NCBI GenBank assembly: GCA_013204585.1
Contig: JABMNL010000040.1
Span: 184,411-248,410, forward strand
Reading direction: 5' to 3'
DNA from: SAR202 cluster bacterium
GTDB taxonomy: Bacteria > Chloroflexota > Dehalococcoidia > Lucifugimonadales > UBA3495
DNA length: 64,000 bases
The notes beneath the pieces are model-generated. The model saw only the letters and a list, made by a program, of their open reading frames with translations, was not told where the DNA came from and searched no databases. Positions 1 through 64,000 of the stretch are shown piece after piece (position 1 is the stretch's first letter; the number at the start of each line of letters is the position of its first letter). Position numbers and translations under genes: made by a program.

Positions 1-1145
1 AGGCCGTCAGGGTAAACGTGATACCGCTCACCCTCTGCCAATGGCCTCCGTTGCTGGCCGATGACGGCCACGGGCTCGCCGTTCATGAATCCCAAGCCAG
101 CAACAATCGACCGATCATCACTGTTCAAGCGGTCGCCGCGCAGCTCGATGAAAGGATCCAGCATTAACCGGAAATACGCAGTCGCCTTGGGCCGCTCTGA
201 GTTCCGGGCGGCGGTAACTGCCTCCCATGGCTCAACTTCGTCGCACTCCTCAGATTCCACCTTTAGCAGGGCCTTGTGGTCGGTCTTCCCCTGCTTTTGG
301 GCAGTGAGAATTTTCAACAGCGAAGCAAGCCTCGGCTGCAAATTCTCCCGGTCCACAATGTTGTCTAGAAGCCCATGGCCCACGTGGGCCTCAGCGGTGT
401 GGGCATCCAATGGCAGAGGCATCTTGGAGACCTCACGCAGGGTACGCAGCGGAGAGAGACCGATTAACGAACCAGGCTCTGCCAAAATCACATCGGCCAG
501 GTTGGCGAAGCTGGCGTAGGCCTGCCCGGTGGACGGATTGGCCAAAACCACGATGAACGGCTCTGCCGCCTCACGCAGAACGTTGGCGGCAGTCACCGTC
601 TTGGCCATCTGCATCAGAGACAAAACGCCCTCTTGGACCCGAACTCCACCGCCTGAAACAATGGCAATCGCCGGTAGTCCGCGGCGGGCAGCGTTCTCAA
701 GGGCCATGGCCACCTTCTCGCCGACCACGCTGCCCATGGTCCCGCCCATAAAGCCAAAGTCCAATACGATGAGCATGGTCTCGGTATCATCGATTCGGCA
801 TCTGCCGGCAACTGCGGCTTCGGTGAGGCCAGTGCGTTCTTGGTCTTGGGAAAGGTACTTCTGGTAGCGCCCTCGGCGGGAGAATGAAATGGGCTCCACC
901 GAACTCACGTATTTGTATGATTCCTTGAAGGTACCTTTGTCGGCCAATAGCTCAATGCGTTGCCGGGCGGTGACCGTGTAATGGAAGCGGCAAAACGGAC
1001 AGACCCGGTAGGTGAGGTACGAGGGGGAGTCGCTGATTGGCTCTTCGCAGAACAAACAACGGTCATGAAGTACCGATAAATAGGTACGATTGGTATCTGC
1101 TTCACGGCCAAAGAGATGGACAAGGAAGTTGGCCAGGTTGCGCAA
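1..1145 (-). CDS. accD: Fused acetyl-CoA carboxylase carboxyltransferase (AccD-AccA), 3' end off window
   Basis: Carboxyltransferase of acetyl-CoA carboxylase, making malonyl-CoA for fatty acid synthesis. The minus-strand frame is open from 1145 to the window edge (about 381 codons). The N-terminus has the AccD zinc ribbon (DRCLFCEEP, then VCPFCRFHY), followed by the crotonase-like core (GFMGGTMGSVVGEKV, SGGGVRVQEG). After a short linker it continues straight into AccA-type sequence (EPWEAVTAARNSERP, FIELRGDRL, GLGFMNGEPVAVIG), so beta and alpha subunits are one polypeptide. The start is a TTG at 1145 with GGAGG six bases upstream; the ATG at 1158 is in another frame and stops at once. The end of the AccA half is missing because of the edge. 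Identity is secure; the fusion is read directly from the frame. Confidence 0.9.
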   Translation of the reverse strand, partial: MRNLANFLVHLFGREADTNRTYLSVLHDRCLFCEEPISDSPSYLTYRVCPFCRFHYTVTARQRIELLADKGTFKESYKYVSSVEPISFSRRGRYQKYLSQDQERTGLTEAAVAGRCRIDDTETMLIVLDFGFMGGTMGSVVGEKVAMALENAARRGLPAIAIVSGGGVRVQEGVLSLMQMAKTVTAANVLREAAEPFIVVLANPSTGQAYASFANLADVILAEPGSLIGLSPLRTLREVSKMPLPLDAHTAEAHVGHGLLDNIVDRENLQPRLASLLKILTAQKQGKTDHKALLKVESEECDEVEPWEAVTAARNSERPKATAYFRLMLDPFIELRGDRLNSDDRSIVAGLGFMNGEPVAVIGQQRRPLAEGERYHVYPDG

Positions 1146-1584
1146 AGGTGTCCTCCATGGATTTACGAGGGCGGGTCACGTAACTCGCGTGGTTCGAGCG
1201 TCTCCCGCGCCGTGCCTCTCCCATCATACAAAAACTACGCTGATATTGAAATCCTGAATAGTGCTATTTGTCAGGACGATATGCCGGATATCGATTTTCC
1301 TTCGGTATTTCGCCGGTAGAGAATTTCCGAAGGAGACATTCTGCCGCGCGTTCGCTGATTATCCCCTTTTCGTCATATCAGCCCGTCTTTTACCAAACCT
1401 GGGCCTCACGATTTATCTTGTCGTGGTAAAATTTCCCCGCCGATTAGCTGCAATATGAACCGGCTTTCAATATCCCGTTTATGCTTGGGGTTATTCTGAT
1501 TCCAACTCCCGCTAAAATCTTCCCAGCCCTTGCTTCCGACATTTTTGCCAGCGTTTTTACCGGGGGTTCTCACCGGCGTTCTCT
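1146..1584. other. Intergenic region between divergent accDA and MFS gene
   Basis: About 440 bases with no supportable gene; the short open frames here lack ribosome sites and recognisable sequence. It must carry the promoters of both flanking genes. The right end holds three tandem 12-bp copies of ggcgttctcaat (1575-1610, the first copy ending tat) that run through the MFS start codon. Confidence 0.5.
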
Positions 1585-2931
1585 ATGGCGTTCTCAATGG
1601 CGTTCTCAATAGAGAGGTCTGGTCCGACCGCAGGTTATCTTTTGGCCCATAGCCCAACACCGCCAGCCAGCACGGGACTCGGCACAAAAAGGCAAAGCAA
1701 TTTCTGGGTAGTCTCCAAATACCCGGATTTTAAGTATCTGTGGGTTGGCAACTTCTTCACCGTCGGCGCGCAGTGGATTCAGGTGCTTACGGTAGGTTGG
1801 CTGGTGCTGGCCATGACCGACGGCAATGCCTTTTTAACTGGCACTGCGGTAGGTATTCGAACCCTCCCAATTCTTCTTATTGGCCCGTGGGTCGGGGTAT
1901 TGGCGGACCGAATAGACCGTCGGAAATTCGTGATGGTTACTCAAATTGGCATGGCCATCGCGGCTCTAATCTTCGCGTTCATGGTCCTGGCCACCGACTT
2001 GGACGCCGACCCGATAAGCGGCCCACTTAAATGGTGGCATGCATTTATCTACATGGGTGTTTCAGGGATTGCCCACTCAATCGTCCAGCCGGTCAGGCAG
2101 GCGATGGTTCCGAATACCGTGCCACGGGAGGCGCTAGGGAGCGCATTGGCACTGAATGGCATTGCCCACCCCAGCATGCGCATCGTTGGGCCGTCTCTCG
2201 GCGGAATCCTCATCGCCGTCCTGGGCTTCAACTGGAACTTCTTCATTGAAGCAGGGTTCTACGTGACCATTGTCCTGGCCTATATGCCCATGAAGCTGCC
2301 TTACCGAGAGCCGAGGTCATCCACCAAGGTGTCGATGCTAGATAGCATGCGGGAGGGTCTGGCCTATGTGGTGAAAGAAAAAACCATTCGCCAGCTAATA
2401 GTGATGGCCTTTATTCCCAACCTGGTGTTTCAGCCGGTGGTGTTTGTGCTGCCCATATTCACCACCCAAGTTTTGGGCCGTGGGGCCGACGCCGGCGGCG
2501 TGCTGGCTGCGGCGGTGGGCGCCGGAGGGATTGTCGCGGCCATCATCATCGCCACCAACGGGTTCATCATTCGCCGTGGTCCCGCAACGCTGGTGGGTCT
2601 GGTTGGCGGGTGTTTCTTCATACTGCTGTTTTCCCAGTCCCACTGGTATTTCGCCTCAATCGGCCTTCTGGCGGGATTAGGCTTTTTCCAGTACATGTTC
2701 CGGGTTGGCAACAACACCTTGATTCAGACCATCGTACCCGACGCGATTCGGGGCCGGGTAATGAGCATCTATATGCTGGACAACGGAATTACTCCACTAT
2801 CGACCATGGTGATTAGCTTCTTCATCTACATTTGGAGCCCAACGGGAACCTACACGGTGCTTGCGTCGATTAGCCTTGTTTTGGCCTTAATGCAATTTGC
2901 GTTCTTCAAGCGAGTCAGACAACTCGAGTAA
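1585..2931 (+). CDS. MFS transporter (EntS/MFS_3-like)
   Basis: Probable drug or siderophore efflux protein of the inner membrane, 448 aa. It shows the MFS loop 2-3 motif (GVLADRIDRRKFVM, about residue 110) and about twelve hydrophobic segments, with the pattern of the MFS_3/EntS branch (MRIVGPSLGG, FQYMFRVGNN, GRVMSIYMLD). The N-terminal 50 residues look non-conserved, and the first eight (MAFSMAFS) come from the 12-bp tandem repeat, so the true start may be further in. No strong ribosome site is seen. Substrate cannot be told from the sequence. It converges on the SDR gene 12 bases downstream. Confidence 0.85.
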   Translation: MAFSMAFSIERSGPTAGYLLAHSPTPPASTGLGTKRQSNFWVVSKYPDFKYLWVGNFFTVGAQWIQVLTVGWLVLAMTDGNAFLTGTAVGIRTLPILLIGPWVGVLADRIDRRKFVMVTQIGMAIAALIFAFMVLATDLDADPISGPLKWWHAFIYMGVSGIAHSIVQPVRQAMVPNTVPREALGSALALNGIAHPSMRIVGPSLGGILIAVLGFNWNFFIEAGFYVTIVLAYMPMKLPYREPRSSTKVSMLDSMREGLAYVVKEKTIRQLIVMAFIPNLVFQPVVFVLPIFTTQVLGRGADAGGVLAAAVGAGGIVAAIIIATNGFIIRRGPATLVGLVGGCFFILLFSQSHWYFASIGLLAGLGFFQYMFRVGNNTLIQTIVPDAIRGRVMSIYMLDNGITPLSTMVISFFIYIWSPTGTYTVLASISLVLALMQFAFFKRVRQLE

Positions 2932-2942
2932 TGTGCAAACCC

Positions 2943-3737
2943 CTACATAACCGACCTGACCACACCGCCGTCAACCAAGATAGTTGCGCCGGTGGTATAG
3001 CTGTTTTTCTCCGAGGATAGAAACGTTACCAGGTCGCCCAGTTCTTCAGGACGTCCCAATCGCCCCACCGGAATGGTTGCCGAGTGGGCTTGGAGCAGGT
3101 CCTCTACATTTGCTCCTGTTTCTTGGGAACGGGTCTCGAAGATATGCATCATCCGGTCCGTCAGCAGATATCCGGGTGCCACGTTATTCACCAAGATGTT
3201 GTCCCGGCCTACCTCATCCGAAAGACTCTTGGCGAAAGCAACCGCTCCCAAACGAGTCACTCCCGAAGTAACCAGGTTGTCGATTGGCTGAAAAACCGAA
3301 CTCGCCAGTATGTTGACGATGCGTCCCCAACCTTCTTTTTTCATGTGAGGAACGGCTTCGCGGCTCATGCGGATGAAGAACAACAGCGCCATGTCAATGG
3401 ACTGGAGCCAGACTTCCTCGGTGGTTTCGACAGCCCGGCCCGCCGGTGGACCTCCCGTGTTGTTGACCAAAATATCCAAACGGCCAAAGTGGTCAACCGT
3501 CCTCTTCACCAACGTCTGGATATCCGCCAATTGGGAGAGATCCGCAGCAACCGTTAATACTTCCACCCCGGTCGCTGCCCGGATTTCTTCGGCGGCTCGG
3601 TCAAGCTCACCGAGGTTGCGGCTGCAGATAACCAAGTTTGCCCCCTCTTGGGCCAATGAGTCGGCACAGGCTCGTCCCAGCCCTTTGCTGCCGCCACCGA
3701 CAATTGCCACCCGGCCTTTTAGTCCCAGATCCATCAC
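2943..3737 (-). CDS. Short-chain dehydrogenase/reductase family protein with altered active site
   Basis: 264 aa Rossmann-fold protein of the FabG-like SDR superfamily. The nucleotide-binding motif GGGSKGLG is near residue 15, NNTGG near 91, and the VNNVAPG segment follows the active site. The usual catalytic Tyr-x-x-x-Lys is replaced: after the conserved ASS serines the sequence is TSGVTRLG, so Ser sits at the Tyr position and Arg at the Lys position. This is seen in a known SDR subgroup whose reaction is unclear, so the name 3-oxoacyl-ACP reductase should not be assumed. It is a single gene between a convergent MFS gene and a divergent hydrolase-like gene. Confidence 0.85.
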   Translation of the reverse strand: MMDLGLKGRVAIVGGGSKGLGRACADSLAQEGANLVICSRNLGELDRAAEEIRAATGVEVLTVAADLSQLADIQTLVKRTVDHFGRLDILVNNTGGPPAGRAVETTEEVWLQSIDMALLFFIRMSREAVPHMKKEGWGRIVNILASSVFQPIDNLVTSGVTRLGAVAFAKSLSDEVGRDNILVNNVAPGYLLTDRMMHIFETRSQETGANVEDLLQAHSATIPVGRLGRPEELGDLVTFLSSEKNSYTTGATILVDGGVVRSVM

Positions 3738-3851
3738 AGCCTCCAGCGCGAAAGTGTCAACATGCTACCAACCGGGCCCGGCAGTGGCAACCGCCATTCT
3801 TGCGTGCCAGTAAGAGGCCCAATATCCTTGACACCTGTGTGTGCCTGATTT

Positions 3852-4799
3852 ATGCTGGCCCAAGCCTCAAAACAGGTGTGTTTGGGCACCATTAGCCGGT
3901 TTCACCCATCTTTCTCTGAGGCCCCTTTAGCCCCTATTCAGCTACATGGTGAAAGCTTGAGCAACATAGACCGGATTCTGGAAGGCGCCCTGGACATTCA
4001 CGTACACTTTAGCCCCGACCCCAAGGTCGAACGGCGGGCTGGTGCGGTAGAAATCGCTTTACAGGCCCGAGATATGGGAATGCAGGGCATCGTGCTGAAG
4101 AGCCACGAATACCCCACTCACCCAGTGGCGGCAACCACCAGCGAACTGGTACCGGAAATCAACATTCTGGGCGGCATCGCCTTGGACTATGAAGTGGGCG
4201 GCCTAAACTCCTATGCAGTGGAAGCTACAGCGGAGATGGGTGGTCGAGTGGTCTGGATGCCGACCTTCTCAGCCAAGGCTGACCGGGAAACCAAGGGACT
4301 GGAAGGCGGAATCTCTCTGTTGGACAAGTCTGGAGCTTTGGTGCCTGAGATTCACCCCATCCTGGAAACAATCAAGTCCCACGACATGGTGTTGGCTACC
4401 GGCCACATCTCCACTGCCGAGAGCATGGCGCTGGTGGCGGAGGCCCGCAATATGGGCATTCAAAGGGTCGTGGTAACCCATGCCACCACGATGTCGTTTT
4501 GGACTGGAATGACTGTTGAGGACATGAAGGAACTGGCGAGAATGGGCGCTTACATCGAGCACTGCCTGCACGTCGTGATGCCAACCACCCACCGGCTAGA
4601 CCCCAAAGATTTAGCCAAGACCATCTCGGCCATCGGCCCTGAGAGGTGCATCCTAAGCACCGACTTCGGTCAGGACTTCCATCCGATGCCCGCCGAAGGT
4701 ATGCGCATGGGCATTGGCACCATGCTACGTTCCGGTATGGAAGAAGTGGAAGTGGGGATGCTGGTGAAGGACAACCCCTCTCGTCTGATGGGAACTTAA
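3852..4799 (+). CDS. DUF6282-type amidohydrolase-like protein
   Basis: Predicted metal-dependent TIM-barrel hydrolase, 315 aa from the first ATG. The motif DIHVHFSPD matches the His-x-His metal site of amidohydrolases; further possible ligands are in KSHEYPTHPV, TGHISTAES, VVTHATT and STDFGQDFHP. The order resembles the DUF6282 family, whose substrates are unknown to me. Residues before about 36 look non-conserved, and a TTG at 3957 with GGTGA just upstream is a good alternative start (about 280 aa). It converges on tilS. Confidence 0.75.
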   Translation: MLAQASKQVCLGTISRFHPSFSEAPLAPIQLHGESLSNIDRILEGALDIHVHFSPDPKVERRAGAVEIALQARDMGMQGIVLKSHEYPTHPVAATTSELVPEINILGGIALDYEVGGLNSYAVEATAEMGGRVVWMPTFSAKADRETKGLEGGISLLDKSGALVPEIHPILETIKSHDMVLATGHISTAESMALVAEARNMGIQRVVVTHATTMSFWTGMTVEDMKELARMGAYIEHCLHVVMPTTHRLDPKDLAKTISAIGPERCILSTDFGQDFHPMPAEGMRMGIGTMLRSGMEEVEVGMLVKDNPSRLMGT

Positions 4800-4823
4800 C
4801 CGCTGGCCTAGATAATTAATAAA

Positions 4824-6299
4824 TTAATTGGCTGGGCTTTGGCTAAAGCTCAGCCATAAGACCGGTGTCGTCCCGTCCTGACTGGCATTTACCTTGGCCC
4901 AATCGGCAATGCAGTGTCCCGCCACCCAGGCGATACCACCGGCACCCTCCAACAATGGCACCCTTTCTCGCCAGTCTTTGGGCACCCGCAGGTCGGTGAA
5001 CAAGTCCTGCAATTTCTTCTGACCTTGCATCCCCAATGGTTGGATGCGGTCACCGGGCCGCCATGCCCGCACAGTCGCTGCGCCCCCTAAAGCATTGCGG
5101 TCCAGGCAGGCCGTCCAAGCGTCTTCAGACCGAATGGGCTGACTGCCCGCAGTCCCGGTCCGCATCGTTACCTGCCAGGGGCCAGCGGAAACTACCTGCT
5201 CGCCGTTAACGTCATCTGGGAACTCAATGGGAAACTCGCCCTCAAGCTCAGGGTATGGACAGTCTGCTTTAGGGCTCCGTGTTAGCACCAACTCCCCATA
5301 TTCCTGCCGAAGAATGACGCCGCCCGGCAGTTCTAAGTGTCGGCCGCCGCGCTCGTCCAGCGCCAAGCCTTCCATGGCAACCAGATGGCTCTCCCGAAGT
5401 CTTGTAGCATCTCCCGTCACCAGTACGTAGCCACGCCGCAGGGCCATGCGCTGCAACACCGGATGCAACGTCGCCATCGCCGGTCTGGCGTAACGCACCT
5501 CTTGCTCTGAATGTTGCGCTATATCCGGCCAGACGCGGTCCAATTCCTGTTCGACAAAGTCCAGTTCTTCGGCGGCGGTTCGGGCCAGCCGAACCAAGGC
5601 GTTTCGCACCTGGGGGTTGTAGTCCTGGGCCAACCGGGGCATCAGGTCTTGGCGCACCTTGTTGCGGGTGAACCGCCACATATAGTTGCCGCTATCCTCG
5701 CGGTAGCTGCGCCCAATCTCGCGGCAGTAATCGACGGTCTGGGCTTTGGTGATGTCCAGCAGGGGACGAAATAACTGCAAACCATTGGCATCGACCGGCC
5801 AGGGCCATTCTGAAACTTCGCCCATCCCACGCAGACCGTGCAGGCCAGCGCCGCGAAGCACATGGAGCATCACTGTCTCGGCTAAGTCATCGGATGTGTG
5901 GCCCACCGTCACAGCCCTAGCCCCAGCGGCCTTGGCGACCCGAGCCAAAAACGCGTACCGCATCTCTCTGGCTCCCTGCTCAAACGATGAAATTCCGCGC
6001 TGTCTCTGGTACTCGTGGGGGTCTTCCTTCACCACAGTACAAGGTAGTCCCAGTTCTTTGGCAACGTCAGCGGCGAAGACGGCATCGTCTTCGGCTTCTT
6101 GGCCCCTAAAGTTGTGGTTCAGATGGGCTACGTGCAGGGATAGGCCGTGGGCTTCTTTGAGCCGGTAAAGGGCGTAGAGCAGGGCCGAGGAGTCGGGGCC
6201 ACCAGATGCCCCAACGACAAGTGTGACACCAGCATTCGAGTAGCCAGCCCTATTTAAGGCGGCAGACACCTGTCGTTCCAAATCAGCAACGATAGCCAA
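4824..6299 (-). CDS. tilS: tRNA(Ile)-lysidine synthase
   Basis: Converts C34 of the CAU-anticodon tRNA-Ile to lysidine so that it reads AUA; essential in most bacteria. The PP-loop ATPase motif is GASGGPDSSALL near residue 30, followed by HLNHNFRGQEA and VTVGHTSDDLAETVMLH, and the C-terminal TilS domain is recognisable (VRAWRPGDRIQPLG, KKLQDLFTDLRVP). Length 491 aa is normal for the long form. The start is TTG at 6299, 12 bases after the stop of the phosphatase-side gene order is reversed: tilS is last in a minus-strand operon behind the phosphatase (6312-6929) and CNNM gene. Confidence 0.95.
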   Translation of the reverse strand: MAIVADLERQVSAALNRAGYSNAGVTLVVGASGGPDSSALLYALYRLKEAHGLSLHVAHLNHNFRGQEAEDDAVFAADVAKELGLPCTVVKEDPHEYQRQRGISSFEQGAREMRYAFLARVAKAAGARAVTVGHTSDDLAETVMLHVLRGAGLHGLRGMGEVSEWPWPVDANGLQLFRPLLDITKAQTVDYCREIGRSYREDSGNYMWRFTRNKVRQDLMPRLAQDYNPQVRNALVRLARTAAEELDFVEQELDRVWPDIAQHSEQEVRYARPAMATLHPVLQRMALRRGYVLVTGDATRLRESHLVAMEGLALDERGGRHLELPGGVILRQEYGELVLTRSPKADCPYPELEGEFPIEFPDDVNGEQVVSAGPWQVTMRTGTAGSQPIRSEDAWTACLDRNALGGAATVRAWRPGDRIQPLGMQGQKKLQDLFTDLRVPKDWRERVPLLEGAGGIAWVAGHCIADWAKVNASQDGTTPVLWLSFSQSPAN

Positions 6300-6311
6300 A
6301 ATATTCTCAGG

Positions 6312-6929
6312 CTACCGGTTTTCTGGGGATAGGTGGTCGGTGGAGTTGTATGAGGTGAGCCGACGGCCTCGGTCGTCACTATCGAATGTGCATACCGAAG
6401 CCAGGTTTAAAGACATGCGGTGGAAGTTCTCCAGGGGTACACCCAGCAACTCGCCGATGATGGAGCGGATGGCGAAGTTGTGGGAGATGACCACCAACGA
6501 CTCATCTCCGTTGTGTTTTTGTTCGATATCCAAGATGGTCTGCCAGGCCCGTTCGCGGAGTTGGCCCAGGGATTCGCCGTTGGGCATGGACACTTTTTCC
6601 GGCCCAGCCCGCCAGGCTTCATAAATCTCCGACCATCCCTGGCGCATTTCTTCGCCGGTTACGCCTTCCAAGTCTCCCAGGTCTAGCTCTTTTAAACCCG
6701 GCTTTTCCACAACGGGTACCGGGGCGAGCTTCACCATCTCGTCGGCCACCCGCCGCGTGCGAATCAACGGACTGGTGTAGATAGCAGCATGGCCCCACGC
6801 GGCGGCGGCTTGGGCCGTATCCTTGGCCTGGGACAGACCGCGTTCGTTCAAATCGATATCCTCATGGCCCTGGAACCTGCCCAGCTTATTCCATTCGGTT
6901 TCGCCATGCCGCACCAGGAAGAATTTCAC
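6312..6929 (-). CDS. Histidine phosphatase family protein
   Basis: Phosphoglycerate-mutase-like phosphatase of about 205 aa. The catalytic RHGETEWN is at the very N-terminus, LTRRV-type Arg and the Glu of ELDLGDLEG follow, and the second catalytic His is in VVISHNFAIR. GTG at 6929 is preferred over the upstream TTG at 6947: it overlaps the stop of the CNNM gene as TAGTG and has GAGG seven bases before it. It lies between CNNM and tilS genes with very short spacing, so the three are probably co-transcribed. Substrate cannot be assigned (cobalamin or alpha-ribazole phosphate, sugar phosphates and others are possible). Confidence 0.88.
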   Translation of the reverse strand: MKFFLVRHGETEWNKLGRFQGHEDIDLNERGLSQAKDTAQAAAAWGHAAIYTSPLIRTRRVADEMVKLAPVPVVEKPGLKELDLGDLEGVTGEEMRQGWSEIYEAWRAGPEKVSMPNGESLGQLRERAWQTILDIEQKHNGDESLVVISHNFAIRSIIGELLGVPLENFHRMSLNLASVCTFDSDDRGRRLTSYNSTDHLSPENR

Positions 6930-8215
6930 TAATTTGCCTCGGTCCAATCAGAACCGGAACTCAGGCGGCGCAATTCTACTTCCTCAATCTTTACCCCTTC
7001 CATGACCCTAATCGTAATCTTCACGTTATCGAATTCCATGACCTCCCCAACCTCGGGGATGCTACCCAACCGGTCCAGAATGAACCCGGCCAGAGTTTGG
7101 TAATCTCCCTCTGGTAGCCCCAGTTCCAGTTCCTCGTTGATGTCGGCGATGGCCAGTCCAGCGTCAATCCGGAAAGCGTCTTCGCCCAGGGAGGTAACCG
7201 GCTCTTCCGGGGCTGAGCCCTCTTCCCCCATCTGGCCGACGATAACTTCCATCATCTGCATCAAGGTCGCCAGTCCGGCAATACCGCCGAACTCATCAAC
7301 GGTAAGCACCAAGCTGTGGCCGCCTTCACGCATCTCGAAAAAGGTCTCGCTAACGCTCTTGGTCTCTGGAACGAAGAACGCAGGCCGCATATTCATGGTC
7401 ACTGTACCACCGGCGTCCTTCTGTATGCTCCGCATCCCGGCCAGCAAATCTTTCACCGAAAGAACCCCAACGACGTTCTCCATAGTTCCCTGATACACCG
7501 GGAATCGCGTGTGGGTATTCTGGGAGTAGATGGGCAGAAATTCCTCTAGCGTAGAACCTTGTTCGATCCAAACAATCTCTGGTCGTGGTGTCATAATTTC
7601 CCGCATCTGACGGTCGCCAAAACGGAACACCTTTTGCAAGAGTTCGGCTTCTGCGGCCTCCATGGTGCCGGTTTGGGCTCCGGCGGCAATCATGGTGCGA
7701 ATTTCTTCTTCGCCCATCTGCGGGGTTACCGCAGAGATACCAAGCACCCGATTGGTCAGGTTACTGAATAGCTGGAGCAGCGTCACAATCGGAGAAAGGG
7801 CCTGCTCCACCAATAGGATGGGCCGGGAAACCGTGAATGCAACGCTCTCAGGGCGACGCCATGCCACGTTCTTCGGCATGGTCTCGCCGAACAACAACAA
7901 AAAAGTGGTCACGCCAAAGGTGGCTACTAATACGGACAGGGACTTGTTGGAAATTAGGTTCAGGGCCAGCACGGTGGCCAAGGCCGCGGCGGCGGTATTA
8001 ACTAGGTTGTTGCCCAACAGCACTGTGGCCAAGAAGCGCTCGGGGCGTTGAATAATGTGGGAGACACGCCCTGCGCCGGGCTTGCCACTGCGGACCAGGT
8101 GCATAAGGCGCGCCCTGGGGAGCGCGATAAACGCGGTTTCAGTTGCGGAGAAGAACCCAGATAGTCCTAGACATATAATCAATAATGCTAATTGCCATAA
8201 ATCACCAGCATCCAT
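6929..8215 (-). CDS. CNNM/HCC (CorC/HlyC-type) transporter with CBS pair
   Basis: 428 aa integral membrane protein. The N-terminal CNNM (DUF21) domain has the GLSGFFSATETAFIAL signature and three to four membrane helices; a CBS-domain pair follows (MTPRPEIVWIEQ, FPVYQGTMENVVGVLSVKDLL); the C-terminal CorC_HlyC domain is seen (EEPVTSLGEDAFRIDAG, LAGFILDRLGSIPEVGE). Family members are proposed Mg2+/Co2+ exporters or are annotated as hemolysins. First gene of the CNNM-phosphatase-tilS operon. Confidence 0.9.
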   Translation of the reverse strand: MDAGDLWQLALLIICLGLSGFFSATETAFIALPRARLMHLVRSGKPGAGRVSHIIQRPERFLATVLLGNNLVNTAAAALATVLALNLISNKSLSVLVATFGVTTFLLLFGETMPKNVAWRRPESVAFTVSRPILLVEQALSPIVTLLQLFSNLTNRVLGISAVTPQMGEEEIRTMIAAGAQTGTMEAAEAELLQKVFRFGDRQMREIMTPRPEIVWIEQGSTLEEFLPIYSQNTHTRFPVYQGTMENVVGVLSVKDLLAGMRSIQKDAGGTVTMNMRPAFFVPETKSVSETFFEMREGGHSLVLTVDEFGGIAGLATLMQMMEVIVGQMGEEGSAPEEPVTSLGEDAFRIDAGLAIADINEELELGLPEGDYQTLAGFILDRLGSIPEVGEVMEFDNVKITIRVMEGVKIEEVELRRLSSGSDWTEAN

Positions 8216-8406
8216 AAACGGAAGCTACCTCCAACAGCCACGAAAAGTTGCCACTTGGCAATATCGAGCCTGTTCACGATGATAGCATCAGGCGTAAATT
8301 AGTGTAAAGTTACACCGAGAACAGCCATTGAGCGAGTACGACCGGTGAGCCGCATTTAACGCACCAGATGCGACACCTGGCATAACCCAGCTAGAATACA
8401 GAGACC

Positions 8407-9435
8407 ATGGCGATAAAAATACTTGGCATCGAGACTTCCTGCGACGATACCGCTGCGGGAGTAGTCGAAGACGGCAGCAAGCTACTTTCCAACGTCATTT
8501 CATCCCAGTCACAACTCCACGCGATTCACGGCGGAGTGGTGCCTGAAGTCGCGTCCCGACAACATGTCCGCGATTTGGTTCCGGTGTTGGAACGGGCCAC
8601 CGCCAACGCTGGACTGGGATTAGAAGAGATGGACGCCATCGCCGTGACCTACGGGCCAGGGCTGGCCGGGTCATTAATTACCGGGGTCAACGCCGCCAAG
8701 GCCATCGCCTATTCCCTGGGGATACCGTTAATCGGCGTGAACCACCTTGAAGGCCACATCTACGCCTCGTGGCTGGCCCAAAGCAACTTGGAAGACGACC
8801 CCGGATTCCCGTTGGCCTGCCTGGTGGCGTCCGGCGGCCACACGGACCTTCTCTTGATGGAAGGACACGGTAAGTACAAATTGGTGGGCCGTTCTAGGGA
8901 CGATGCCGCTGGCGAAGCCTTCGATAAAGCCGCGCGAATCCTAGGGTTGGGATTCCCCGGCGGCCCCGAAATTCAACGAGTCTCGGAAGGGGCCACGGGC
9001 GAAGAGAAACTGCCCAGGGCCTGGATGAAAGACACACTGGACTTCAGTTTTAGCGGACTGAAAACTGCCCTGCTCCATATGGCCCAAGACCGAGGCATCT
9101 ACCCATCTCCACAGGAAGGTGTGGACCAAGAACGACTAATCCGCGAGTTGGCGGCGGCATTCCAGGAATCGGTGGTGGACGTTATCTCGTCCAAGCTTGT
9201 AGATATGGCAGCCAAGTATAAGGTCAAAGGGCTGGTGCTGGGCGGCGGCGTAACGGCCAATACGAGGCTACGGGAAGAGATTATACGCCGGTCACCCTTA
9301 CCGGTAATTGTGCCGCCGCCAATCCTATGCACCGACAACGGCGCGATGATTGCGGCCTGCGGTTACTTCCAGTATCAACGCGGCGAAGAATCGGCCATCG
9401 ACATTGACGTTGACCCAGGCCTTCCCCTTGGATAG
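8407..9435 (+). CDS. tsaD: tRNA N6-adenosine threonylcarbamoyltransferase
   Basis: Transfers threonylcarbamoyl to A37 of tRNAs that read ANN codons (t6A), with TsaB and TsaE. Signatures: LGIETSCDDTAAGV at the N-terminus, the metal-binding pair in NHLEGHIYA (about residue 115), ASGGHTDL, AAGEAFDKAARILGLGFPGG and the C-terminal GGGVTANTRLRE and CTDNGAMIA. Length 342 aa is typical. It is divergent from the CNNM operon; tsaB and tsaE are not in the window. Confidence 0.96.
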   Translation: MAIKILGIETSCDDTAAGVVEDGSKLLSNVISSQSQLHAIHGGVVPEVASRQHVRDLVPVLERATANAGLGLEEMDAIAVTYGPGLAGSLITGVNAAKAIAYSLGIPLIGVNHLEGHIYASWLAQSNLEDDPGFPLACLVASGGHTDLLLMEGHGKYKLVGRSRDDAAGEAFDKAARILGLGFPGGPEIQRVSEGATGEEKLPRAWMKDTLDFSFSGLKTALLHMAQDRGIYPSPQEGVDQERLIRELAAAFQESVVDVISSKLVDMAAKYKVKGLVLGGGVTANTRLREEIIRRSPLPVIVPPPILCTDNGAMIAACGYFQYQRGEESAIDIDVDPGLPLG

Positions 9436-9441
9436 GGCCCG

Positions 9442-10248
9442 CTAGTTGGGCGCAGCCTGAGCCTCGCCCACAATTAATTGGCGAGCGGCAAAGGCCGCGT
9501 TCACGACCTGATAAATTTGCTCCTCAGCCGTTTCCCCCTTGAAAGGAAACGTAACCTTCACTCCATCGCCTTGGAACGTTACCTCGCCGTCGGGCTTGCT
9601 GAAGTAGTACTGGGCCATCATTCCGATTCCCGACAATACGGCCAGGAAGATCAAAAAGGCCACCAAGTCCATGCGAATAAGCGGCACAGTGGGTCCATCA
9701 ATGCGGCCGGTCAACCAGTAAGCCAGCAGTACGTAGAAAAAGACACCGGCCACCACCATCAACCCACCCTGGAACATCGAGCCCTTGCCGCGCCGGCCCG
9801 AATTGACCGCTACGGCTTTGACTTCATCCACCGGCATGAAGACCGTTTCTCGCATGCCGTCTTTCTGTCCAAAGACGATGACCCTTAGGTTGGTTAGCAC
9901 GAGCATCCGGCCCTGTTCTTCAGGATGTGCCACCAAGCCTTTATCGGTGGAGAAAGTGTGGGTCACCTTCTCGCCGGATAGAAGGGCTACCCGCCTGATA
10001 CTTGACCCTGAATTAGCCATCACGGCAGACCCGGTGGCAGACCCCGGCAGACGTCCCACGACGGTCTTCCGAACCGCATTGACGTCGCTTGCTTTAGGTT
10101 CAAAAGACCGGTGTAGGTCTTTGTATAACCCCTGACGTAAGTCTTGGTAAAGACCACGGCTGAGGCCTACTGGCGTGCCAGGCCGCGTTACTGACGGTTT
10201 CTTGGCTTGTTTTGGTGGCCGCTTTAGATGCGGCAATTCTAGATACAA
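9442..10248 (-). CDS. Membrane protein with PH-like domain
   Basis: 268 aa, function unknown. The N-terminal 95 residues are basic and of low complexity and contain the near-repeat GLYQDLRQ/GLYKDLHR. A PH-like stretch follows (MLVLTNLRVIVFGQ, about residue 115), then two close membrane helices (about 160-182 and 195-217), and a soluble tail. The start is TTG at 10248 with GGAG six bases upstream. It is convergent with tsaD (6 bases between stops). The combination resembles bacterial PH-domain membrane proteins but I cannot name a family. Confidence 0.6.
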   Translation of the reverse strand: MYLELPHLKRPPKQAKKPSVTRPGTPVGLSRGLYQDLRQGLYKDLHRSFEPKASDVNAVRKTVVGRLPGSATGSAVMANSGSSIRRVALLSGEKVTHTFSTDKGLVAHPEEQGRMLVLTNLRVIVFGQKDGMRETVFMPVDEVKAVAVNSGRRGKGSMFQGGLMVVAGVFFYVLLAYWLTGRIDGPTVPLIRMDLVAFLIFLAVLSGIGMMAQYYFSKPDGEVTFQGDGVKVTFPFKGETAEEQIYQVVNAAFAARQLIVGEAQAAPN

Positions 10249-10385
10249 AAATAGCTCCTTCCAACAGCAATACTATCATAGGAACGGCGCGGTACGAGGC
10301 CAAATCACACATAAAATCAGGCTGTCACAATGGGTCGACTGGCAAACAAAAATTTTATCTATTCTCCCCAACCAGGCTCATTGTA

Positions 10386-10414
10386 TTGACACTGTGAAAC
10401 CCGTTTGATAATCT
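10386..10414 (+). promoter_or_regulatory. Likely sigma-70 promoter of the T-box/ilvB transcript
   Basis: A TTGACA -35 box (10386-10391) is followed by an AT-rich -10 region: TAATCT at 17 bp, overlapping GATAAT at 15 bp. The T-box stem I begins within about 15 bases of the predicted start, which fits. Confidence 0.6.
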
Positions 10415-10419
10415 TTCTT

Positions 10420-10706
10420 ACTAAGGGCTGTGATGGAGACGAGTAGGCAGTCGTAGGTGCCAAGCGAGCCTGGTATGGTGAAAGCAGGCGCGCCGAAGCT
10501 GACCGAAAATCCCTCCGGAGCCGCCAGTCGAAAATCCTCTGTAGATGAAAGAGGGCAAGTAGACCGGGCCGGGGTTCGTTCCCCCGTTAAGAAAGACGGG
10601 ACATGTTTGTGTCCTGCTAGAGAGGTCCCGATTCATTCGGGATTATTAGGGTGGTACCGCGGGAATGTAACGTCCCGTCCCTATGTTGGGATGGGGCTTT
10701 TTTATT
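10420..10706 (+). ncRNA. T-box leader upstream of ilvB, probable isoleucine specifier
   Basis: The T-box core AGGGTGGTACCGCG is exact at 10648-10661 and pairs with the tRNA acceptor end in the antiterminator. Upstream there is a stem I with the AGUA element (GACGAGTAG, near 10438) and, on the 3' side of the specifier loop, GAA (10505-10507), one base, then ATC (10509-10511) and CCTCCGGAG. By the usual GAA-N-specifier layout the codon read is AUC, isoleucine, which suits acetolactate synthase. A terminator hairpin ends the leader. Uncharged tRNA-Ile would favour read-through into ilvB. The specifier is inferred by eye; the T-box itself is secure. Confidence 0.92.
10672..10703 (+). terminator. 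T-box rho-independent terminator
   Basis: Ten-pair stem between 10672-10681 and 10688-10697 (two G-U pairs), loop of six, followed by six T (10698-10703). It shares bases with the 3' part of the antiterminator region just after the T-box core, as expected for transcription attenuation. Confidence 0.9.
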
Positions 10707-10772
10707 GCCCAAAAGCGGCTCTCCCAGTGCCTTTCTCTGCAGGCGGAATTACTACCTGTATTGGAGGCTGCT

Positions 10773-12467
10773 TTGGTCAAGCTTAAAGGTTCGGAAATCA
10801 TCTGCGAAAGCCTGCTCAGGGAGGGCGTCGAAGTCATCTTCGGCCATCCGGGCGGGGCTATTCTTCCCCTCTACGACGCGCTCTGGTCCTATCCCCAACT
10901 GCGCCATATCCTAGTACGCCACGAACAGGCTGCGGCCCACGCCGCCGACGGCTACTCTAGGGTCACCGGCAAGGTCGGCGTCTGTATCGCCACCTCCGGC
11001 CCCGGCGCAACCAACCTGGTCACCGGCATCATGGGAGCCAAGGCCGACTCAGTCCCCATGATTGCCATCACCGGCCAGGTCTCCCGCGCTTCTTTGGGAA
11101 CCGAGGCGTTTCAAGAATGTGACATCTGCTCCATCGCCGCGTCCTGCACGAAGCAGACGTTCATGGTAATGAGCCCCAGCGACCTGGCTCCCACCATCAG
11201 GGAGGCCTTCTACATCGCCCAGGAGGGTCGGCCTGGACCGGTGCTGATTGATGTCCCCAGAGACGTGCAGCTTGAGCTGACCGAGGCCGAGTATCCCGAT
11301 GTGGTTGGCATTCCAGTGCCAGAGGTTAATGCAGAAGCGCTCCAGGGCGTTCAAGAAGCAGCCCGGTTAATCAATCAAGCCGAGCGACCAGTAATCATCA
11401 GCGGCCACGGCATACTGACCTCTGGCGCCAACCAGGAACTGAAAGCGTTGGCCGAGCAGTCTGGCATCCCGGTAATCACCACACTCTTGGGGCTGGGCGG
11501 CTTCCCAGGCGGCCACCCCCTGAGCATGGGTATGCTGGGGATGCACGGCATGTACTGGGCGAACCTGGCAGTGCACGAGGCCGATCTACTAATCGGGGTG
11601 GGCATGCGCTTCGATGACCGTGTCACCGGCAAAGTAGACACCTTTGCTCCCCACGCCCGAATCATCCACATGGACATCGACGCCAGCCAGATTGGCCGCA
11701 ACGTGCCGGTCGAAGTTCCAATAGTTGGCGACGCCAAGGCATTGCTCCAGAAATTAGTGCCGTTGGTGGGTAACACTCCCCGGCCTGATTGGATGCAATA
11801 CATCGAAAACCTGAAACGGGATCACCCGTCATTGGGCATCCCACCCAGCGATAAGTTACAACCCCAGCACGTAGTCAGAACCCTGAATACTCTGCTGCAA
11901 GAGGACCCAGCGACCACAGTTGTCACCGGAGTAGGCCAGCACCAGATGTGGGCCGCCCAATTCTTGTCCTTCAACCAGCCCAACTCATTCGTCTCGTCAG
12001 GCGGACTTGGGGCAATGGGCTTCGAGTTGCCGGCGGCGATGGGAGTCCAGGTGGGCAGGCCAGGTACCCCGGTCTGGGCAATCGCCGGAGACGGCGGTTT
12101 CCAAATGACGCTTCAAGAGTTGGTCACTGTCTCAGAAGAGAAGCTTCCGGTGAAGATTGCGCTGATTAATAACGGCCACCTGGGCATGGTGCGCCAGTGG
12201 CAAGAGATGTATTTCGAGAACCACTTGAAAGCAGTGCCGGTGCCCGGGCCCGACTTTATCAAGTTGGCTGATGCCTACGGAATCGGCGCGGTGCGGGTTA
12301 CGGAACCGGAAGACGTCCTACCGGCCATGCGACAGGCCCAGGCCCATGACGGGCCGTTCCTAATCGAGTTCGTGGTAGACTCAACCACCAACGTTTATCC
12401 CATGGTTCCGCCGGGTGGTTCATTGGCCGACACCCTAGAAGACCCGGCGTTCGCCAAAGGGAATTAA
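10773..12467 (+). CDS. ilvB: Acetolactate synthase large subunit
   Basis: ThDP-dependent enzyme condensing pyruvate to acetolactate or acetohydroxybutyrate, the first common step of valine, leucine and isoleucine synthesis. Signatures: GHPGGAILPLYDAL with the following RHEQAAAHAADGY (catalytic Glu), SGPGATNLVTGI, the FAD-binding middle domain, and the ThDP motif GDGGFQMTLQELVT plus NNGHLGMVRQWQ. TTG at 10773 with GGAGG five bases upstream is chosen; the in-frame ATG at 10683 lies inside the T-box terminator and cannot be the start. About 564 aa. No ilvN regulatory subunit or ilvC follows, which is unusual and means they are encoded elsewhere. Confidence 0.95.
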   Translation: MVKLKGSEIICESLLREGVEVIFGHPGGAILPLYDALWSYPQLRHILVRHEQAAAHAADGYSRVTGKVGVCIATSGPGATNLVTGIMGAKADSVPMIAITGQVSRASLGTEAFQECDICSIAASCTKQTFMVMSPSDLAPTIREAFYIAQEGRPGPVLIDVPRDVQLELTEAEYPDVVGIPVPEVNAEALQGVQEAARLINQAERPVIISGHGILTSGANQELKALAEQSGIPVITTLLGLGGFPGGHPLSMGMLGMHGMYWANLAVHEADLLIGVGMRFDDRVTGKVDTFAPHARIIHMDIDASQIGRNVPVEVPIVGDAKALLQKLVPLVGNTPRPDWMQYIENLKRDHPSLGIPPSDKLQPQHVVRTLNTLLQEDPATTVVTGVGQHQMWAAQFLSFNQPNSFVSSGGLGAMGFELPAAMGVQVGRPGTPVWAIAGDGGFQMTLQELVTVSEEKLPVKIALINNGHLGMVRQWQEMYFENHLKAVPVPGPDFIKLADAYGIGAVRVTEPEDVLPAMRQAQAHDGPFLIEFVVDSTTNVYPMVPPGGSLADTLEDPAFAKGN

Positions 12468-12556
12468 CGAGCCCCAGTTCGCCCAAAAACTAGGCCGGGA
12501 ATTATTGGCAAGAAAAATTGGTAAAATATTACTAGAATAATTACACGGAGCAAGTG

Positions 12557-12970
12557 GTGGAAAAACTAAGCATCCAAGACGCTTCCCGCCGCCTGAACAT
12601 CTCCCAGCGCGACGTCCGAGAATACGTCCGGACTGGGGAACTCAAGGCAGAACGCGACCCCAATTCGGAGCATGGCCGCTGGCTGGTAATCATGCCCGAA
12701 GACGGCTGGGAAGATAAATTCAAAGCCTACCTGGACAAGCTGGACGCCAGCATTACCCGATGGTGGTGGGCCAACGAAGCCAAGACTGGTTACGTTCACT
12801 ATCTCGAAGCCACCGGCATCGAGAATGTCGAGCCCGACTACCTCTGCGGACAGCCGTCCAATAATCTCTGGTCCGCCGCAGGCCATACCCAGGACCAACG
12901 GTGTCTTGAGTGCCTCATGAAGGCCACCGAACAAGGTCTTAATCTGTTCGAAGAAGAGCTGCCGAACTAG
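12557..12970 (+). CDS. Small helix-turn-helix protein, unknown role
   Basis: About 137 aa. The N-terminus (SIQDASRRLNISQRDVREYV) looks like a MerR/excisionase-type winged helix reading a short DNA site. The rest contains a Trp-rich segment (ITRWWWANEAKTGYV), and a Cys-x-x-Cys near the end (QRCLECLMKA) with an earlier Cys (DYLCGQP). Two adjacent GTG codons (12554, 12557) can serve as start; CGGAG at 12546-12550 suits the second. It follows ilvB by 90 bases but has its own AT-rich upstream region. Family not recognised. Confidence 0.6.
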   Translation: MEKLSIQDASRRLNISQRDVREYVRTGELKAERDPNSEHGRWLVIMPEDGWEDKFKAYLDKLDASITRWWWANEAKTGYVHYLEATGIENVEPDYLCGQPSNNLWSAAGHTQDQRCLECLMKATEQGLNLFEEELPN

Positions 12971-12979
12971 ACCGGGCGG

Positions 12980-14404
12980 CTAGCCCCCGCCCCCAGGCCC
13001 GCCAGCGCCGATGCCGGGTTCGGTCATACCCTCGGGGTTGAGTAGTTCGTCCAGTTCGGCGTCGGAAAGATTCGTCTTCTCTTTGGCCATCTCTCTGATG
13101 GTGGTGCCTTTGGCCGAAGCCTCTTTGGCGATGGCCGCTGCCGCATCGTAACCAATGGCCGGAGCCAACGCTGTCCCCAGCATTAGTCCCTTCTCCACCA
13201 TGGCTGGCCCGATGCCGGTGGCCGTGATTCCCTTGACGCACTGCTCGGCAAAGTTGTTGGCCGACGCAGCCAGCAGGGATACCGACTGCAAGATATTGTG
13301 GGCCGCCACTGGCATCATGGTGTTCAGTTCAAAGTAGCCGCCCTGACCCGCCAGGGTCACCGAGGCGTCGTTACCCACCACCTGCGCAACCACTTGCACC
13401 ACTGACTCGGATATCACCGGGTTAATCTTTCCCGGCATTATCGAACTGCCGGGCTGTACCTCTGGCAGGGATATCTCGCCCAGTCCCGCCCGAGGCCCCG
13501 AAGCAATGAACCGAATGTCGTTGGCAATCTTGTGCATGCTGATGGCCACCGTTTTCAGCCCGCCGCTGGCTTCAACCAGCCCGTCCAGAGTGGACTGGGC
13601 CTGGAAGTGATTGCCCGTTTCCTTAATCAAAACCCCGGAGGCTTCCGATACCGTCTTACAAGTTCGCGCCGAGAATTCTTCGTGGGTGTTAACTCCAGTG
13701 CCCACCGCAGTGCCGCCTAGGGCGACCTCGGCCAGGGCCTCTTGTACCCGCTTCATGCGCTGGACGCTGTACTCGGCCTGTCCGGCAAACCCCAAAAATT
13801 CCTGTCCCAGTCGGATCGGAGTCGCGTCTTGCAAATGGGTGCGGCCGGTCTTGATGATGGGCCAAAACTCCTTGGACTTCTTGTTCAGTTCAGCAGCCAA
13901 GAACTCCAGAGCCGGTATCAGGTCTTCTTTGATGCCCAGCAATACCGCCAGGTGGATGGACGTGGGAATCACGTCGTTGGAGGACTGACCCATGTTCACA
14001 TGGTCGTTGGGGTGGACCAGTTTGGATCCCAAGTCTCCGCCCAGTATCTGACTGGCCCGGTTGGCGATGACCTCGTTGGCGTTGGTGTTGGTGGAGGTGC
14101 CGGAGCCGGTCTGGAAGATGTCCAACACAAAGTGCTCGTCCAGCGCGCCGTCGATGACCTCTTGGGCGGCGGCCACCACGGCATTGCCGGTCTTTTCTTC
14201 CAACAATCCCAGCGACATGTTGGTCTTGGCAGCGCCCTGTTTGACCAGCCCTAAGGCTCGAATAAAGGTGCGGGGGAATCGCAGGCCGCTGATGGGGAAG
14301 TTCAACACCGCCCGCATGGTTGACGCTCCGTAAAGGGCGTCGGCTGGGACTTCCATTTCACCCATGGAGTCCCGTTCTATTCTCACGTTGGGGCGCGTGG
14401 ACAT
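12980..14404 (-). CDS. fumC: Class II fumarate hydratase
   Basis: Interconverts fumarate and malate in the citric acid cycle. The fumarase/aspartase signature SSIMPGKINP is near residue 325; other conserved blocks are TGSGTSTNTNANEV, GRTHLQDATPIRLGQE and GGTAVGTGVNTH. 474 aa, slightly long because of a Gly-rich C-terminal tail (GAGGPGGGG). Aspartase is a less likely alternative: GTAVGTGVN and the SS loop order fit fumarase. Start ATG 14404 has AGGACGG upstream. Single gene. Confidence 0.93.
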   Translation of the reverse strand: MSTRPNVRIERDSMGEMEVPADALYGASTMRAVLNFPISGLRFPRTFIRALGLVKQGAAKTNMSLGLLEEKTGNAVVAAAQEVIDGALDEHFVLDIFQTGSGTSTNTNANEVIANRASQILGGDLGSKLVHPNDHVNMGQSSNDVIPTSIHLAVLLGIKEDLIPALEFLAAELNKKSKEFWPIIKTGRTHLQDATPIRLGQEFLGFAGQAEYSVQRMKRVQEALAEVALGGTAVGTGVNTHEEFSARTCKTVSEASGVLIKETGNHFQAQSTLDGLVEASGGLKTVAISMHKIANDIRFIASGPRAGLGEISLPEVQPGSSIMPGKINPVISESVVQVVAQVVGNDASVTLAGQGGYFELNTMMPVAAHNILQSVSLLAASANNFAEQCVKGITATGIGPAMVEKGLMLGTALAPAIGYDAAAAIAKEASAKGTTIREMAKEKTNLSDAELDELLNPEGMTEPGIGAGGPGGGG

Positions 14405-14554
14405 GGTATTACCGTCCTAATTCAAGTGTGGTGCCAAAGACGTAGTGATTTTAGCGGCTACAAAGCTGCTTGGGTAGTGTGACGCGAAAAACCGACGCGG
14501 TGGCGTAAGCCGGAACCCAGATTGGCCTATGCTTATGGCGCGCCCCCATCCTAA

Positions 14555-14585
14555 CCTTCCCCCGGAGCGGGGCTTTGCCCCAAAA
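14555..14585 (+). repeat. Left inverted repeat and TTGCCCCAAAA direct repeats
   Basis: Left terminal repeat of the element. TTGCCCCAAAAG occurs three times in direct order from 14575, 14593 and 14613 (18 and 20 bp apart), and TTGCCCCAAAA again at 17777-17787 near the right end. These could be transposase binding sites; that is inference. Confidence 0.65.
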
Positions 14586-14627
14586 GGGGCGGTTGCCCCA
14601 AAAGTCTACCACTTGCCCCAAAAGGCA

Positions 14628-14669
14628 GGTGGTCTCAATGAAGTGTAATTACCCTTCATTGAGACCACC
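14628..14669. terminator. Perfect 16-bp stem hairpin at the end of a passenger gene
   Basis: GGTGGTCTCAATGAAG (14628-14643) pairs perfectly with 14654-14669 across a 10-base loop. It covers the last codons and the stop of the minus-strand gene at 14649-15221, and on that strand is followed by a short TTTT. It is probably a terminator that also blocks read-through into or out of the element. Confidence 0.55.
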
Positions 14670-15221
14670 CTCGTCAGGTGAGATTGGTTTATCTTGCTCG
14701 GTGATTAGTTTTTCCATTGTCGCGGTTAACTCAGCCATCTGTTCATCCGAAATTAACTGCTCTATTGGAGCCTCTGTTTCGTTCGGGATATCGGTTGTTC
14801 CAGCATCGGTTTCCATTCGTGCCAATACGAAATTAATCACCACGATCATGCCAACGACCCAGACCCAGATTCTTTGGTCATTGTTTAGAGCCCAACGAAT
14901 AGAATTTCGTACGCCTAAACCAAGCGAAACACCACGAGACGTTTTTAATGGCTTACCACGCCGAGTGGTTCCACCCTTCTTTACTTCTTCCAATACAGCG
15001 GCCAGAGATCGAAGGTCTCCAACCGATAACTTCGTACTAGCTAAAAATTTTATAGCCCCTTGCACGAAACTGTACGTACCGTCCGGTATGCGCCCCATAC
15101 CACCACAATTCGGGCAAGGGCCAGCCCCCGAATTGCGGAATGTTACCGACGCTGTACCTCCAATTCTAAAACCCGTAATGAATGGAATGCCGCAGGTGTT
15201 ACAGAACGCGGGTAATTGCAC
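14649..15221 (-). CDS. Zinc-ribbon membrane protein, passenger gene
   Basis: 190 aa, unknown. The N-terminus has two Cys-x-x-Cys knuckles (FCNTCG and CPNCGG, residues about 7-10 and 36-39) forming a zinc ribbon, then a soluble helix region, a single membrane helix (about 118-136, WVWVVGMIVVINFVLA) and an acidic C-terminus. Start is a GTG with GGGGAG nine bases before. Its codon use and AT content differ from neighbouring housekeeping genes. Its place inside the inverted repeats marks it as cargo. Confidence 0.55.
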   Translation of the reverse strand: MQLPAFCNTCGIPFITGFRIGGTASVTFRNSGAGPCPNCGGMGRIPDGTYSFVQGAIKFLASTKLSVGDLRSLAAVLEEVKKGGTTRRGKPLKTSRGVSLGLGVRNSIRWALNNDQRIWVWVVGMIVVINFVLARMETDAGTTDIPNETEAPIEQLISDEQMAELTATMEKLITEQDKPISPDEGGLNEG

Positions 15222-15284
15222 TTTAGTTAACTCCCCATCTCAGGGTGGGCGATTGTCTAAGGAATTGCCGAAGGTAATTGGCGC

Positions 15285-15506
15285 ATGAGTGACGTGCAAG
15301 CCCTCGGTCAAACCTTATTTTTGTTCGTTTTTTTGTTTCTTGTGACGTTTACTGCCCTCTTCACCCTAATTTGGCGGTGCATGGCTTTGGAGGCGCAAAT
15401 TAAATCACTCAAGGGCTTCCCACAGGGGTTTGAGCGTGCTCCAGGAATCGAAAATAAATTTCAATGCCACGACCCAGCACACCAGACCCGGGACTCCAAA
15501 TATTAA
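15285..15506 (+). CDS. Small possible membrane protein
   Basis: 73 aa with one strong hydrophobic helix (residues 10-31) and a polar tail. It overlaps the better supported minus-strand gene 15405-15716 by 102 bases and has only a weak GAAGG site, so it may not be real. Nothing else is recognisable. Confidence 0.3.
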   Translation: MSDVQALGQTLFLFVFLFLVTFTALFTLIWRCMALEAQIKSLKGFPQGFERAPGIENKFQCHDPAHQTRDSKY

Positions 15507-15716
15507 GGCAACCGGACCATTTCCTTTGACGGCTATGGCGATGACAACCAAAAAAGAACCGATCACAACGAGAAATAGCGCGAATGCCATGCGGCTTAAT
15601 GCTTCCTTAATGATAGGCCCGGCATCAGGAACCATCGTGAAAATCATGGCACCAACAAGAATAATAAAAAAGGCCATGACTCCGACGACTTGCACTACAT
15701 TAGGCGAGTTGCCCAT
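15405..15716 (-). CDS. Small membrane protein with three predicted helices, passenger gene
   Basis: 103 aa with hydrophobic segments at about 9-28, 43-63 and 67-90 and little else. ATG 15716 is preceded by GGAGAAGGT, a good ribosome site. Function unknown; it lies between other small genes of the element. Confidence 0.5.
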   Translation of the reverse strand: MGNSPNVVQVVGVMAFFIILVGAMIFTMVPDAGPIIKEALSRMAFALFLVVIGSFLVVIAIAVKGNGPVALIFGVPGLVCWVVALKFIFDSWSTLKPLWEALE

Positions 15717-15805
15717 ACCTTCTCCAAGATATCATCCGTGCTCAGGGCACGAGTGTGATGATTGCCGCATTTGTCTAATGGGGCGTTGTTGCGGTGATTG
15801 GCGGG

Positions 15806-16153
15806 TTAGTTCTCAGAGAATCCCCATGCCGCTGAATCACTTTGCCAAACGTATTCCTCAGAGCCTTCAGAACGTAGCCAGTAGTTCTCAGCGCGGAGGA
15901 GTCTATTCGACTCCTGTAGGAGAATATTCTCGCGTTGAAGCCTGTCGTTCTCGTAACGGTGCGGGTTATCTAGATAGCCAGTCCCATCGTCGTTTAGGAT
16001 CACAACTAAGCCAACATCAATCGCGTTCTCGATCAATTTATCTTTGGCAAGAATCTTCTGGTCGAAATCGTTTAACTCAGCAACCAATTGATTCATATCT
16101 GACGAAGAAATGTCATAACCAGTTACGTATGTCGGGCGGGAAGTCCACGTCAT
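15806..16153 (-). CDS. Coiled-coil protein with phage-like N-terminus, passenger gene
   Basis: 115 aa. The opening TWTSRPTYVTGYDISSSDMN resembles the start of many phage structural or host-range proteins (TWT..R.W.TGE.VTAS pattern). The middle (DRLQRENILLQESNRLLRAE) is a clear leucine-zipper-like coiled coil. GGAAGGAAAG lies just before the ATG. No function is proposed. Confidence 0.55.
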   Translation of the reverse strand: MTWTSRPTYVTGYDISSSDMNQLVAELNDFDQKILAKDKLIENAIDVGLVVILNDDGTGYLDNPHRYENDRLQRENILLQESNRLLRAENYWLRSEGSEEYVWQSDSAAWGFSEN

Positions 16154-16230
16154 ATTCTTTCCTTCCTTCTGGGGTGTTGCCCGGTTGCTTCCGACGGCGG
16201 CGGGCGCACCCTAATTCAATTTTCAGTGGC

Positions 16231-16386
16231 TTATTTAACCTTTTCCGTTTGCGTGGGCTCCACAACTCTGTCCCAGCGCAAGGATTTGCACTTCGGGCAA
16301 AGTCCAGGCCGTTGGGCTGTATTTCTCGGCAACCATGCATGCCCACATCTAGCACATTGAAGTGCGGTTACTTGTACATCAGGCAT
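16231..16386 (-). CDS. 51-aa zinc-ribbon protein divergent from the transposase
   Basis: A small gene encoding 51 residues with two zinc knuckles (QCARCGHAWLP and LCPKCKSLRWDR), the layout of small rubredoxin-like or ribbon proteins that often regulate or bind nucleic acid. AAGGAG lies nine bases before the ATG at 16386. Its upstream region is the operator 16408-16426, so it shares control DNA with the transposase. It may be an autoregulator of the element; that is inference. It was read from the sequence because it is too short for usual gene length cutoffs. Confidence 0.65.
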   Translation of the reverse strand: MPDVQVTALQCARCGHAWLPRNTAQRPGLCPKCKSLRWDRVVEPTQTEKVK

Positions 16387-16407
16387 TGCTTCAACTCCTT
16401 ACTTGTA

Positions 16408-16480
16408 GTCTACCTATATAGTAGACATACAAGGTTGACATTGTCAATCGGCCTTGCTATACTCTACCTAATGAGTAGAC
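16408..16480 (+). promoter_or_regulatory. Transposase promoter flanked by two palindromic operators
   Basis: The promoter is consensus-like: TTGACA at 16435-16440, a 17-bp spacer and TATACT at 16458-16463. Operator 1 (16408-16426) is GTCTAC-7 bp-GTAGAC, a perfect palindrome; operator 2 (16462-16480) is CTCTAC-7 bp-GTAGAC and overlaps the -10 box. Their centres are 54 bp apart, about five helical turns, so one protein could bridge them. Operator 1 lies 22 bases in front of the zinc-ribbon gene on the other strand. Confidence 0.75.
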
Positions 16481-16500
16481 CTAATCAGTGGAGTACAGCA

Positions 16501-17811
16501 ATGTCAACCGAAACGCAGTTCATAACAGCACTAGGCCCGAATGACCAAGACGATGGGGATGAGGGGCGACAGAGGCGTGGTCTTGCGATTTCAGCGTTGA
16601 CGAAGATTGGACAGAACCAACTAGGCTACATGGTTCCTTCTCAGTCAGGTAAAGGCGATTACATGGTTGCTCTGGGCGATGCCCCGTTCTGCACTTGCCC
16701 CGACTTTGAAAGCCGCCAAGCCAAGTGCAAGCACGTTTACGCTGTCGAATTCACCGTGGAGCGTGAGACCGCCTCAGACGGCTCTACAACGGTCACTGAA
16801 TCGGTTCAAGTCACCAAGACAAGTGAATGGACTATCTACAACCAAGCGCAGACCCACGAAGCGGAGCGGTTCAGTGAATTGCTCCAAGACTTGTGCGCAG
16901 GCATACCCAATCCCCCGCAAACAACCGGACGGCCCCGGCTCCCGCTTTCCGATGTTGTCTACAGCCTCGCTTCCAGAGCCTACTCAACCAAGTCTGGACG
17001 GCGGCACGCGTCGGAACTAAGAGAAGCCGAAGCCAATGGCGTTATTACCAAGGCTCCTAGTTACAACTCAGCGTTCCGTTACCTTGAGAACCCAGACCTA
17101 ACACCGTTGCTCAAGTCTCTAATCGAAGAAACAGCCAAGCCGTTGGCAGGAATAGAAGATGATTTTGCAGTGGACTCCAGCGGCTTCTCAACAACCACCT
17201 ACAATCGCTGGTATGACCACAAATGGGGCAAGGAACGCTCTCGCGCATCTTGGGTAAAGACCCACATCATGGTCGGCGTTAAGACCCACGTAGTGACCTC
17301 GGTTGAAGCCACACCAACTGAATCAGCCGACTCCAAGCAACTACCCTATTTGTTGGAGCGCACATCAAAGTCTTTCGACATTGGAGAAGTAAGCGCAGAC
17401 AAAGCTTACTCAGACCACAAAAACGTCCACGCCATTCAAGATGCTGGCGGTACGGCCTACATTCCGTTCCGTTCCAACTCCACTGGTCAAGCCAGCAGTA
17501 AGCACTCTTACGACAGCCTCTGGCATCGCATGTGGGCCTTTTACAACTTCAACCGCGCAGACTTCAACGCCCACTACCACAAGCGTTCAAACGTGGAGAC
17601 AGCGTTCTCCATGATTAAGGCCAAGTTTGGCGGGTCGGTTCGGGCCAAAAGCCCTACGGCTCAGGTGAACGAAGTCCTTTGCAAGATTCTCTGCCACAAC
17701 ATTTGTGTTCTGATCCAGAGTATCTATGAGTTAGAATTGGAACCGACCTTCTGGGGTTTTGAGGCAGAAAAGTCAGTTGCCCCAAAACAATTCAGCTTTG
17801 CCGGGTTTTAA
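16501..17811 (+). CDS. DDE transposase with N-terminal SWIM zinc finger
   Basis: 436 aa transposase. A SWIM-type zinc finger (CTCPDFESRQAKCKHVYA, about residues 64-81) precedes an IS4-superfamily DDE core: first Asp in FAVDSSGF (about 224), second in VSADKAYSDHK (about 298) and Glu in RSNVETAFSMIKAKFGG (about 365). The start ATG 16501 has GGAG seven bases before it; the frame is open much further upstream to 15430, but that part is only a shadow of minus-strand genes. An ATG at 16471 lies almost at the predicted transcript start. It looks intact, so the element may be active. Confidence 0.9.
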   Translation: MSTETQFITALGPNDQDDGDEGRQRRGLAISALTKIGQNQLGYMVPSQSGKGDYMVALGDAPFCTCPDFESRQAKCKHVYAVEFTVERETASDGSTTVTESVQVTKTSEWTIYNQAQTHEAERFSELLQDLCAGIPNPPQTTGRPRLPLSDVVYSLASRAYSTKSGRRHASELREAEANGVITKAPSYNSAFRYLENPDLTPLLKSLIEETAKPLAGIEDDFAVDSSGFSTTTYNRWYDHKWGKERSRASWVKTHIMVGVKTHVVTSVEATPTESADSKQLPYLLERTSKSFDIGEVSADKAYSDHKNVHAIQDAGGTAYIPFRSNSTGQASSKHSYDSLWHRMWAFYNFNRADFNAHYHKRSNVETAFSMIKAKFGGSVRAKSPTAQVNEVLCKILCHNICVLIQSIYELELEPTFWGFEAEKSVAPKQFSFAGF

Positions 17812-18133
17812 GGCAAAGCCCCGGAGCGGGGGAAGGGATTGTTCGGTTGGTGTTGGATACCGATTCGTTTGGGCAATCACCGTTGCAAGATAAAAGGGCG
17901 GGTTGGAAACCCGCCCCTACACCTGATTCGCCGTCGTTTCGCGTTAGGCCGCCGAGTTGGTACTTCCCTTCTTTAATCCAGTGAAGCGACGAAAGAATCT
18001 GCCAAGCACTACCTTGGCAGACCCCTCGCTACGCTCAGGGTGACATGGGGATAGGGCTGTTCGAACCGAAAACTAGGTTCTTCCGCTACTTTTGAGGCCA
18101 AGCCCCGGCGCGGGGGAAGGGATTGTTCGGTTG
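17806..18133. repeat. Pair of 44-bp direct repeats
   Basis: 17806-17849 and 18090-18133 share a TTTT-AGGC-AAGCCCCGG-GCGGGGGAAGGGATTGTTCGGTTG pattern with about three mismatches. The first copy contains the right inverted repeat of the element, so the second may be a remnant of another insertion or a host repeat family member. Confidence 0.7.
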
Positions 18134-18335
18134 CCATTTGGGCCGTCGGGGCAGGTTTGAAAACCGGCCCTTGCTTGCATCTACCAAACCTATAAATCCA
18201 ACCAATTTGTCCCGTGCCATTAATCATGCGGGGAATTCCACGGGGGAGGGTTGCCGATGTGCGGGTTGGCCTACCAGAAGCAGGGCGGGTTTGAAACCCG
18301 CCCCTACTCCTGACTCGCCGTCGTTTCGGCGCAGG
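17893..18335. repeat. Two copies of a GGGCGGGTT hairpin repeat in the gene-free stretch
   Basis: The 568 bases from 17812 to 18379 carry no gene. Two copies of a repeat, each starting with a hairpin (GGGCGGGTT-GAAACCCGCCC) followed by CTAC-CCTGA-TCGCCGTCGTTTCG, lie near 17897-17945 and 18283-18332. Between them a partly related stretch (GGGGCAGGTTTGAAAACCGGCCC) is seen. They look like a dispersed intergenic repeat family. Confidence 0.65.
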
Positions 18336-18379
18336 CTGGAACACGTAGAGGCATCCCGACGTGTTCCGCCACCGGGATG

Positions 18380-19930
18380 TTACTTCCCCTCTTTGATCCA
18401 GTCGGCGACGCGCTCGGCGATCATGATGGTGGTGGCGTTGGTGTTGGCCCGGATTACGTCGGGCATGACCGAGGCGTCAACCACTCGGAGTCCCTCTAGG
18501 CCGTGGACGTGGCCGTATTGGTTGACCACGGCCATCCCATCGGAGCTTGGCCCCATCTTGCAGGTGCCCGAGACGTGATGCTGGGTGTAGCAGTTGGTCA
18601 TTATCCAATGGTCCAAGGCGGCATCGTCGGCCATTTCCTCTCTGGTGGGGTTCAACTGCTCGACGACGTGGGCCGCGAACGCCGGGTGGTCGGCAATATC
18701 CCCTGCGATGCGCAACGCCGAGCGCATCCGCTCTCGGTCGTAGTCAGCTGAGAACAGGTCGTAATTCAGGTAAGGCTGCTCGTGGGGGTCGGTGGAATTC
18801 AGCGTTAACTCGCCTGCCGAAGTGGCATTCTGCAAGCCCACACTCAGTCCAAAATGGAAGGTGTCGCCCTCATAGGTAATGCTGGCAGGGCGGTGTTCAC
18901 TGCTCATCAGCGTGGGCGTGATCTGGAAGTCGCCACGGGTGGGCGATTCGGGGGTGCTGAAGCGCAGACCCACTTGGAGGCTGGGAGTGTCTATGTCTGG
19001 GGGCTCGCCCTCGCCCTTGAACAGCATGTAGGCCGCCGGGTGGTCGCGCAGGTTCTTGCCCACACCAGGCAGGTCATGGACAACGTTAATTCCCATGGCT
19101 TCCAGTTCTTTGGCCGGACCCACGCCCGAAAGCAGCAGGGCCTGGGGTGAACCAATGGCGCCGCTGGAGATGATTATCTCGCTGCCTTCAACGTTGAACA
19201 CCTCGCCGCCGCTCTCGGCCTCGATTCCAACCGCCCGTTTGCCTTCAAACATAATTCGACGGACGGAAACGCCGCCACGGACGGTAATGTTGAGACGGTG
19301 CCGGGCCATGTTCAAGTAGGTCAGAGCGGTGCTCATGCGGACGCCATCAATGTTGTTCAGAGGACGGGCCGCAACGCCGCTGGAGTCGGGATTGTTCTGG
19401 TCGGGGTCGGCTGGGAAGCCCACGCCGATGCAGGCATCGTAGAAGGCGCTGGCAACGGGAATCCAGTCCTCGCGTTTGAACCGCCTGACGGGCAGGGGGC
19501 CTTCATTGCCGTGGAAGTCGTCGCCGGGGAAATCCCAGTCGTTCTCCATCTTACGGAAGTAGGGCAGAATTTTGGTGTAGGCCCATTCGTCGTTGCCCCA
19601 CTCGGCCCACTGGTCATAGTCCTCGGGCAGACCCCGGAACACTACCTGGCCGTTGACGGCGCTGGAGCCGCCGGTGGCCTTGCCTCTGGGGATGATGATG
19701 GGTTCGGTCTGCTGTGGCGTGGCGGTGGCCCGGAAATCCCAGCTATGGGGTCCGTAAGCCGAACGCCAGACGTTGTAGCCTTTCTTGAGGTCTTCTGGCA
19801 AGTGTTCGAAGTCCGGGTAATCGGGGCCAGCTTCCAACAGTAGCACCGTCTTGGTTGGGTCTTCCGAGATCCTGGTGGCCAGCACGCAACCCGCCGAACC
19901 GGCTCCCACAATAACGTAGTCGTACTTCAT
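18380..19930 (-). CDS. GMC family FAD oxidoreductase (choline dehydrogenase-like)
   Basis: 516 aa flavoenzyme that oxidises an alcohol. The FAD dinucleotide motif IVGAGSAGCVLATR is at the N-terminus, ATGGSSAVNGQVVFRG is the first GMC signature, SGAIGSPQALLLSGVGP the second, and the active-site His is in QHHVSGTCKMG with NTNATTIMIAE near the end. Family members act on choline, polyethylene glycol and other alcohols; the substrate is not readable. No betaine aldehyde dehydrogenase is nearby. It sits in the same direction as the iron-ADH-like gene upstream, 97 bases apart. Confidence 0.9.
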   Translation of the reverse strand: MKYDYVIVGAGSAGCVLATRISEDPTKTVLLLEAGPDYPDFEHLPEDLKKGYNVWRSAYGPHSWDFRATATPQQTEPIIIPRGKATGGSSAVNGQVVFRGLPEDYDQWAEWGNDEWAYTKILPYFRKMENDWDFPGDDFHGNEGPLPVRRFKREDWIPVASAFYDACIGVGFPADPDQNNPDSSGVAARPLNNIDGVRMSTALTYLNMARHRLNITVRGGVSVRRIMFEGKRAVGIEAESGGEVFNVEGSEIIISSGAIGSPQALLLSGVGPAKELEAMGINVVHDLPGVGKNLRDHPAAYMLFKGEGEPPDIDTPSLQVGLRFSTPESPTRGDFQITPTLMSSEHRPASITYEGDTFHFGLSVGLQNATSAGELTLNSTDPHEQPYLNYDLFSADYDRERMRSALRIAGDIADHPAFAAHVVEQLNPTREEMADDAALDHWIMTNCYTQHHVSGTCKMGPSSDGMAVVNQYGHVHGLEGLRVVDASVMPDVIRANTNATTIMIAERVADWIKEGK

Positions 19931-20027
19931 AGCTCCTCTTGCCGCGTAATGATTCTGCCCTCAGACTGAATCCTTGGTTTTGCACCGGCACATTATATCC
20001 TGGCCGGAAAATTCTGTTATTTGGCTA

Positions 20028-21227
20028 TTATTTAACCGTAGCCAAGATGCCCTTTAATTCAGCCACGTTCTGAATCTTGCGGACGTTGCGATGGAGACCG
20101 AAATCGGACATGGCGTCCTGGGCGATTTGGTCGATGCCGTCTTCGGTAACGCCTACCTGGTTTAGCCTGACTGGCAAATCCAGACTTAGAAATAGCCGCT
20201 CGATGGCGTCCGCAGCGACTGCCGCCGCCTGGCTATCATCCATGCCATTTTCTCTGACGCCCATCGCTTGGGCAAAGCGGGCCTGTCCGACGGCGTTGGC
20301 CTCGGCGTTGAAGCGCATGCCGGGGGCGGTCAGTATGGAGTAGGCGTCGCCGTGGCCGCATTCGGGGTAGCGGGTGTCCAGCGAGTGGGCCAGGGCTGTC
20401 ACCACGCCCAGAGCGCTCCCTCCGGCCCCGGCATCGGTGGCCCGGTTATACAGGAACGCCGCCGCGCATAGGTTGACGCGCACTGCCGGGTCTCCTGGCT
20501 GGGAGTTCACCAGCGGCAGGTTATCTTTCAGCAGCCGCAGGGCCTCCAACAAATCGCTTTCGGCCAGGGGATTTAATCCCGTGCGCTGTAGCGCGGCTGC
20601 TACTCCAGTGAAGCAGGACGCAGTGGCGTTCAGGCAGAGCCAGGGCGAAGCAGTCAGTAATGCCTGGTCGTCCCAGATTACTGCGGCGGGGCGGGTCTTG
20701 GGGTCGAACAACTCAAGTCGGTGACCCGACTCGGGGTCAATCAGAGCAGTCCCAGCGCGGGTGACCGCAGTAGTGGCCGTGGTTAAAACAACAAAGTTGG
20801 GAACCTTGGGGGCCATCAACCGGGGGCTGACTGGCGGTTTGCCCTCTGGGTATTGGGTGCACAGTTCTTGGGCAGTTCCCTGCTCGGCCAGCAAGATGGT
20901 TATACCCCTGGCAGTGACCACCGCGCTGCCGCCGCCAAGGGCCACAATTCCGTCGGCGTTGAGGTCACGCGCCACTGCGACGCCAGCCAATACCGAAGTT
21001 AACGGCGAACCGGTCTCGCCGCCGTCGAACACTCCGGCCATCCGGTCTCCCAGGGCCTCTTTTACCCGGTCCACCAGGTTGGTCTTGGTGGCGACGGAAC
21101 GTCCACAGACCACCAGCACCCGCTGGGCTCTAACCCGGTCTACTTCCTCGGACAGCTTGCTGATGGCGTCCGGCCCGGCATGAACCCGCACGGGATAGCC
21201 GACGAATCGAAAGTCATTTGTGGTCAC
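20028..21227 (-). CDS. Iron-containing alcohol dehydrogenase-like protein with altered metal site
   Basis: 399 aa, fold of the Fe-ADH/maleylacetate reductase family: the NAD-site motif region ALGGGSAVVTARG, TTATTAVTRAG, and C-terminal His residues in ALAHSLDTRYPECGHGDAY. The usual Asp-x-x-x-His metal pair is not found: the aligned stretch is ATASCFTGVAAAL, and the GGGS-x-x-D-x-AK motif has Val instead of Asp. The two C-terminal His ligands remain. It may work without metal, as maleylacetate reductases tend to, or have lost activity. The upstream neighbour is divergent. Confidence 0.8.
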   Translation of the reverse strand: MTTNDFRFVGYPVRVHAGPDAISKLSEEVDRVRAQRVLVVCGRSVATKTNLVDRVKEALGDRMAGVFDGGETGSPLTSVLAGVAVARDLNADGIVALGGGSAVVTARGITILLAEQGTAQELCTQYPEGKPPVSPRLMAPKVPNFVVLTTATTAVTRAGTALIDPESGHRLELFDPKTRPAAVIWDDQALLTASPWLCLNATASCFTGVAAALQRTGLNPLAESDLLEALRLLKDNLPLVNSQPGDPAVRVNLCAAAFLYNRATDAGAGGSALGVVTALAHSLDTRYPECGHGDAYSILTAPGMRFNAEANAVGQARFAQAMGVRENGMDDSQAAAVAADAIERLFLSLDLPVRLNQVGVTEDGIDQIAQDAMSDFGLHRNVRKIQNVAELKGILATVK

Positions 21228-21385
21228 GATTCTTAATCTCCTGCGCGGAATATTCAGTCAGATAGCCGGTCAGATAATCAGCCAGGCTGCGGCAGGCACT
21301 AATGTTGCCACCGGAGCCTAAATTTGGCAACTACGGTTACTCAAGCTCATTTCTCGCCGATGTCTCGGTGGTAAAATCTTAACTG

Positions 21386-21859
21386 ATGCCAGACCTGAAT
21401 AAGAAAGATGAAGACCGGATGGTCCGCTACCGAAGCCAGAGTCTGCGGTTTCTCCAAGACGCCATGGAAGAGATACGCGGTGGCCGCTGGTTGCGCTGCG
21501 AAGAACTGTTGTGGGGCAGCCTGACTTTGGCGGTGAAGGGCGTGGCCCTTGGCCGGGGCAAGGCACTGGAAGACGGCCTGAAGGCTGTTGAAGATTATGC
21601 CTCGGAATTGGGCAACGAGAACCGGGACCGTCGGATAAAAGAGGCCTTTGCCAAGCTGGCGGCGTTCAGCGACACGGCAGAAAGAGTGCGCGAATCCCGA
21701 ATCAGGGCGGACCATTTGGTGGCTACCCTCGAAGATGTCACCGGGGCCGTCGAAAAGCTTTGGGACATGGCCCCCGGCGGCGACCAGCTATTCGGGCCAA
21801 CCTCAGAGGAATTGGACGAGCTGGAAGAAATGGACGGCGGTTTTGATGGACGGGGTTAG
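21386..21859 (+). CDS. HEPN/PaREP1-like helical protein
   Basis: 157 aa, all-helical by composition. The segment SLRFLQDAMEEIRGGRWLRCEELLWGS with the later KAVEDYASELG resembles the PaREP1/HEPN-type helical domain, but no RNase R-x-4-6-H motif is clear. The tail is acidic (SEELDELEEMD). It overlaps the start of mtaB by 14 bases, which suggests translational coupling. Function unknown; the family assignment is tentative. Confidence 0.6.
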   Translation: MPDLNKKDEDRMVRYRSQSLRFLQDAMEEIRGGRWLRCEELLWGSLTLAVKGVALGRGKALEDGLKAVEDYASELGNENRDRRIKEAFAKLAAFSDTAERVRESRIRADHLVATLEDVTGAVEKLWDMAPGGDQLFGPTSEELDELEEMDGGFDGRG

Positions 21860-23192
21860 CCCAGTGGACATGGTTATACCCATTGAAGTGGTTATACCGA
21901 AGGGAGCCGCAGGCCAAACGGTCTCCATCCACACCCACGGCTGCAAGCTGAACCAGGCCGATAGCCAGGTCATGGCCCGACAGTTCCAACAGGCCGGGTT
22001 CACCGTGGTCAGGTCTCCTGCTCAAGCCGACGTGGTGGTGCTGAACTCCTGCACCGTGACCGCCAACTCCGACTCCAAGGCCCGCCAATACTTGCGTCGC
22101 GCCCGTCGCACCAACCCCAACGCCCTGGTAGTGGCCACCGGCTGCTACGCCCAGCGAGCCAAAGATGACCTGTCTGCCATGGCAGCAGTTTCTCTGGTGG
22201 TGGACAACAAACAAAAAGAAAGCTTGGTTGCCTCTGTTACGGCGGAGTTAAATGCGGCGGAGCTAAATATTCAGCCGGACCAGACCGGGGAAAATTGGCT
22301 TCGGGGGGCCGGACGAAGTAGGGCCATGGTGAAAATTCAAGAGGGCTGCGACCAGGTTTGCGCCTATTGCATCGTGCCCAAAGTAAGGGGCCGTGAACGG
22401 AGTATCCCGCCCGAAGAAATCATCGCCGAGATTAATAGCCGGGCCGCCGACGGTTGCCGCGAGGCGGTGCTAACCGGCACCCAACTTGGCACTTATGGGT
22501 TCGACCTTCCCAACGCAAATCTCCGGGATTTGATTGCTCGGGTCTTGGACGAAACCAACATCGACCGACTCAGGGTATCGTCGCTCCAACCCCAGGAGAT
22601 TACACCTGAATTACTCGACCTATGGGACGACCACCGGCTTTGCCCCCATTTTCACATTCCACTGCAAAACGGCAGCGATACCATTTTACGGTCGATGCGC
22701 CGCCAATATGACACAGCTCGGTTCGCTGATACGGTGGAGTTGGTGCGGAAGACGGTGCCAGACGCGGGAATTACCACCGACATGATTATCGGATTTCCCG
22801 GCGAGGGCGTCAGGGAGTTTGCCGAGAGCTACAGCTTCGCGTTGGCCATGGGCTTCAGCGACATGCACGTCTTCCCCTATTCCATCAGACCGGGGACATC
22901 GGCGGCCTACCTGGGCGGACATGTGGACGACGTTACAAAGAAAGAGAGAACCGGGGAGATGCTGGAGTTGGCAGCGTCGTGCGCCAGCGCGTTCCGCCAA
23001 GCATCGTTGGGCCAGATAAGGCCCGTTTTGTGGAAACCAGCCAAGCGCCCAGATTCCATCGGGTCATGGAGTGGTCTGACCGACAATTACCTACGAGTCC
23101 GGACGCAAAGCGACCAAAATTTGGGCAACGTCATAACAGGTACGCGTTTGACCGCGTTTGAACGAGACTGGGTAACCGGCAAAGTTGTCTAG
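21846..23192 (+). CDS. mtaB: tRNA (N6-threonylcarbamoyladenosine) methylthiotransferase MtaB
   Basis: Radical SAM enzyme that methylthiolates t6A37 of tRNA, about 448 aa. The N-terminal MTTase domain has its three cluster cysteines in THGCKLNQADS, LNSCTVTANSD and ATGCYAQRA; the radical SAM motif is EGCDQVCAYCIVPKVRGRE; SSLQPQEIT and DMIIGFPGE follow. ATG 21846 is chosen, with GGCGG five bases upstream; the frame opens earlier but that part lies over the preceding gene. ATG 21870 is possible. Its substrate is made by TsaD, also in this window. Confidence 0.92.
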   Translation: MDGVSPVDMVIPIEVVIPKGAAGQTVSIHTHGCKLNQADSQVMARQFQQAGFTVVRSPAQADVVVLNSCTVTANSDSKARQYLRRARRTNPNALVVATGCYAQRAKDDLSAMAAVSLVVDNKQKESLVASVTAELNAAELNIQPDQTGENWLRGAGRSRAMVKIQEGCDQVCAYCIVPKVRGRERSIPPEEIIAEINSRAADGCREAVLTGTQLGTYGFDLPNANLRDLIARVLDETNIDRLRVSSLQPQEITPELLDLWDDHRLCPHFHIPLQNGSDTILRSMRRQYDTARFADTVELVRKTVPDAGITTDMIIGFPGEGVREFAESYSFALAMGFSDMHVFPYSIRPGTSAAYLGGHVDDVTKKERTGEMLELAASCASAFRQASLGQIRPVLWKPAKRPDSIGSWSGLTDNYLRVRTQSDQNLGNVITGTRLTAFERDWVTGKVV

Positions 23193-23422
23193 CCGACTAA
23201 TGACCGGCCAGAGTGCCATTCCCGACTGTAACTCCCTCGTCAGGGCAGTTGGGAAGTAAGCAGGCGGCTCCCGCTGCTAGCAGGCGCGCTAACAAAGAGC
23301 CTCCACTTAGGTTGCATTCCCCTTCCATTCCGCGTGATTTTAGTTTGCGTGGGTTCCGGTCCGCGTGGGCTTCCAAACCCCGTGGCTTTCAGACCCCGTA
23401 ATTTTCGTATTATTGCTTTGGT

Positions 23423-24253
23423 TTAGAGATCTACGGGCCGAAGGTAGCCCATCTCGCCGCGGCGCTCCAGATAACCGGCCTTAACATCGTGGCCATGGGA
23501 GAAGACCAAGAGCCAGCCCTGTTTCTCTGCCTGGTTCAGCAAGTCCCGCTTCGCTTCAAGGGTGACCTCGGGAGAACTGTCAAAGGCGGAGATGGCGACC
23601 AGATTGAGATGATGGGGTGTGGGAACCAAGTCCCCAAGGAACACCACCCGCTCGCCGCCGTGGTTGAACATGACAATCTGGTGACCCAAGGCATGGCCGT
23701 CGGTAACCATCACGTTCAGGCCGGGCATAATCTCGGAATCACCGTCCAGTAACTCCAGTTGGCCCCGCCCGTCAATGGGCAAGAAATTCTCTGAGCGATG
23801 AACGCCGTGGCAACGCTCGTTGGGGTTGCAGGCTTCGTCCCAGCACTTTCCTTGAACGTAATACTTGGCCTTAGGGAAGGTGGGCACCAAGTTGCCAGCC
23901 CGGTCCAGCCGAGTGCAACCGCCCGAATGGTCGAAATGCAGGTGGGAAAGTATCACTGCACTAATATCCTTGGGAGTCAGGCCCACACCCTTTAAGCCCT
24001 TCAACAGGCGGCTGGGAACCAGCCCAAGGTTCTCTTTATCGGTATCTACTTCTTTGGTACCGATTCCGGTATCCACTAGCACGTTCTGTCCGCCAACTTG
24101 CAGCAGCAGACAATTCAGGCCCAGCGTCATCCGGTTCTTGCGGTCGGTAACCACTGTGCTCTCCCAGGCAACCTTTGGCACCTGGCCGAACATGGAACCA
24201 CCGTCCATCTTGATTACACCGTCACTGATGATCTTTACAGCTGTCGACATCAT
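23423..24253 (-). CDS. MBL-fold metallo-hydrolase
   Basis: About 276 aa. The zinc motif LSHLHFDHSGG (about residue 107), later His in DGHALGHQIVMF and Asp in VFLGDLVPTPHH, and a final His (FSHGHDVKAGYL) define a metallo-beta-lactamase-fold hydrolase, of the type that includes lactonases and methyl-parathion-hydrolase-like enzymes. The substrate is not readable. A TTG at 24265 gives four more residues; ATG 24253 is used here. Neither has a strong ribosome site. Confidence 0.85.
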   Translation of the reverse strand: MMSTAVKIISDGVIKMDGGSMFGQVPKVAWESTVVTDRKNRMTLGLNCLLLQVGGQNVLVDTGIGTKEVDTDKENLGLVPSRLLKGLKGVGLTPKDISAVILSHLHFDHSGGCTRLDRAGNLVPTFPKAKYYVQGKCWDEACNPNERCHGVHRSENFLPIDGRGQLELLDGDSEIMPGLNVMVTDGHALGHQIVMFNHGGERVVFLGDLVPTPHHLNLVAISAFDSSPEVTLEAKRDLLNQAEKQGWLLVFSHGHDVKAGYLERRGEMGYLRPVDL

Positions 24254-24265
24254 CGTTACACACAA

Positions 24266-24935
24266 ACCCCTTAATCAATTATTATTGAACGTTGCACCCC
24301 GCCCGATGTCGCCGCCACCTGATGTTACCAATCTGGAGAAACGCCCTACATATCCTATAGATATGCTGGGGGTCTCGTCAGAGACTGTCGAATAAGAGAG
24401 AGATTAGTGCTTAGGACCGTGGAAACGATCTTTTGGCTTTGCGTCTGACGGGGCCGTTCTATTTATGTACCTTCTTAAGTACTTTTGTACCCGGCCAATG
24501 GCCGACCAATTTTTAGTCCGGTTATTTCGCCTCCTTTATCATCCTCTTGAAACAGGAAAGCCGGTGGTCCGAAAACATCGGCCACCGGCTAGAGTTCAAC
24601 CTGGGCAACATCAACACCACCCACACCCACTCTCTCCCGTTGACCCAAGTAGCAGGTTAATGTAAGAGGAACACGGCCTGTCAAGGGGTTAATCTATGAA
24701 TTCCATATCAGTATTTAAAAGAATCTTAAACTTTTTTTAAATTAAGGTCAAACCTACGCCTAGCAACGCTTTGTTATGTTTAGTCAACAATATTGAGGTG
24801 GTTCCATAGTTTGGCAAATTTTTCAGATGCTATACTACCCAAAACTCGAATTCGCCTGGCATTATTTAGCCGGTTGCAAGATTTTTAGGGCGGTTTCATA
24901 ACCATTTTTTATCACCATGTATCTGGAGGTCGCAA
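24266..24935. other. Gene-free AT-rich stretch
   Basis: About 670 bases with no convincing gene. One stable hairpin is seen: AGCCGGTGG (24559-24567) pairs with 24582-24590. The last 200 bases are AT-rich and must hold the promoter of the DUF1800 gene, but no clear -35/-10 pair stands out. Confidence 0.5.
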
Positions 24936-26339
24936 ATGGCAGACAGCGGACTTGGACTAATAGCCCATCTGCTAAGGAGGGCCGGATTCGGTGCCACCTT
25001 GCAAGAGTTGGAGGAGTACCAAGCCAAGGGTTACGAAGCAACCGTCGAGGAATTACTCCATCCCGAAAATGTACCAGAATGGAACGACGATTTGGTCCGC
25101 CGGTACCACACTGACCAGAACAGCGTGATGTACTTCGAAAGCGCCCAGTCCTATTGGATGTACAAGATGATTAACTCCAAGCGGCCCTTGGAGGAAAAGA
25201 TTGCCCTGTTCTGGCACGGGCTATTTGCCACCGCCTACGGAAAATTGAACCACGCCAAGGGTGTGCTCAACCAGACCGACACCTTCCGCCGCAACGGGCT
25301 GGGGTCATTCCACAGCATCTTAATGGACCTCTCCAAAGACCCGGCCATGATTTTCTGGTTGGACAACAAGGACAACCATAAAGACGCCCCCAACGAAAAC
25401 TATGGCCGCGAACTGCTGGAACTCTTCTCCATGGGCATTGGCAACTACACCGAAGACGACGTTAAAAACTGCGCCAGGGCCTTCACCGGCTGGACCATCG
25501 CCAACCAGGACTACATGAGCGTCCGGGCATCCCGGGATTCGATCTGGCCCTCCGGACGCATCGACTGGCAATTTCAATACCGGCCCGAAGACCATGACGA
25601 GACCGAAAAGACCTTCTTGGGCCGCACCGGCAACTTCAACGGCGAAGACATTATCGACATCATTGCCATGCGCCCCGCCACCAGTTGGTTCATCGCGGGA
25701 AAGCTCTACAACTACTTTGTGTCCGACACCCCCAACGAGGCAGCCACCGCCTTCCTGGCCGAAAAGTATCGCAAGTCCAGCGGCGATATTCGCTCGATGC
25801 TGCGAGCTTTATTCCTGTCCGACTATTTCAAATCGGAAGACGTTTGGTACGACCGGGTCAAAAGCCCGGCCGAGTTGGTGGTGGGCACCGCCCGGCTGGC
25901 TGGCAGCTTCCAGACGCCTCGGTGGGACATCACCAACCTGGCCAACGACGCCAATTTCATGGGACAAGAGATTCTTAACCCTCCCACGGTAGAAGGTTGG
26001 CACACCGGCACCGAGTGGGTGGACACCGGCACCCTGGTGGAGCGGGTAAACTCTGCGGCCCTGGTCATCGGCGACACCACCCAGCCGGGCGTCCAAGCCA
26101 TGATTCAGTATCTCAAAGACCGCCAGGACACCTACCAACCGGATGAGTTGGTGGACGCCTGCCTCCTGCTGGCTGGTAGCCTCCAAGTATCGGAAGGCAC
26201 CCGCGAACGCCTGGTAGAGTACGCCGCCAATTGGGGTGAAATAAGCTTCACTCCCGAAGACGCCGCGCCCTGCTCGGAACAACGGGTCGTAGAACTGCTC
26301 CAACTGGTCCTAGCCACCCGCGAATACCAGATGGCCTAG
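24936..26339 (+). CDS. DUF1800 family protein
   Basis: 467 aa, family of unknown function common in Chloroflexota and Planctomycetes. Diagnostic stretches: HLLRRAGFGAT at the N-terminus, EKIALFWHGLFAT, NYGRELLELFSMGIGNYTED, ARAFTGWTI and a C-terminal PTVEGWHTG. No signal peptide is seen. ATG 24936 has TGGAGG eight bases upstream. DUF1800 genes normally sit beside DUF1501; here the next gene is instead an NHL-repeat protein 44 bases downstream, so these two may act together. Confidence 0.9.
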   Translation: MADSGLGLIAHLLRRAGFGATLQELEEYQAKGYEATVEELLHPENVPEWNDDLVRRYHTDQNSVMYFESAQSYWMYKMINSKRPLEEKIALFWHGLFATAYGKLNHAKGVLNQTDTFRRNGLGSFHSILMDLSKDPAMIFWLDNKDNHKDAPNENYGRELLELFSMGIGNYTEDDVKNCARAFTGWTIANQDYMSVRASRDSIWPSGRIDWQFQYRPEDHDETEKTFLGRTGNFNGEDIIDIIAMRPATSWFIAGKLYNYFVSDTPNEAATAFLAEKYRKSSGDIRSMLRALFLSDYFKSEDVWYDRVKSPAELVVGTARLAGSFQTPRWDITNLANDANFMGQEILNPPTVEGWHTGTEWVDTGTLVERVNSAALVIGDTTQPGVQAMIQYLKDRQDTYQPDELVDACLLLAGSLQVSEGTRERLVEYAANWGEISFTPEDAAPCSEQRVVELLQLVLATREYQMA

Positions 26340-26382
26340 GCCCATTAATAGAACGATTAATCTGTGTCTTACTGAGTCTTAA

Positions 26383-27399
26383 ATGACCACCACCAAGACC
26401 TTCACATATAGCCATACCATCGGCTTTCTGGCTGCCACTGGGCGGGGGTTCACCAACCCGGTGGACTTGGCGATTAACTCCCAGGGCATTCTCTATGTCT
26501 TGAACCGGGCTGGTCCCGAGACGCCGATTCGATTGCCTTCCAAGCGGGTGTCGATGTGCACGCTGGACGAGGAATTCCTGGGAGACTTTGGCACCGGCGG
26601 CACTGGCGACGGCCAGTTTTGGTGGCCCAGTTCGATAGCAATCGACAGCGAGGACCGGGTCTACGTGTCTGACGAGGGTCTACAGCGCGTCACCATCTTC
26701 AGCAGGGACGGCGAATGCCTGGGCAAGTGGGGCGAGAAGGGCTCCGGCGACGGTCAGCTTGAGTATCCATCAAGCTTGGCTTTTGACGCCGATGACAACC
26801 TATATATGACCGACAGCGGCAACCACCGGGTGCAGAAGTTCACCCGCGACGGAGAATTCATCGAGTCTTGGGGCCAGCGGGGTTCCGCCTCCGGCCAATT
26901 CGATGCGCCCTGGGGTTTGGCCTTGAATGGAGTGGGGGATGTTTATATCTCTGACTGGGGCAACGACCGCATCCAACGTTATGACAACTCTGGCCGGTTG
27001 ATTGAAGAATTTGACGCACTTCCAGGGTCCGACGCGCTGCACCGGCCAGCGGGCCTCACAGTGGATAACGAAGGCAACATCTACGTGGCCGATTGGGGCA
27101 ATGAACGAGTGAAGGTGCTGGCCCCAGACGGCAGCCTATTGGCATCGCTGAGGGGAGAATCGGTGGACTCCAAGTGGGCGGCTGACTACTTCGACGCCAA
27201 CCTGGAAGAAGGGCGGCTGCGGGCCGAGGCCGACCTAACTCCGGTGGTTGAACCGCCGGGCCGAAGAGACCGGGAAATGTCGGCTAATGTGGAAAGCCTT
27301 TTCTGGGGTCCGACGGCGGTGAAACTGGACGGTCAGGGCCACCTTTACGTCGCCGACAGCATCCGCCACCGGCTACAAATCTACAACACTAACGGCTAA
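26383..27399 (+). CDS. NHL-repeat beta-propeller protein
   Basis: 338 aa made of about six NHL blades, seen as repeated GxGDGQF/L-xxPxxLAxDxxDNxYxxDxGNxRVQ units (for example GSGDGQLEYPSSLAFDADD and VYISDWGNDRIQRY). It has no clear signal peptide or catalytic motif, so it is probably a binding or scaffold propeller. A linker of about 60 residues, charged and Arg-rich, interrupts the propeller before the last blade (around residues 262-305). Likely co-transcribed with the DUF1800 gene. Confidence 0.85.
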   Translation: MTTTKTFTYSHTIGFLAATGRGFTNPVDLAINSQGILYVLNRAGPETPIRLPSKRVSMCTLDEEFLGDFGTGGTGDGQFWWPSSIAIDSEDRVYVSDEGLQRVTIFSRDGECLGKWGEKGSGDGQLEYPSSLAFDADDNLYMTDSGNHRVQKFTRDGEFIESWGQRGSASGQFDAPWGLALNGVGDVYISDWGNDRIQRYDNSGRLIEEFDALPGSDALHRPAGLTVDNEGNIYVADWGNERVKVLAPDGSLLASLRGESVDSKWAADYFDANLEEGRLRAEADLTPVVEPPGRRDREMSANVESLFWGPTAVKLDGQGHLYVADSIRHRLQIYNTNG

Positions 27400-27485
27400 C
27401 GTAAGCGGCAGATTCAGTTTAGCGTTGAGCCATACCCGGATTAATGTCACTCTTGTAAGGTTCGCACCGTGCAAGAGGAGAGGAA

Positions 27486-27869
27486 ATGAAAGAACCAAAA
27501 GATAGAGCTTATTGGGAAAAGCGCTCTTCTATAATCACCGTTAAGATGGCTGATAACTTGCTGGATATCATCCATTCTTTCGACTCAGATTTTAGGCTGA
27601 ATTACAAAGGGTACTCCTACATCGGGTTAACGAGGCACAGAGTTTCGAATAACTTTGTAGATTTTCGTCCGACGCCAGATTATCTTTTCTTTGGGCCTCG
27701 AATAGAGGAAACCGACGAAATACACAATCTGCTCAAAGCTGCCGGCTTTCATGACACGGTATACCGGCAAGACCGATACCGGGTGAAACTATGTCCCGGC
27801 GATATCGAAAGCCAAGCCGCGTTGTTGACTCAGTTGATTGAAAAGGCTTTTCGAAAGGCGGGCATCTAG
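27486..27869 (+). CDS. Hypothetical protein (possibly DUF5655-like)
   Basis: 127 aa soluble protein with a good ribosome site (AGAGGAA) right before ATG 27486. Sequence blocks [22 protein letters not shown] and the C-terminal helix recall DUF5655-type domains found with restriction or transport genes, but the match is weak. It is AT-richer than its neighbours. Its stop overlaps the glnS stop on the other strand by 4 bases. Confidence 0.5.
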
Positions 27870-29557
27870 CCCCGACTGCGGGCTTTATCCATCCGGCCCC
27901 AGGTGTCCCTTAGCGCCACGGTGCGGTTGAAGATTGGAGCCTCGGGCGTCGAGTCTTTGTCGACGCAGAAATAACCCGTCCGCAAGAATTGGAATCTCGC
28001 CCCGGGTTTGGCATCTTTCACACTCTGTTCCAGCTTGCACGACTTGAGGACCTTTAGGGAATCCGGGTTGAGATTGTCCTTAAAGTCTCCACCATCTGCC
28101 ACGTCGTCGGGGTCCTCTTTCATGAAGAGGTGGTCATAAATCCGCACCTCGGCGTCAATCGCATGTTCCGCAGACACCCATTGGGACGTCCCCCGAACCT
28201 TCCTGCCGTCCGCTGAGGTGCCGCCGTAGGTTTCTGGGTCGTAAGTGCAGCGCAGCTCAATTACTTCCCCTGTGGTCTCGTCCTTCACAACGCCGGTACA
28301 GGTGATGTAGAAGGCGTCTTTGAGGCGTACTTCCCGACCCGGCGAGAGACGGTAGAACTTGGGCGGCGGCACTTCACGGAAGTCGTCTTTTTCTATATAT
28401 ACGGTCCGCGAGAAGGGGACGTTCCGATTCCCAGCGGTGTTGTCTTCCGGGTTATTCGCCGAGATAATCTGTTCCGTCTCGCCCTCTGGGTAGTTCTCAA
28501 TCACCACCTTCAGCGGGTCCAACACGCCCATGACCCTGGGCGCTTTCTTGTTGAGGTCATCTCTTAGGGTGTGCTCCAGCAGCGCAATTTCCACGGTGTT
28601 GTCTCGCCGCGCCACGCCAATGCGGTCGCAGAAATCTCGGATGGCCGCGGAGGTATAACCTCGGCGGCGCAACCCCGATATCGTCGGCAAGCGAGGGTCG
28701 TCCCAGCCGTTCACGTAGCCGCCCTCAACTAGTTCCATCAGGCGGCGTTTGCTCATGACCGTGTAAGTCAGGTTCAGCCGGGCAAACTCAATCTGCTGGG
28801 AGCGATAAATACCCAGTTCTTCCTGCAACCAATCGTAGAGCGGACGGTGGTTCTCAAACTCCAGGGTGCACACCGAATGGGTGATGTGCTCAATGGAGTC
28901 GGACTGGCCATGGGCGAAGTCGTAGGTCGGATAAATGGGCCATTCGTCGCCGGTGCGGTGATGGGTCTCTTTCAATATGCGATAGAGCACCGGGTCGCGT
29001 AGATTAAGGTTGGGTGAGACCATGTCTATCTTGGCCCGGAGCACATGGCTCCCTTCTTCGAACTCGCCCTCCCGCATGCGCCGGAACAGGTCCAAGTTCT
29101 CCTCGACAGAACGGTCGCGGTAGGGGCTTTCTTTGCCGGGCGCGGTCAGCGTTCCCCGGTATTCCCGTATCTCGGCAGCGCCAAGGTCGCAGACATAGGC
29201 CTTGCCCTTTTCGATGAGCTGAACGGCGTAATCGTAGAGTTGGCCAAAATAGTCCGAGGCGTAGAAGAGGTTCTCGCCCCAGTCCCACCCCAGCCAACGC
29301 ACGTCCTCCTGGATAGACTCGACGTACTCCATCTCTTCCCTGGTGGGGTTGGTGTCATCGAAGCGCAAGTGGCAGACGCCACCAAATTCGGCGGCCAGCC
29401 CGAAATTCAGGCAAATCGACTTGGCGTGACCGATGTGGAGATAGCCGTTGGGTTCGGGCGGAAACCGGGTAATTACCCGACCGTCGAACCTGCCAGACTT
29501 AATGTCGTCGGCGACCATCCCGCGTACAAAATCAGCCGAAGTTTCGATTTGTGTCAT
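27866..29557 (-). CDS. glnS: Glutaminyl-tRNA synthetase
   Basis: Charges tRNA-Gln directly. Class I motifs: the HIGH-like [10 protein letters not shown] with RFPPEPNG before it (about residue 30), and KMSKS-like VMSKRRL (about 255). The beta-barrel anticodon domains follow ([27 protein letters not shown]). ATG 29557 is chosen because GAGGA lies eight bases upstream; a further 16 codons are open but without support. GlnRS is absent from many bacteria, which use GatCAB instead. It is directly downstream of gltX on the same strand (103 bases), giving a Glu/Gln tRNA synthetase pair. Confidence 0.95.
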
Positions 29558-29659
29558 TAGTGATTCCTCTAGGGCCCCTAGGGCCTCGGGAGCCATTGAC
29601 GCCATTGGCGCAATGCTCGTTTCAGTTGGGGCGGTTTGCCTGGCATTTTGGGGAGCGGT

Positions 29660-31129
<1,470 letters not shown>

Positions 31130-31301
31130 GGTGGTTCTCCAGTGAAATTTCCAAAATTAAATTTCCAATACGATTGCCAATACGTTGGGGGGGCGCAATG
31201 CGCAGGCAATATTGTAGCATGGTTCATGCTCAATCTTGAGTCGCCAGGCACGGTTTCGGAAAGAAATTGGGCGTCTAGTTAACCGTTAACAAGCGCCCTG
31301 A

Positions 31302-32213
31302 TTAAACCCCGCGCAGCGCTTCTAGTGCCGGGGTCAGGTCGGCGGGCAGGCCAATCTGAAACTCCAGCGGCTCGCCGCTGACCGGGTGCTTGAACCCCAG
31401 GTGAAAGGCGTGGAGAAAATGGCGGTCAACCAAGGGACTTGCGTGCCCATAGGTGGTGTCGCCCACCAGCGGGTGTCCAATGTAGGCCATGTGTACCCTA
31501 ATCTGATGGGTTCGCCCAGTCTCCAGATAAAGCTCCAACAGACTGTGTTCTTTAAAATTCTCCCGTACTTTGTAGCCGGTGCGGGCCTCTCTACCGCCCA
31601 CCACCACGGCCATGTGCGTCCGGCGACGGGGGTGACGCCCCACCGGAGCATCCACCTTGCCCTGGCTGGGATTTGGGATTCCCTCCACCAGGGCCAAATA
31701 GCCCTTGGTAACCTGGCGGTCTTTAATCTGGGCAGAAAGGTTGGTGTGGGCCTGATGGGTCTTGGCGACCATCATCAAACCTGAGGTGTCTTTGTCTAGA
31801 CGATGGACAATGCCGGGCCGAATCTCTCCACCGATGCCTTCAATATCGGGGCACATGGCCAGCAGCGCGTTGACTAGGGTGCTGTCGGGGTGGCCGGGTC
31901 CGGGGTGGACTGCTAGACCGGGCGGTTTGTCGATGACCACCAGTTCTTGGTCTTGGTAGACCACGTTAACGGGAATATCCTGGGCCAGCAGACTTGTGGG
32001 CCGGGGCGGCGGCACCGAGAGGATAACTTGATCGCCAACCCGCACTTTTTGGGACGGTTTTGCTGGGCTGCCGTTGACCAACACCTCCCCTTCGGTAATC
32101 AGACGCTGGAGTTGGCTACGGGTGAGTCCGGTATCCAACCCGGCCAGATAGTGGTCCAGACGCGACTCGGCGTCCGTCACCTGAAAATCATGTCGGACGG
32201 TCTCGGGAATCAA
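31302..32213 (-). CDS. rluD: 23S rRNA pseudouridine synthase, RluD type
   Basis: About 303 aa. The S4 RNA-binding domain comes first (RLDHYLAGLDTGLTRSQLQ), then the RsuA/RluA catalytic core with the active-site Asp in HRLDKDTSGLMMVAK and the LETGRTHQIRVHMAYIGHP block. TTG 32213 overlaps the lspA stop as TTGA and is preferred; a longer in-frame start at 32306 lies inside lspA. The lspA-rluD pair is a common bacterial arrangement. Whether it makes the RluD or a related set of pseudouridines is not resolved by sequence alone. Confidence 0.92.
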   Translation of the reverse strand: MIPETVRHDFQVTDAESRLDHYLAGLDTGLTRSQLQRLITEGEVLVNGSPAKPSQKVRVGDQVILSVPPPRPTSLLAQDIPVNVVYQDQELVVIDKPPGLAVHPGPGHPDSTLVNALLAMCPDIEGIGGEIRPGIVHRLDKDTSGLMMVAKTHQAHTNLSAQIKDRQVTKGYLALVEGIPNPSQGKVDAPVGRHPRRRTHMAVVVGGREARTGYKVRENFKEHSLLELYLETGRTHQIRVHMAYIGHPLVGDTTYGHASPLVDRHFLHAFHLGFKHPVSGEPLEFQIGLPADLTPALEALRGV

Positions 32214-32824
32214 ACGGTCTGGTCCAGAGTCTGTTCTTTCACCCCGCAGGTGAAGCAGCGCCAGCCGCCCACGACAGTTCGCATCTCGCCATCGCAAACC
32301 GGGCACCAGTCGTAGCCGCCAGTGGTGCCAATGCTGTCTATATCTTTCGAAGCGTTGGGCTCTAAGACCAGAAAAATCCAGGCCAAAATAACCAGGCCGG
32401 TGACTATCGATGCGTCGGCCACGTTAAACACTGGCCAAGGGCCCACGTCCATGAAGTCGGTCACATGGCCCAATCGCACGCGGTCTAAGAGGTTGCCCAA
32501 AGCCCCGCCAATCTGCAGACCAATGCTGAGACGCAGGAGAGCGGTTGGCGTCCGCTGGCTCCGGTAAATCATCGCCAGGATACCCACGCCAATTATGGAA
32601 ACCAGGATTAGGGGGGTGTTCTGATCCTGAAAAATGCCGAAGGCGCTGCCGGTGTTGTGGGTGTGCGTGAACCGAACGAAACCCGAGACGGGGAAAGATT
32701 GCCGGAACAACAATTGGTCCCGCACCAGAAATTTGCTGAACTGGTCAACAAGAAAAATCAGGGCGGCCAGTTGGAGCAGGAAAAAGTCCTTATAGATGGG
32801 GGTGCGGGGGGTCTCGAAACTCAC
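32210..32824 (-). CDS. lspA: Lipoprotein signal peptidase with C-terminal zinc ribbon
   Basis: Membrane aspartyl protease that removes signal peptides from prolipoproteins. Four hydrophobic segments and the catalytic blocks NTGSAFGIF, GNLLDRVRLGHVTDFMD and FNVADASI are present. After the last helix the protein continues about 50 residues with a Cys-x-x-Cys pair on each side (DWCPVCDGEMR and RCFTCGVKE), a zinc ribbon not normally found in LspA. It is followed by rluD with a 4-base overlap. The extra ribbon is read directly in frame and ends in its own stop, so it is not a frame error. Confidence 0.92.
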   Translation of the reverse strand: MSFETPRTPIYKDFFLLQLAALIFLVDQFSKFLVRDQLLFRQSFPVSGFVRFTHTHNTGSAFGIFQDQNTPLILVSIIGVGILAMIYRSQRTPTALLRLSIGLQIGGALGNLLDRVRLGHVTDFMDVGPWPVFNVADASIVTGLVILAWIFLVLEPNASKDIDSIGTTGGYDWCPVCDGEMRTVVGGWRCFTCGVKEQTLDQTV

Positions 32825-32869
32825 GTTAGGTTCTCAAATTGCATGAAATCGAATCGCGTAAAACGGAGG

Positions 32870-33526
32870 CTACTTCAGCTGCTCAGTAAAGAACCGGCTT
32901 ACTTCCGGCACCAACCGGGCTTCCTGTCCGTACCAAAAATGGTCAACGCCATCGAAAAGCTTGAACTGAGGGGCCTGCTCGAAACTTGCCAACTCGGCAT
33001 CAAGTTGTTCCGAGTCCACCAACCGGTCTCGGTCTCCGGTGGTAATCAAGGTCGGAATCTTGGATTGCTTGAGCGGCGTTCCTTCCACTGTCTTAAATGA
33101 CGGAGAAACCAAGGCGATGGCCTCGACCTCGCTGTGCAGGTTGCTATGACCCGCGACTACTGAGGTGCCAAAGGAGTACCCGACTAGGCCAATCCTATCG
33201 TTGGTATCAGGCCAGGCCTTAATCAAGTCCAGAGCGCCCAGCGCCTCCTGGTATTCCATCTCACCTTTGGTGTGTTCGCCCTCGCTGCTGCCCACGCCCC
33301 GGAAGTTAAATCGCAGGGTGACAAAACCGTCTTCAACCAGACCCAACGCCAAGGCCAACACCACATTGTTGTCCATGCTGCCGCCGTGGAGCGGGTGGGG
33401 ATGACAGATGACCACGCCAGGCCAGGGGCCGGTGCCTTCGTCGGGCTGGGTGACCACGCCCTCGAATGTTAGTCCCTCGGTCTTGAATGAAACGGCGCTT
33501 TGACGCACAGCGGTTACTCCCGTCAA
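32870..33526 (-). CDS. Alpha/beta hydrolase
   Basis: 218 aa serine hydrolase of the dienelactone-hydrolase/serine aminopeptidase-like group. HPHPLHGGSMDNNVV is the oxyanion-side motif, GYSFGTSV (about 108) the nucleophile elbow, and the probable acid and His are in GDRDRLVD and DGVDHFWYG. No signal peptide. The start TTG 33526 is uncertain. It lies 45 bases upstream of lspA on the same strand. Confidence 0.85.
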   Translation of the reverse strand: MTGVTAVRQSAVSFKTEGLTFEGVVTQPDEGTGPWPGVVICHPHPLHGGSMDNNVVLALALGLVEDGFVTLRFNFRGVGSSEGEHTKGEMEYQEALGALDLIKAWPDTNDRIGLVGYSFGTSVVAGHSNLHSEVEAIALVSPSFKTVEGTPLKQSKIPTLITTGDRDRLVDSEQLDAELASFEQAPQFKLFDGVDHFWYGQEARLVPEVSRFFTEQLK

Positions 33527-33886
33527 TTTACTGGTGGCTAGGCTGTTTCCATCTTAGGTAATGGCCTGCCCTTTGGCAAGAAATGTCGCTGTCATTCAGC
33601 ATCATTCGTACGCTTCCCGGTTGCTCGCACCCTGCCCGTGTTTGTCACCCTGAGGCACGAAGGGTCTTGGTTGTTCGGGTATGCGTTTCCGGCCACCTTA
33701 GAATGACGCGGTGTTACACGTAGGGGCACGGCAATGCCGTGCCTCTACGTTTTGGAACGCCCTCCCATCAGCTCGTCTCCGTCAGTGTTGCAGGCGACGC
33801 AATCCTGCTAGAATATCCGGTAGTTTTAACGTGAATTATTTACGCCGTCACAGGCGTAATTACAGGCAACCGGGAGGATCGGGCAG
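33527..33886. repeat. Intergenic stretch with a GTAGGGGCACGGC hairpin repeat
   Basis: 360 bases without a gene. ACGTAGGGGCACGGC (33718-33732) pairs with 33736-33750 (14 of 15) across three bases, a type of hairpin common between genes in environmental bacteria. The phrase TGTCACCCTGAGGCACGAAGGGTCT near 33644 is related, in reverse, to CGCTACGCTCAGGGTGACA near 18030. Confidence 0.6.
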
Positions 33887-34942
33887 ATGGCAATAATCGA
33901 CCTGCGCAGCGACACAGTTACCAAGCCTACCGACGAGATGCGCCGGGCCATGGCTGCGGCCGAGGTTGGCGACGATGTTTACGGCGAAGACCCTTCCGTC
34001 AACGAACTCCAGGAGCAAGCGGCCTCCATGCTGGGCCACGAAGCAGGCCTCCTGACCGCCAGCGGCACCATGAGCAACCTATTGGCCACGCTGACCTACT
34101 GTAACCACGGCGACGAAATTGTCATGGGCGACCAAGCCCATATGTTTTGGAACGAAGGCGGGGGCCAGGCCGCCCTTGCCGGCGTCCAAACCAGACTGAT
34201 TCCGCAGAGCGCAAGTGGTGGAATAAACGCCGGGGACGTGGCCCGCAATATCCGGTCGACCGGCAACCCGCACGTAGCCGCCACAAAGATGATTTGTCTG
34301 GAAAACACCCAAAACCGTTGCAGCGGGATGGTTATGACGCCCGCGGAGACCAAAGCCGTCTGCGACGTGGCCCATGGGTCCGGCGTGGCGGTCCATCTGG
34401 ACGGCGCGCGCATCTTCAATGCCTCAGTTGCCCTGGAAGTCCCTGTTGCGGAACTGACCCGCGACGTAGACGACGCCAGCTTCTGTCTGTCCAAGGCCCT
34501 TAGCTGTCCGGTTGGGTCGGTCTTAGTCGGCTCCAAAGAATTCATCAAAGAAGCCGCCAGATGGCGGAAGATGGTGGGAGGCGGCATGCGTCAGGCTGGC
34601 GTCTTAGCCGCCGCCGGGCTGGTGGCCCTGGATACCATGGTTGACCGCCTAGCCGAAGACCATCAAATCGCCCGCCGCTTGGCGGAAGGGCTGGCGAACA
34701 TCGACGGCATTACCTTGGACGCCGACAGCATCCAGACCAACATCGTCATCTTCGACATCGATGAAAAGGTAGCCAAGGCCCCAGACTTCATAAAGGCCAT
34801 GGCCAGTGCCGAAGTCCTGGTCTCTTACCCCGGCGAGCAGTCGGTCCGCATGGTGACCCATCGGCACATCTCCGCCGACGACGCCGAAGAAGCGCTGTCC
34901 CGCACCTCAAAAGTAGTCCGGGAGCTTCAAGCTGCGCGATAA
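33887..34942 (+). CDS. ltaE: Low-specificity L-threonine aldolase
   Basis: PLP enzyme cleaving L-threonine or allo-threonine to glycine and acetaldehyde, 351 aa. DLRSDTVTKPTDEMRRAM opens the protein, GDDVYGEDPSV follows, VHLDGARIFNA carries the PLP-contacting Asp and Arg, and the Schiff-base Lys is in FCLSKALSCPVGS (about 202). ATG 33887 has GGGAGG a little upstream. Aldolases of this group are often general for beta-hydroxy amino acids. Confidence 0.93.
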   Translation: MAIIDLRSDTVTKPTDEMRRAMAAAEVGDDVYGEDPSVNELQEQAASMLGHEAGLLTASGTMSNLLATLTYCNHGDEIVMGDQAHMFWNEGGGQAALAGVQTRLIPQSASGGINAGDVARNIRSTGNPHVAATKMICLENTQNRCSGMVMTPAETKAVCDVAHGSGVAVHLDGARIFNASVALEVPVAELTRDVDDASFCLSKALSCPVGSVLVGSKEFIKEAARWRKMVGGGMRQAGVLAAAGLVALDTMVDRLAEDHQIARRLAEGLANIDGITLDADSIQTNIVIFDIDEKVAKAPDFIKAMASAEVLVSYPGEQSVRMVTHRHISADDAEEALSRTSKVVRELQAAR

Positions 34943-35066
34943 AAATATTGTTATCCGCAACTGTTATTTGGACATGACAGCATAAATCACCCCACGCCCT
35001 GCATTCCTAGTTAAACCTAGTCGGTATCTGATTTGGCAAAACACCTCGCATTTCAGCTGGAGGATC

Positions 35067-36446
35067 ATGAGCCAGTACACGACCGAGCAAGTTTTGGAAA
35101 TGATTGTGCAGAACGGGGGCTCAGCAAATCTCAATCTTTCCAATGAAGACCTAAGCAATATTGACCTCTCCGCACCGACAATTAGAAAAATATTTGTCGA
35201 ACAAGTTTGGCGCTTAAGGGCTACAGCCCCGCCTGAAGCTTGGAACTCACGTAACAATTATCAGCTCTGGTACAGCGGAATAAAGCGGGCTTCGGACGTC
35301 CGACAAAGAGCCCGAGAAAGGGGAACGAACGCAATTGGAGATCCACGTGCCTCCCTAGTGGCCGTAAAGCGCGGAGTGATTTTATCTGGGTCGGATCTAA
35401 GCAGCGCGAATTGCACAGGGGCGTTGTTACAAGGATCCGATTTAGAAGGCACCAAATTTACCAATGCCTACATGTACCAAGCCGATTTTAGCGGTGCAAG
35501 GTTGTGGGACGCTCAGTTTGAGCACACCAAACTAAATAGAGCTAAGTTCAAAGTATTCCGACCTGCTCCTGGTCAAATCCAAAAAACCGCACTCCAAAAT
35601 GCAAATTTTTCATGGACTGATTTTTCCGGCGAAGAATTTGAAGATGTGCTGTTAATGCACTGTAAGTTCGATAAAGCGAGAATAACTTGGCATCAGATTG
35701 AAGGGCAGGTCGGGGAAGAGAATGATAAACGGTGGTCTGATGCTCAACAATCATATATATCTCTGAAAAACAACTTCGTTAGCATGAGCCAATATTCGGA
35801 CGCCTCCAAAGCATACATCAAAGAAAAGACTATGGAGGAACGAGCAAGTTTCCCAACACAAGTTGGAACGACCTATCTTAAACAACGCAGCCGCGTATGG
35901 AGGATTCAGTCTGAACAGGACGGAATCGGAAAACTGAAAAAACGATGGCTAAAAATCAAGTCTAAATTTCTTTTATCTGAAGCCTCCAAATTCTTTTATT
36001 ACTTTTGGTGGATTCTCCCCTTTACTCCAAAGACAGTTCATCTACCATCCGGTCGGCGTACAAGGCAAACCACGATTCAGCCGAAGCGTTTGCAATGGTT
36101 GTTGCTGTGGTGCAATGGACGTGCAACCGGCCACGGTGAGAGTTTCGCTAGAGTCGGGTTGCTGGGAATTTCAACAATTGTAGGTTTCGCGATTGCGTAT
36201 CACATGTGGGACATGCTCAAATTAACCGAACCATCGATAATCGATTCGAAAATTCTACAAGAGATTGCTGATTTTAGAGATAGTCTTATCTTTAGTACCC
36301 GCAGTACTAGTACAATCGTTTTTTCGGATATGACTCCAATCAACACGGCAGCAAAAATAATGTCAGCCGTGCAGGGCCTATTGGGGCCGGTCTTCCTTGC
36401 TTCGTTCGTTTACGTTCTTAGCAAAAGGATAGGACGGGGTTACTGA
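35067..36446 (+). CDS. Pentapeptide-repeat protein with C-terminal channel-like membrane region
   Basis: 459 aa. Pentapeptide-type repeats occur at about 20-35 (LNLSNEDLSNIDLS) and 110-185 (GSDLSSANCTGALLQGSDLE and following). A basic middle region leads to a membrane helix (about 372-390, VGLLGISTIVGFAIAY), a re-entrant-like segment (SLIFSTRSTSTIVFSDMTP) and a last helix (about 430-450). The order is that of pentapeptide proteins fused to a two-helix K+ channel pore, but the selectivity filter T-x-G-(Y/F)-G-D is not intact. TGGAGG lies just before the ATG. The gene is clearly AT-richer than its neighbours, which suggests transfer. Confidence 0.65.
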   Translation: MSQYTTEQVLEMIVQNGGSANLNLSNEDLSNIDLSAPTIRKIFVEQVWRLRATAPPEAWNSRNNYQLWYSGIKRASDVRQRARERGTNAIGDPRASLVAVKRGVILSGSDLSSANCTGALLQGSDLEGTKFTNAYMYQADFSGARLWDAQFEHTKLNRAKFKVFRPAPGQIQKTALQNANFSWTDFSGEEFEDVLLMHCKFDKARITWHQIEGQVGEENDKRWSDAQQSYISLKNNFVSMSQYSDASKAYIKEKTMEERASFPTQVGTTYLKQRSRVWRIQSEQDGIGKLKKRWLKIKSKFLLSEASKFFYYFWWILPFTPKTVHLPSGRRTRQTTIQPKRLQWLLLWCNGRATGHGESFARVGLLGISTIVGFAIAYHMWDMLKLTEPSIIDSKILQEIADFRDSLIFSTRSTSTIVFSDMTPINTAAKIMSAVQGLLGPVFLASFVYVLSKRIGRGY

Positions 36447-36497
36447 CGAAAATAAAAGAAACAATTTAGAATCCTATTTACAGCCAAAGGCCAAACC

Positions 36498-37088
36498 ATG
36501 CCAGATATCACACTCACACGCGGACACACGGCGGTATTAATCGCCGACTACTATACCGATACGATGAACACCCTGCCCCATGCCTTAGAACGGGGCGTGG
36601 TGGAGAATGGTGCGTCGGTTCAAGCCGCCGCCCGAACCGCTGGAGCAATGGTTTGCTACTCGGCGACCGTGTTTCGACCGGGGTACCCGGAGATTGGCCG
36701 ACGGAACAAGACCTTTAGCCAACGGAAGGCTTCCGGGCAGCCCGCTGTGGCAGACCCCATGGCCATCATCCACCCCTTGGTTAAACCCCAAGAGGGCGAA
36801 GTGGTGGTGGGCAAGCACCGAGTGAACGCCCTCTACGGCACCGGACTGGACGTAGCACTGCGGGCCAACAACATCCTCGACCTGGTGATTCTTGGCTACG
36901 CTACCAGCGGTGTTGTCCTGTCCACCGTTCGCTACGCGGCCGACTTGGACTTCAACCTATTTGTGGTCGAAGACTGTTGCACCGACCCGGACGCCGATGT
37001 CCATGATTTCTTGACCCAGCGCATCTTTCCGCGGCAAGCCGAGGTGGTCGGCTCGGACGATGTTATCAAAGCCCTGGCGGCGTGGTAG
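36498..37088 (+). CDS. Isochorismatase-family (cysteine hydrolase-like) protein lacking the catalytic Cys
   Basis: 196 aa. The Asp of the family triad is in AVLIADYYTD (about 17) and the Lys in VVGKHRVNALYGTGLD (about 107). At the position of the nucleophilic Cys the sequence is GYATSGVVLSTVRYA, with Val. Isochorismatases such as the EntB domain also lack the Cys, so an ether-hydrolase role or loss of activity is possible; the amidase reaction is not expected. It is followed without a gap by a small membrane gene. Confidence 0.82.
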   Translation: MPDITLTRGHTAVLIADYYTDTMNTLPHALERGVVENGASVQAAARTAGAMVCYSATVFRPGYPEIGRRNKTFSQRKASGQPAVADPMAIIHPLVKPQEGEVVVGKHRVNALYGTGLDVALRANNILDLVILGYATSGVVLSTVRYAADLDFNLFVVEDCCTDPDADVHDFLTQRIFPRQAEVVGSDDVIKALAAW

Positions 37089-37232
37089 TTGGCCGACTTG
37101 CCTCCCGATGATTTAGACCGGGACCGGGACCGTCGGCGGCAATCGCGAACTCTTTATATAGCTATCGCCGCCCTAGCTATCGCCATTGGCCATGTCGTAT
37201 ATGCTTTCCTTCGCGACCACGTTTTTGATTAG
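37089..37232 (+). CDS. Small single-helix membrane protein
   Basis: 47 aa starting with TTG directly after the stop of the isochorismatase-like gene: an acidic and then Arg-rich head (DLDRDRDRRRQSR), one membrane helix (TLYIAIAALAIAIGHVVYAF) and a short tail. The composition is that of a real small membrane protein and the direct junction suggests coupling, but there is no independent support. Confidence 0.45.
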   Translation: MADLPPDDLDRDRDRRRQSRTLYIAIAALAIAIGHVVYAFLRDHVFD

Positions 37233-37296
37233 GAATAAATCCGCAGCCATGATTTGTGGTCGGTCAGGAGTTAATCCCAGGTGGCCGGACACGACC

Positions 37297-37334
37297 GCCA
37301 GGCGTGCTCGGAGGCGAAACCTCTAGCACCTGGC
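37297..37334 (+). other. Long hairpin in intergenic region
   Basis: GCCAGGCGTGCT (37297-37308) pairs with AGCACCTGGC (37325-37334) with one bulge, continuing into GAGG-CGAAA-CCTC. It has no T-run, so it is not a simple terminator. It lies 140 bases before the arrestin-like gene and could be a leader structure. Confidence 0.4.
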
Positions 37335-37472
37335 ACACCCGGTGGGTTGCCTGCGCGGCAAATCGCCATTAACATGCTCTGGAATGCGCCGTCCGGCATT
37401 GAATTGGCGGCGGACGCATTGGTCACAGCCGTTTAATCACATTCGATTAATCACGACAGTGGAGGTGCTCAG

Positions 37473-38348
37473 GTTCTAGCTCGTATTCTTTCTTGGTTTC
37501 GCCGCCCCAAAGCGGAGATCGAAATCGCAACAACCGGCGGGTCATTTCAACCCGGCGGCACAATAGATGTTCAGGTCACGATACGGCCAAAGCAGGGAGC
37601 CAATATCAAGGGCGGTCAGGTGGAATTAACCTGCACCGAGCAGTGGTGGGAGAACCAAAATCCTGGAGCCGGAGAACAAGGAAAGCTGGAGATTCGCTCG
37701 GGGCAATCTCAGCGGCTAGTCCAATCATTCATCGGAGAGACGGAAGTCACCAGCGATGAGCCGGTAGTCCGGTACGTTAGATTCCAGATTCCCAAAGAAG
37801 CCCAACCCACCGTCCAAGGCTCTGTAGCCCAAGTATCTTGGGAAATCACCGGACGGTTGGAGTTGGACAGCGGCGACACGCTCACCAAGTCTTTGGAAGT
37901 AACGGTTGTTACTTCACCCGTGGTCCAAGCCCGGCGTAGCCCAGCAGCCCTTACCGAACATGCAACTTTCCAGCACTGCACGCTGGCTTTGATTCTAGTC
38001 AACGATGTTGTTGGCTCGGGTGGATACTTGGAGGGTGAGGTTCGGGCACAGATGACCGGCACAGACCAGGCCAAAGACATTCGCGTGGAATTGCATAGCG
38101 CCGAATCATCTGGTGACCGCAAGGCGGACTCGGTCAGAGAGCGTATTTCTCTGGAAAGTGGCGTGCAGTTAACCGAGGACCGGCCCTACGTCTGGTCATT
38201 CAGCCTGCCGGTGCCAAGTCGGTCGCTCCCAACGGTGAAGAGCGAACATACGACGGTATCGTGGCGTCTCAAAGCAGTGGTGGACACCACAGAATCCGCC
38301 GACGCTTACCACGTGGAGCGCGAAGTCAGGATATTCACTTCCATATAA
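37473..38348 (+). CDS. Arrestin-like (Spo0M-type) beta-sandwich protein, non-standard start
   Basis: About 291 aa. Two similar beta-rich halves: the first opens with SWFRRPKAEIEIATTGG and GTIDVQVTIRP and the second repeats the pattern (GGYLEGEVRAQMTG). This matches arrestin-fold proteins such as Spo0M-like proteins; no catalytic residues are seen. The first normal start is GTG 37620, but that would cut the fold in half. A GGAGG at 37461-37465 sits exactly seven bases before an in-frame GTT at 37473, which begins V-L-A-R-I-L, so the true start is probably this codon or one changed by mutation or sequencing error. Confidence 0.6.
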   Translation, partial: VLARILSWFRRPKAEIEIATTGGSFQPGGTIDVQVTIRPKQGANIKGGQVELTCTEQWWENQNPGAGEQGKLEIRSGQSQRLVQSFIGETEVTSDEPVVRYVRFQIPKEAQPTVQGSVAQVSWEITGRLELDSGDTLTKSLEVTVVTSPVVQARRSPAALTEHATFQHCTLALILVNDVVGSGGYLEGEVRAQMTGTDQAKDIRVELHSAESSGDRKADSVRERISLESGVQLTEDRPYVWSFSLPVPSRSLPTVKSEHTTVSWRLKAVVDTTESADAYHVEREVRIFTSI

Positions 38349-38418
38349 GTGCCCTGTCCGATAAGTGCCCTGCCCGTGTCTAGGTGCTCTGTCTAGCTAT
38401 TCTAACTAGCTTTTCTGT

Positions 38419-39771
38419 CTAGCTACCTGGGCCGCCTGATTCGCCGCCCCACCAACGCTTGAGCCGTTTGCCTATCTCCTGCTCGGCCCCTTCTTCGCTG
38501 GGGTTATAGTAGCGGCGTCCTTTCAAGGACGGCGGTAGATATTCTTGGTCCGCGAAATGGCCCTCAAACTGGTGGGAATATTTATAGTCCTTGCCGTATC
38601 CCATGTCCTTCATCATCCCGGTAACCGCGTTGCGCAGGTGCAGCGGAACCGGCTCATTGGACTGCTCCCGTACGTCTCGCATGGCCTCATTTAGGGCAGC
38701 GTAGGCCGAATTGCTCTTGGGGGCCGTGGCCAAGTAGACCGTGGCTTCGGCCAGGGGTATGCGCCCCTCGGGCATCCCCAGAAAATGGACCGCCTGCTGG
38801 GCCGCCATCGCCACTGACAACGCCTGAGGCTCGGCCAACCCGATATCTTCTGACGCCAAAATAACGAGGCGGCGGGCGATGAATAACGGGTCTTCCCCCG
38901 ACTCAATCATCCGGGCCAGCCAATAGAGCGCACCGTCCGGCGACGACCCACGAACCGACTTGATGAACGCCGAAATAGTGTCGTAGTGGCTCTCCCCCGC
39001 CTTGTCGTACATTGGAGAGCGCCGCTGTAGCGCATCGGCGGTGATTTCCAGGTCAATTAGGCGCTTCCCTTCCGCATCAACCGAACAGGCGTAGGCCGCT
39101 GTCTCCAAGGCGTTCAACGCGACCCGTGCGTCCCCATTGGCAATGTTTACCAGATGGTCCAGGGCGTCATCAGCCAACGTCGCGTGCAAAGCGCCAATAC
39201 CCCTTATTTCATCAGCCAGGGCCCGTTTGACGATGTCCGCCATCTGGTCTGGGGTTAGGCTTTGCAGGGCAAACACGCGGGAGCGGGACAGCAGGGGCGC
39301 AATGACCTCGAAGGACGGGTTCTCGGTGGTCGCGCCGATGAAGGTGATGGTGCCGTCCTCAACGTGGGGCAGGATAACGTCCTGTTGGGCCTTGTTGAAG
39401 CGGTGAATTTCGTCGACAAAGAGGATGGTGGACTGTTGGTGCATCCCCTTTCGGTCTCGGGCTTCTCCGACGATGCGCCGCAGGTCGGCCACCCCCGAGG
39501 TTACGGCGCTAATCGGTTGGAAATCGGCCTGAGTTAGCGTCGCCACCAACCGCGCCAAAGTCGTCTTGCCAGTGCCGGGCGGCCCCCAGAGGATGAACGA
39601 GGGCAGGCGTCCGGCGGCAATGGACCGCATCAGCACTCGGTCGGGGTCGACAATCTGGTCTTGGCCCACGAACTCGTCAAATGTCCGGGGCCGCATGCGT
39701 TCCGCCAGCGGGGCGTCCCGCTCCGACTGGACCTTCCTGCCATGCTCGAACAATGACTCGGATGAGCTCAT
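38419..39771 (-). CDS. rarA: Replication-associated recombination protein A (RarA/MgsA)
   Basis: AAA+ ATPase of the clamp-loader family that acts at stalled replication forks, 450 aa. AERMRPRTFDEFVGQDQ opens it; Walker A is LWGPPGTGKTTLA (about 60), Walker B FVDEIHRFNKAQQD (about 120), sensor 1 FIGATTENPSFEV. The C-terminal half has the tetramerisation domain (SAFIKSVRGSSPDGALYWLARM, MPEGRIPLAEATVYLA). Single gene; start ATG 39771. Confidence 0.94.
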   Translation of the reverse strand: MSSSESLFEHGRKVQSERDAPLAERMRPRTFDEFVGQDQIVDPDRVLMRSIAAGRLPSFILWGPPGTGKTTLARLVATLTQADFQPISAVTSGVADLRRIVGEARDRKGMHQQSTILFVDEIHRFNKAQQDVILPHVEDGTITFIGATTENPSFEVIAPLLSRSRVFALQSLTPDQMADIVKRALADEIRGIGALHATLADDALDHLVNIANGDARVALNALETAAYACSVDAEGKRLIDLEITADALQRRSPMYDKAGESHYDTISAFIKSVRGSSPDGALYWLARMIESGEDPLFIARRLVILASEDIGLAEPQALSVAMAAQQAVHFLGMPEGRIPLAEATVYLATAPKSNSAYAALNEAMRDVREQSNEPVPLHLRNAVTGMMKDMGYGKDYKYSHQFEGHFADQEYLPPSLKGRRYYNPSEEGAEQEIGKRLKRWWGGESGGPGS

Positions 39772-39813
39772 GGACGTTCACCTTACGGCTGACGAATACG
39801 ACCGGGTTTCTTA

Positions 39814-39888
39814 GTAACTTGGAGCGCGGTAACTTGGAGCGCGGTAACTTGGAGCGCAGTTACTTGGAGCGCAGTTACTTGAAGCGGG
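39814..39888. repeat. Five tandem 15-bp repeats covering a stop codon
   Basis: GTAACTTGGAGCGCG is repeated five times head to tail (39814-39828 to 39874-39888) with one to four changes. The last unit holds the final codons and stop of the LLM oxidoreductase on the minus strand, so the other four are extra copies of those codons and TAA or TTA downstream. Confidence 0.9.
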
Positions 39889-40897
39889 GCATAACTTCTT
39901 TTGCAAATAATTTCATGGAGCTTTCCACCTCAGCGGGGGGCAGCATACCGCCGATGTTGAACCAGCACATGAATTCCTGCGGCCCGTACAGTTCTTTAAA
40001 CTTTTCCAGCTTTGCGGCCACCTGGTCTGGGGTGCCCACGGCGGCGAACTCGTCCATGACCATCTCAGCGGTCAGGCTGGAGGCACGGCTGGAACCCCGG
40101 CTGGCCCCCCTGGCTGCGCCGATTTCCCCAAGCGTTGCCAGGTAGTTATTGATAGTCTTTACAAACCCCGCTTTGGCTTCCTTCTCGCTGGCGGCCACAT
40201 GGGTAGGCACGTTGACATTGACCTTAAGTTTGGCGACATCGTGGCCATTCTCGGCCAACTCCGCCCGGTAAGAAGCCAAGCCGGTGACCGCCCCTTCAGT
40301 GGTTACGATGGTCGGTGCGACCAGAATGCTGTGTCCCAGTTCGCCAACTATGCCGAAAGTGTCGGCGCTGTTGGCAGCCACGTACACCGGAGGGTGCGGT
40401 TGCTGTATCGGTCTCGGCGTTACGGTGAACCCGTGGGCCTGGTAGTACTTGCCATCGTAAGTGAAATTCTCTTTCTGCCACGACCCCAAGATGAATTCCA
40501 AGGCTTCAATAAAGCGCGCCCGTCCCTCTTCTTGGTCGATGCCGTAGCCCTCAAAATGGGTTGGCATCGAGCCACGGCCCGCGCCAAAGATGGCACGGCC
40601 ATTGGACAAGACATCCAGGGTCGCCAGCTCTTCGGCCAGTCGGACCGGTTGGTGCAATGCGAGCAAGTTGACGGCGTTGCCGATGCGGATGCGCTTGGTG
40701 GTCTGGGCGATGGCTGCCGCAATCATCAACGGGGCCGGCATAACCGAAAACCGAGGATTGAAATGCAGCTCCGCTAGCCAGGCGGCGTCAAAGCCCAGTT
40801 CGTCAGCCAATTGGCATTGGGCAATGGTGTCCTGAATGCGGGCGGCGGGAGTTTGGTCTACCGCGCAGGGCAGTTGGTAGAAAACGCCGAACTCCAT
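39875..40897 (-). CDS. LLM class flavin-dependent oxidoreductase
   Basis: 340 aa luciferase-like monooxygenase fold (FMN or F420). Conserved parts: EFGVFYQLP at the start, ADELGFDAAWLAELHFNPRF, RIGNAVNLLALHQPVRLAEE, LSNGRAIFGAGRGS, and a C-terminal GTPDQVAAKLEKFKEL. It acts presumably with a flavin reductase on an organic substrate that cannot be named. A second LLM protein is at 62038-63060; expansion of this family is typical of SAR202-type Chloroflexota. Confidence 0.9.
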   Translation of the reverse strand: MEFGVFYQLPCAVDQTPAARIQDTIAQCQLADELGFDAAWLAELHFNPRFSVMPAPLMIAAAIAQTTKRIRIGNAVNLLALHQPVRLAEELATLDVLSNGRAIFGAGRGSMPTHFEGYGIDQEEGRARFIEALEFILGSWQKENFTYDGKYYQAHGFTVTPRPIQQPHPPVYVAANSADTFGIVGELGHSILVAPTIVTTEGAVTGLASYRAELAENGHDVAKLKVNVNVPTHVAASEKEAKAGFVKTINNYLATLGEIGAARGASRGSSRASSLTAEMVMDEFAAVGTPDQVAAKLEKFKELYGPQEFMCWFNIGGMLPPAEVESSMKLFAKEVMPRFK

Positions 40898-41065
40898 GAG
40901 TTTCTCCTGTAGATGCCGAATAAGCTAGGGCCACCGGCCAGTAGCCCGCCTATTCTAATACAAACGGCTATGTCTAGCGTTACCCCCATCTCCGACTCCG
41001 TCGAGAGTCTCCCCGATGCATCGGGGAACCTAACCTTCCCCAGCAAGGTAGACTCACCTTCGCAG

Positions 41066-42631
41066 CTACAGTGGGATGTTGCCGTGCTTCTTGGCGGGGA
41101 GACTCTCCCGTTTGTTCTGCAGCATTTCCAGGGCTTTGATGATTTGCACCCTGGTGTCCGCCGGGTCTATCACATCATCCAAGAACCCACGGCTGGCCGC
41201 GATGTACGGCGTGGTGAACTTCTTTTTATATTCGTCAATCAGTTCTTGGCGTTTCTTGTCTTTGTTCTTCGCCTTGGCAATCTCATCACGGTAGATTATG
41301 TTCACTGCGCCGTCGGCCCCCATGACCGCAATCTCTGCCGAGGGCCAGGCCAAGTTGATGTCCGAGCGCAGGTGTTTGCTACTCATCACGATGTAGGCCC
41401 CACCGTAAGCCTTGCGGATGATGACCGCTATCTTGGGCACCGTGGCTTCGGCATAGGCAAAGATTAACTTGGCCCCGTGGCGAATGATGCCGCCGTATTC
41501 CTGCTCCACGCCAGGCATAAAACCTGGCACATCCACAAAAGTCACGATTGGAATGTTGAAGCAGTCGCAGAAACGGATGAACCGGGCCGCCTTGGCCGAG
41601 GCGTCGATGTCCAAGACTCCGGCCAGGTATTCCGGCTGATTGCCTACAATGCCAACTGACCGCCCGTTCATCCGAGCAAAGCCCACCACCACGTTGGGGG
41701 CGAAGTTCTGGTGGACCTCCATGAACTCTTCTTCGTCGACGACGCGGTAGATAATCTCCCGCATGTCATAAGCCTTATTGGCATCGTCGGGAACCAGGTA
41801 ACGGAGATCGGGTTCCCTGCGGGTGGCCGGGTCATCGGAGGACTCCTGGGGACTGTCCTCCAGGTTATTGCTGGGTAGGAAGCTAAGGAGGTGCCGCACC
41901 TCGTTGATGCATTCCTCTTCGGTCTCGTAGACAAACTGGGCCACGCCGCTACGGGTGGCGTGGGTTGCCGCACCACCCAGGTCTTCGTGGGTCACCTCTT
42001 CGCCGGTTACGGCCTTGATAACATCTGGGCCGGTGATATACATCTGGCCGGTGCCCTTGACCATAAATATGAAGTCGGTGATGGCCGGGGAGTAGACCGC
42101 GCCGCCAGCCGAGGGGCCAACAATCACGGATATCTGGGGGATGACGCCCGAGTACATGGTGTTGCGCAGGAAGATATCACCGTAGGCTGCCAGGCTGGTG
42201 ACGCCCTCTTGAATGCGGGCGCCGCCCGAGTCATTGAGACCGACCACGGGGCAACCCGCCTTGACTGCCAGGTCCAGCATTTTGCAAATCTTCTGGCTGA
42301 CGGCCTCGGACAATGAGCCGCCCATCACGGTGAAGTCCTGGGCAAAGGCAAAGACCTGGCGGCCTTCCACTTTACCGTAGCCGGTAACCACAGCGTCGCC
42401 CAAAACCTTGCGGTCGGCCAGGCCGAAGTCGGTGGCCCGGTGGGTTACAAAGGGGTCAAGTTCCTCGAAGGTGCCGTCGTCCATCAGCAGGTTCAACCGC
42501 TCGCGGGCGGTCAGCTTACCCCTACTATGTTGCTGGTCTATCCGGTCCTGGCCGCCACCCTTCTGTGCCTCTTGGCGTAGGGCGTTCAGGGCATCAATCT
42601 TCTCGTCAATTTGCCGTTTTTCAGCAGTCAC
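41066..42631 (-). CDS. Acyl-CoA carboxylase beta subunit (propionyl-CoA carboxylase type)
   Basis: 521 aa carboxyltransferase that moves CO2 from biotin to propionyl- or acetyl-CoA. Blocks: [36 protein letters not shown] (oxyanion hole), [27 protein letters not shown], and in the second half [23 protein letters not shown] and [15 protein letters not shown] 42631 follows GGGGGAGGGG and is preferred to the upstream in-frame start at 42658. No biotin-carboxylase subunit is adjacent. Distinct from the fused AccDA at the left edge. Confidence 0.92.
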
Positions 42632-43028
42632 AACCCCTCCCCCGCGGCAGTGGAGCAAACTTCAGGCGTTCGCCCCGTCCCTATTATTTATTAAAGGACG
42701 GATCGTGTTTGCGAAATTGGTCGTGCAATAGATTGCCATATATCAATTCCGTAACCAATTTGGAGAGAATCCGTCGTTCTTAATGCAGTCTAAAATCGAG
42801 TTCATCGTAGCAGACGCCTTGATTGAGGTGCAAGAAGCCTGAGCGTGCTCCAGAGTGATAAAATGGGGCCGTTCGATGGCCCTTCTATCGAGTGTATTGT
42901 CCGCCGCTTTAGATGAGTCCGCGCACATTCTTCGCCTTCATCTCCGACAATGTCGCGAGTCTCGGCTTCGCCTGACCTAACCTTCCCCCGGAGCGGGCGA
43001 AGGGACTTTTATACCGGAGCGCTAAACG
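42632..43028. other. Intergenic region before folP with a hairpin repeat
   Basis: About 400 bases with no gene. It carries CTAACCTTCCCCCGGAGCGGG (from 42977), whose CCTTC-GAAGG arms (42981-43003) fold into a hairpin followed by GACTTTTAT; the same phrase is at 14551-14571. Promoters for the flanking divergent genes must lie here. Confidence 0.55.
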
Positions 43029-43895
43029 ATGCCCCAAATCCAGACCCCCATCACCGGCCTGACCGTGGCCAACGGCGAGAAGCTGACCTGGGGCGCACGC
43101 ACCTATGTGATGGGCATCATCAATGTCACGCCCGACTCATTCTCGGGCGACGGTTTGGGCAACGACCTTGCCTCCGCCGTGGACCAGGCATTGCGGTTTC
43201 AAGACGAGGGCGCGGACATCTTGGACATCGGAGCCGAATCCACTCGGCCGGGCAACGTTTCCGTCTCCCAGGAAGAAGAACTACAAAGACTGCTGCCAAC
43301 CCTGGAAGCAGTGGCGAACCGGGTGAAGCTGCCCATCAGCGTGGATACCTACAAAGCAGCGGTGGCACGCCGTGCCGTGGACGCCGGGGCCGTTATCATT
43401 AACGACATCTGGGGCTTAAAGGCCGAGCCGGAACTGGCCCAGGTGGCCGCCGAAACCGGGGCCGCCTTAATCTTGATGCACAATCAGCAGGGCACCGAAT
43501 ACCGGGACTTGCTTCCCGACATGATAGCCAGCCTGGAACGCAGCGTTGCCATCGCCCTTGAAGCGGGAGTATCCAAAGCGAACATCGTCGTCGATCCCGG
43601 CATCGGCTTCGGAAAGACCCCAGACCACAACCTGACCGTCCTGGCCGAACTGGCACGTCTCAAAGCCGTCGGATGTCCCATCTTGGTGGGAACGTCTCGC
43701 AAGTCCACTTTGGGTCTGCTACTTAACCTGCCAGCCGACCAACGGGTTGAGGGCACCGCCGCAACCGTTTCTCTGTCCATTGCCGGTGGCGCGGACATCG
43801 TGCGGGTCCACGACGTTAAAGAAATGGTGCGGGTCTGCCGGGTCACCGACGCAGTGGTGCGCGGCTGGAGGCCCGAGGGTTGGAAGGCCTCTTGA
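43029..43895 (+). CDS. folP: Dihydropteroate synthase
   Basis: Joins p-aminobenzoate to the pterin pyrophosphate in folate synthesis; sulfonamide target. MGIINVTPDSFSGDG (about 30) and DILDIGAESTRPG (about 60) are the two signatures, with VDTYKAAVARRAVDAGA and the phosphate-binding ILVGTSRKS further on. 288 aa. GGAG lies nine bases before the ATG. Overlaps folK downstream. Confidence 0.95.
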   Translation: MPQIQTPITGLTVANGEKLTWGARTYVMGIINVTPDSFSGDGLGNDLASAVDQALRFQDEGADILDIGAESTRPGNVSVSQEEELQRLLPTLEAVANRVKLPISVDTYKAAVARRAVDAGAVIINDIWGLKAEPELAQVAAETGAALILMHNQQGTEYRDLLPDMIASLERSVAIALEAGVSKANIVVDPGIGFGKTPDHNLTVLAELARLKAVGCPILVGTSRKSTLGLLLNLPADQRVEGTAATVSLSIAGGADIVRVHDVKEMVRVCRVTDAVVRGWRPEGWKAS

Positions 43896-44383
43896 GCGAG
43901 ATAATCGCCCACTTGGGACTTGGCACCAACCTGGGAGACCGAGAAGACAATCTGGCCCAAGCGGTGAAGGGCCTCAACTCCGGGACCGCACTAACTGTGC
44001 TGCGCTCGTCCCGTATCTATGAGACTGAGCCGTGGGGTGTTACCGACCAACCGGCCTTCCTGAACATTGTTGTCGAAGTCTCCACCAACCTATCCCCCCA
44101 AGAGTTGCTGCACCACGTAAAAGGTCTGGAAGGGAAATTGGGCAGGGAACCTGGCCCCCGGTTTGGCCCCCGGCTAATCGATGTTGACATACTGCTCTAC
44201 GGCGACATGGTGGTCGATGAGCCGGACCTACACATACCCCATGCCAGCCTGCACCTTCGGGCCTTTACTCTGGTCCCACTGGCCGAGCTTGCACCGGACT
44301 CGGTTCACCCAATCCTCGGCCAAACCATCACCAACTTGGCAATGCAAGTCGAAGGTCTGGGCGGCGTAAAACCGCTGGCCTAA
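43892..44383 (+). CDS. folK: HPPK: 2-amino-4-hydroxy-6-hydroxymethyldihydropteridine pyrophosphokinase
   Basis: Activates the pterin for FolP. HLGLGTNLGDREDNLAQAV opens it, YETEPWGVTDQPAFLN follows, and GPRLIDVDILLYGD with IPHASLHLRAFTLVPLAELAP is the HPPK signature. TTG 43892 overlaps the folP stop as TTGA, so the two are translationally coupled; a TTG at 43880 is an alternative. About 163 aa. folB is not adjacent. Confidence 0.94.
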   Translation: MSEIIAHLGLGTNLGDREDNLAQAVKGLNSGTALTVLRSSRIYETEPWGVTDQPAFLNIVVEVSTNLSPQELLHHVKGLEGKLGREPGPRFGPRLIDVDILLYGDMVVDEPDLHIPHASLHLRAFTLVPLAELAPDSVHPILGQTITNLAMQVEGLGGVKPLA

Positions 44384-44434
44384 TCAAAAAAGGCTGATTC
44401 GTGCCTAAAATCGATTAGCAGTCGACACGCCCGG

Positions 44435-44463
44435 TTGACAATTTTGCCCGTCTGACGCATATT
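44435..44463 (+). promoter_or_regulatory. Possible groEL promoter
   Basis: TTGACA (44435-44440), a 17-bp spacer and CATATT (44458-44463), about 115 bases before the groEL start. No CIRCE inverted repeat (TTAGCACTC-9-GAGTGCTAA) is seen, so HrcA control is not supported here. Confidence 0.45.
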
Positions 44464-44577
44464 TTTATATGGCGAACTAACTGTCCAATCAATTGGCATA
44501 TAACAAAAAACATCTGCCCCGCCGATATGCCGATATATCGAAGCAGCGGCGGCAGCTAGAGCAATGAGGAGACGGCC

Positions 44578-46203
44578 ATGGCCGACAAGCAACTGGTATT
44601 TAATGACGAAGCCCGCTCCAGCCTACTAAAAGGCGTAGATGAACTTAAGCGGGTAGTTGGGCTGACCCTTGGCCCCAGCGGTCGCAACGTGGTGCTTAGC
44701 CGCATGTTCGGCCTGCCAATAGTTTGTAGCGACGGCGTAACCATCGCCAAAGAGGTGGAACTCCCGGAGCCTTACGCGAACCTGGGAGCCCAACTGATTA
44801 AAGAAGCTGCTTCCAAGACCAATGATGCAGTCGGCGACGGCACCACTACTTCAGTAGTTCTAGCCCATGCCATCGTTCACAACGGCTTCCTGAATGTGGC
44901 CGCCGGTGCCAACGGTATTGTCATGCGGGACGGAATCGACATGGCTGTCGCTGCCGTGGTCGCAGAATTAAAGGCCATGGCCATACCGGTGGAAGACCGG
45001 GCGCGGATTGCCCGGGTTGCCGCACTCTCCGCCCACGAAGAGCCCATCGCCGAACTGTTGGCCGACGCCCTAGACAAGGTTGGCCGGGACGGCGTGGTGA
45101 CCATTGAAGAGTCCAAGTCCTTTGACAACGAATTAGAGTTTGTTGAAGGCGTCCGCATCGACCGCGGGTATATCTCACCCCATTTCGTCAATGACACCCA
45201 ACGCATGGAAGTTGCCATTGACGCCCCCATGTTCTTAATCACCGACCAGAAGATTAACGCCCCCAAAGATGTTGTGGGCATAATGGAAAAATTGCTCCAG
45301 GCCGGAAAGCGCTCCTTGGTGATTATCGCCGAGGATGTCGATGGAGAGGCCCTGTCCACCATGGTGGTCAACAAGCTGCGGGGAACAATCGATTGCCTGG
45401 CCATCAAAGCCCCAGGTTTCGGTGAGCGCCGCAAGGCATTGTTGGAAGATATCGCCATTGTCACCGGGGGAACTGTTATTAGCGCCGACCGAGGACTGAA
45501 GGTCGAAGACGCTGACATTCCTTTGCTGGGGACCGCCCGCCGGATTATCGCCAGCAAAGACGAGTCCACCATCATCGAGGGTCGGGGCGACGAAAAGGCC
45601 ATCAAAGAACGGCTGGACCAACTGCGAGTCCAGATTGAAGAGACCAGCTCTGATTACGACCGCGAAAAGCTGCAAGAGCGCATGGCCGCCTTGGTTGGCG
45701 GTGTCGCGGTAATCAAGATTGGCGGCGCAACCGAGCCCGAAGTCAACGAGCGCAAGTCGAGGGCTGAAGACGCCCTTTCCGCCACTAGGGCCGCCATCGA
45801 AGAGGGAATCGTTCCCGGCGGTGGAGTCGCCTTGGTGCGTGCCGGACAAGTGTTGGTTGAACTAGAAAAGACCGTAGAAGGCGAACTAGCCCTGGGTGTG
45901 CGAATAGTACGTGACGCCCTCAGTGCTCCATTGCTGCTCATCGCCCAGAACGCTGGCCATGAGGGCCAGGTAATTCTAGAAGGTATCCGCACTAGCGAAG
46001 GCGATTGGGGCTTCGACGCCGACAAGGGTGAGTTCTGCCATCTGATTGAGGCTGGGATAATCGACCCGGTGAAAGTCACCAGGTCCGCCTTACAGAACGC
46101 GTGCAGCATCGCCGGCATGATGATGACCACTCAGGCAATCATCACCGAGATTCCCGAGTACATTCCCCTGCCCGCCGACATCCAGGACTTCATGCACGAC
46201 TAG
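44578..46203 (+). CDS. groL: Chaperonin GroEL (Hsp60), stand-alone copy
   Basis: 541 aa chaperonin. TLGPSGRNVVL, SDGVTIAKEVELPEPYANLGAQ, GDGTTTSVVLA (ATP site) and IEEGIVPGGGVAL are present. It lacks a groES upstream and the C-terminal Gly-Gly-Met tail, ending PADIQDFMHD, and several stretches are less conserved than in the main GroEL (RMFGLPIVC for K-x-GAP-x-I-x-N). It is probably a diverged second copy. GAGGAG lies seven bases before the ATG. Confidence 0.9.
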   Translation: MADKQLVFNDEARSSLLKGVDELKRVVGLTLGPSGRNVVLSRMFGLPIVCSDGVTIAKEVELPEPYANLGAQLIKEAASKTNDAVGDGTTTSVVLAHAIVHNGFLNVAAGANGIVMRDGIDMAVAAVVAELKAMAIPVEDRARIARVAALSAHEEPIAELLADALDKVGRDGVVTIEESKSFDNELEFVEGVRIDRGYISPHFVNDTQRMEVAIDAPMFLITDQKINAPKDVVGIMEKLLQAGKRSLVIIAEDVDGEALSTMVVNKLRGTIDCLAIKAPGFGERRKALLEDIAIVTGGTVISADRGLKVEDADIPLLGTARRIIASKDESTIIEGRGDEKAIKERLDQLRVQIEETSSDYDREKLQERMAALVGGVAVIKIGGATEPEVNERKSRAEDALSATRAAIEEGIVPGGGVALVRAGQVLVELEKTVEGELALGVRIVRDALSAPLLLIAQNAGHEGQVILEGIRTSEGDWGFDADKGEFCHLIEAGIIDPVKVTRSALQNACSIAGMMMTTQAIITEIPEYIPLPADIQDFMHD

Positions 46204-46247
46204 TCCGCCTGACTAGCCTTAGCGGGCAAACCAGAACAGGAAAACTG

Positions 46248-46298
46248 GCCCGGACCAGCCACCGAATAAACCAAAGTGGCTGGCCGGGCTTAATTTTT
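46248..46298 (+). terminator. Rho-independent terminator after groEL
   Basis: GCCCGGaCCAGCCAC (46248-46262) pairs with 46276-46289 with one bulged base, followed by TTAATTTTT. It ends the groEL transcript just before the dcd-like gene, so the latter may need its own promoter or read-through. Confidence 0.85.
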
Positions 46299-46308
46299 GG
46301 ACAAGCCA

Positions 46309-46827
46309 ATGCCGGGTACACCATTAGACCGTGATTCTATCGGCCAGTTAATCGAAGGGGTTCCTCCGCTGTTGGAGGACTACTTATCCCTTGACGCCCA
46401 ACTCCAACCCAACGGATTCGATCTCTCCCTTCAGGGCGTAGCCAAGTTGGTGACCCCTGGAGCCATCGGGGCCGAGGACACCGACCGGGAACTGTCCGAA
46501 ACCCAGCAGTTGGAATTCGGGCCTGGCGGCTGGTTGCAGTTGGAACCCGGTCCATATCTGGTCACTTTCAATGAAGTGGTCAACCTACCGCTGAACGTCA
46601 TGGCATTGGGCCGCCCTCGCTCAAGCCTGCTCCGCAGTGGGGTTGCAGTGCACACCGCAGTATGGGACGCCGGGTACAAGGGCCGCTCCCAAGCGCTGCT
46701 GGTGGCGTACCAACCCGGCGGTTACCGGGTGCAGCGTAACGCCCGGCTGATGCAGCTGGTGTTCTTCAGCATGGAGACCGCCGCCAGCAAGGGCTACGAC
46801 GGTCGTTTCCAATCCGAGAATATTTAG
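46309..46827 (+). CDS. dcd: dCTP deaminase/dUTPase family protein
   Basis: About 172 aa trimeric nucleotidohydrolase of the dCTP deaminase/dUTPase superfamily, supplying dUMP or clearing dUTP. Motifs: QPNGFDLSLQGV, ALGRPRSSLLRSGVAVHTAVWDAGYKG (the Ser-x-x-x-x-G and Asp region) and RNARLMQLVFF. ATG 46309 is chosen; TTG 46297 lies in the terminator tail. Whether it deaminates dCTP, hydrolyses dUTP or both is not resolved. Confidence 0.85.
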   Translation: MPGTPLDRDSIGQLIEGVPPLLEDYLSLDAQLQPNGFDLSLQGVAKLVTPGAIGAEDTDRELSETQQLEFGPGGWLQLEPGPYLVTFNEVVNLPLNVMALGRPRSSLLRSGVAVHTAVWDAGYKGRSQALLVAYQPGGYRVQRNARLMQLVFFSMETAASKGYDGRFQSENI

Positions 46828-47213
46828 AAAGCCGCCACCGCCCGGCGGTTGTGACCCTGCGGCACCAGCAGCAAAGCACTTACACTGTCGTTATGTACCT
46901 TCAGCACCAGAGCCCTACACTGTCATTCTGTTCCGTCAAATCCAGCCGCCCCACACTGTCATTCTGAGAAGGCCGCAGCCAACGAAGAATCTCGTTACTC
47001 GAAGCAAGCCCGATGCGGAAAAACGAGATTATTTGCGAACTCAGATGCCGTATTGCAGCTTCTCGCAAAATTCTGCGGTGGCTCATCCCCTAAAGAAAGC
47101 ATTCTTGGAATTGGTAGCTATTCGGCGCCTGTTTAACTAGACCTTCGTCCGTCGTTTCATATCCGGGTTAACCCTCCTGAGCGCTGCATTTCCGAAACCA
47201 CCTGCATTCTCTC
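46828..47213. repeat. Gene-free stretch with short repeats before the mer operon
   Basis: No gene is seen. The phrase ACACTGTCATTCTG occurs twice (near 46917 and 46962) with a partial third (CACTGTCGTTATG), and GAAGAATCTCGTTACTCG is partly inverted later (AACGAGATTATT). These look like fragments of a dispersed repeat. Confidence 0.5.
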
Positions 47214-47245
47214 TTGACATTCCATCAGCATGGAAGGTTTACAAT
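47214..47245 (+). promoter_or_regulatory. MerR-type promoter with 20-bp spacer and operator
   Basis: TTGACA (47214-47219) and TACAAT (47240-47245) are separated by 20 bp, too long for normal sigma-70 activity. Between them is a perfect dyad, TTCCAT-CAGC-ATGGAA (47220-47235). This is the hallmark of promoters that MerR-family proteins untwist on metal binding. It drives merR and the genes after it. Confidence 0.85.
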
Positions 47246-47272
47246 CGTGTTTGATCGAGCGGGAGGAGCAAC

Positions 47273-47737
47273 GTGAAAATAGGTGAACTGGCGAAAGCCA
47301 TCGGACTAACAGCCAAAACAATCAGATTTTATGAGGGTGAAGGCCTGATTCCAGAGCCCCCTAGAACCAAATCTGGGTACCGTACTTACGCCGATGCGGA
47401 CGTAGTCAGGCTAGAGTTCATCCTCAAAGCCAAACGCCTAGGCCTCTCCCTGGATGAAATCAAAGGAATCCTGCGACTGCACGACCGGAGTGAACCGACC
47501 TGTTTGCATGTAAGGTCACTAATCGAGGAAAAAATGGCGCAAGTCGAGATGGTGATTCAGGACCTCATGGGTTTCAAAGAGGAACTCCAATCGTTGGGAT
47601 ATCACACGACAAGCATGGTGGACTGTCGGCCGCTGGGTGGCAATATTTGCTCCATCATCGAAGACAGCGGAATTAACGTAGCTCGATTAAGCTTGGCCTG
47701 GGCTGAATCAACAGGCAGCGTGCGACTAAATAATTAA
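47273..47737 (+). CDS. merR: MerR-family metal-responsive regulator
   Basis: 154 aa. The MerR winged helix (KIGELAKAIGLTAKTIRFYEG, SGYRTYADADVVRLEFI) is followed by the dimerisation helix and three cysteines at 77, 118 and 126, the pattern expected for Hg(II) binding across the dimer, although the last two are seven apart rather than eight as in classical MerR. CueR-like spacing makes other thiophilic metals possible; merA downstream favours mercury. GGGAGGAG lies before the GTG/ATG start region. It regulates its own operon from 47214-47245. Confidence 0.88.
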   Translation: MKIGELAKAIGLTAKTIRFYEGEGLIPEPPRTKSGYRTYADADVVRLEFILKAKRLGLSLDEIKGILRLHDRSEPTCLHVRSLIEEKMAQVEMVIQDLMGFKEELQSLGYHTTSMVDCRPLGGNICSIIEDSGINVARLSLAWAESTGSVRLNN

Positions 47738-47755
47738 TCGGAAGTAGGAGGCGCA

Positions 47756-47995
47756 ATGACAGCGAAGACTGTACTTGTTTATGTCCAGCCAGACGGTTGA
47801 CATTTTTGCCAGCGAACGGAAGAGTTTCTTTCGAAAAAGGGTGTCGCTTTTGAGCGGAAAGACATTATGAACGATTCCACAGCCATGGAAGAACTGGTCA
47901 AGATAGGGGTCATGACCACGCCTGTGACGGTGATTGACGGCGCTGTGGTGGTCGGTTTCAATCCGAAGAGGCTGGAAGACCTACTGGCCGGTTAA
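47756..47995 (+). CDS. Glutaredoxin-like selenoprotein (U-x-x-C), in-frame TGA at 47798
   Basis: 79 aa thioredoxin-fold protein read through one TGA. Residues 10-20 are VQPDG-U-HFCQR: the TGA is at the first position of the C-x-x-C active site. The rest is continuous glutaredoxin/NrdH-like sequence: [17 protein letters not shown], the cis-Pro loop [10 protein letters not shown], and [14 protein letters not shown] at the end. GGAGG lies five bases before ATG 47756 and the frame ends in TAA. A hairpin follows the TGA. It sits between merR and merA, so it may reduce or shuttle Hg(II), or recycle thiols used by MerA. A pseudogene is the alternative, but the exact site of the TGA and the intact rest argue against it. 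Confidence 0.85.
47805..47823 (+). promoter_or_regulatory. Possible bacterial SECIS element in the glutaredoxin-like gene
   Basis: Four bases after the TGA, TTTGCC pairs with GGAAGA (one G-A mismatch, one G-U) around the loop AGCGAAC, with G second in the loop as in bacterial SECIS hairpins. The stem is weak and was judged by eye. Confidence 0.45.
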
Positions 47996-48018
47996 TTCTG
48001 GTATTGAAGAGGAAAGAT

Positions 48019-49467
48019 TTGACAAACAAGAACCACGACGGATATGACCTGGTGATTATCGGCGGTGGAGCGGCTGGTTTCGCCGCCGCTACCAAAACAA
48101 ACGACCTGGGCAAGACAGCCCTCATGATTAACAGTGGGCTCCCCATCGGTGGGACCTGTGTCAACGTGGGTTGTATGCCCAGCAAGGTGCTGCTTGCCAC
48201 CGGGGATGAGCTTTTCTACGGTGCAACTCCCCGCTTCAAAGCGGTCCACCAAGGCCGTAAATCCGCCTTTGACTTCACCACGGCCATTAAAGAGAAGGAC
48301 GAAATCATTGCCGACGCCCGGCAGAGCAACTACCTAAACGTGATGGACTCCCTGGAGAACGTGACCTACTTGGAAGGGCGAGCCAGGTTTATCTCCCAAA
48401 ATCAAGTGGACGTGGGTGAACAGGTTATTGTGGGAGAAAAGTTCCTAATCGTAACCGGCTCTTCCACCAGACCGCTGCCGATTCCGGGGTTAGACCAGGT
48501 GGGCTGGCTCAACAACGTGACTGCCATGGAGTTGAAGAAGCTGCCCGAGTCCATGGTGGTCATCGGAGGCGGGCCCATGGGCCTAGAGTTCGCCCAGATG
48601 TTCGCCCATTTCGGCACCCGGGTCACTGTCATAGAGGCCATGAACCAGATCTTGCCCAAAGACGAACCTGAAATAGCGGCTGAGTTGCAGAGGTCTCTCG
48701 AAGTAGAGGGTATCCAGTTTAGGATCGGTGTTTCCATAGAGAGCGTACGCCAGGACGGTGGCAACAAAGTCGTATCCATCCGCAGCAGGCAGGGTTCCCG
48801 GCCCCCCTCCTCCAATCCTGAGGTGGAAGAACTGGCTGCGGAAGAGCTGCTGCTGGCCGCCGGAATCCAAGCCAACACCGCTGACATGGGTCTGGAACAG
48901 GCCGGAATCGCCGTTGGCCCAAATGGCTTCGTCCAAGTCAACGATCACTACCAAACGGAGAACCCCAATATATTCGCTGCCGGGGACTGTGTCGGCAAGA
49001 TGCCCCTGGAGACGGTAGCTGCCAAGGAGGGCTCTTTGGCTGCCGAGAATGCATTAACCGGGTCGAGCAGGGTCATCGACTACGACCACGTCCCTCACGC
49101 GGTGTTCACCAACCCGCAGGTAGCCAGCGTAGGGCTAACCGAGGAAGAGTCGATGCGGCGGTTCAACGCCTGCGCCTGCCGGACAATCTACATGGACTCG
49201 GTGCCCAAGGCAGCCGTGATTAAAGAGACACGTGGGGTTTTCAAGATGGCCATCCACCCCGAAGACTCCAGGATATTGGGCGTCCACATAGTTTCCCCAG
49301 ACGCGGCGGAACTGATTCACGAAGCCACCCTGGCGGTAAAGTTCGGCCTGACCGTAGATGATGTCATCGACACGCTGCACGTTTTCCCGACACTAAGCGA
49401 AGGCATCAAGCGGGTGGCCCAGGCCTTCACCAGAGATGTGTCGGTGATGGCCTGCTGCGTTGAGTGA
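48019..49467 (+). CDS. merA: Mercuric reductase
   Basis: FAD-dependent NADPH enzyme reducing Hg(II) to volatile Hg(0); about 482 aa. FAD motif [16 protein letters not shown], redox pair [18 protein letters not shown] motif [19 protein letters not shown]-side [19 protein letters not shown], and the C-terminal vicinal cysteines ACCVE that take Hg from the surface. It has no N-terminal MerP-like heavy-metal domain. Normal Cys codons are used at all these places. TTG 48019 is preferred (GAGG six bases before); TTG 48004 is possible. It follows the glutaredoxin-like gene by 23 bases. Confidence 0.95.
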
Positions 49468-49471
49468 GATT

Positions 49472-49810
49472 ATGCGAAAGTTTCTGCAAATTGAAAAGCC
49501 ATTTGTGGCGTCATTGAGCGGCCTGCTGCCACTGCCCTGGTGATGAGTGGCCCCCGGCTTGCTCGGCCTGTTGGGTGGGACCTCGGCCGGGTTGGCTACC
49601 GCGCCTGCGTTGCGGGTGCTCACGTGGCCTTTTCTCGTCTTGACAGCAGTGATGCTGTCACGGGGTTGGTACTTGGAGTTGTCCCACGGAGGACGATGGA
49701 GTTCTTCGTGGCGGCGTCGGGCCAGTCTCGTCCTAGTTGGTTCAACATTACTAGCAGTGGCACTTTGGAGCTTCAGGTTCGCGGGTCTACTGGCAGCGAG
49801 GCCTTTTTAG
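49472..49810 (+). CDS. merT: MerT-like mercury transporter with two adjacent in-frame TGA codons (Sec-Sec)
   Basis: 112 aa membrane protein starting 4 bases after the merA stop. TGA TGA at 49541-49546 (residues 24-25) lies in LLPLPW-UU-VAPGLLGLLGG. This is where MerT has its vicinal Cys-Cys in the first membrane helix, which takes Hg(II) from the periplasmic carrier. On both sides the frame is one continuous MerT-like protein with three hydrophobic segments (about 11-40, 46-64 and 84-102), ending with TAG at 49808-49810. If the TGAs were stops, neither half would be a sensible gene. The start codon has only a weak ribosome site, so the N-terminus is less sure. Confidence 0.8.
49564..49589 (+). 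promoter_or_regulatory. Possible SECIS hairpin in the merT-like gene
   Basis: CGGCC (49564-49568) pairs with GGCCG (49585-49589), with an inner GGT-GGG-ACC hairpin whose loop starts with G. It begins 17 bases after the second TGA. Other folds are possible in this GC-rich stretch. Confidence 0.4.
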
Positions 49811-49893
49811 TTCCTAGTTTTGACGATAATACAATCGATTCGGGAAAAGGACATGAATACGTCACCGAAATTTCATTGGGAAAGGACGACACC

Positions 49894-50070
49894 ATGTGGG
49901 GTTTAGTGGCGGTTATACCCATAGTCTGTTGCGTGCTGATACCAGCCGGGATAGCTGTGGCGGCGTTCATGGGCTTCGGTAAGAAGAAGCCTAATGGAAA
50001 CGTAAGCGATGGTGAACTGCCGCAGGACAACCTCCGCCATTCGTCTCAATTGGAGGAGGAAAAGATATGA
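49894..50070 (+). CDS. Small membrane protein with vicinal Cys pair in the mer operon
   Basis: 58 aa: one membrane helix (WGLVAVIPIVCCVLIPAGIA) with Cys-Cys in its middle, then a polar tail ending LEEEKI. AAAGGA lies eight bases before ATG 49894, and the stop overlaps the next start as ATGA. The CC in a helix recalls MerF, MerE or MerT, so it may be a second mercury-handling membrane protein or a partner of the UU transporter. The longer open frame from 49540 is only a shadow of merT. Confidence 0.65.
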   Translation: MWGLVAVIPIVCCVLIPAGIAVAAFMGFGKKKPNGNVSDGELPQDNLRHSSQLEEEKI

Positions 50071-50636
50071 GCATCGTACGACCAAGGTATTTTGGCATCG
50101 CCTCACTGTTCCTTCTGCTCGCCGTCTTCACAGCGTGTATTGGAGAATCCGCGGTTCCACCGATTGAAAATAGCTCTAGTTCATTCGGAATATCGAATCC
50201 CGCTCCGAAAGTTTGGGGATTAAAAGCTCCATCCTTTTCAGTGAGCACCGGTGGGGGATCTACCTTCTCGTTGGACGAACACCTTGATGAGGTAGTAATA
50301 CTCTACTTTTCATTTGCTGGTTGACCCACTTGCGGGCTGGAGGCTCCAGCCTTAGGTAGGATTCAAAGGGAATATAAGGATCTGCCACTCACGGTCGTGG
50401 CGGTTAACACTTTGCCCTTCATCGCTCTTGATGATTGGAAGGAGTTCTGGAAAAGCAAAGATGCAGAGGACGTGACCTGGGCACAGGCCGACGCCGATGG
50501 TGAGTTGCTGCGGCAATTTGGCGTGTTCAGTCTCGGCACGACAATAATCATCGCTCGAGAAGGTCAGATTTCATACAGGGACGATGGGGCCACTCCATAT
50601 GAGGTTCTCAGGGCCAATGTGAAAGATATCTCGTGA
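50067..50636 (+). CDS. TlpA/AhpC-TSA-like lipoprotein selenoprotein (U-x-x-C), in-frame TGA at 50322
   Basis: 189 aa read through one TGA. The N-terminus has a signal helix and a lipobox-like VFTAC (Cys 24), so it is probably membrane-anchored outside. The thioredoxin-like domain starts near residue 55 (APSFSVSTGGG), with VVILYFSFAG-U-PTCGLEAP around residue 86: the TGA takes the first Cys of the C-x-x-C motif. The fold continues after it (PLTVVAVNTLPFIALDDW, LGTTIIIAREGQISYRDDG), and the frame ends in TGA at 50636. GGAGGA lies nine bases before the ATG, which overlaps the previous stop. A strong hairpin follows the TGA. It may feed electrons to, or bind Hg(II) for, the mer proteins. Confidence 0.87.
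50335..50351 (+). promoter_or_regulatory. Likely SECIS hairpin in the TlpA-like gene
   Basis: GGCTGGA (50335-50341) pairs perfectly with TCCAGCC (50345-50351) around a GGC loop, ten bases after the TGA. Size, distance and G at the loop start fit a bacterial SECIS element. Confidence 0.6.
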
Positions 50637-50824
50637 GATACCAAGACCCAAAAATCAGGACCGAGACCTCGCTCGTTGGAACCTGTTCTTCTTCGTTATT
50701 AAACCCGTAGTGCAGCACCTGCCTGATTGCGCAGGGCAAGCTCATATTGCTGAAAGCTAGGGCAGGCCCAGGACGATAGTGCGCTTCGAGCGGATTTGCG
50801 TCACAATTCCCTCCACTAGGAACC

Positions 50825-51970
50825 ATGCAAGACCTAAAGAGCCACATCGCCGAATACGCTATTCAGTGCGGATTCGACCTGGTGCGAATCACCGGGGCTG
50901 ACGAGTTTGCCAGTGACCGGGATGCTGCCTTAGACCGAATCAATGCCGGGCAAATGGACGGCCTCCCCTGGTTCAACGAATCCCGAGTTAAGCGCGGTTC
51001 AGACCCGCAAGAACTTCTCCCCGGCGCTCGCTCCGTCATCTGCCTGGGACTCAGCTATCTTGGGCCAGACGACGCTGAGCCAAAACCCGGCAAAGGCAAA
51101 GGAACAATCGCCCGTTACGCCCGGGTTAATGACTATCACCGCACTATGAAACGGCGGATGAAAGCCTTTGTCTGCGGTCTAGAGGAGACATTACAAACGC
51201 CGGTGGCGGCCCTGTGGTACGTGGACGACGGCCCCATGTTGGACCGGGCGGCGGCGGCACGTTCTGGATTGGGTTGGTTCGGCAAAAGCACCAACATACT
51301 CACTCAGTCCCACGGTTCCTGGATACTACTGGGACAGGTGGTAACCGACTTAGCGTTGGAACCAGATACGCCACTAAAGAAGACCTGCGGGTCCTGCGTC
51401 CGCTGCATCGACGATTGCCCAACAGGAGCCATTGTTGCGCCCTACATCGTGGATAACGCCCGTTGCATCTCCTACCAAACCATCGAGAACCGGGGAGTGA
51501 TTCCTTTGGCGATGAGGCCGCTCATCGGAGACCTAATCTTCGGATGCGACATCTGCCAGGACGTTTGCCCGGTCAACCGCAAAGCTGCCCTGCCCTTACA
51601 GCCCATAGCAGCGGCGGAGTCCGTGGGAGCTTCCGGGCAACTCAGTCTCACCGAAATACTGGCGATGACCGAAGAAGAGTTCCGAACCAGGTTTCAGGGC
51701 ACGTCAATCATGCGAGCCAAACGTGTCGGTCTACAGAAAAATGCCTGTGTTGCGTTGGGAAACAACCGGGACGCGGTAGGGGTGTTAGTGCTGATTTCGG
51801 CCTTGGATGCCGACGAACCTTTGGTGCGCGGCCACGCGGCCTGGGCCTTAGGGCGAATTGCTATCGCCGAAGCAATTATCGCCTTGGAACAAGCGTTAGC
51901 ATCCGAATCGGACGCCTACGTTCGCGAAGAAATAGCAGCGGCGCTTTTAGATTCTCGCCAAGCCCCTTAG
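50825..51970 (+). CDS. queG: Epoxyqueuosine reductase
   Basis: Cobalamin and Fe-S enzyme for the last step of queuosine synthesis in tRNA, 381 aa. The N-terminal substrate/cobalamin domain has GLGWFGKSTNIL, followed by two 4Fe-4S ferredoxin motifs (CGSCVRCIDDCPTGAI and CDICQDVCPVNR) and a C-terminal HEAT-like repeat pair (DADEPLVRGHAAWALGRIA). Length and order match QueG. It follows the mer operon by 188 bases and is probably independent of it. Stop overlaps the EVE gene stop by 4 bases. Confidence 0.95.
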   Translation: MQDLKSHIAEYAIQCGFDLVRITGADEFASDRDAALDRINAGQMDGLPWFNESRVKRGSDPQELLPGARSVICLGLSYLGPDDAEPKPGKGKGTIARYARVNDYHRTMKRRMKAFVCGLEETLQTPVAALWYVDDGPMLDRAAAARSGLGWFGKSTNILTQSHGSWILLGQVVTDLALEPDTPLKKTCGSCVRCIDDCPTGAIVAPYIVDNARCISYQTIENRGVIPLAMRPLIGDLIFGCDICQDVCPVNRKAALPLQPIAAAESVGASGQLSLTEILAMTEEEFRTRFQGTSIMRAKRVGLQKNACVALGNNRDAVGVLVLISALDADEPLVRGHAAWALGRIAIAEAIIALEQALASESDAYVREEIAAALLDSRQAP

Positions 51971-52539
51971 GGAGTGCCCGTCGGTTGGGCCTGCTCCCCT
52001 TCGGGTTCAGCCGACTTTCTCTTGCGGCTTCCAGACCGGCGACGCTGGGTCGTTCTGGTTGGAGTGAAGTCAGTCGGGACATACCCCTTGCCGAAGTGGA
52101 GCTTCTTCATCTCTTCTTCAATCAATATGAAGTCATTTTTGGGCAGGAGATGAAGATTACCCTGAAAAGCCATGTACCAGTCCTCAGGGTTCCACCGCTT
52201 CACGTATTCCAACCGTGGGGCCAGTAAGTTGGCGTCGATGAATTGCTCGTCCTCCAATACCACTCCCGGCTCTAACTTTATGTGGTAGGGAAAACCGGTG
52301 CTTCCTTCATTGACCCAAATGGGCTCTTCGGCTTCAAAGTAGGAAGACATTGCGGTGGCAGTGGCCACGAACCGGCGTATGTGGGAGATATAGAGGAGCA
52401 CCCGGTCGCCTTCGGTAATCCGCTGCACCTTGCGCCGGTGTTGGGCTTTAAGACCAAGAAGGGTAAACTCCCGCGCTTGAGTGATGCGGAAGTTCTCTTC
52501 GTTATTTACAATCATCCAGAAATTACTGGGCATACACAC
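51967..52539 (-). CDS. EVE-domain protein
   Basis: 190 aa. The PUA-like EVE fold, which binds modified bases, is seen in NFWMIVNNEENFRITQAREF, EGDRVLLYISHIRRFVATATA and the WNPEDWYMAFQGNLHLL stretch. The last 40 residues are basic and disordered (RTTQRRRSGSRKRKSAEPEG), an unusual tail that may bind nucleic acid. EVE proteins are linked to DNA or RNA modification sensing; nothing nearby indicates a restriction system. Confidence 0.8.
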   Translation of the reverse strand: MCMPSNFWMIVNNEENFRITQAREFTLLGLKAQHRRKVQRITEGDRVLLYISHIRRFVATATAMSSYFEAEEPIWVNEGSTGFPYHIKLEPGVVLEDEQFIDANLLAPRLEYVKRWNPEDWYMAFQGNLHLLPKNDFILIEEEMKKLHFGKGYVPTDFTPTRTTQRRRSGSRKRKSAEPEGEQAQPTGTP

Positions 52540-52869
52540 CTCAGAAAGGCAAAAAACCTAAAAGCCTGTCAAATTAGACAAATTGGCCCATCCGGCACCA
52601 TCATATCATGATAAAGACTATCAATCTCTCACGAAGTTTTTGCGATGGCCTGCCGGGTTAAATCCGATGGGTCCAATCCACTGGGTTCCTTTCGCTGGAA
52701 TCCATTTAATAGTACGACGGTTTAAATTGTCGGCCAGTCTTAAATGAATGGCAGTTCTAATCGAAAACCAGTGTTGTTATGTCTCCACCGGTGTTGTAAC
52801 ATCAGGCGGGTTTCCCAGGCTGGTATCAGCAAGACTGGCCCACCACACGCACCAAGCGAGGATTATTCA
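52540..52869. other. Divergent intergenic region
   Basis: 330 bases between the EVE gene and the thiolase-like gene. It contains no supportable gene and no repeat that I can identify. The open frame from 52744 into the thiolase gene has no ribosome site or family sequence in this part. Confidence 0.5.
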
Positions 52870-54036
52870 ATGACGACACCACAGCGGGATATCGCCATCG
52901 TAGGCGTGGCCGAATCAGACGTCATGGGCACCGTCCCAAACAAGTCTTCTCTACAGCACCATGCCGAGGCGGCACACAATGCACTTGAGGACGCGGGTCT
53001 CTCCAAAAACGATGTTGACGGCGTCTTAACCGCCGGGTTCTCCACCCTGGCAACGGCAGAATATATGGGCATCCACCCAACCTACACCGACGCCACCTAT
53101 GTCGGCGGGTCGTCGTTCGTGATTCACGTGGCCCATGCCATCGCCGCCATCCGCGCCGGATACTGCGAAGTGGCGCTAATCACCCACGGACAGGCCGGAC
53201 GTTCCACCAGAATTCGAGTTCCAGGGGACGGCAACCTACCCTTTGCCCAATACGAAGCCCCCTACGGAATTATTGGCGCACCCATTAACTACTCCCTGGC
53301 CTGTTCACGGTACATGCACCAATATGGCGAAGAGAAAACCCGCCAGGGCATGGCCGAGATTGCCGTGGCCACGCGCAAATGGGCCAACCTTAACCCCAAG
53401 GCCATGATGCACGACACCACCATGAGTTTCGACGAATATCACGACTCCCGGTGGGTTTCCTGGCCCTTCCATCTCTTCGACTGCTGTTTGGTAACAGACT
53501 CGGGAGCGGCCATCATTGTGACCACCGCAGAACGGGCCAAAAGCCTTAAAAAGAAGCCGATTTGGGTATTGGGCGCGGGCGAAGGACACGACCACAACAT
53601 TGTGAGCCAGATGCCCGATTACACCTCCACCTGGGCCCGCCGGTCTGGGCCGCTGTCCATGCAGCGAGCAGGAATCACCCACGACGACTTGGACCTGACC
53701 ATGATTTACGACTCGTTCACCTACACGGTAATGGCGACGCTGGAGAGCATGGGGTTCTGCGCACCGGGAGAGGCCGCAGACTTTGTGGCGAATCAGAGGA
53801 CAGCCCCCGGCGGTGACTTCTCTTTGAACACCAACGGCGGTGGCCTGTCATACACCCACCCCGGTATGTACGGCAGCTTCCTATTGGTGGAAGCGGTCCG
53901 GCAGCTACGCGGCGAAGCGGGAGACCGGCAGGTGCAAAGTAGGCGCGACGCCAGCCAGCTCGCCAAACTGGCAATCGTCAACGGCACCGGCGGCTCTCTG
54001 TCTTCTACCGGCACGGTCGTTCTGGCATCTGACTAG
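52870..54036 (+). CDS. Thiolase-like protein (SCP-x/acetyl-CoA acetyltransferase family) without the nucleophilic Cys
   Basis: 388 aa of the thiolase superfamily: IAIVGVAESDVMG at the N-terminus, VHLDG-less middle with DSGAAIIVTTAERA, and TNGGGLSYTHPGMYGSFLLVEAVRQL at the end with the conserved His. At the place of the acyl-accepting Cys the sequence is YVGGSSFVIHVAHA, with Ser. This fits the nondecarboxylating SCP-2-like lipid-transfer subgroup, often paired with a DUF35 (OB-fold) protein that is missing here. ATG 52870 has GAGG eight bases upstream. Its role is probably in acyl-CoA side-chain or lipid metabolism. Confidence 0.82.
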   Translation: MTTPQRDIAIVGVAESDVMGTVPNKSSLQHHAEAAHNALEDAGLSKNDVDGVLTAGFSTLATAEYMGIHPTYTDATYVGGSSFVIHVAHAIAAIRAGYCEVALITHGQAGRSTRIRVPGDGNLPFAQYEAPYGIIGAPINYSLACSRYMHQYGEEKTRQGMAEIAVATRKWANLNPKAMMHDTTMSFDEYHDSRWVSWPFHLFDCCLVTDSGAAIIVTTAERAKSLKKKPIWVLGAGEGHDHNIVSQMPDYTSTWARRSGPLSMQRAGITHDDLDLTMIYDSFTYTVMATLESMGFCAPGEAADFVANQRTAPGGDFSLNTNGGGLSYTHPGMYGSFLLVEAVRQLRGEAGDRQVQSRRDASQLAKLAIVNGTGGSLSSTGTVVLASD

Positions 54037-54098
54037 TCTGCTACCTAGCGCGGCGGTCATTCTGACCGACTAGTCCCGATTCACTTTCTACGGCTAAA

Positions 54099-54134
54099 AA
54101 GGGCGGCTTACTAAATAAGCCGCCCTTAGTTTTT
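54099..54134 (+). terminator. Strong rho-independent terminator
   Basis: AAGGGCGGCTTA (54099-54110) pairs perfectly with 54116-54127 across a five-base loop, followed by AGTTTTT. A-rich bases before it make it work from the other strand too. Confidence 0.93.
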
Positions 54135-54295
54135 ATACAAATATAAGATTAGTACAAAATGCTATTTTCCCGTTTATGTTTGGTGGGACACCGTAAATCC
54201 TGCTGTGCTAGGGTGACAACATATTACTGAGATGGCATCGATTGATGACCTCTCATCATAAGTTACGCCGACGGCGAAAGGATTTTGGACTAATT

Positions 54296-55252
54296 ATGGA
54301 TCGCACTATTTCTTCTTTTCTCCAGCACCTCCTCGTAGAAAAAGGCTTCTCCCGCAACACCTCAGACGCTTACCGCAACGACCTCGGCCAATTCTGGGAC
54401 TTCCTCCAAACCCCCTCCGACGGCCATTCCACTGAAAACGGCAACGGAAATGGTAATGGCAACGGGTCAACCAATGGCAACTACATGTGGGCCAAGGTAG
54501 ACATCAACGTCCTCAACAAATACGTCGAGGACCTGCGAGTTCGCAAGGGCTACCGCGACACCACCACCGCCCGCAAAGTCGCCTCCATCAAGTCTTTCTT
54601 CGGTTTCCTGTCGGAGAACAGCATTATCACTGAAGACCCAACCGAGTCCTTGGGCTCACCACGGGTTGGTAGAACCCTGCCCAAGTTCCTTTCTGAAGAG
54701 GACGTAACCCTTCTGCTGGACTGCGCCTACAAGTCTGGTTCCAACGAAGGACAACGTGACGCTGTCATCATGGAACTTCTCTATGCCACCGGCCTTCGCG
54801 TTGGTGAGTTGGTGTCCCTGAACATGCAGGACGTTGACCTGTCCGAGTCCTACATTCGCTGCATGGGCAAAGGCTCTAAAGAACGCATCGTCCATCTGTA
54901 TCCCAAAGCCCTTGAAGAACTCAAGCGTTATTTCAAAGAGGCCCGTATCGTCCTATTGGGGCACCGTCGCGCCGAGCCAGCTTTGTTCGTCAACCATCGG
55001 GGTGAGCGCCTGACCCGCCAATGGGTCTGGACCATCTTGAAGACCTACGCCCAAAAGGCTGGCATCAACCAGAACATCACGCCCCACACCCTGCGTCACA
55101 GCTTCGCCACCCATCTGTTGCAGAACGGGGCCTCCCTACGGCACGTGCAGGAACTGCTGGGCCATTCCAGCATCTCCACCACCCAGGTCTATACCCACCT
55201 AACCTCCGGCTACGTGCAAAAAGAGTACGCGAAGAGCCATCCCAGGGCCTAA
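54296..55252 (+). CDS. xerD: XerC/XerD-type tyrosine recombinase
   Basis: 318 aa. SAM-like N-terminal core-binding domain (SFLQHLLVEKGFSRNTSDAYRN), then a catalytic domain with all six residues: Arg in ATGLRVGEL, Lys in GKGSKERIV, His-x-x-Arg in HTLRHSFATHLL, His in LGHSSISTTQ and Tyr in VYTHL. Probably the chromosome dimer resolvase. An Asn-Gly repeat insertion (ENGNGNGNGNGSTNGN) sits in the N-terminal domain near residue 50, not usual for Xer. XerC and XerD cannot be separated here. ATG 54296 is used; the frame is open upstream to 54242. Confidence 0.9.
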   Translation: MDRTISSFLQHLLVEKGFSRNTSDAYRNDLGQFWDFLQTPSDGHSTENGNGNGNGNGSTNGNYMWAKVDINVLNKYVEDLRVRKGYRDTTTARKVASIKSFFGFLSENSIITEDPTESLGSPRVGRTLPKFLSEEDVTLLLDCAYKSGSNEGQRDAVIMELLYATGLRVGELVSLNMQDVDLSESYIRCMGKGSKERIVHLYPKALEELKRYFKEARIVLLGHRRAEPALFVNHRGERLTRQWVWTILKTYAQKAGINQNITPHTLRHSFATHLLQNGASLRHVQELLGHSSISTTQVYTHLTSGYVQKEYAKSHPRA

Positions 55253-55469
55253 TTCAAACGCCCAAACACTCAAACATAACCAGGATAAATAGGCCACGAA
55301 AAGGGCAGCCCAGCACGGCGGCAACGGCACTTAGACCCGTAAATCCGTGTCTGCGGACTGCCCTTTTTGATTGATTGCTGCTATAGTTAACTAGCTGTCT
55401 TGAGACTGATTAACAGGCTCTTGCCAGCCACAATTAGACAATATCATCCTCCTTAGGAGGCACCCTCTA

Positions 55470-55874
55470 ATGGCGGGTAAAGCTCGCCGGGCAGCATCCC
55501 GGCAAGGACAACTCAAGCGCAAAAAGACCGTTAAGGGGCCCAGCGGTATTCCATCATCCAATCAAATGGTGGTGGATTCTGAGGGACAAGAACCCGTTTC
55601 TGTATCCGCTGGCGTCGAAAATGCCGCGATAGAAGCAACTGAAACGACCGGAACCACGAGCAACACTGGTTCCGACGCTCCAGTGACCCCACGCGCACCC
55701 CGGCCATCCCCAGTAGCCCGGACTCCCCGCGGCGAATTTACCGGTCAAAGTCAGGCCCGACTACGTGGCGAGCGTCCGGCTGCCTATCTTTACGTCGGCT
55801 CAGAAGTCCGGCGCATCCTGATTCTCACCGGCGTAATCCTCGCCGCCCTCATCGCACTGGGAATAGTTCTCTAA
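55470..55874 (+). CDS. Small protein with C-terminal membrane anchor
   Basis: 134 aa, unknown. A basic N-terminus (KARRAASRQGQLKRKK), a long Thr/Pro/Ala-rich low-complexity middle and a single C-terminal membrane helix (ILILTGVILAALIALGIVL). TTAGGAGG lies ten bases before the ATG. It precedes uvrC by only 6 bases and is probably co-transcribed with it. Possibly a tail-anchored partner; no family known to me. Confidence 0.6.
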   Translation: MAGKARRAASRQGQLKRKKTVKGPSGIPSSNQMVVDSEGQEPVSVSAGVENAAIEATETTGTTSNTGSDAPVTPRAPRPSPVARTPRGEFTGQSQARLRGERPAAYLYVGSEVRRILILTGVILAALIALGIVL

Positions 55875-55880
55875 ACCGAC

Positions 55881-57743
55881 ATGCCTCTACCTTTGGTAGA
55901 ACATCGCCTCCAGGCGACCCCTGAAAAGCCCGGCGTCTACTTGATGAAGGATCCTCGGGGCACTGTGCTGTACGTCGGCAAAGCCAGTATCCTCCGCAAT
56001 CGTCTCCGGTCTTACTTCGGCTCTCAAACTAACCTGCCCAACAAGATTCGCCGGATGCTGAGTCATCTGCACGACTTCGAGTACATCGTCACCGATTCCG
56101 AAGCCGAGGCCCTGATACTTGAGAACACCCTCATCAAGCGGTACAAGCCCCGTTACAACGCCCGGCTAAAAGACGACAAGACCTACCCCTATCTCAAGAT
56201 TGATTTGACCGAGGAATTCCCCCGGGTCTACATCACTCGCCGGGTGGCCAAAGACGGGGCCCGCTATTTTGGCCCCTTCGCCACATCGGGCACTGTGCGA
56301 AAAACCATGGATCTGGTCAAGCGGTTATTCCCCTACCGCTCCTGCACCAAGAACATCACCGGCAAAGACCCCCGGCCCTGCCTCGAGTATTACATCAACC
56401 GCTGCGTGGCACCTTGCACCGGCATCGCCAGCAAAGAGGACTACGCCAAGGTTATCAACCAGGTTGTCATGTTCATGGAGGGCGACACCGAAACGGTGAC
56501 CAAAGACTTGAGCGACAACATGGAGCTGGCTTCGGAAAACCTGGAGTTCGAACGGGCCGCGGTGCTCCGCGACCGGATGAAGGCTGTTGAGAAAGTAGCC
56601 GAAGAACAGCGAATTACCGTCGACTCAAATCCCGTCAGCGACATGGACGTCATCGCCCTCGCCCAGGGCAGTAACGAGAGCTGGGTAGAGGTGTTCTTCG
56701 TCCGAAAGGGCAAGCTCATCGGCCGAGAGCATTTCTTCATGGAAGGCACCCAAGACGACACCGAGACGTTGGTGTTGGGGCAGTTCGTGAAGCAGTATTA
56801 CCAAACGGCCCTGGTGATTCCCCCCAGGGTGGTGGTTCAGCACATGCCCGAAGACAACGAAACCATCACTGAATGGCTGCGCCAAACCCGTGGCGGCGCA
56901 GTACGGTTGGTCTGTCCCCAACGAGGCGTCCATAAGCAGTTGGTGGATACCGTGGCGGATAATGCCCGTCAGGGATTGATTCAGCACCGGATTAAATGGC
57001 TAGACAACTCAGACATTATTCAGCAGGCAATGTCTGAGCTAGAAGAGGAGCTTAGCCTGCCCCTGCCGCTCAGAAGGATGGAGTGTTACGACATCTCCCA
57101 TATTCAGGGCACCAATACCGTGGCCAGCATGGTGGTGTTTGAAGACGGCAAACCCAAACCGGCCCATTACCGCCGTTTCAAGATTAAGACCGTTGCTGGC
57201 GTCGACGATTTTGAAAGCATGCGCGAAGTACTCCGCCGCCGGTTCAAGCGCTTGGCGGCCGCCAGGGCTGCTGAGAAACGGGGCGAGGGTGAAGGAGCCG
57301 GAGTCGACAGTTTCGGCGTGATTCCCGACTTGGTACTCATCGACGGCGGCAAGGGTCAACTCTCCGCTGCCTTGGAAGTATTCTTGGAGTTGGGACTGGA
57401 CGACGTACCATTGGCATCGTTGGCCAAGGAGAACGAAGAGCTGTTCGTTCCCCACACCCCAGAGCCGATTATTTTACCCAGAACCTCTCAGGCCCTGTAC
57501 TTGGTGCAGCGCATCCGCGACGAGGCCCACCGGTTCGCCATCACCTACCACCGGAACCTACGCAGCAAGAGCAGCCTGCGTTCTGCCATCGACAATGTCA
57601 CGGGTATCGGGCCCAAACGTAAAAAAATGCTGATGCGCAAATTCGGTACATTAAAGGGTATCAAAGAAGCAGCGGTAGACGACTTGGCATCGGCCCCCGG
57701 CATGACACGCTCCCTGGCGATTAGGCTAAAACAAACCCTCTAG
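55881..57743 (+). CDS. uvrC: Excinuclease ABC subunit C
   Basis: Makes both incisions in nucleotide excision repair with UvrAB, 620 aa. GIY-YIG nuclease at the N-terminus (PGVYLMKDPRGTVLYVGKAS), a Cys-rich segment (RSCTKNI, RPCLEYYINRCVAPCTG), UVR motif (NLEFERAAVLRDRM), the RNase H-like nuclease (MECYDISHIQGTNTVASMVV, DLVLIDGGKGQLSAA) and a C-terminal HhH pair (VTGIGPKRKKMLMRKFG). Length and order are standard. Confidence 0.96.
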   Translation: MPLPLVEHRLQATPEKPGVYLMKDPRGTVLYVGKASILRNRLRSYFGSQTNLPNKIRRMLSHLHDFEYIVTDSEAEALILENTLIKRYKPRYNARLKDDKTYPYLKIDLTEEFPRVYITRRVAKDGARYFGPFATSGTVRKTMDLVKRLFPYRSCTKNITGKDPRPCLEYYINRCVAPCTGIASKEDYAKVINQVVMFMEGDTETVTKDLSDNMELASENLEFERAAVLRDRMKAVEKVAEEQRITVDSNPVSDMDVIALAQGSNESWVEVFFVRKGKLIGREHFFMEGTQDDTETLVLGQFVKQYYQTALVIPPRVVVQHMPEDNETITEWLRQTRGGAVRLVCPQRGVHKQLVDTVADNARQGLIQHRIKWLDNSDIIQQAMSELEEELSLPLPLRRMECYDISHIQGTNTVASMVVFEDGKPKPAHYRRFKIKTVAGVDDFESMREVLRRRFKRLAAARAAEKRGEGEGAGVDSFGVIPDLVLIDGGKGQLSAALEVFLELGLDDVPLASLAKENEELFVPHTPEPIILPRTSQALYLVQRIRDEAHRFAITYHRNLRSKSSLRSAIDNVTGIGPKRKKMLMRKFGTLKGIKEAAVDDLASAPGMTRSLAIRLKQTL

Positions 57744-57914
57744 CCCGCCATCCGGCACGACTAGCCCACGCCTGTACTCCTCCTAGCCTTACACTTATAC
57801 CCGTTATCCTGTTGCCATTGGGCCAGGCGTAATGTACGATGTACCCCCGCGCCTGGCAATGGGTATCCCTTTCTGCCTGCCGCGTGTCTCCGATTCAACT
57901 CTATAAATGTAAAC

Positions 57915-58676
57915 ATGGTTAAAGTTTCAATATCGCTGCCCAACAACACACAGATTACCTTCGAGTCTGATAAGGCCGAGGTACTACACGACGTTGTGGG
58001 TATGGTACTGCGGGATTTGCCCCGCGACCTGATGGCTGCACCACCAGCCAATTCGCCGGTAACACCCCAGGCAAATACCCCTCAGCCAGTAGCTGTACCC
58101 GAGGAAAAAAGTACCAGCGTAGCAGTGTCGGTGCCGTCAGCCCCTGTGGCCCCAGCACCAGAACCAGAACCTGCTCCTCAAGTAATGGCTCCAGCGCCCG
58201 AACCTGCCCTTCAAGTAGCCGCTCCGGCGGCTTCACCACCGGCAGAATCACCGGCCATACCAGCACCAGCCGCCACCCATGAGCCGCCTGCGCCCGCCAA
58301 TGGCAACGGAAACGGTAATGGTAACGGCCACGCGAACGGTAACGGACATGACGCCATCGAAATGCCGACCGAACTCCTCTCCGAAGAGGGCCGCGAAAGC
58401 TTCGTAGCCTTTTGCCACGGAGCTAATCCCTTGGGCGACATGCGCCGGGTAGTGGTCGCCGCCGAGGGCGCCAGCCGTCATTTCGAATTAGACGGTGTGA
58501 ACGCCGACGACCTGGGGTTGCTCTTCGATATGGCCGGATGGCGCCGGCCAGGCAACTTCACCCAGACTCTCCGCAATGCCGCCCGTTCCAAGTTCGGCTG
58601 GCTAGAACGCATCCCCGGCCGCTCCGGTCGCTACGCCGCCACCGCGTTAGGTCTCGAAAAAACCATCAACAGCTAA
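57915..58676 (+). CDS. Two-domain protein with Pro/Ala and Asn-Gly linkers, unknown
   Basis: 253 aa. A short N-terminal domain (VKVSISLPNNTQITFESDK, about 1-42), a long Pro/Ala/Glu-rich linker, an Asn-Gly repeat (NGNGNGNGHANGNGHD, near 130) and a C-terminal winged-helix-like region of about 105 residues (NADDLGLLFDMAGWRRP, RSKFGWLERIPGRSGRYAAT). The Asn-Gly repeat also occurs in the recombinase at 54296. No known family; the C-terminal half looks nucleic-acid binding (inference). Confidence 0.55.
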   Translation: MVKVSISLPNNTQITFESDKAEVLHDVVGMVLRDLPRDLMAAPPANSPVTPQANTPQPVAVPEEKSTSVAVSVPSAPVAPAPEPEPAPQVMAPAPEPALQVAAPAASPPAESPAIPAPAATHEPPAPANGNGNGNGNGHANGNGHDAIEMPTELLSEEGRESFVAFCHGANPLGDMRRVVVAAEGASRHFELDGVNADDLGLLFDMAGWRRPGNFTQTLRNAARSKFGWLERIPGRSGRYAATALGLEKTINS

Positions 58677-58804
58677 GGCGGCTCAGCCGCGTTTTCATGG
58701 GCATTCCTTCCCCATTTAGTTATTCGTAGTTCCTGCACGCACGCCCAAGAAATACGTATAATGGCTGGCGGGCAAACACCTGGTAGGAGATTACTTAAAC
58801 CTGG

Positions 58805-59548
58805 ATGGAACTACTAAAAACAGCACCCAAAAGAGCCATGGCCGTTACGCCACATCCCGACGACTGTGAAGGTGGTTGTGGCGGAGCGCTGGCCAAATGG
58901 GTGAAAGAATCGGGAACCGTTGGGTCCGTAGTAATGTGTACCAGCGGAAACAAAGGCACCGGCGACCGGGAGATGACCCCAGATCGGTTGGCTGCCACTA
59001 GGCAGGTCGAGCAACGCGCCGCCTCGGATCTGATTGGCATCGACGATGTAGTTTTCCTGGCCCATCCCGACGGTGGACTGGAAGACTCAGAATTGTTCCG
59101 CAGTCAGGTGACCAGGGAAATACGCCGGTTCAAACCAGACCTGATCCTCTGCATCGACCCCTACCGCAGCACCACCCACACTCACCGCGACCACCGTAAG
59201 AGCGGACAGGTGGCCTTGGACGCAGCGTTCTCCTACGCATGGAGCTACCAGCACTTCCCAGAGCAGATCACAGAAGAGGGATTAGAACCGCACCGAGTGA
59301 CGCAAGCCTTCCTTTGGGGCAGTGAAGAGCCCGACGTTTTTGTCGATATTGAACCCTACCTGGACGTCAAGGTAGATGCTCTAGGAGCCCACGCCAGCCA
59401 GATGTCTTCGACCAGGGAAGAACGGCTAGAACGCATCAAGACCAACTCAAGTCGCCACAAAGAAATCTCCGGGTTGGACTATGCCGAAGGCTTCCGCCGC
59501 ATAACCTTCAACCTAGGGTCGCTGGACTGGCAACTGCTCCACACCTAG
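58805..59548 (+). CDS. PIG-L family deacetylase
   Basis: 247 aa zinc-dependent N-deacetylase (LmbE/MshB/GlcNAc-PI de-N-acetylase fold). The metal and catalytic motif is TPHPDDCEGGCGG near residue 20, with Asp/His in HTHRDHRKSGQ near 126. Substrates of this group are N-acetyl sugars and sugar conjugates; the real one is not readable. No strong ribosome site. Confidence 0.88.
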   Translation: MELLKTAPKRAMAVTPHPDDCEGGCGGALAKWVKESGTVGSVVMCTSGNKGTGDREMTPDRLAATRQVEQRAASDLIGIDDVVFLAHPDGGLEDSELFRSQVTREIRRFKPDLILCIDPYRSTTHTHRDHRKSGQVALDAAFSYAWSYQHFPEQITEEGLEPHRVTQAFLWGSEEPDVFVDIEPYLDVKVDALGAHASQMSSTREERLERIKTNSSRHKEISGLDYAEGFRRITFNLGSLDWQLLHT

Positions 59549-59619
59549 GGGCCAAGCGCGTCACTGCCCCGGTTCTATGTCATTAAACCCGCGGCTAGCT
59601 CCTCGAACCACGTCCCATC

Positions 59620-59712
59620 GTCATTCCGGCGGACGCCGGAATCCAGATTGGCTGCCGCCATTACCTCACATGCTATACAAGCACCCTGGATTCCAGCTTT
59701 CGCTGGAATGAC
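59620..59712. repeat. Inverted repeat pair of the GTCATTCC...GGAATCCAG type
   Basis: Two 27-bp arms (59620-59646 and 59686-59712) match at 23 of 27 positions in inverted order, and each can also fold on itself. Repeats of this form are widespread between genes in bacteria. They lie in the 180-base gap between the convergent PIG-L and MmcB-like genes. Confidence 0.8.
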
Positions 59713-59727
59713 TGGCGATTAATTGGC

Positions 59728-60480
59728 TTACTGAACAACGTCACGCGAAAACCCCATCCCCTGTGACCGCATCATCGACGTGGTATTGCTCCGAGCAATG
59801 GCGCGCAAAAAATTGGAGACTATTCCGGAGTTCTTGCGGACCTCTTTCCGGGGGGCGGGGAAGGAGACGGCGGGAGTCTCGTCCAGCAGACCCCATTGGG
59901 GTGGCAAGCTGCTGCGGGTGACGATGCCATTGGGGGCGATTAGGTAGTGGAAGTCGGCGATGCCCATGAACTTGGGGTCGTGGAACTTGGTGCTGAACGA
60001 CGCGACTCGGTTGCAGTACGCTTCCTCTTTGCCAGCAATCCGGCGGTAGTCGGCCAAGGCCTGCTTGAACGCTAAGACTTCTCGCCAAGTCTCAGGGTTG
60101 GTCTCTTTGGCGTAATCCACAGCCTGACGCAGGGTCTCCTTTGCCAGTTCAGTCCGGCCTGTGACGATTTGCTCTCGTTCCTGTAGCTCTGAGAAGTCGC
60201 CTGCGGTGTGGTCGTCGCGGGAGAAGTCCGACTTGCTGGACTTTACCTCAACAATATAGAAGGTGTTCTGTGGCCCCACCGCCGCCAGGTCTACAATGCG
60301 CCCGCCCGGGCCTTCCAACTTCACTTCGAGTCCGATGACCCGGCAACCTGCTTCGTGGTACAACCACTCCCACGCCGCCATCTTCAGGTCGTAGGTCAGC
60401 GCGGTCTCGTTGCCTCGTTTAAAGGGGCCGAAAGCCACCGCCAAGTCCACCATCAACCAACACGCCTCATCATCAAACAC
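59728..60480 (-). CDS. MmcB-like protein with PD-(D/E)XK nuclease fold
   Basis: 250 aa. The motif DLAAVGPQNTFYIVEVKSSK supplies Asp and Glu-x-Lys of the restriction-endonuclease-like core, and the surroundings match the MmcB family named for DNA repair. The segments IADFHYLIAPNG and AYCNRVASFSTKFHD are also typical. The C-terminal 50 residues are basic and less conserved. Activity is inferred only from the fold. Confidence 0.8.
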   Translation of the reverse strand: MFDDEACWLMVDLAVAFGPFKRGNETALTYDLKMAAWEWLYHEAGCRVIGLEVKLEGPGGRIVDLAAVGPQNTFYIVEVKSSKSDFSRDDHTAGDFSELQEREQIVTGRTELAKETLRQAVDYAKETNPETWREVLAFKQALADYRRIAGKEEAYCNRVASFSTKFHDPKFMGIADFHYLIAPNGIVTRSSLPPQWGLLDETPAVSFPAPRKEVRKNSGIVSNFLRAIARSNTTSMMRSQGMGFSRDVVQ

Positions 60481-60714
60481 CTACCCAATCCGCTTGGAAA
60501 TAATAATGATGACGCCACTGTTGGTGGTTTTCAATGTGCAGGTGTCTCAGCTTCACATTCACCCAGGCAAGACGTACCAGGCAGTAGGATCATGTCACGG
60601 CAACAAGTCTTGGAACAAATAAACGCATCAGATTTCAGTTGACCCGGCCAGAATACCCTCTTATAGTTCGGGCCATCCCAAGGAATCATCACTGAAAAGG
60701 TAAATAGCCCGAAT

Positions 60715-62010
60715 ATGTCGGAAACCAACCCGGAAACCAACGCAGAAACCAACCCGGATAATTCAACTGAACAAAAACGCCGTGGTTGGCGCGGCACTGC
60801 ACCGTTTATCTTGACCGGCCTCAGCGGAGGCCATGCGGTTTTTCACTGGTTCAGCCAGAGCTTCTTTGTAATGCTACCGGAGGTGGTCGCCACCTTTGGT
60901 CTAAGCGGGCTTCAAGTTGGCGCCATCGCCGCTACACGCGAGATGGTGTCCGGCATCATCGCCCTCCCCGGTGGCGTGGTAACCGATATGCTTCGTCGAC
61001 ACTGGGGCTCGGTGTTGGCCAGTTGCATGGCTTTGTTTGGTGTTGGTTGGCTGTTAATGGGGATTGCGCCGGTTTATCCAATGCTATTACTGGGTATGGC
61101 AGTGGTAGCAATGGCGGCTTCCATGTGGCACCTGCCGGCCACAGCAGCCCTGTCGCGGCGGTTCGTCCACCGGCGTGGCTCTGCCCTGTCGCTCCACGGA
61201 GTCGGCGGCAACGTCGGGGACGTACTCGGTCCGGCATTAACCGGTGTCCTGCTCCTGTCCCTTAGCTGGAGGGGTATTCTCAGCATCTACGCCGCTGTTC
61301 CCTTGTTCCTAGCCTTCGTGGTCTTTTGGGCCTTTCGTGACTTAGGTCGGTCCGATTCCCAGGACGTCCGGTCTGCCGGATTCAAGGAGCAAATGTCCAG
61401 CACCCGTCACTCGTTCAAAGAGCACCCTCGTCTATGGGGAATTATGGCCGTGGCCGGTCTGCGTGGCATGGCTAATGTAGCGTTTCTTCCCTTCCTAGCC
61501 CTATATCTTGGGCTTGACGAGGAGTTGGGCTTGGGCAATGCATCTCTGGGACTGCATATCGCGCTGCTAGTAGGGGTAGGAGTCGTGGCCACTCCAGTCA
61601 CAGGCTACATTTCCGACCGCGTAGGCAGGAAGCTAGTGCTGATTCCAGGGATGCTGGGGCTCTGTATTCTGACTGCGCTGCTAGTCCCCTTCGGTGAAGG
61701 GATAGGGCTGATTGTCATATTGGCTTTGCTGGGCACCTTCTTGTTCAGCGACCAGCCCATCCTAACCGCAGCCGCTCTCGATGTTGTTGGCGAAAAAGTG
61801 GCGGCGAGCACGCTGGGAGTATTCTCTTTCTCCAGGTTCGTGCTGGCAGCAGCATCCCCGCTCATCGCCGGTAAGTTGTTTGACGCCCAAGGGATAGAAG
61901 CCACTTTCTTCTACATCTCAGGGATATATCTGCTGGGAACGGTGGTATTGCTGCTAGTGCCGCTGGCCGGACCAAGGGTAAGTTTGAATGAAGGTCAGCA
62001 CCGCCATTAA
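60715..62010 (+). CDS. MFS transporter
   Basis: 431 aa, about twelve hydrophobic segments, no clear substrate. The N-terminus carries a short Asn/Glu/Thr repeat (ETNPETNAETNPDN) before the first helix (PFILTGLSGGHAVFHWF). The second MFS half-motif is GYISDRVGRKLVLIPG (about residue 297). The N-terminal half shows ALPGGVVTDMLRRHWG in the corresponding loop. It is convergent with the LLM gene. Confidence 0.87.
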   Translation: MSETNPETNAETNPDNSTEQKRRGWRGTAPFILTGLSGGHAVFHWFSQSFFVMLPEVVATFGLSGLQVGAIAATREMVSGIIALPGGVVTDMLRRHWGSVLASCMALFGVGWLLMGIAPVYPMLLLGMAVVAMAASMWHLPATAALSRRFVHRRGSALSLHGVGGNVGDVLGPALTGVLLLSLSWRGILSIYAAVPLFLAFVVFWAFRDLGRSDSQDVRSAGFKEQMSSTRHSFKEHPRLWGIMAVAGLRGMANVAFLPFLALYLGLDEELGLGNASLGLHIALLVGVGVVATPVTGYISDRVGRKLVLIPGMLGLCILTALLVPFGEGIGLIVILALLGTFLFSDQPILTAAALDVVGEKVAASTLGVFSFSRFVLAAASPLIAGKLFDAQGIEATFFYISGIYLLGTVVLLLVPLAGPRVSLNEGQHRH

Positions 62011-62037
62011 TCGACGACGAACAGTCTCGCCGTCAGA

Positions 62038-63060
62038 TTAGCTCAAGTCCTTCAACCTGCGGACCATCTTCCGCATCTGCGCTTCTTCGGGTGGGTTTTG
62101 GCTGTAGACGGTGAAACTTACTTCGTCCAGCAGACCGCCGTAGCGACGGACAAACTCGTCGGCTATCTCGTCGTACTCGCCGGAAACGCAGAAGGCGTCC
62201 AGCATTTCGTCGCTAACCAACTCTCCCATCTCGGCCCACTCGCCCTTCAGGGACATTTCGTGGAGCTGTTGACCAATCTCCTCGAAACCGTGGGCTGCCA
62301 GCACCGGAAAATAGGTGCGGGTGGAAGCATAGAAGGCGATGCGGCGGCGCACGTCGGCCTGCACGGCCTTGATGCTAGAACGGTCCGGCCCCGTAATGAT
62401 GAAACCGCCGCCGGTTATTTTCAGCAAGCTGCTGTCTCTGCCAGCCTTTTGCGCGCCCTTCTCCAAACCGGGCCGCACGACCTTTCTGACGTACTCGGGC
62501 GAGGTCAGGCTGTGCAGCATCAATCCGTCCGAGACCTCGCCAGCCACCTGGCAGTTGTAGCTGTTAACGGCGGCGGTGAATATTTCTGGGGCCGGGTACT
62601 CGCTGGGGCCGGGACTGAAGAATGGAGTCATTAGCGAGAACTGGTAGCTCTTGCCCTGATAGTCCAATTTCTCGCCGGTCTGCCAGCTATGCCAAATGGC
62701 CCGCAACGACTGGACGTATTCGCGCAAACGCGGCCCCGGGGCCTCCCAATTGGTGGAGAACCGACGTTCGATGTGGCCTTTAACCTGGGTGCCCAGTCCC
62801 AGCCGGAACCGGCCTTTGGACAGGTCTTGTAGGTCCCGCGCTAGGTAGGCAGTGGTCATGGGGGAACGGGGGAAGGCGATGGCGACCCGAGTCTCCAGCG
62901 TTACCCGGTTGGTCGATGTCGCAGCCAGGGTCAGCGGCAGAAACGAGTCGTGGGCGGTCTCGTTGCTGGATACCGAGTCGTAGCCCATGTTCTCGGCCCA
63001 TGCGGCCTCGGACGCCACCGATGCCAGGTCTTTGGACGCTAGTCGGTAAGTGACTCGCAT
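62038..63060 (-). CDS. LLM class flavin-dependent oxidoreductase
   Basis: 340 aa luciferase-like TIM barrel. RVTYRLASKDLASVASEAAW, YDSVSSNETAHDSFLPL, RVAIAFPRSPMTTAYLARDLQDLS, KGRFRLGLGTQVKGHIERRF are typical. ATG 63060 is chosen; the open frame upstream to 63177 lies over the pterin dehydratase gene. The stop of that gene is 2 bases upstream, so the two form an operon. Substrate unknown. Confidence 0.88.
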   Translation of the reverse strand: MRVTYRLASKDLASVASEAAWAENMGYDSVSSNETAHDSFLPLTLAATSTNRVTLETRVAIAFPRSPMTTAYLARDLQDLSKGRFRLGLGTQVKGHIERRFSTNWEAPGPRLREYVQSLRAIWHSWQTGEKLDYQGKSYQFSLMTPFFSPGPSEYPAPEIFTAAVNSYNCQVAGEVSDGLMLHSLTSPEYVRKVVRPGLEKGAQKAGRDSSLLKITGGGFIITGPDRSSIKAVQADVRRRIAFYASTRTYFPVLAAHGFEEIGQQLHEMSLKGEWAEMGELVSDEMLDAFCVSGEYDEIADEFVRRYGGLLDEVSFTVYSQNPPEEAQMRKMVRRLKDLS

Positions 63061-63062
63061 GC

Positions 63063-63416
63063 TTAGTCCTTGGGCGATTCCTGGTAGATGTAATCGGACT
63101 TGGACGCCATCACGAAGTCGTTGCGGTGCAGGTTCCGTATCTTGTGCGTCCACCACGTCACCTGGACGCGGCCCCACTCAGTTATCAGCCTCGGGTGATG
63201 TCCCTGGTCCTCGGCCATTTCGCCCAACTGATTGGTGAAGTCCAGGGCCTGCTGGAAGTCCTTGAACTTGAAAACCCGGTCCAACTTGGGAATGCCGTTC
63301 TCGTTAACCAACTCCCAGTCGGGAATCTCCGGGGTTAGTTGGGCCACTTCTTCATCGGTCACACTGGGCGAGTCCCGTCGGCAGGCCTCGCATTTCTCAT
63401 TGTTCAATCCGGCCAT
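63063..63416 (-). CDS. 4a-hydroxytetrahydrobiopterin dehydratase (PCD/DCoH)
   Basis: 117 aa pterin-4a-carbinolamine dehydratase. QGHHPRLITEWGRVQVTWWT and the C-terminal HRNDFVMASKSDYIY hold the catalytic His pair and the family signature. An N-terminal stretch with Cys-x-x-Cys (EKCEACRRDS) is an extra. It forms an operon with the LLM oxidoreductase, but no aromatic amino acid hydroxylase is seen in the window. Confidence 0.93.
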   Translation of the reverse strand: MAGLNNEKCEACRRDSPSVTDEEVAQLTPEIPDWELVNENGIPKLDRVFKFKDFQQALDFTNQLGEMAEDQGHHPRLITEWGRVQVTWWTHKIRNLHRNDFVMASKSDYIYQESPKD

Positions 63417-63619
63417 ATCGGCACCTCTTTGGAAGTCTGAGGGTTCTATGCTGCGCTCGTGTTAGAAAATTTTAGCATAGGGCGGTGGCGAGTATTCCTT
63501 GAGCATATTGCGAAATGCTCTACGGCTCCATGCTACGGGGTGTTATATTCCCACCTGGCAGGTGGGGTATGAATAGTCCGTTGCAATGGACCCCAATGAA
63601 TTGGCATGAGGTGAATGGC

Positions 63620-63898
63620 ATGGAGAAGGTCAATAAATGGAACCACTTTGATTCGGTATCTCTCGGGATATCTCTCGGGTCGGGCATCATCGGCGGCGGA
63701 TTTTTAATCTGGATTGGTACGCTTGGCCACTCAATATTGAATGAACTTGCCAGAGATTTTGGCATAGCATTATTAATAGCGGGAGCAATTGGTTTAACTT
63801 ATGAACTATTTCTTAATGGACGCATGCATCGCAGAACGTATGAAGCGGCTGCGGGATTATTCTTTGAGGTGGACCCGGAAATTCGGACAGGTAGCTAA
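63620..63898 (+). CDS. Small membrane protein, possibly truncated by an IS
   Basis: 92 aa with two hydrophobic segments (SLGISLGSGIIGGGFLIWIG and GIALLIAGAIGLTYELFL). ATG 63620 has GAGG eight bases upstream; the frame opens earlier at 63515 without support. It stops at 63898, right where IS-like sequence begins, so the C-terminus may be cut by the insertion. Function unknown. Confidence 0.5.
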   Translation: MEKVNKWNHFDSVSLGISLGSGIIGGGFLIWIGTLGHSILNELARDFGIALLIAGAIGLTYELFLNGRMHRRTYEAAAGLFFEVDPEIRTGS

Positions 63899-63954
63899 GT
63901 GAGAGTTCCGCTCCTAAAATAGCCACAGCTGTTGCTGTGAGGAAGGAGTGGGAC

Positions 63955-64000
63955 ATGTCAAAAGAGCGGAGGAAGCACAGCCCATCATTCAAGGCCAAGG
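63955..64000 (+). CDS. IS3-type transposase OrfA, start only
   Basis: The last 46 bases encode MSKERRKHSPSFKAK, the typical beginning of an IS3-family OrfA (helix-turn-helix) with AGGAG just before the ATG. The left IS end is probably near 63899 (TGAGAGTTCCGC). The rest lies beyond the window. Confidence 0.75.
   Translation, partial: MSKERRKHSPSFKAK

Follow-up and report, generated by a model that had tools for sequence, protein, structure and literature searches.

The DNA analysed here, called the window below, is a stretch of 64,000 nucleotides from an uncultured SAR202 cluster bacterium of the Chloroflexota (GCA_013204585.1, contig JABMNL010000040.1, positions 184,411-248,410), and all coordinates are positions in this window. 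According to the reading frames in the window, six genes form one run on the forward strand: merR, a glutaredoxin-like gene (grx), merA, a merT-like gene, the gene of a CC membrane protein, and a tlpA-like gene that overlaps the CC gene by 4 bases. A sequence-only reading of this DNA had proposed the same six-gene run with in-frame TGA codons in three of its genes, and every gene and codon was placed as claimed. The TGAs lie at 47798-47800 in grx (PDG-U-HFC), at 49541-49546 in the merT-like gene, where two are adjacent (LPW-UU-VAP), and at 50322-50324 in the tlpA-like gene (FAG-U-PTC). Apart from these four codons, the frames of all six genes are intact.

The run begins with a MerR-type promoter/operator (47214..47245, forward strand), which can be read directly as TTGACA, a 20-bp spacer with the dyad TTCCAT..ATGGAA, and TACAAT. 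Position 47214, given earlier as the start of the run, falls on the -35 box TTGACA. The same operator design was found upstream of merR in 6 of the 7 relatives examined. The merR-family regulator (47273..47737) matched PF13411 with 73 bits and PF09278 with 63.5 bits and has no internal TGA. None of the metal-specific NCBIfam models scored above its cut-off with this protein; the best scores came from the Zn and Cd/Pb models, and the Hg-type MerR model TIGR02051 gave 97 bits against a cut-off of 150.85. Downstream, merA (48004, or 48019, to 49467) encodes a mercury(II) reductase with 517.2 bits for TIGR02053, above the equivalog cut-off of 454.45. Of the parts of a mer operon, the locus has the MerR-type regulator, the operator and MerA, and its candidate transporter resembles MerT in a profile comparison.

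Two of the predicted selenoproteins resemble thioredoxin-fold families. The product of grx (47756..47995; PF00462, 47.6 bits) has a predicted Sec at residue 15 (UHFC). Across 29 relative loci, this site holds TGA in 24 and Cys in 3 and is not covered in 2; only 6 of the 24 TGA loci are at least 50% identical, most of the others resembling UXX-star-type paralogues. A predicted SECIS hairpin (47817..47833; 6 bp, loop AGUUU) lies 22 nt after the UGA, with 39 of 42 cells paired across 7 sequences that carry no covariation information. The tlpA-like gene (50067..50636; PF08534, 53.6 bits) encodes a predicted lipoprotein with a predicted Sec at residue 86 (UPTC), and all 8 close relatives with sequence at this position keep its TGA. 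Its predicted SECIS hairpin (50334..50352; 8 bp, loop GGC), 17 nt after the UGA, is paired in 72 of 72 cells over 9 sequences, two of its pairs covarying through two-sided changes. Both hairpins agree with the published bSECIS model, which places a G within the first two apical-loop positions and the loop 16-37 nt after the UGA. The CC gene (49894..50070) encodes a 58-aa membrane protein with a CCxxIP motif, and C12, C13, I16 and P17 are invariant in the 4 sequences aligned.

The merT-like gene (49472..49810) encodes a membrane protein that contains no Cys and in which TGATGA would specify Sec24 and Sec25. In a profile comparison, the Sec-Sec pair fell exactly over the Cys-Cys of MerT (Prob 90.8, E 1.2e-6), so that the vicinal Cys pair in the first membrane segment of MerT is matched here by the predicted Sec pair. 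The second, cytoplasmic Cys pair of MerT (C89/C95, invariant in 22 MerT sequences) has no counterpart. The protein matched no Pfam family at E <= 0.1, stayed below the gathering score of PF02411, and reached only 17.3 bits with the MerTP model, whose cut-off is 180. A search with PF02411 found nothing in the own genome; among 251 genomes it matched in 5, over the cut-off in 2. NF045683 (MerT/CopZ selenoprotein) likewise found nothing in the own genome and exceeded its cut-off in none of 201 Chloroflexota genomes, where the weak matches listed are confined to the CopZ end of the model. A tblastn search of a plasmid collection with the part after UU returned no match. The structure model of the family (mean pLDDT 60.9, pTM 0.43) was too weak for a fold search.

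Among relatives, TGATGA is in frame in 23 of 25 merT-like loci, and 18 of these 23 copies are intact. The other five are broken by other stops or frameshifts, several of them within the window's own genus, and at loci L062 and L072 one TGA of the pair remains in damaged surroundings. Across 18 sequences, whose identity to that of the window goes down to 51%, Sec24 and Sec25 are invariant. Among the sequences examined, none was a Cys form of the Sec-Sec protein. In databases this family is represented almost entirely by truncated entries, with lengths of 70-88 aa in 48 of 50 database relatives, compared with 112 aa for the read-through product.

How two successive UGAs might be decoded is suggested by two predicted hairpins downstream. 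Hairpin 1 (49556..49597; 11 bp) begins 9 nt after UGAUGA, and hairpin 2 (49601..49619; 8 bp) has the loop GUU, over which the codons GCG TTG are found in 17 of 17 sequences. The two-hairpin element is 93.9% paired, and its covariation score was matched by none of 500 shuffles; pairs with two-sided changes showed no excess (3 against 2.6 in shuffles, 312 of 500 reaching 3). In the linear sequence, 62 nt separate the second UGA from the apex of hairpin 2, which is outside the 16-37 nt range; with hairpin 1 folded, the distance is about 20 nt. Folding of hairpin 1 would bring the GUU apex to an ordinary bacterial SECIS distance. Single-sequence folding was unremarkable for all three genes (z -0.17 for grx, -1.12 for tlpA and -1.74 for the merT-like gene). 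Overall, UGAUGA is probably decoded via this two-hairpin element. The conserved UGAUGA would offer a natural test case for how a ribosome reads two successive Sec codons, and for whether this takes a single SelB-binding hairpin or a pair of them.

The Sec machinery, whose absence the sequence-only reading had named as a refutation, is present in the same genome: tRNA-Sec (66.4 bits), SelA (570.9), SelB (261.8) and SelD (371) all scored above their own cut-offs, and selD itself carries an in-frame TGA. Since SelA is over the cut-off in 124 of 147 genomes, its co-occurrence is uninformative. The second refutation named, unrelated residues in homologues, did not apply either: the sites hold TGA or, less often, Cys, with L062 and L072 as exceptions. 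The earlier argument that these TGAs go beyond chance also holds up: the sites are kept in diverged homologues, dN/dS is well below 1 wherever computable in all merT-like and grx comparisons, and the downstream pairing is conserved in tlpA and the merT-like gene.

Taken together, four conserved predicted Sec codons, two of them adjacent in a likely Hg transporter, lead us to propose that the cell likely handles mercury via selenium where others use sulfur. Selenolates are stronger ligands of mercury than thiolates. We consider it likely, judging from sequence, that the four UGAs are read as Sec in the glutaredoxin, MerT-like and TlpA-like proteins, and that together these proteins import Hg(II) and pass it to MerA. 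The sequence-only reading had gone further and made uptake, transfer and reduction all Sec-based. Its predicted Sec proteins are supported by the machinery and the conserved sites; Sec-based reduction falls away because MerA has only Cys. In the proposed pathway, metal-bound MerR would open the promoter. Outside the membrane, the TlpA lipoprotein and the CC membrane peptide would either trap Hg(II) or maintain the selenols in reduced form. In its Cys-free protein, the Sec-Sec pair would bind Hg(II) as a bis-selenolate and then carry it inward. This system lacks the N-terminal metal-binding domain of MerA as well as the second Cys pair of MerT; the Sec glutaredoxin would replace both and would pass Hg(II) on to MerA at its C-terminal Cys pair. 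The all-Cys MerA would then reduce the delivered Hg(II) to Hg(0).

A rival account, which we regard as rather unlikely, accepts the Sec proteins as real and assigns them mainly to another soft metal or to thiol/selenol redox balance, with merA as an occasional companion only. A close MerA was not found in 19 of the 25 genomes having the Sec-Sec protein, so the Sec proteins are tied to mercury by the genes around them and by their motif. Runs of the form merR-grx(U)-CC-tlpA(U)-merT(UU) occur without merA at L053 and L123, and the preference of MerR for the Zn and Cd/Pb models, none over the cut-off, points the same way. For solo Sec-Sec copies, neighbours were listed at 6 loci and looked unrelated at 5 of them. 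Nevertheless, the UU pair aligns with the Hg-binding CC of MerT, and merA shares one run with the Sec-Sec gene in 5 of the 6 genomes having both. The overlap of these two genes is modest (6 genomes against 2.6 expected, p 0.023, kinship ignored); for tlpA(U) and merA, 6 genomes have both where 0.9 would be expected. Related runs also contain HMA and weakly MerE-like genes.

We rejected as very improbable the possibility that UGA encodes Trp or Cys here, or that translation ends at UGA and starts anew just downstream. At the Sec-Sec site, WW is seen in one database protein, and GTG, a possible start, directly follows UGAUGA in 9 of 17 sequences. Against this, the other 8 have GTC, GTA, GTT, ATC or ATA as the following codon, the protein stretch upstream of UGAUGA is conserved, TGA is the normal stop of merA, the CC gene and tlpA within the same run, and the Sec machinery is complete. 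Least probable of all, and also rejected, is that the run is undergoing decay or that sequencing errors produced the TGAs: despite the five broken TGATGA copies, many separate assemblies, spanning several families, share these TGAs, and the low dN/dS, the otherwise intact window frames and the conserved RNA pairing of the merT-like and tlpA genes all stand against it.

Several known selenoproteins come close to those predicted here. A single-Sec MerT-like protein is already known as a putative mercuric transport selenoprotein (PF02411, C/SxxU; table in PMC13188914); it shares MerT likeness and Sec with ours, whereas its motif has one Sec and other spacing. The NF045683 MerT/CopZ selenoprotein, compared by model name, is also MerT-like with Sec. 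The Sec-Sec motif is absent from the 2026 table of 119 families (PMC13188914). NF041115, a metal-binding UxxU selenoprotein formerly called a putative mercuric reductase, has two Sec at a metal site and a mercury link by name, but its UxxU lies in an HMA-type domain, the Sec residues are non-adjacent, and it is not a membrane protein. Grx (UxxC), UXX-star, redoxin UxxC and UGC TlpA selenoproteins also carry one Sec in place of the first Cys of UxxC in a thioredoxin fold; the window proteins fall below these NCBIfam family cut-offs and lie beside merA. As described in PMC13188914, the SAO and Tso multi-selenoprotein operons and Sec HgcA/HgcB also combine several selenoproteins per operon with proposed metal or organometal chemistry, and their proteins are different from those of the window. 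No Sao model was among the NCBIfam matches listed for the six proteins at E <= 0.1 (for MerA, the best 25 of 134). Among the titles and abstract openings listed, there was no Sec-Sec MerT and no Sec mer run with MerA, and two Haft papers may hold an earlier account.

The fuller proposal, a selenium mercury relay of Chloroflexota with an encoded Sec-Sec dipeptide, a two-hairpin SECIS, a bis-selenolate Hg(II) site in a Cys-free transporter and Sec thioredoxin-fold partners that feed and empty it, has in our view about an even chance of being right. With Sec predicted at the metal site of a transporter and in two partners, the cellular use of Hg-Se chemistry for detoxification becomes testable. 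To our knowledge, known mer systems are all sulfur-based. The run resembles the mer operon (MerR, MerT, MerP, MerA) in its MerR-type operator, in a MerA over the cut-off, and in a MerT-like protein whose chalcogen pair is at the same place in the first membrane segment. It differs in having a predicted Sec-Sec for Cys-Cys, no MerP gene, and an additional Sec glutaredoxin and Sec TlpA-like protein.

Window positions 47273-50636, in a 3.13-Mb draft genome with 92% completeness and 4.3% contamination, carry a run of six genes that all point the same way: merR, grx, merA, a merT-like gene, the CC gene (encoding a 58-aa CC membrane protein) and a tlpA-like gene. merA extends to 49467, the merT-like gene opens with ATG at 49472, and the last 4 bases of the CC gene are shared with the start of tlpA. 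The sequence-only reading had described six genes in one run with TGAs in three of them, and this was confirmed: on TGA read-through the frames of grx (one internal TGA), the merT-like gene (two, as TGATGA) and tlpA (one) are full-length. Ordinary TGA stops terminate merA, the CC gene and tlpA.

The same reading had suggested looking for selenocysteine (Sec) machinery, and each component is present above its cut-off: tRNA-Sec (66.4 bits, gathering 47; ARAGORN concurs), SelA (570.9 bits, cut-off 267.9), SelB (261.8 bits, cut-off 242.25; N-terminus lost at a contig end) and SelD (371 bits, cut-off 125). The SelD gene, on the window's contig but outside the window (G000:C30:39290-40210), has a single in-frame TGA, which makes selenophosphate synthetase a predicted selenoprotein too. 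SelA exceeded the cut-off in 124 of the 147 genomes searched, which indicates that Sec use is general in the window's order. RNA calls in the window include an ARAGORN tRNA-Pro at 51766-51847, inside an intact 381-codon frame (50825-51970) and probably a false call, and a T-box leader at 10421-10685 (97.7 bits, gathering 93).

The merT-like protein was matched in 25 of the 147 genomes, own genome included. By base-by-base inspection, TGATGA is in frame at 23 of 25 relative loci, and a single TGA of the pair is left in L062 and L072; L071, a fragment ending short of the site, was excluded from this count. Eighteen of the 23 copies are intact; in the other five (L050, L066, L067, L069 and L070) a TAG, a TAA or a frameshift interrupts the frame. 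Some relatives, several of them in the window's own genus, therefore have a damaged gene or a faulty assembly of it. When the window was aligned with 17 intact copies, L057 being left out for its unread bases, predicted Sec24 and Sec25 did not vary, nor did E8, P20 and W23 upstream. Rough dN/dS values from these short sequences were 0.13-0.16 downstream of the Sec pair in three of four pairs (dS was saturated in the fourth) and 0.06-0.08 upstream in the two of four that were computable. A search of 5.8 billion proteins returned 50 relatives, 48 of them 70-88 aa long. Eight were retrieved: six have their N-terminus at the TGATGA position or shortly behind it, the N-terminal part of one is unrelated, and the 112-aa one reads WW there, the expected output of a caller translating TGA as Trp; none of the eight has CC. 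The 17 loci of the family found on scanning named genomes all carry the titles Chloroflexi, Dehalococcoidia or SAR202.

Orthologues with Cys at the TGA sites had been proposed as a check, and the grx and tlpA homologues covering the sites show TGA or Cys. Across 29 grx-like relative loci, those obtained out of a longer match list, the site is TGA in 24, Cys in three (L097, L098 and L103) and uncovered in two. Six of the 24 TGA-bearing loci share 50% identity or more with the window protein; most of the remaining ones sit in longer frames and resemble UXX-star-type paralogues. Rough dN/dS for grx, again from short sequences, was 0.05-0.07 downstream of the TGA in both pairs and 0.20 upstream in one of two. 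The own genome has a second grx-like match (G000:C19:85760-85975) with one TGA in a 280-codon frame, perhaps a UXX-star fusion. The tlpA site is TGA in all eight close relatives covering it and Cys in one distant homologue (L064, 25% identity).

Predicted RNA hairpins follow the UGAs. The tlpA hairpin, 17 nt past the UGA, has an 8-bp stem and a GGC loop; 72 of 72 cells are paired over nine sequences, with two-sided changes from G-C to C-G in three rows and to U-A in one. The grx hairpin (loop AGUUU, 22 nt past the UGA) is paired in 39 of 42 cells over seven sequences and holds no covariation information. Both fit the bacterial SECIS model (PMC13188914, section 5) in spacing and loop. For the merT-like gene, RNAalifold predicted hairpin 1 (11 bp, beginning 9 nt past UGAUGA) and hairpin 2 (8 bp, loop GUU) on an 18-row alignment that includes the broken copy L050 and an L068 row beginning just past its UGAUGA. 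Together they are paired in 93.9% of cells, versus 90.6% in shuffles, with 0/500 reaching the real value, and sliding gives 34-48%. Covariation scores 0.207 versus 0.147 (0/500 reach it), and 11 cells changed on both sides versus 4.7 (2/500). The number of pairs with two-sided change, three versus 2.6 shuffled (312/500), shows no excess, and the folding energies of single sequences are unremarkable (z -0.17 for grx, -1.12 for tlpA, -1.74 for merT-like). All 17 sequences place the same two codons, GCG and TTG, above the hairpin-2 loop; elsewhere in these genes Ala is GCC 70, GCG 46, GCT 35 and GCA 25 times, and Leu uses six codons. The second UGA is 62 nt from the hairpin-2 loop linearly, outside the 16-37 nt of the SECIS model, and 20 nt are left with hairpin 1 folded; hairpin 1 may fold so as to bring hairpin 2 near UGAUGA.

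MerA scored 517.2 bits against the mercury(II) reductase equivalog (cut-off 454.45) and has GTCVNVGC and a C-terminal CC, with no HMA domain among its Pfam matches. The grx product matches PF00462 (47.6 bits) and comes close to both the YruB and UXX-star models, under both cut-offs. The TlpA-like protein matches PF08534 (53.6 bits) and has FTAC, lipobox-like by eye; the CC protein keeps CCxxIP in four of four aligned sequences. The merT-like protein had no Pfam match (MerTP 17.3 bits, cut-off 180), and any Cys occurs in one of 17 sequences. Its profile aligned to a Cys-MerT profile of 22 proteins, chosen among 120 listed of 2941, over 51 columns (Prob 90.8, E 1.2e-6), with the Sec pair exactly over the CC of MerT (PW-UU-VAP on ST-CC-IVP); MerT's second Cys pair is absent. 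From these results the protein resembles MerT over the compared part, without PF02411 membership by cut-off.

Upstream of merR lie TTGACA, 20 bp holding a TTCCAT..ATGGAA dyad, and TACAAT, a design shared by six of seven relatives (exception L061). MerR-family control typically uses long-spacer promoters with a central dyad; the window MerR passed no metal-specific cut-off. Related runs, with U marking predicted Sec, include merR-grx(U)-merA-HMA-DsbD type-Trx-CC-tlpA(U) in L117 (merR frame broken), grx(U)-merA-merT(UU)-CC-tlpA(U) downstream of an ArsR/SmtB regulator in L048, merR-grx(U)-CC-tlpA(U)-merT(UU) without merA in L053 and L123 (merT-like frame broken in L123), and merR-merA-merT(UU) in L060, L061 and L063, the latter two with a longer stretch between merA and merT. 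CPCH proteins in L049, L063 and L120 are weak MerE matches below cut-off. Adjoining merT(UU) in L049 is a GDCCVxC-domain protein (NF041374, 99.7 bits, cut-off 40), a family that includes known Sec members. A Rhodanese-CBS protein (PF00581, 57.1 bits) at L118:4221-5045 and in L120 (reverse strand) carries in-frame TGAs at two positions of the rhodanese loop that resemble Cys sites (VYUHDSAUDMSPRAA, VYUMDGLUDMSPRAA); its gene adjoins merR-grx(U) in L118, separates merA from tlpA(U) in L120, and is a further double-Sec candidate of related runs.

How strong is the mercury link? Of 147 genomes, 15 have a close MerA (E <= 1e-90), 25 have the Sec-Sec protein and six have both, versus 2.6 expected (p 0.023, kinship uncorrected). 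Six genomes have tlpA(U) with merA versus 0.9 expected, and five have close grx(U) (E <= 1e-18, seven genomes) with tlpA(U) versus 0.4. merA and the Sec-Sec gene share one run in five of the six genomes having both; in G015 they are on separate contigs. No close MerA showed up in 19 of the 25 Sec-Sec genomes, at most 10 candidates being scored per genome and many genomes being incomplete. A short, stop-containing merA remnant directly upstream of merT(UU) (L052:5628-5774, reverse strand) suggests that merA was lost while the adjoining Sec-Sec gene stayed. Five of six solo merT(UU) loci with neighbours listed have unrelated-looking neighbours, and solo L056 is closely preceded by a CsoR-like frame (by eye). 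For the window the mercury reading is the best one, but the Sec-Sec protein may serve more widely.

Sec in mercury transporters is already known, from PMC2398784 (2008; MerP and a putative mercuric transport protein among marine selenoproteins), PMC9312934 (a MerT entry likewise) and PMC13188914 (2026), and from the name of an NCBIfam MerT/CopZ selenoprotein model. The portions consulted of PMC1794560 and PMC12195606 make no mention of a MerT-type selenoprotein. PMC13188914 describes the SAO and Tso operons and tabulates 119 prokaryotic selenoprotein families, including a putative mercuric transport protein with one Sec (C/SxxU), a UxxU metal-binding protein, Grx UxxC, redoxin UxxC and Sec HgcA/HgcB, with no Sec-Sec motif in that table. 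As far as the literature searched goes, the Sec-Sec pair, the two-hairpin element and the joint use of Sec beside merA are new.
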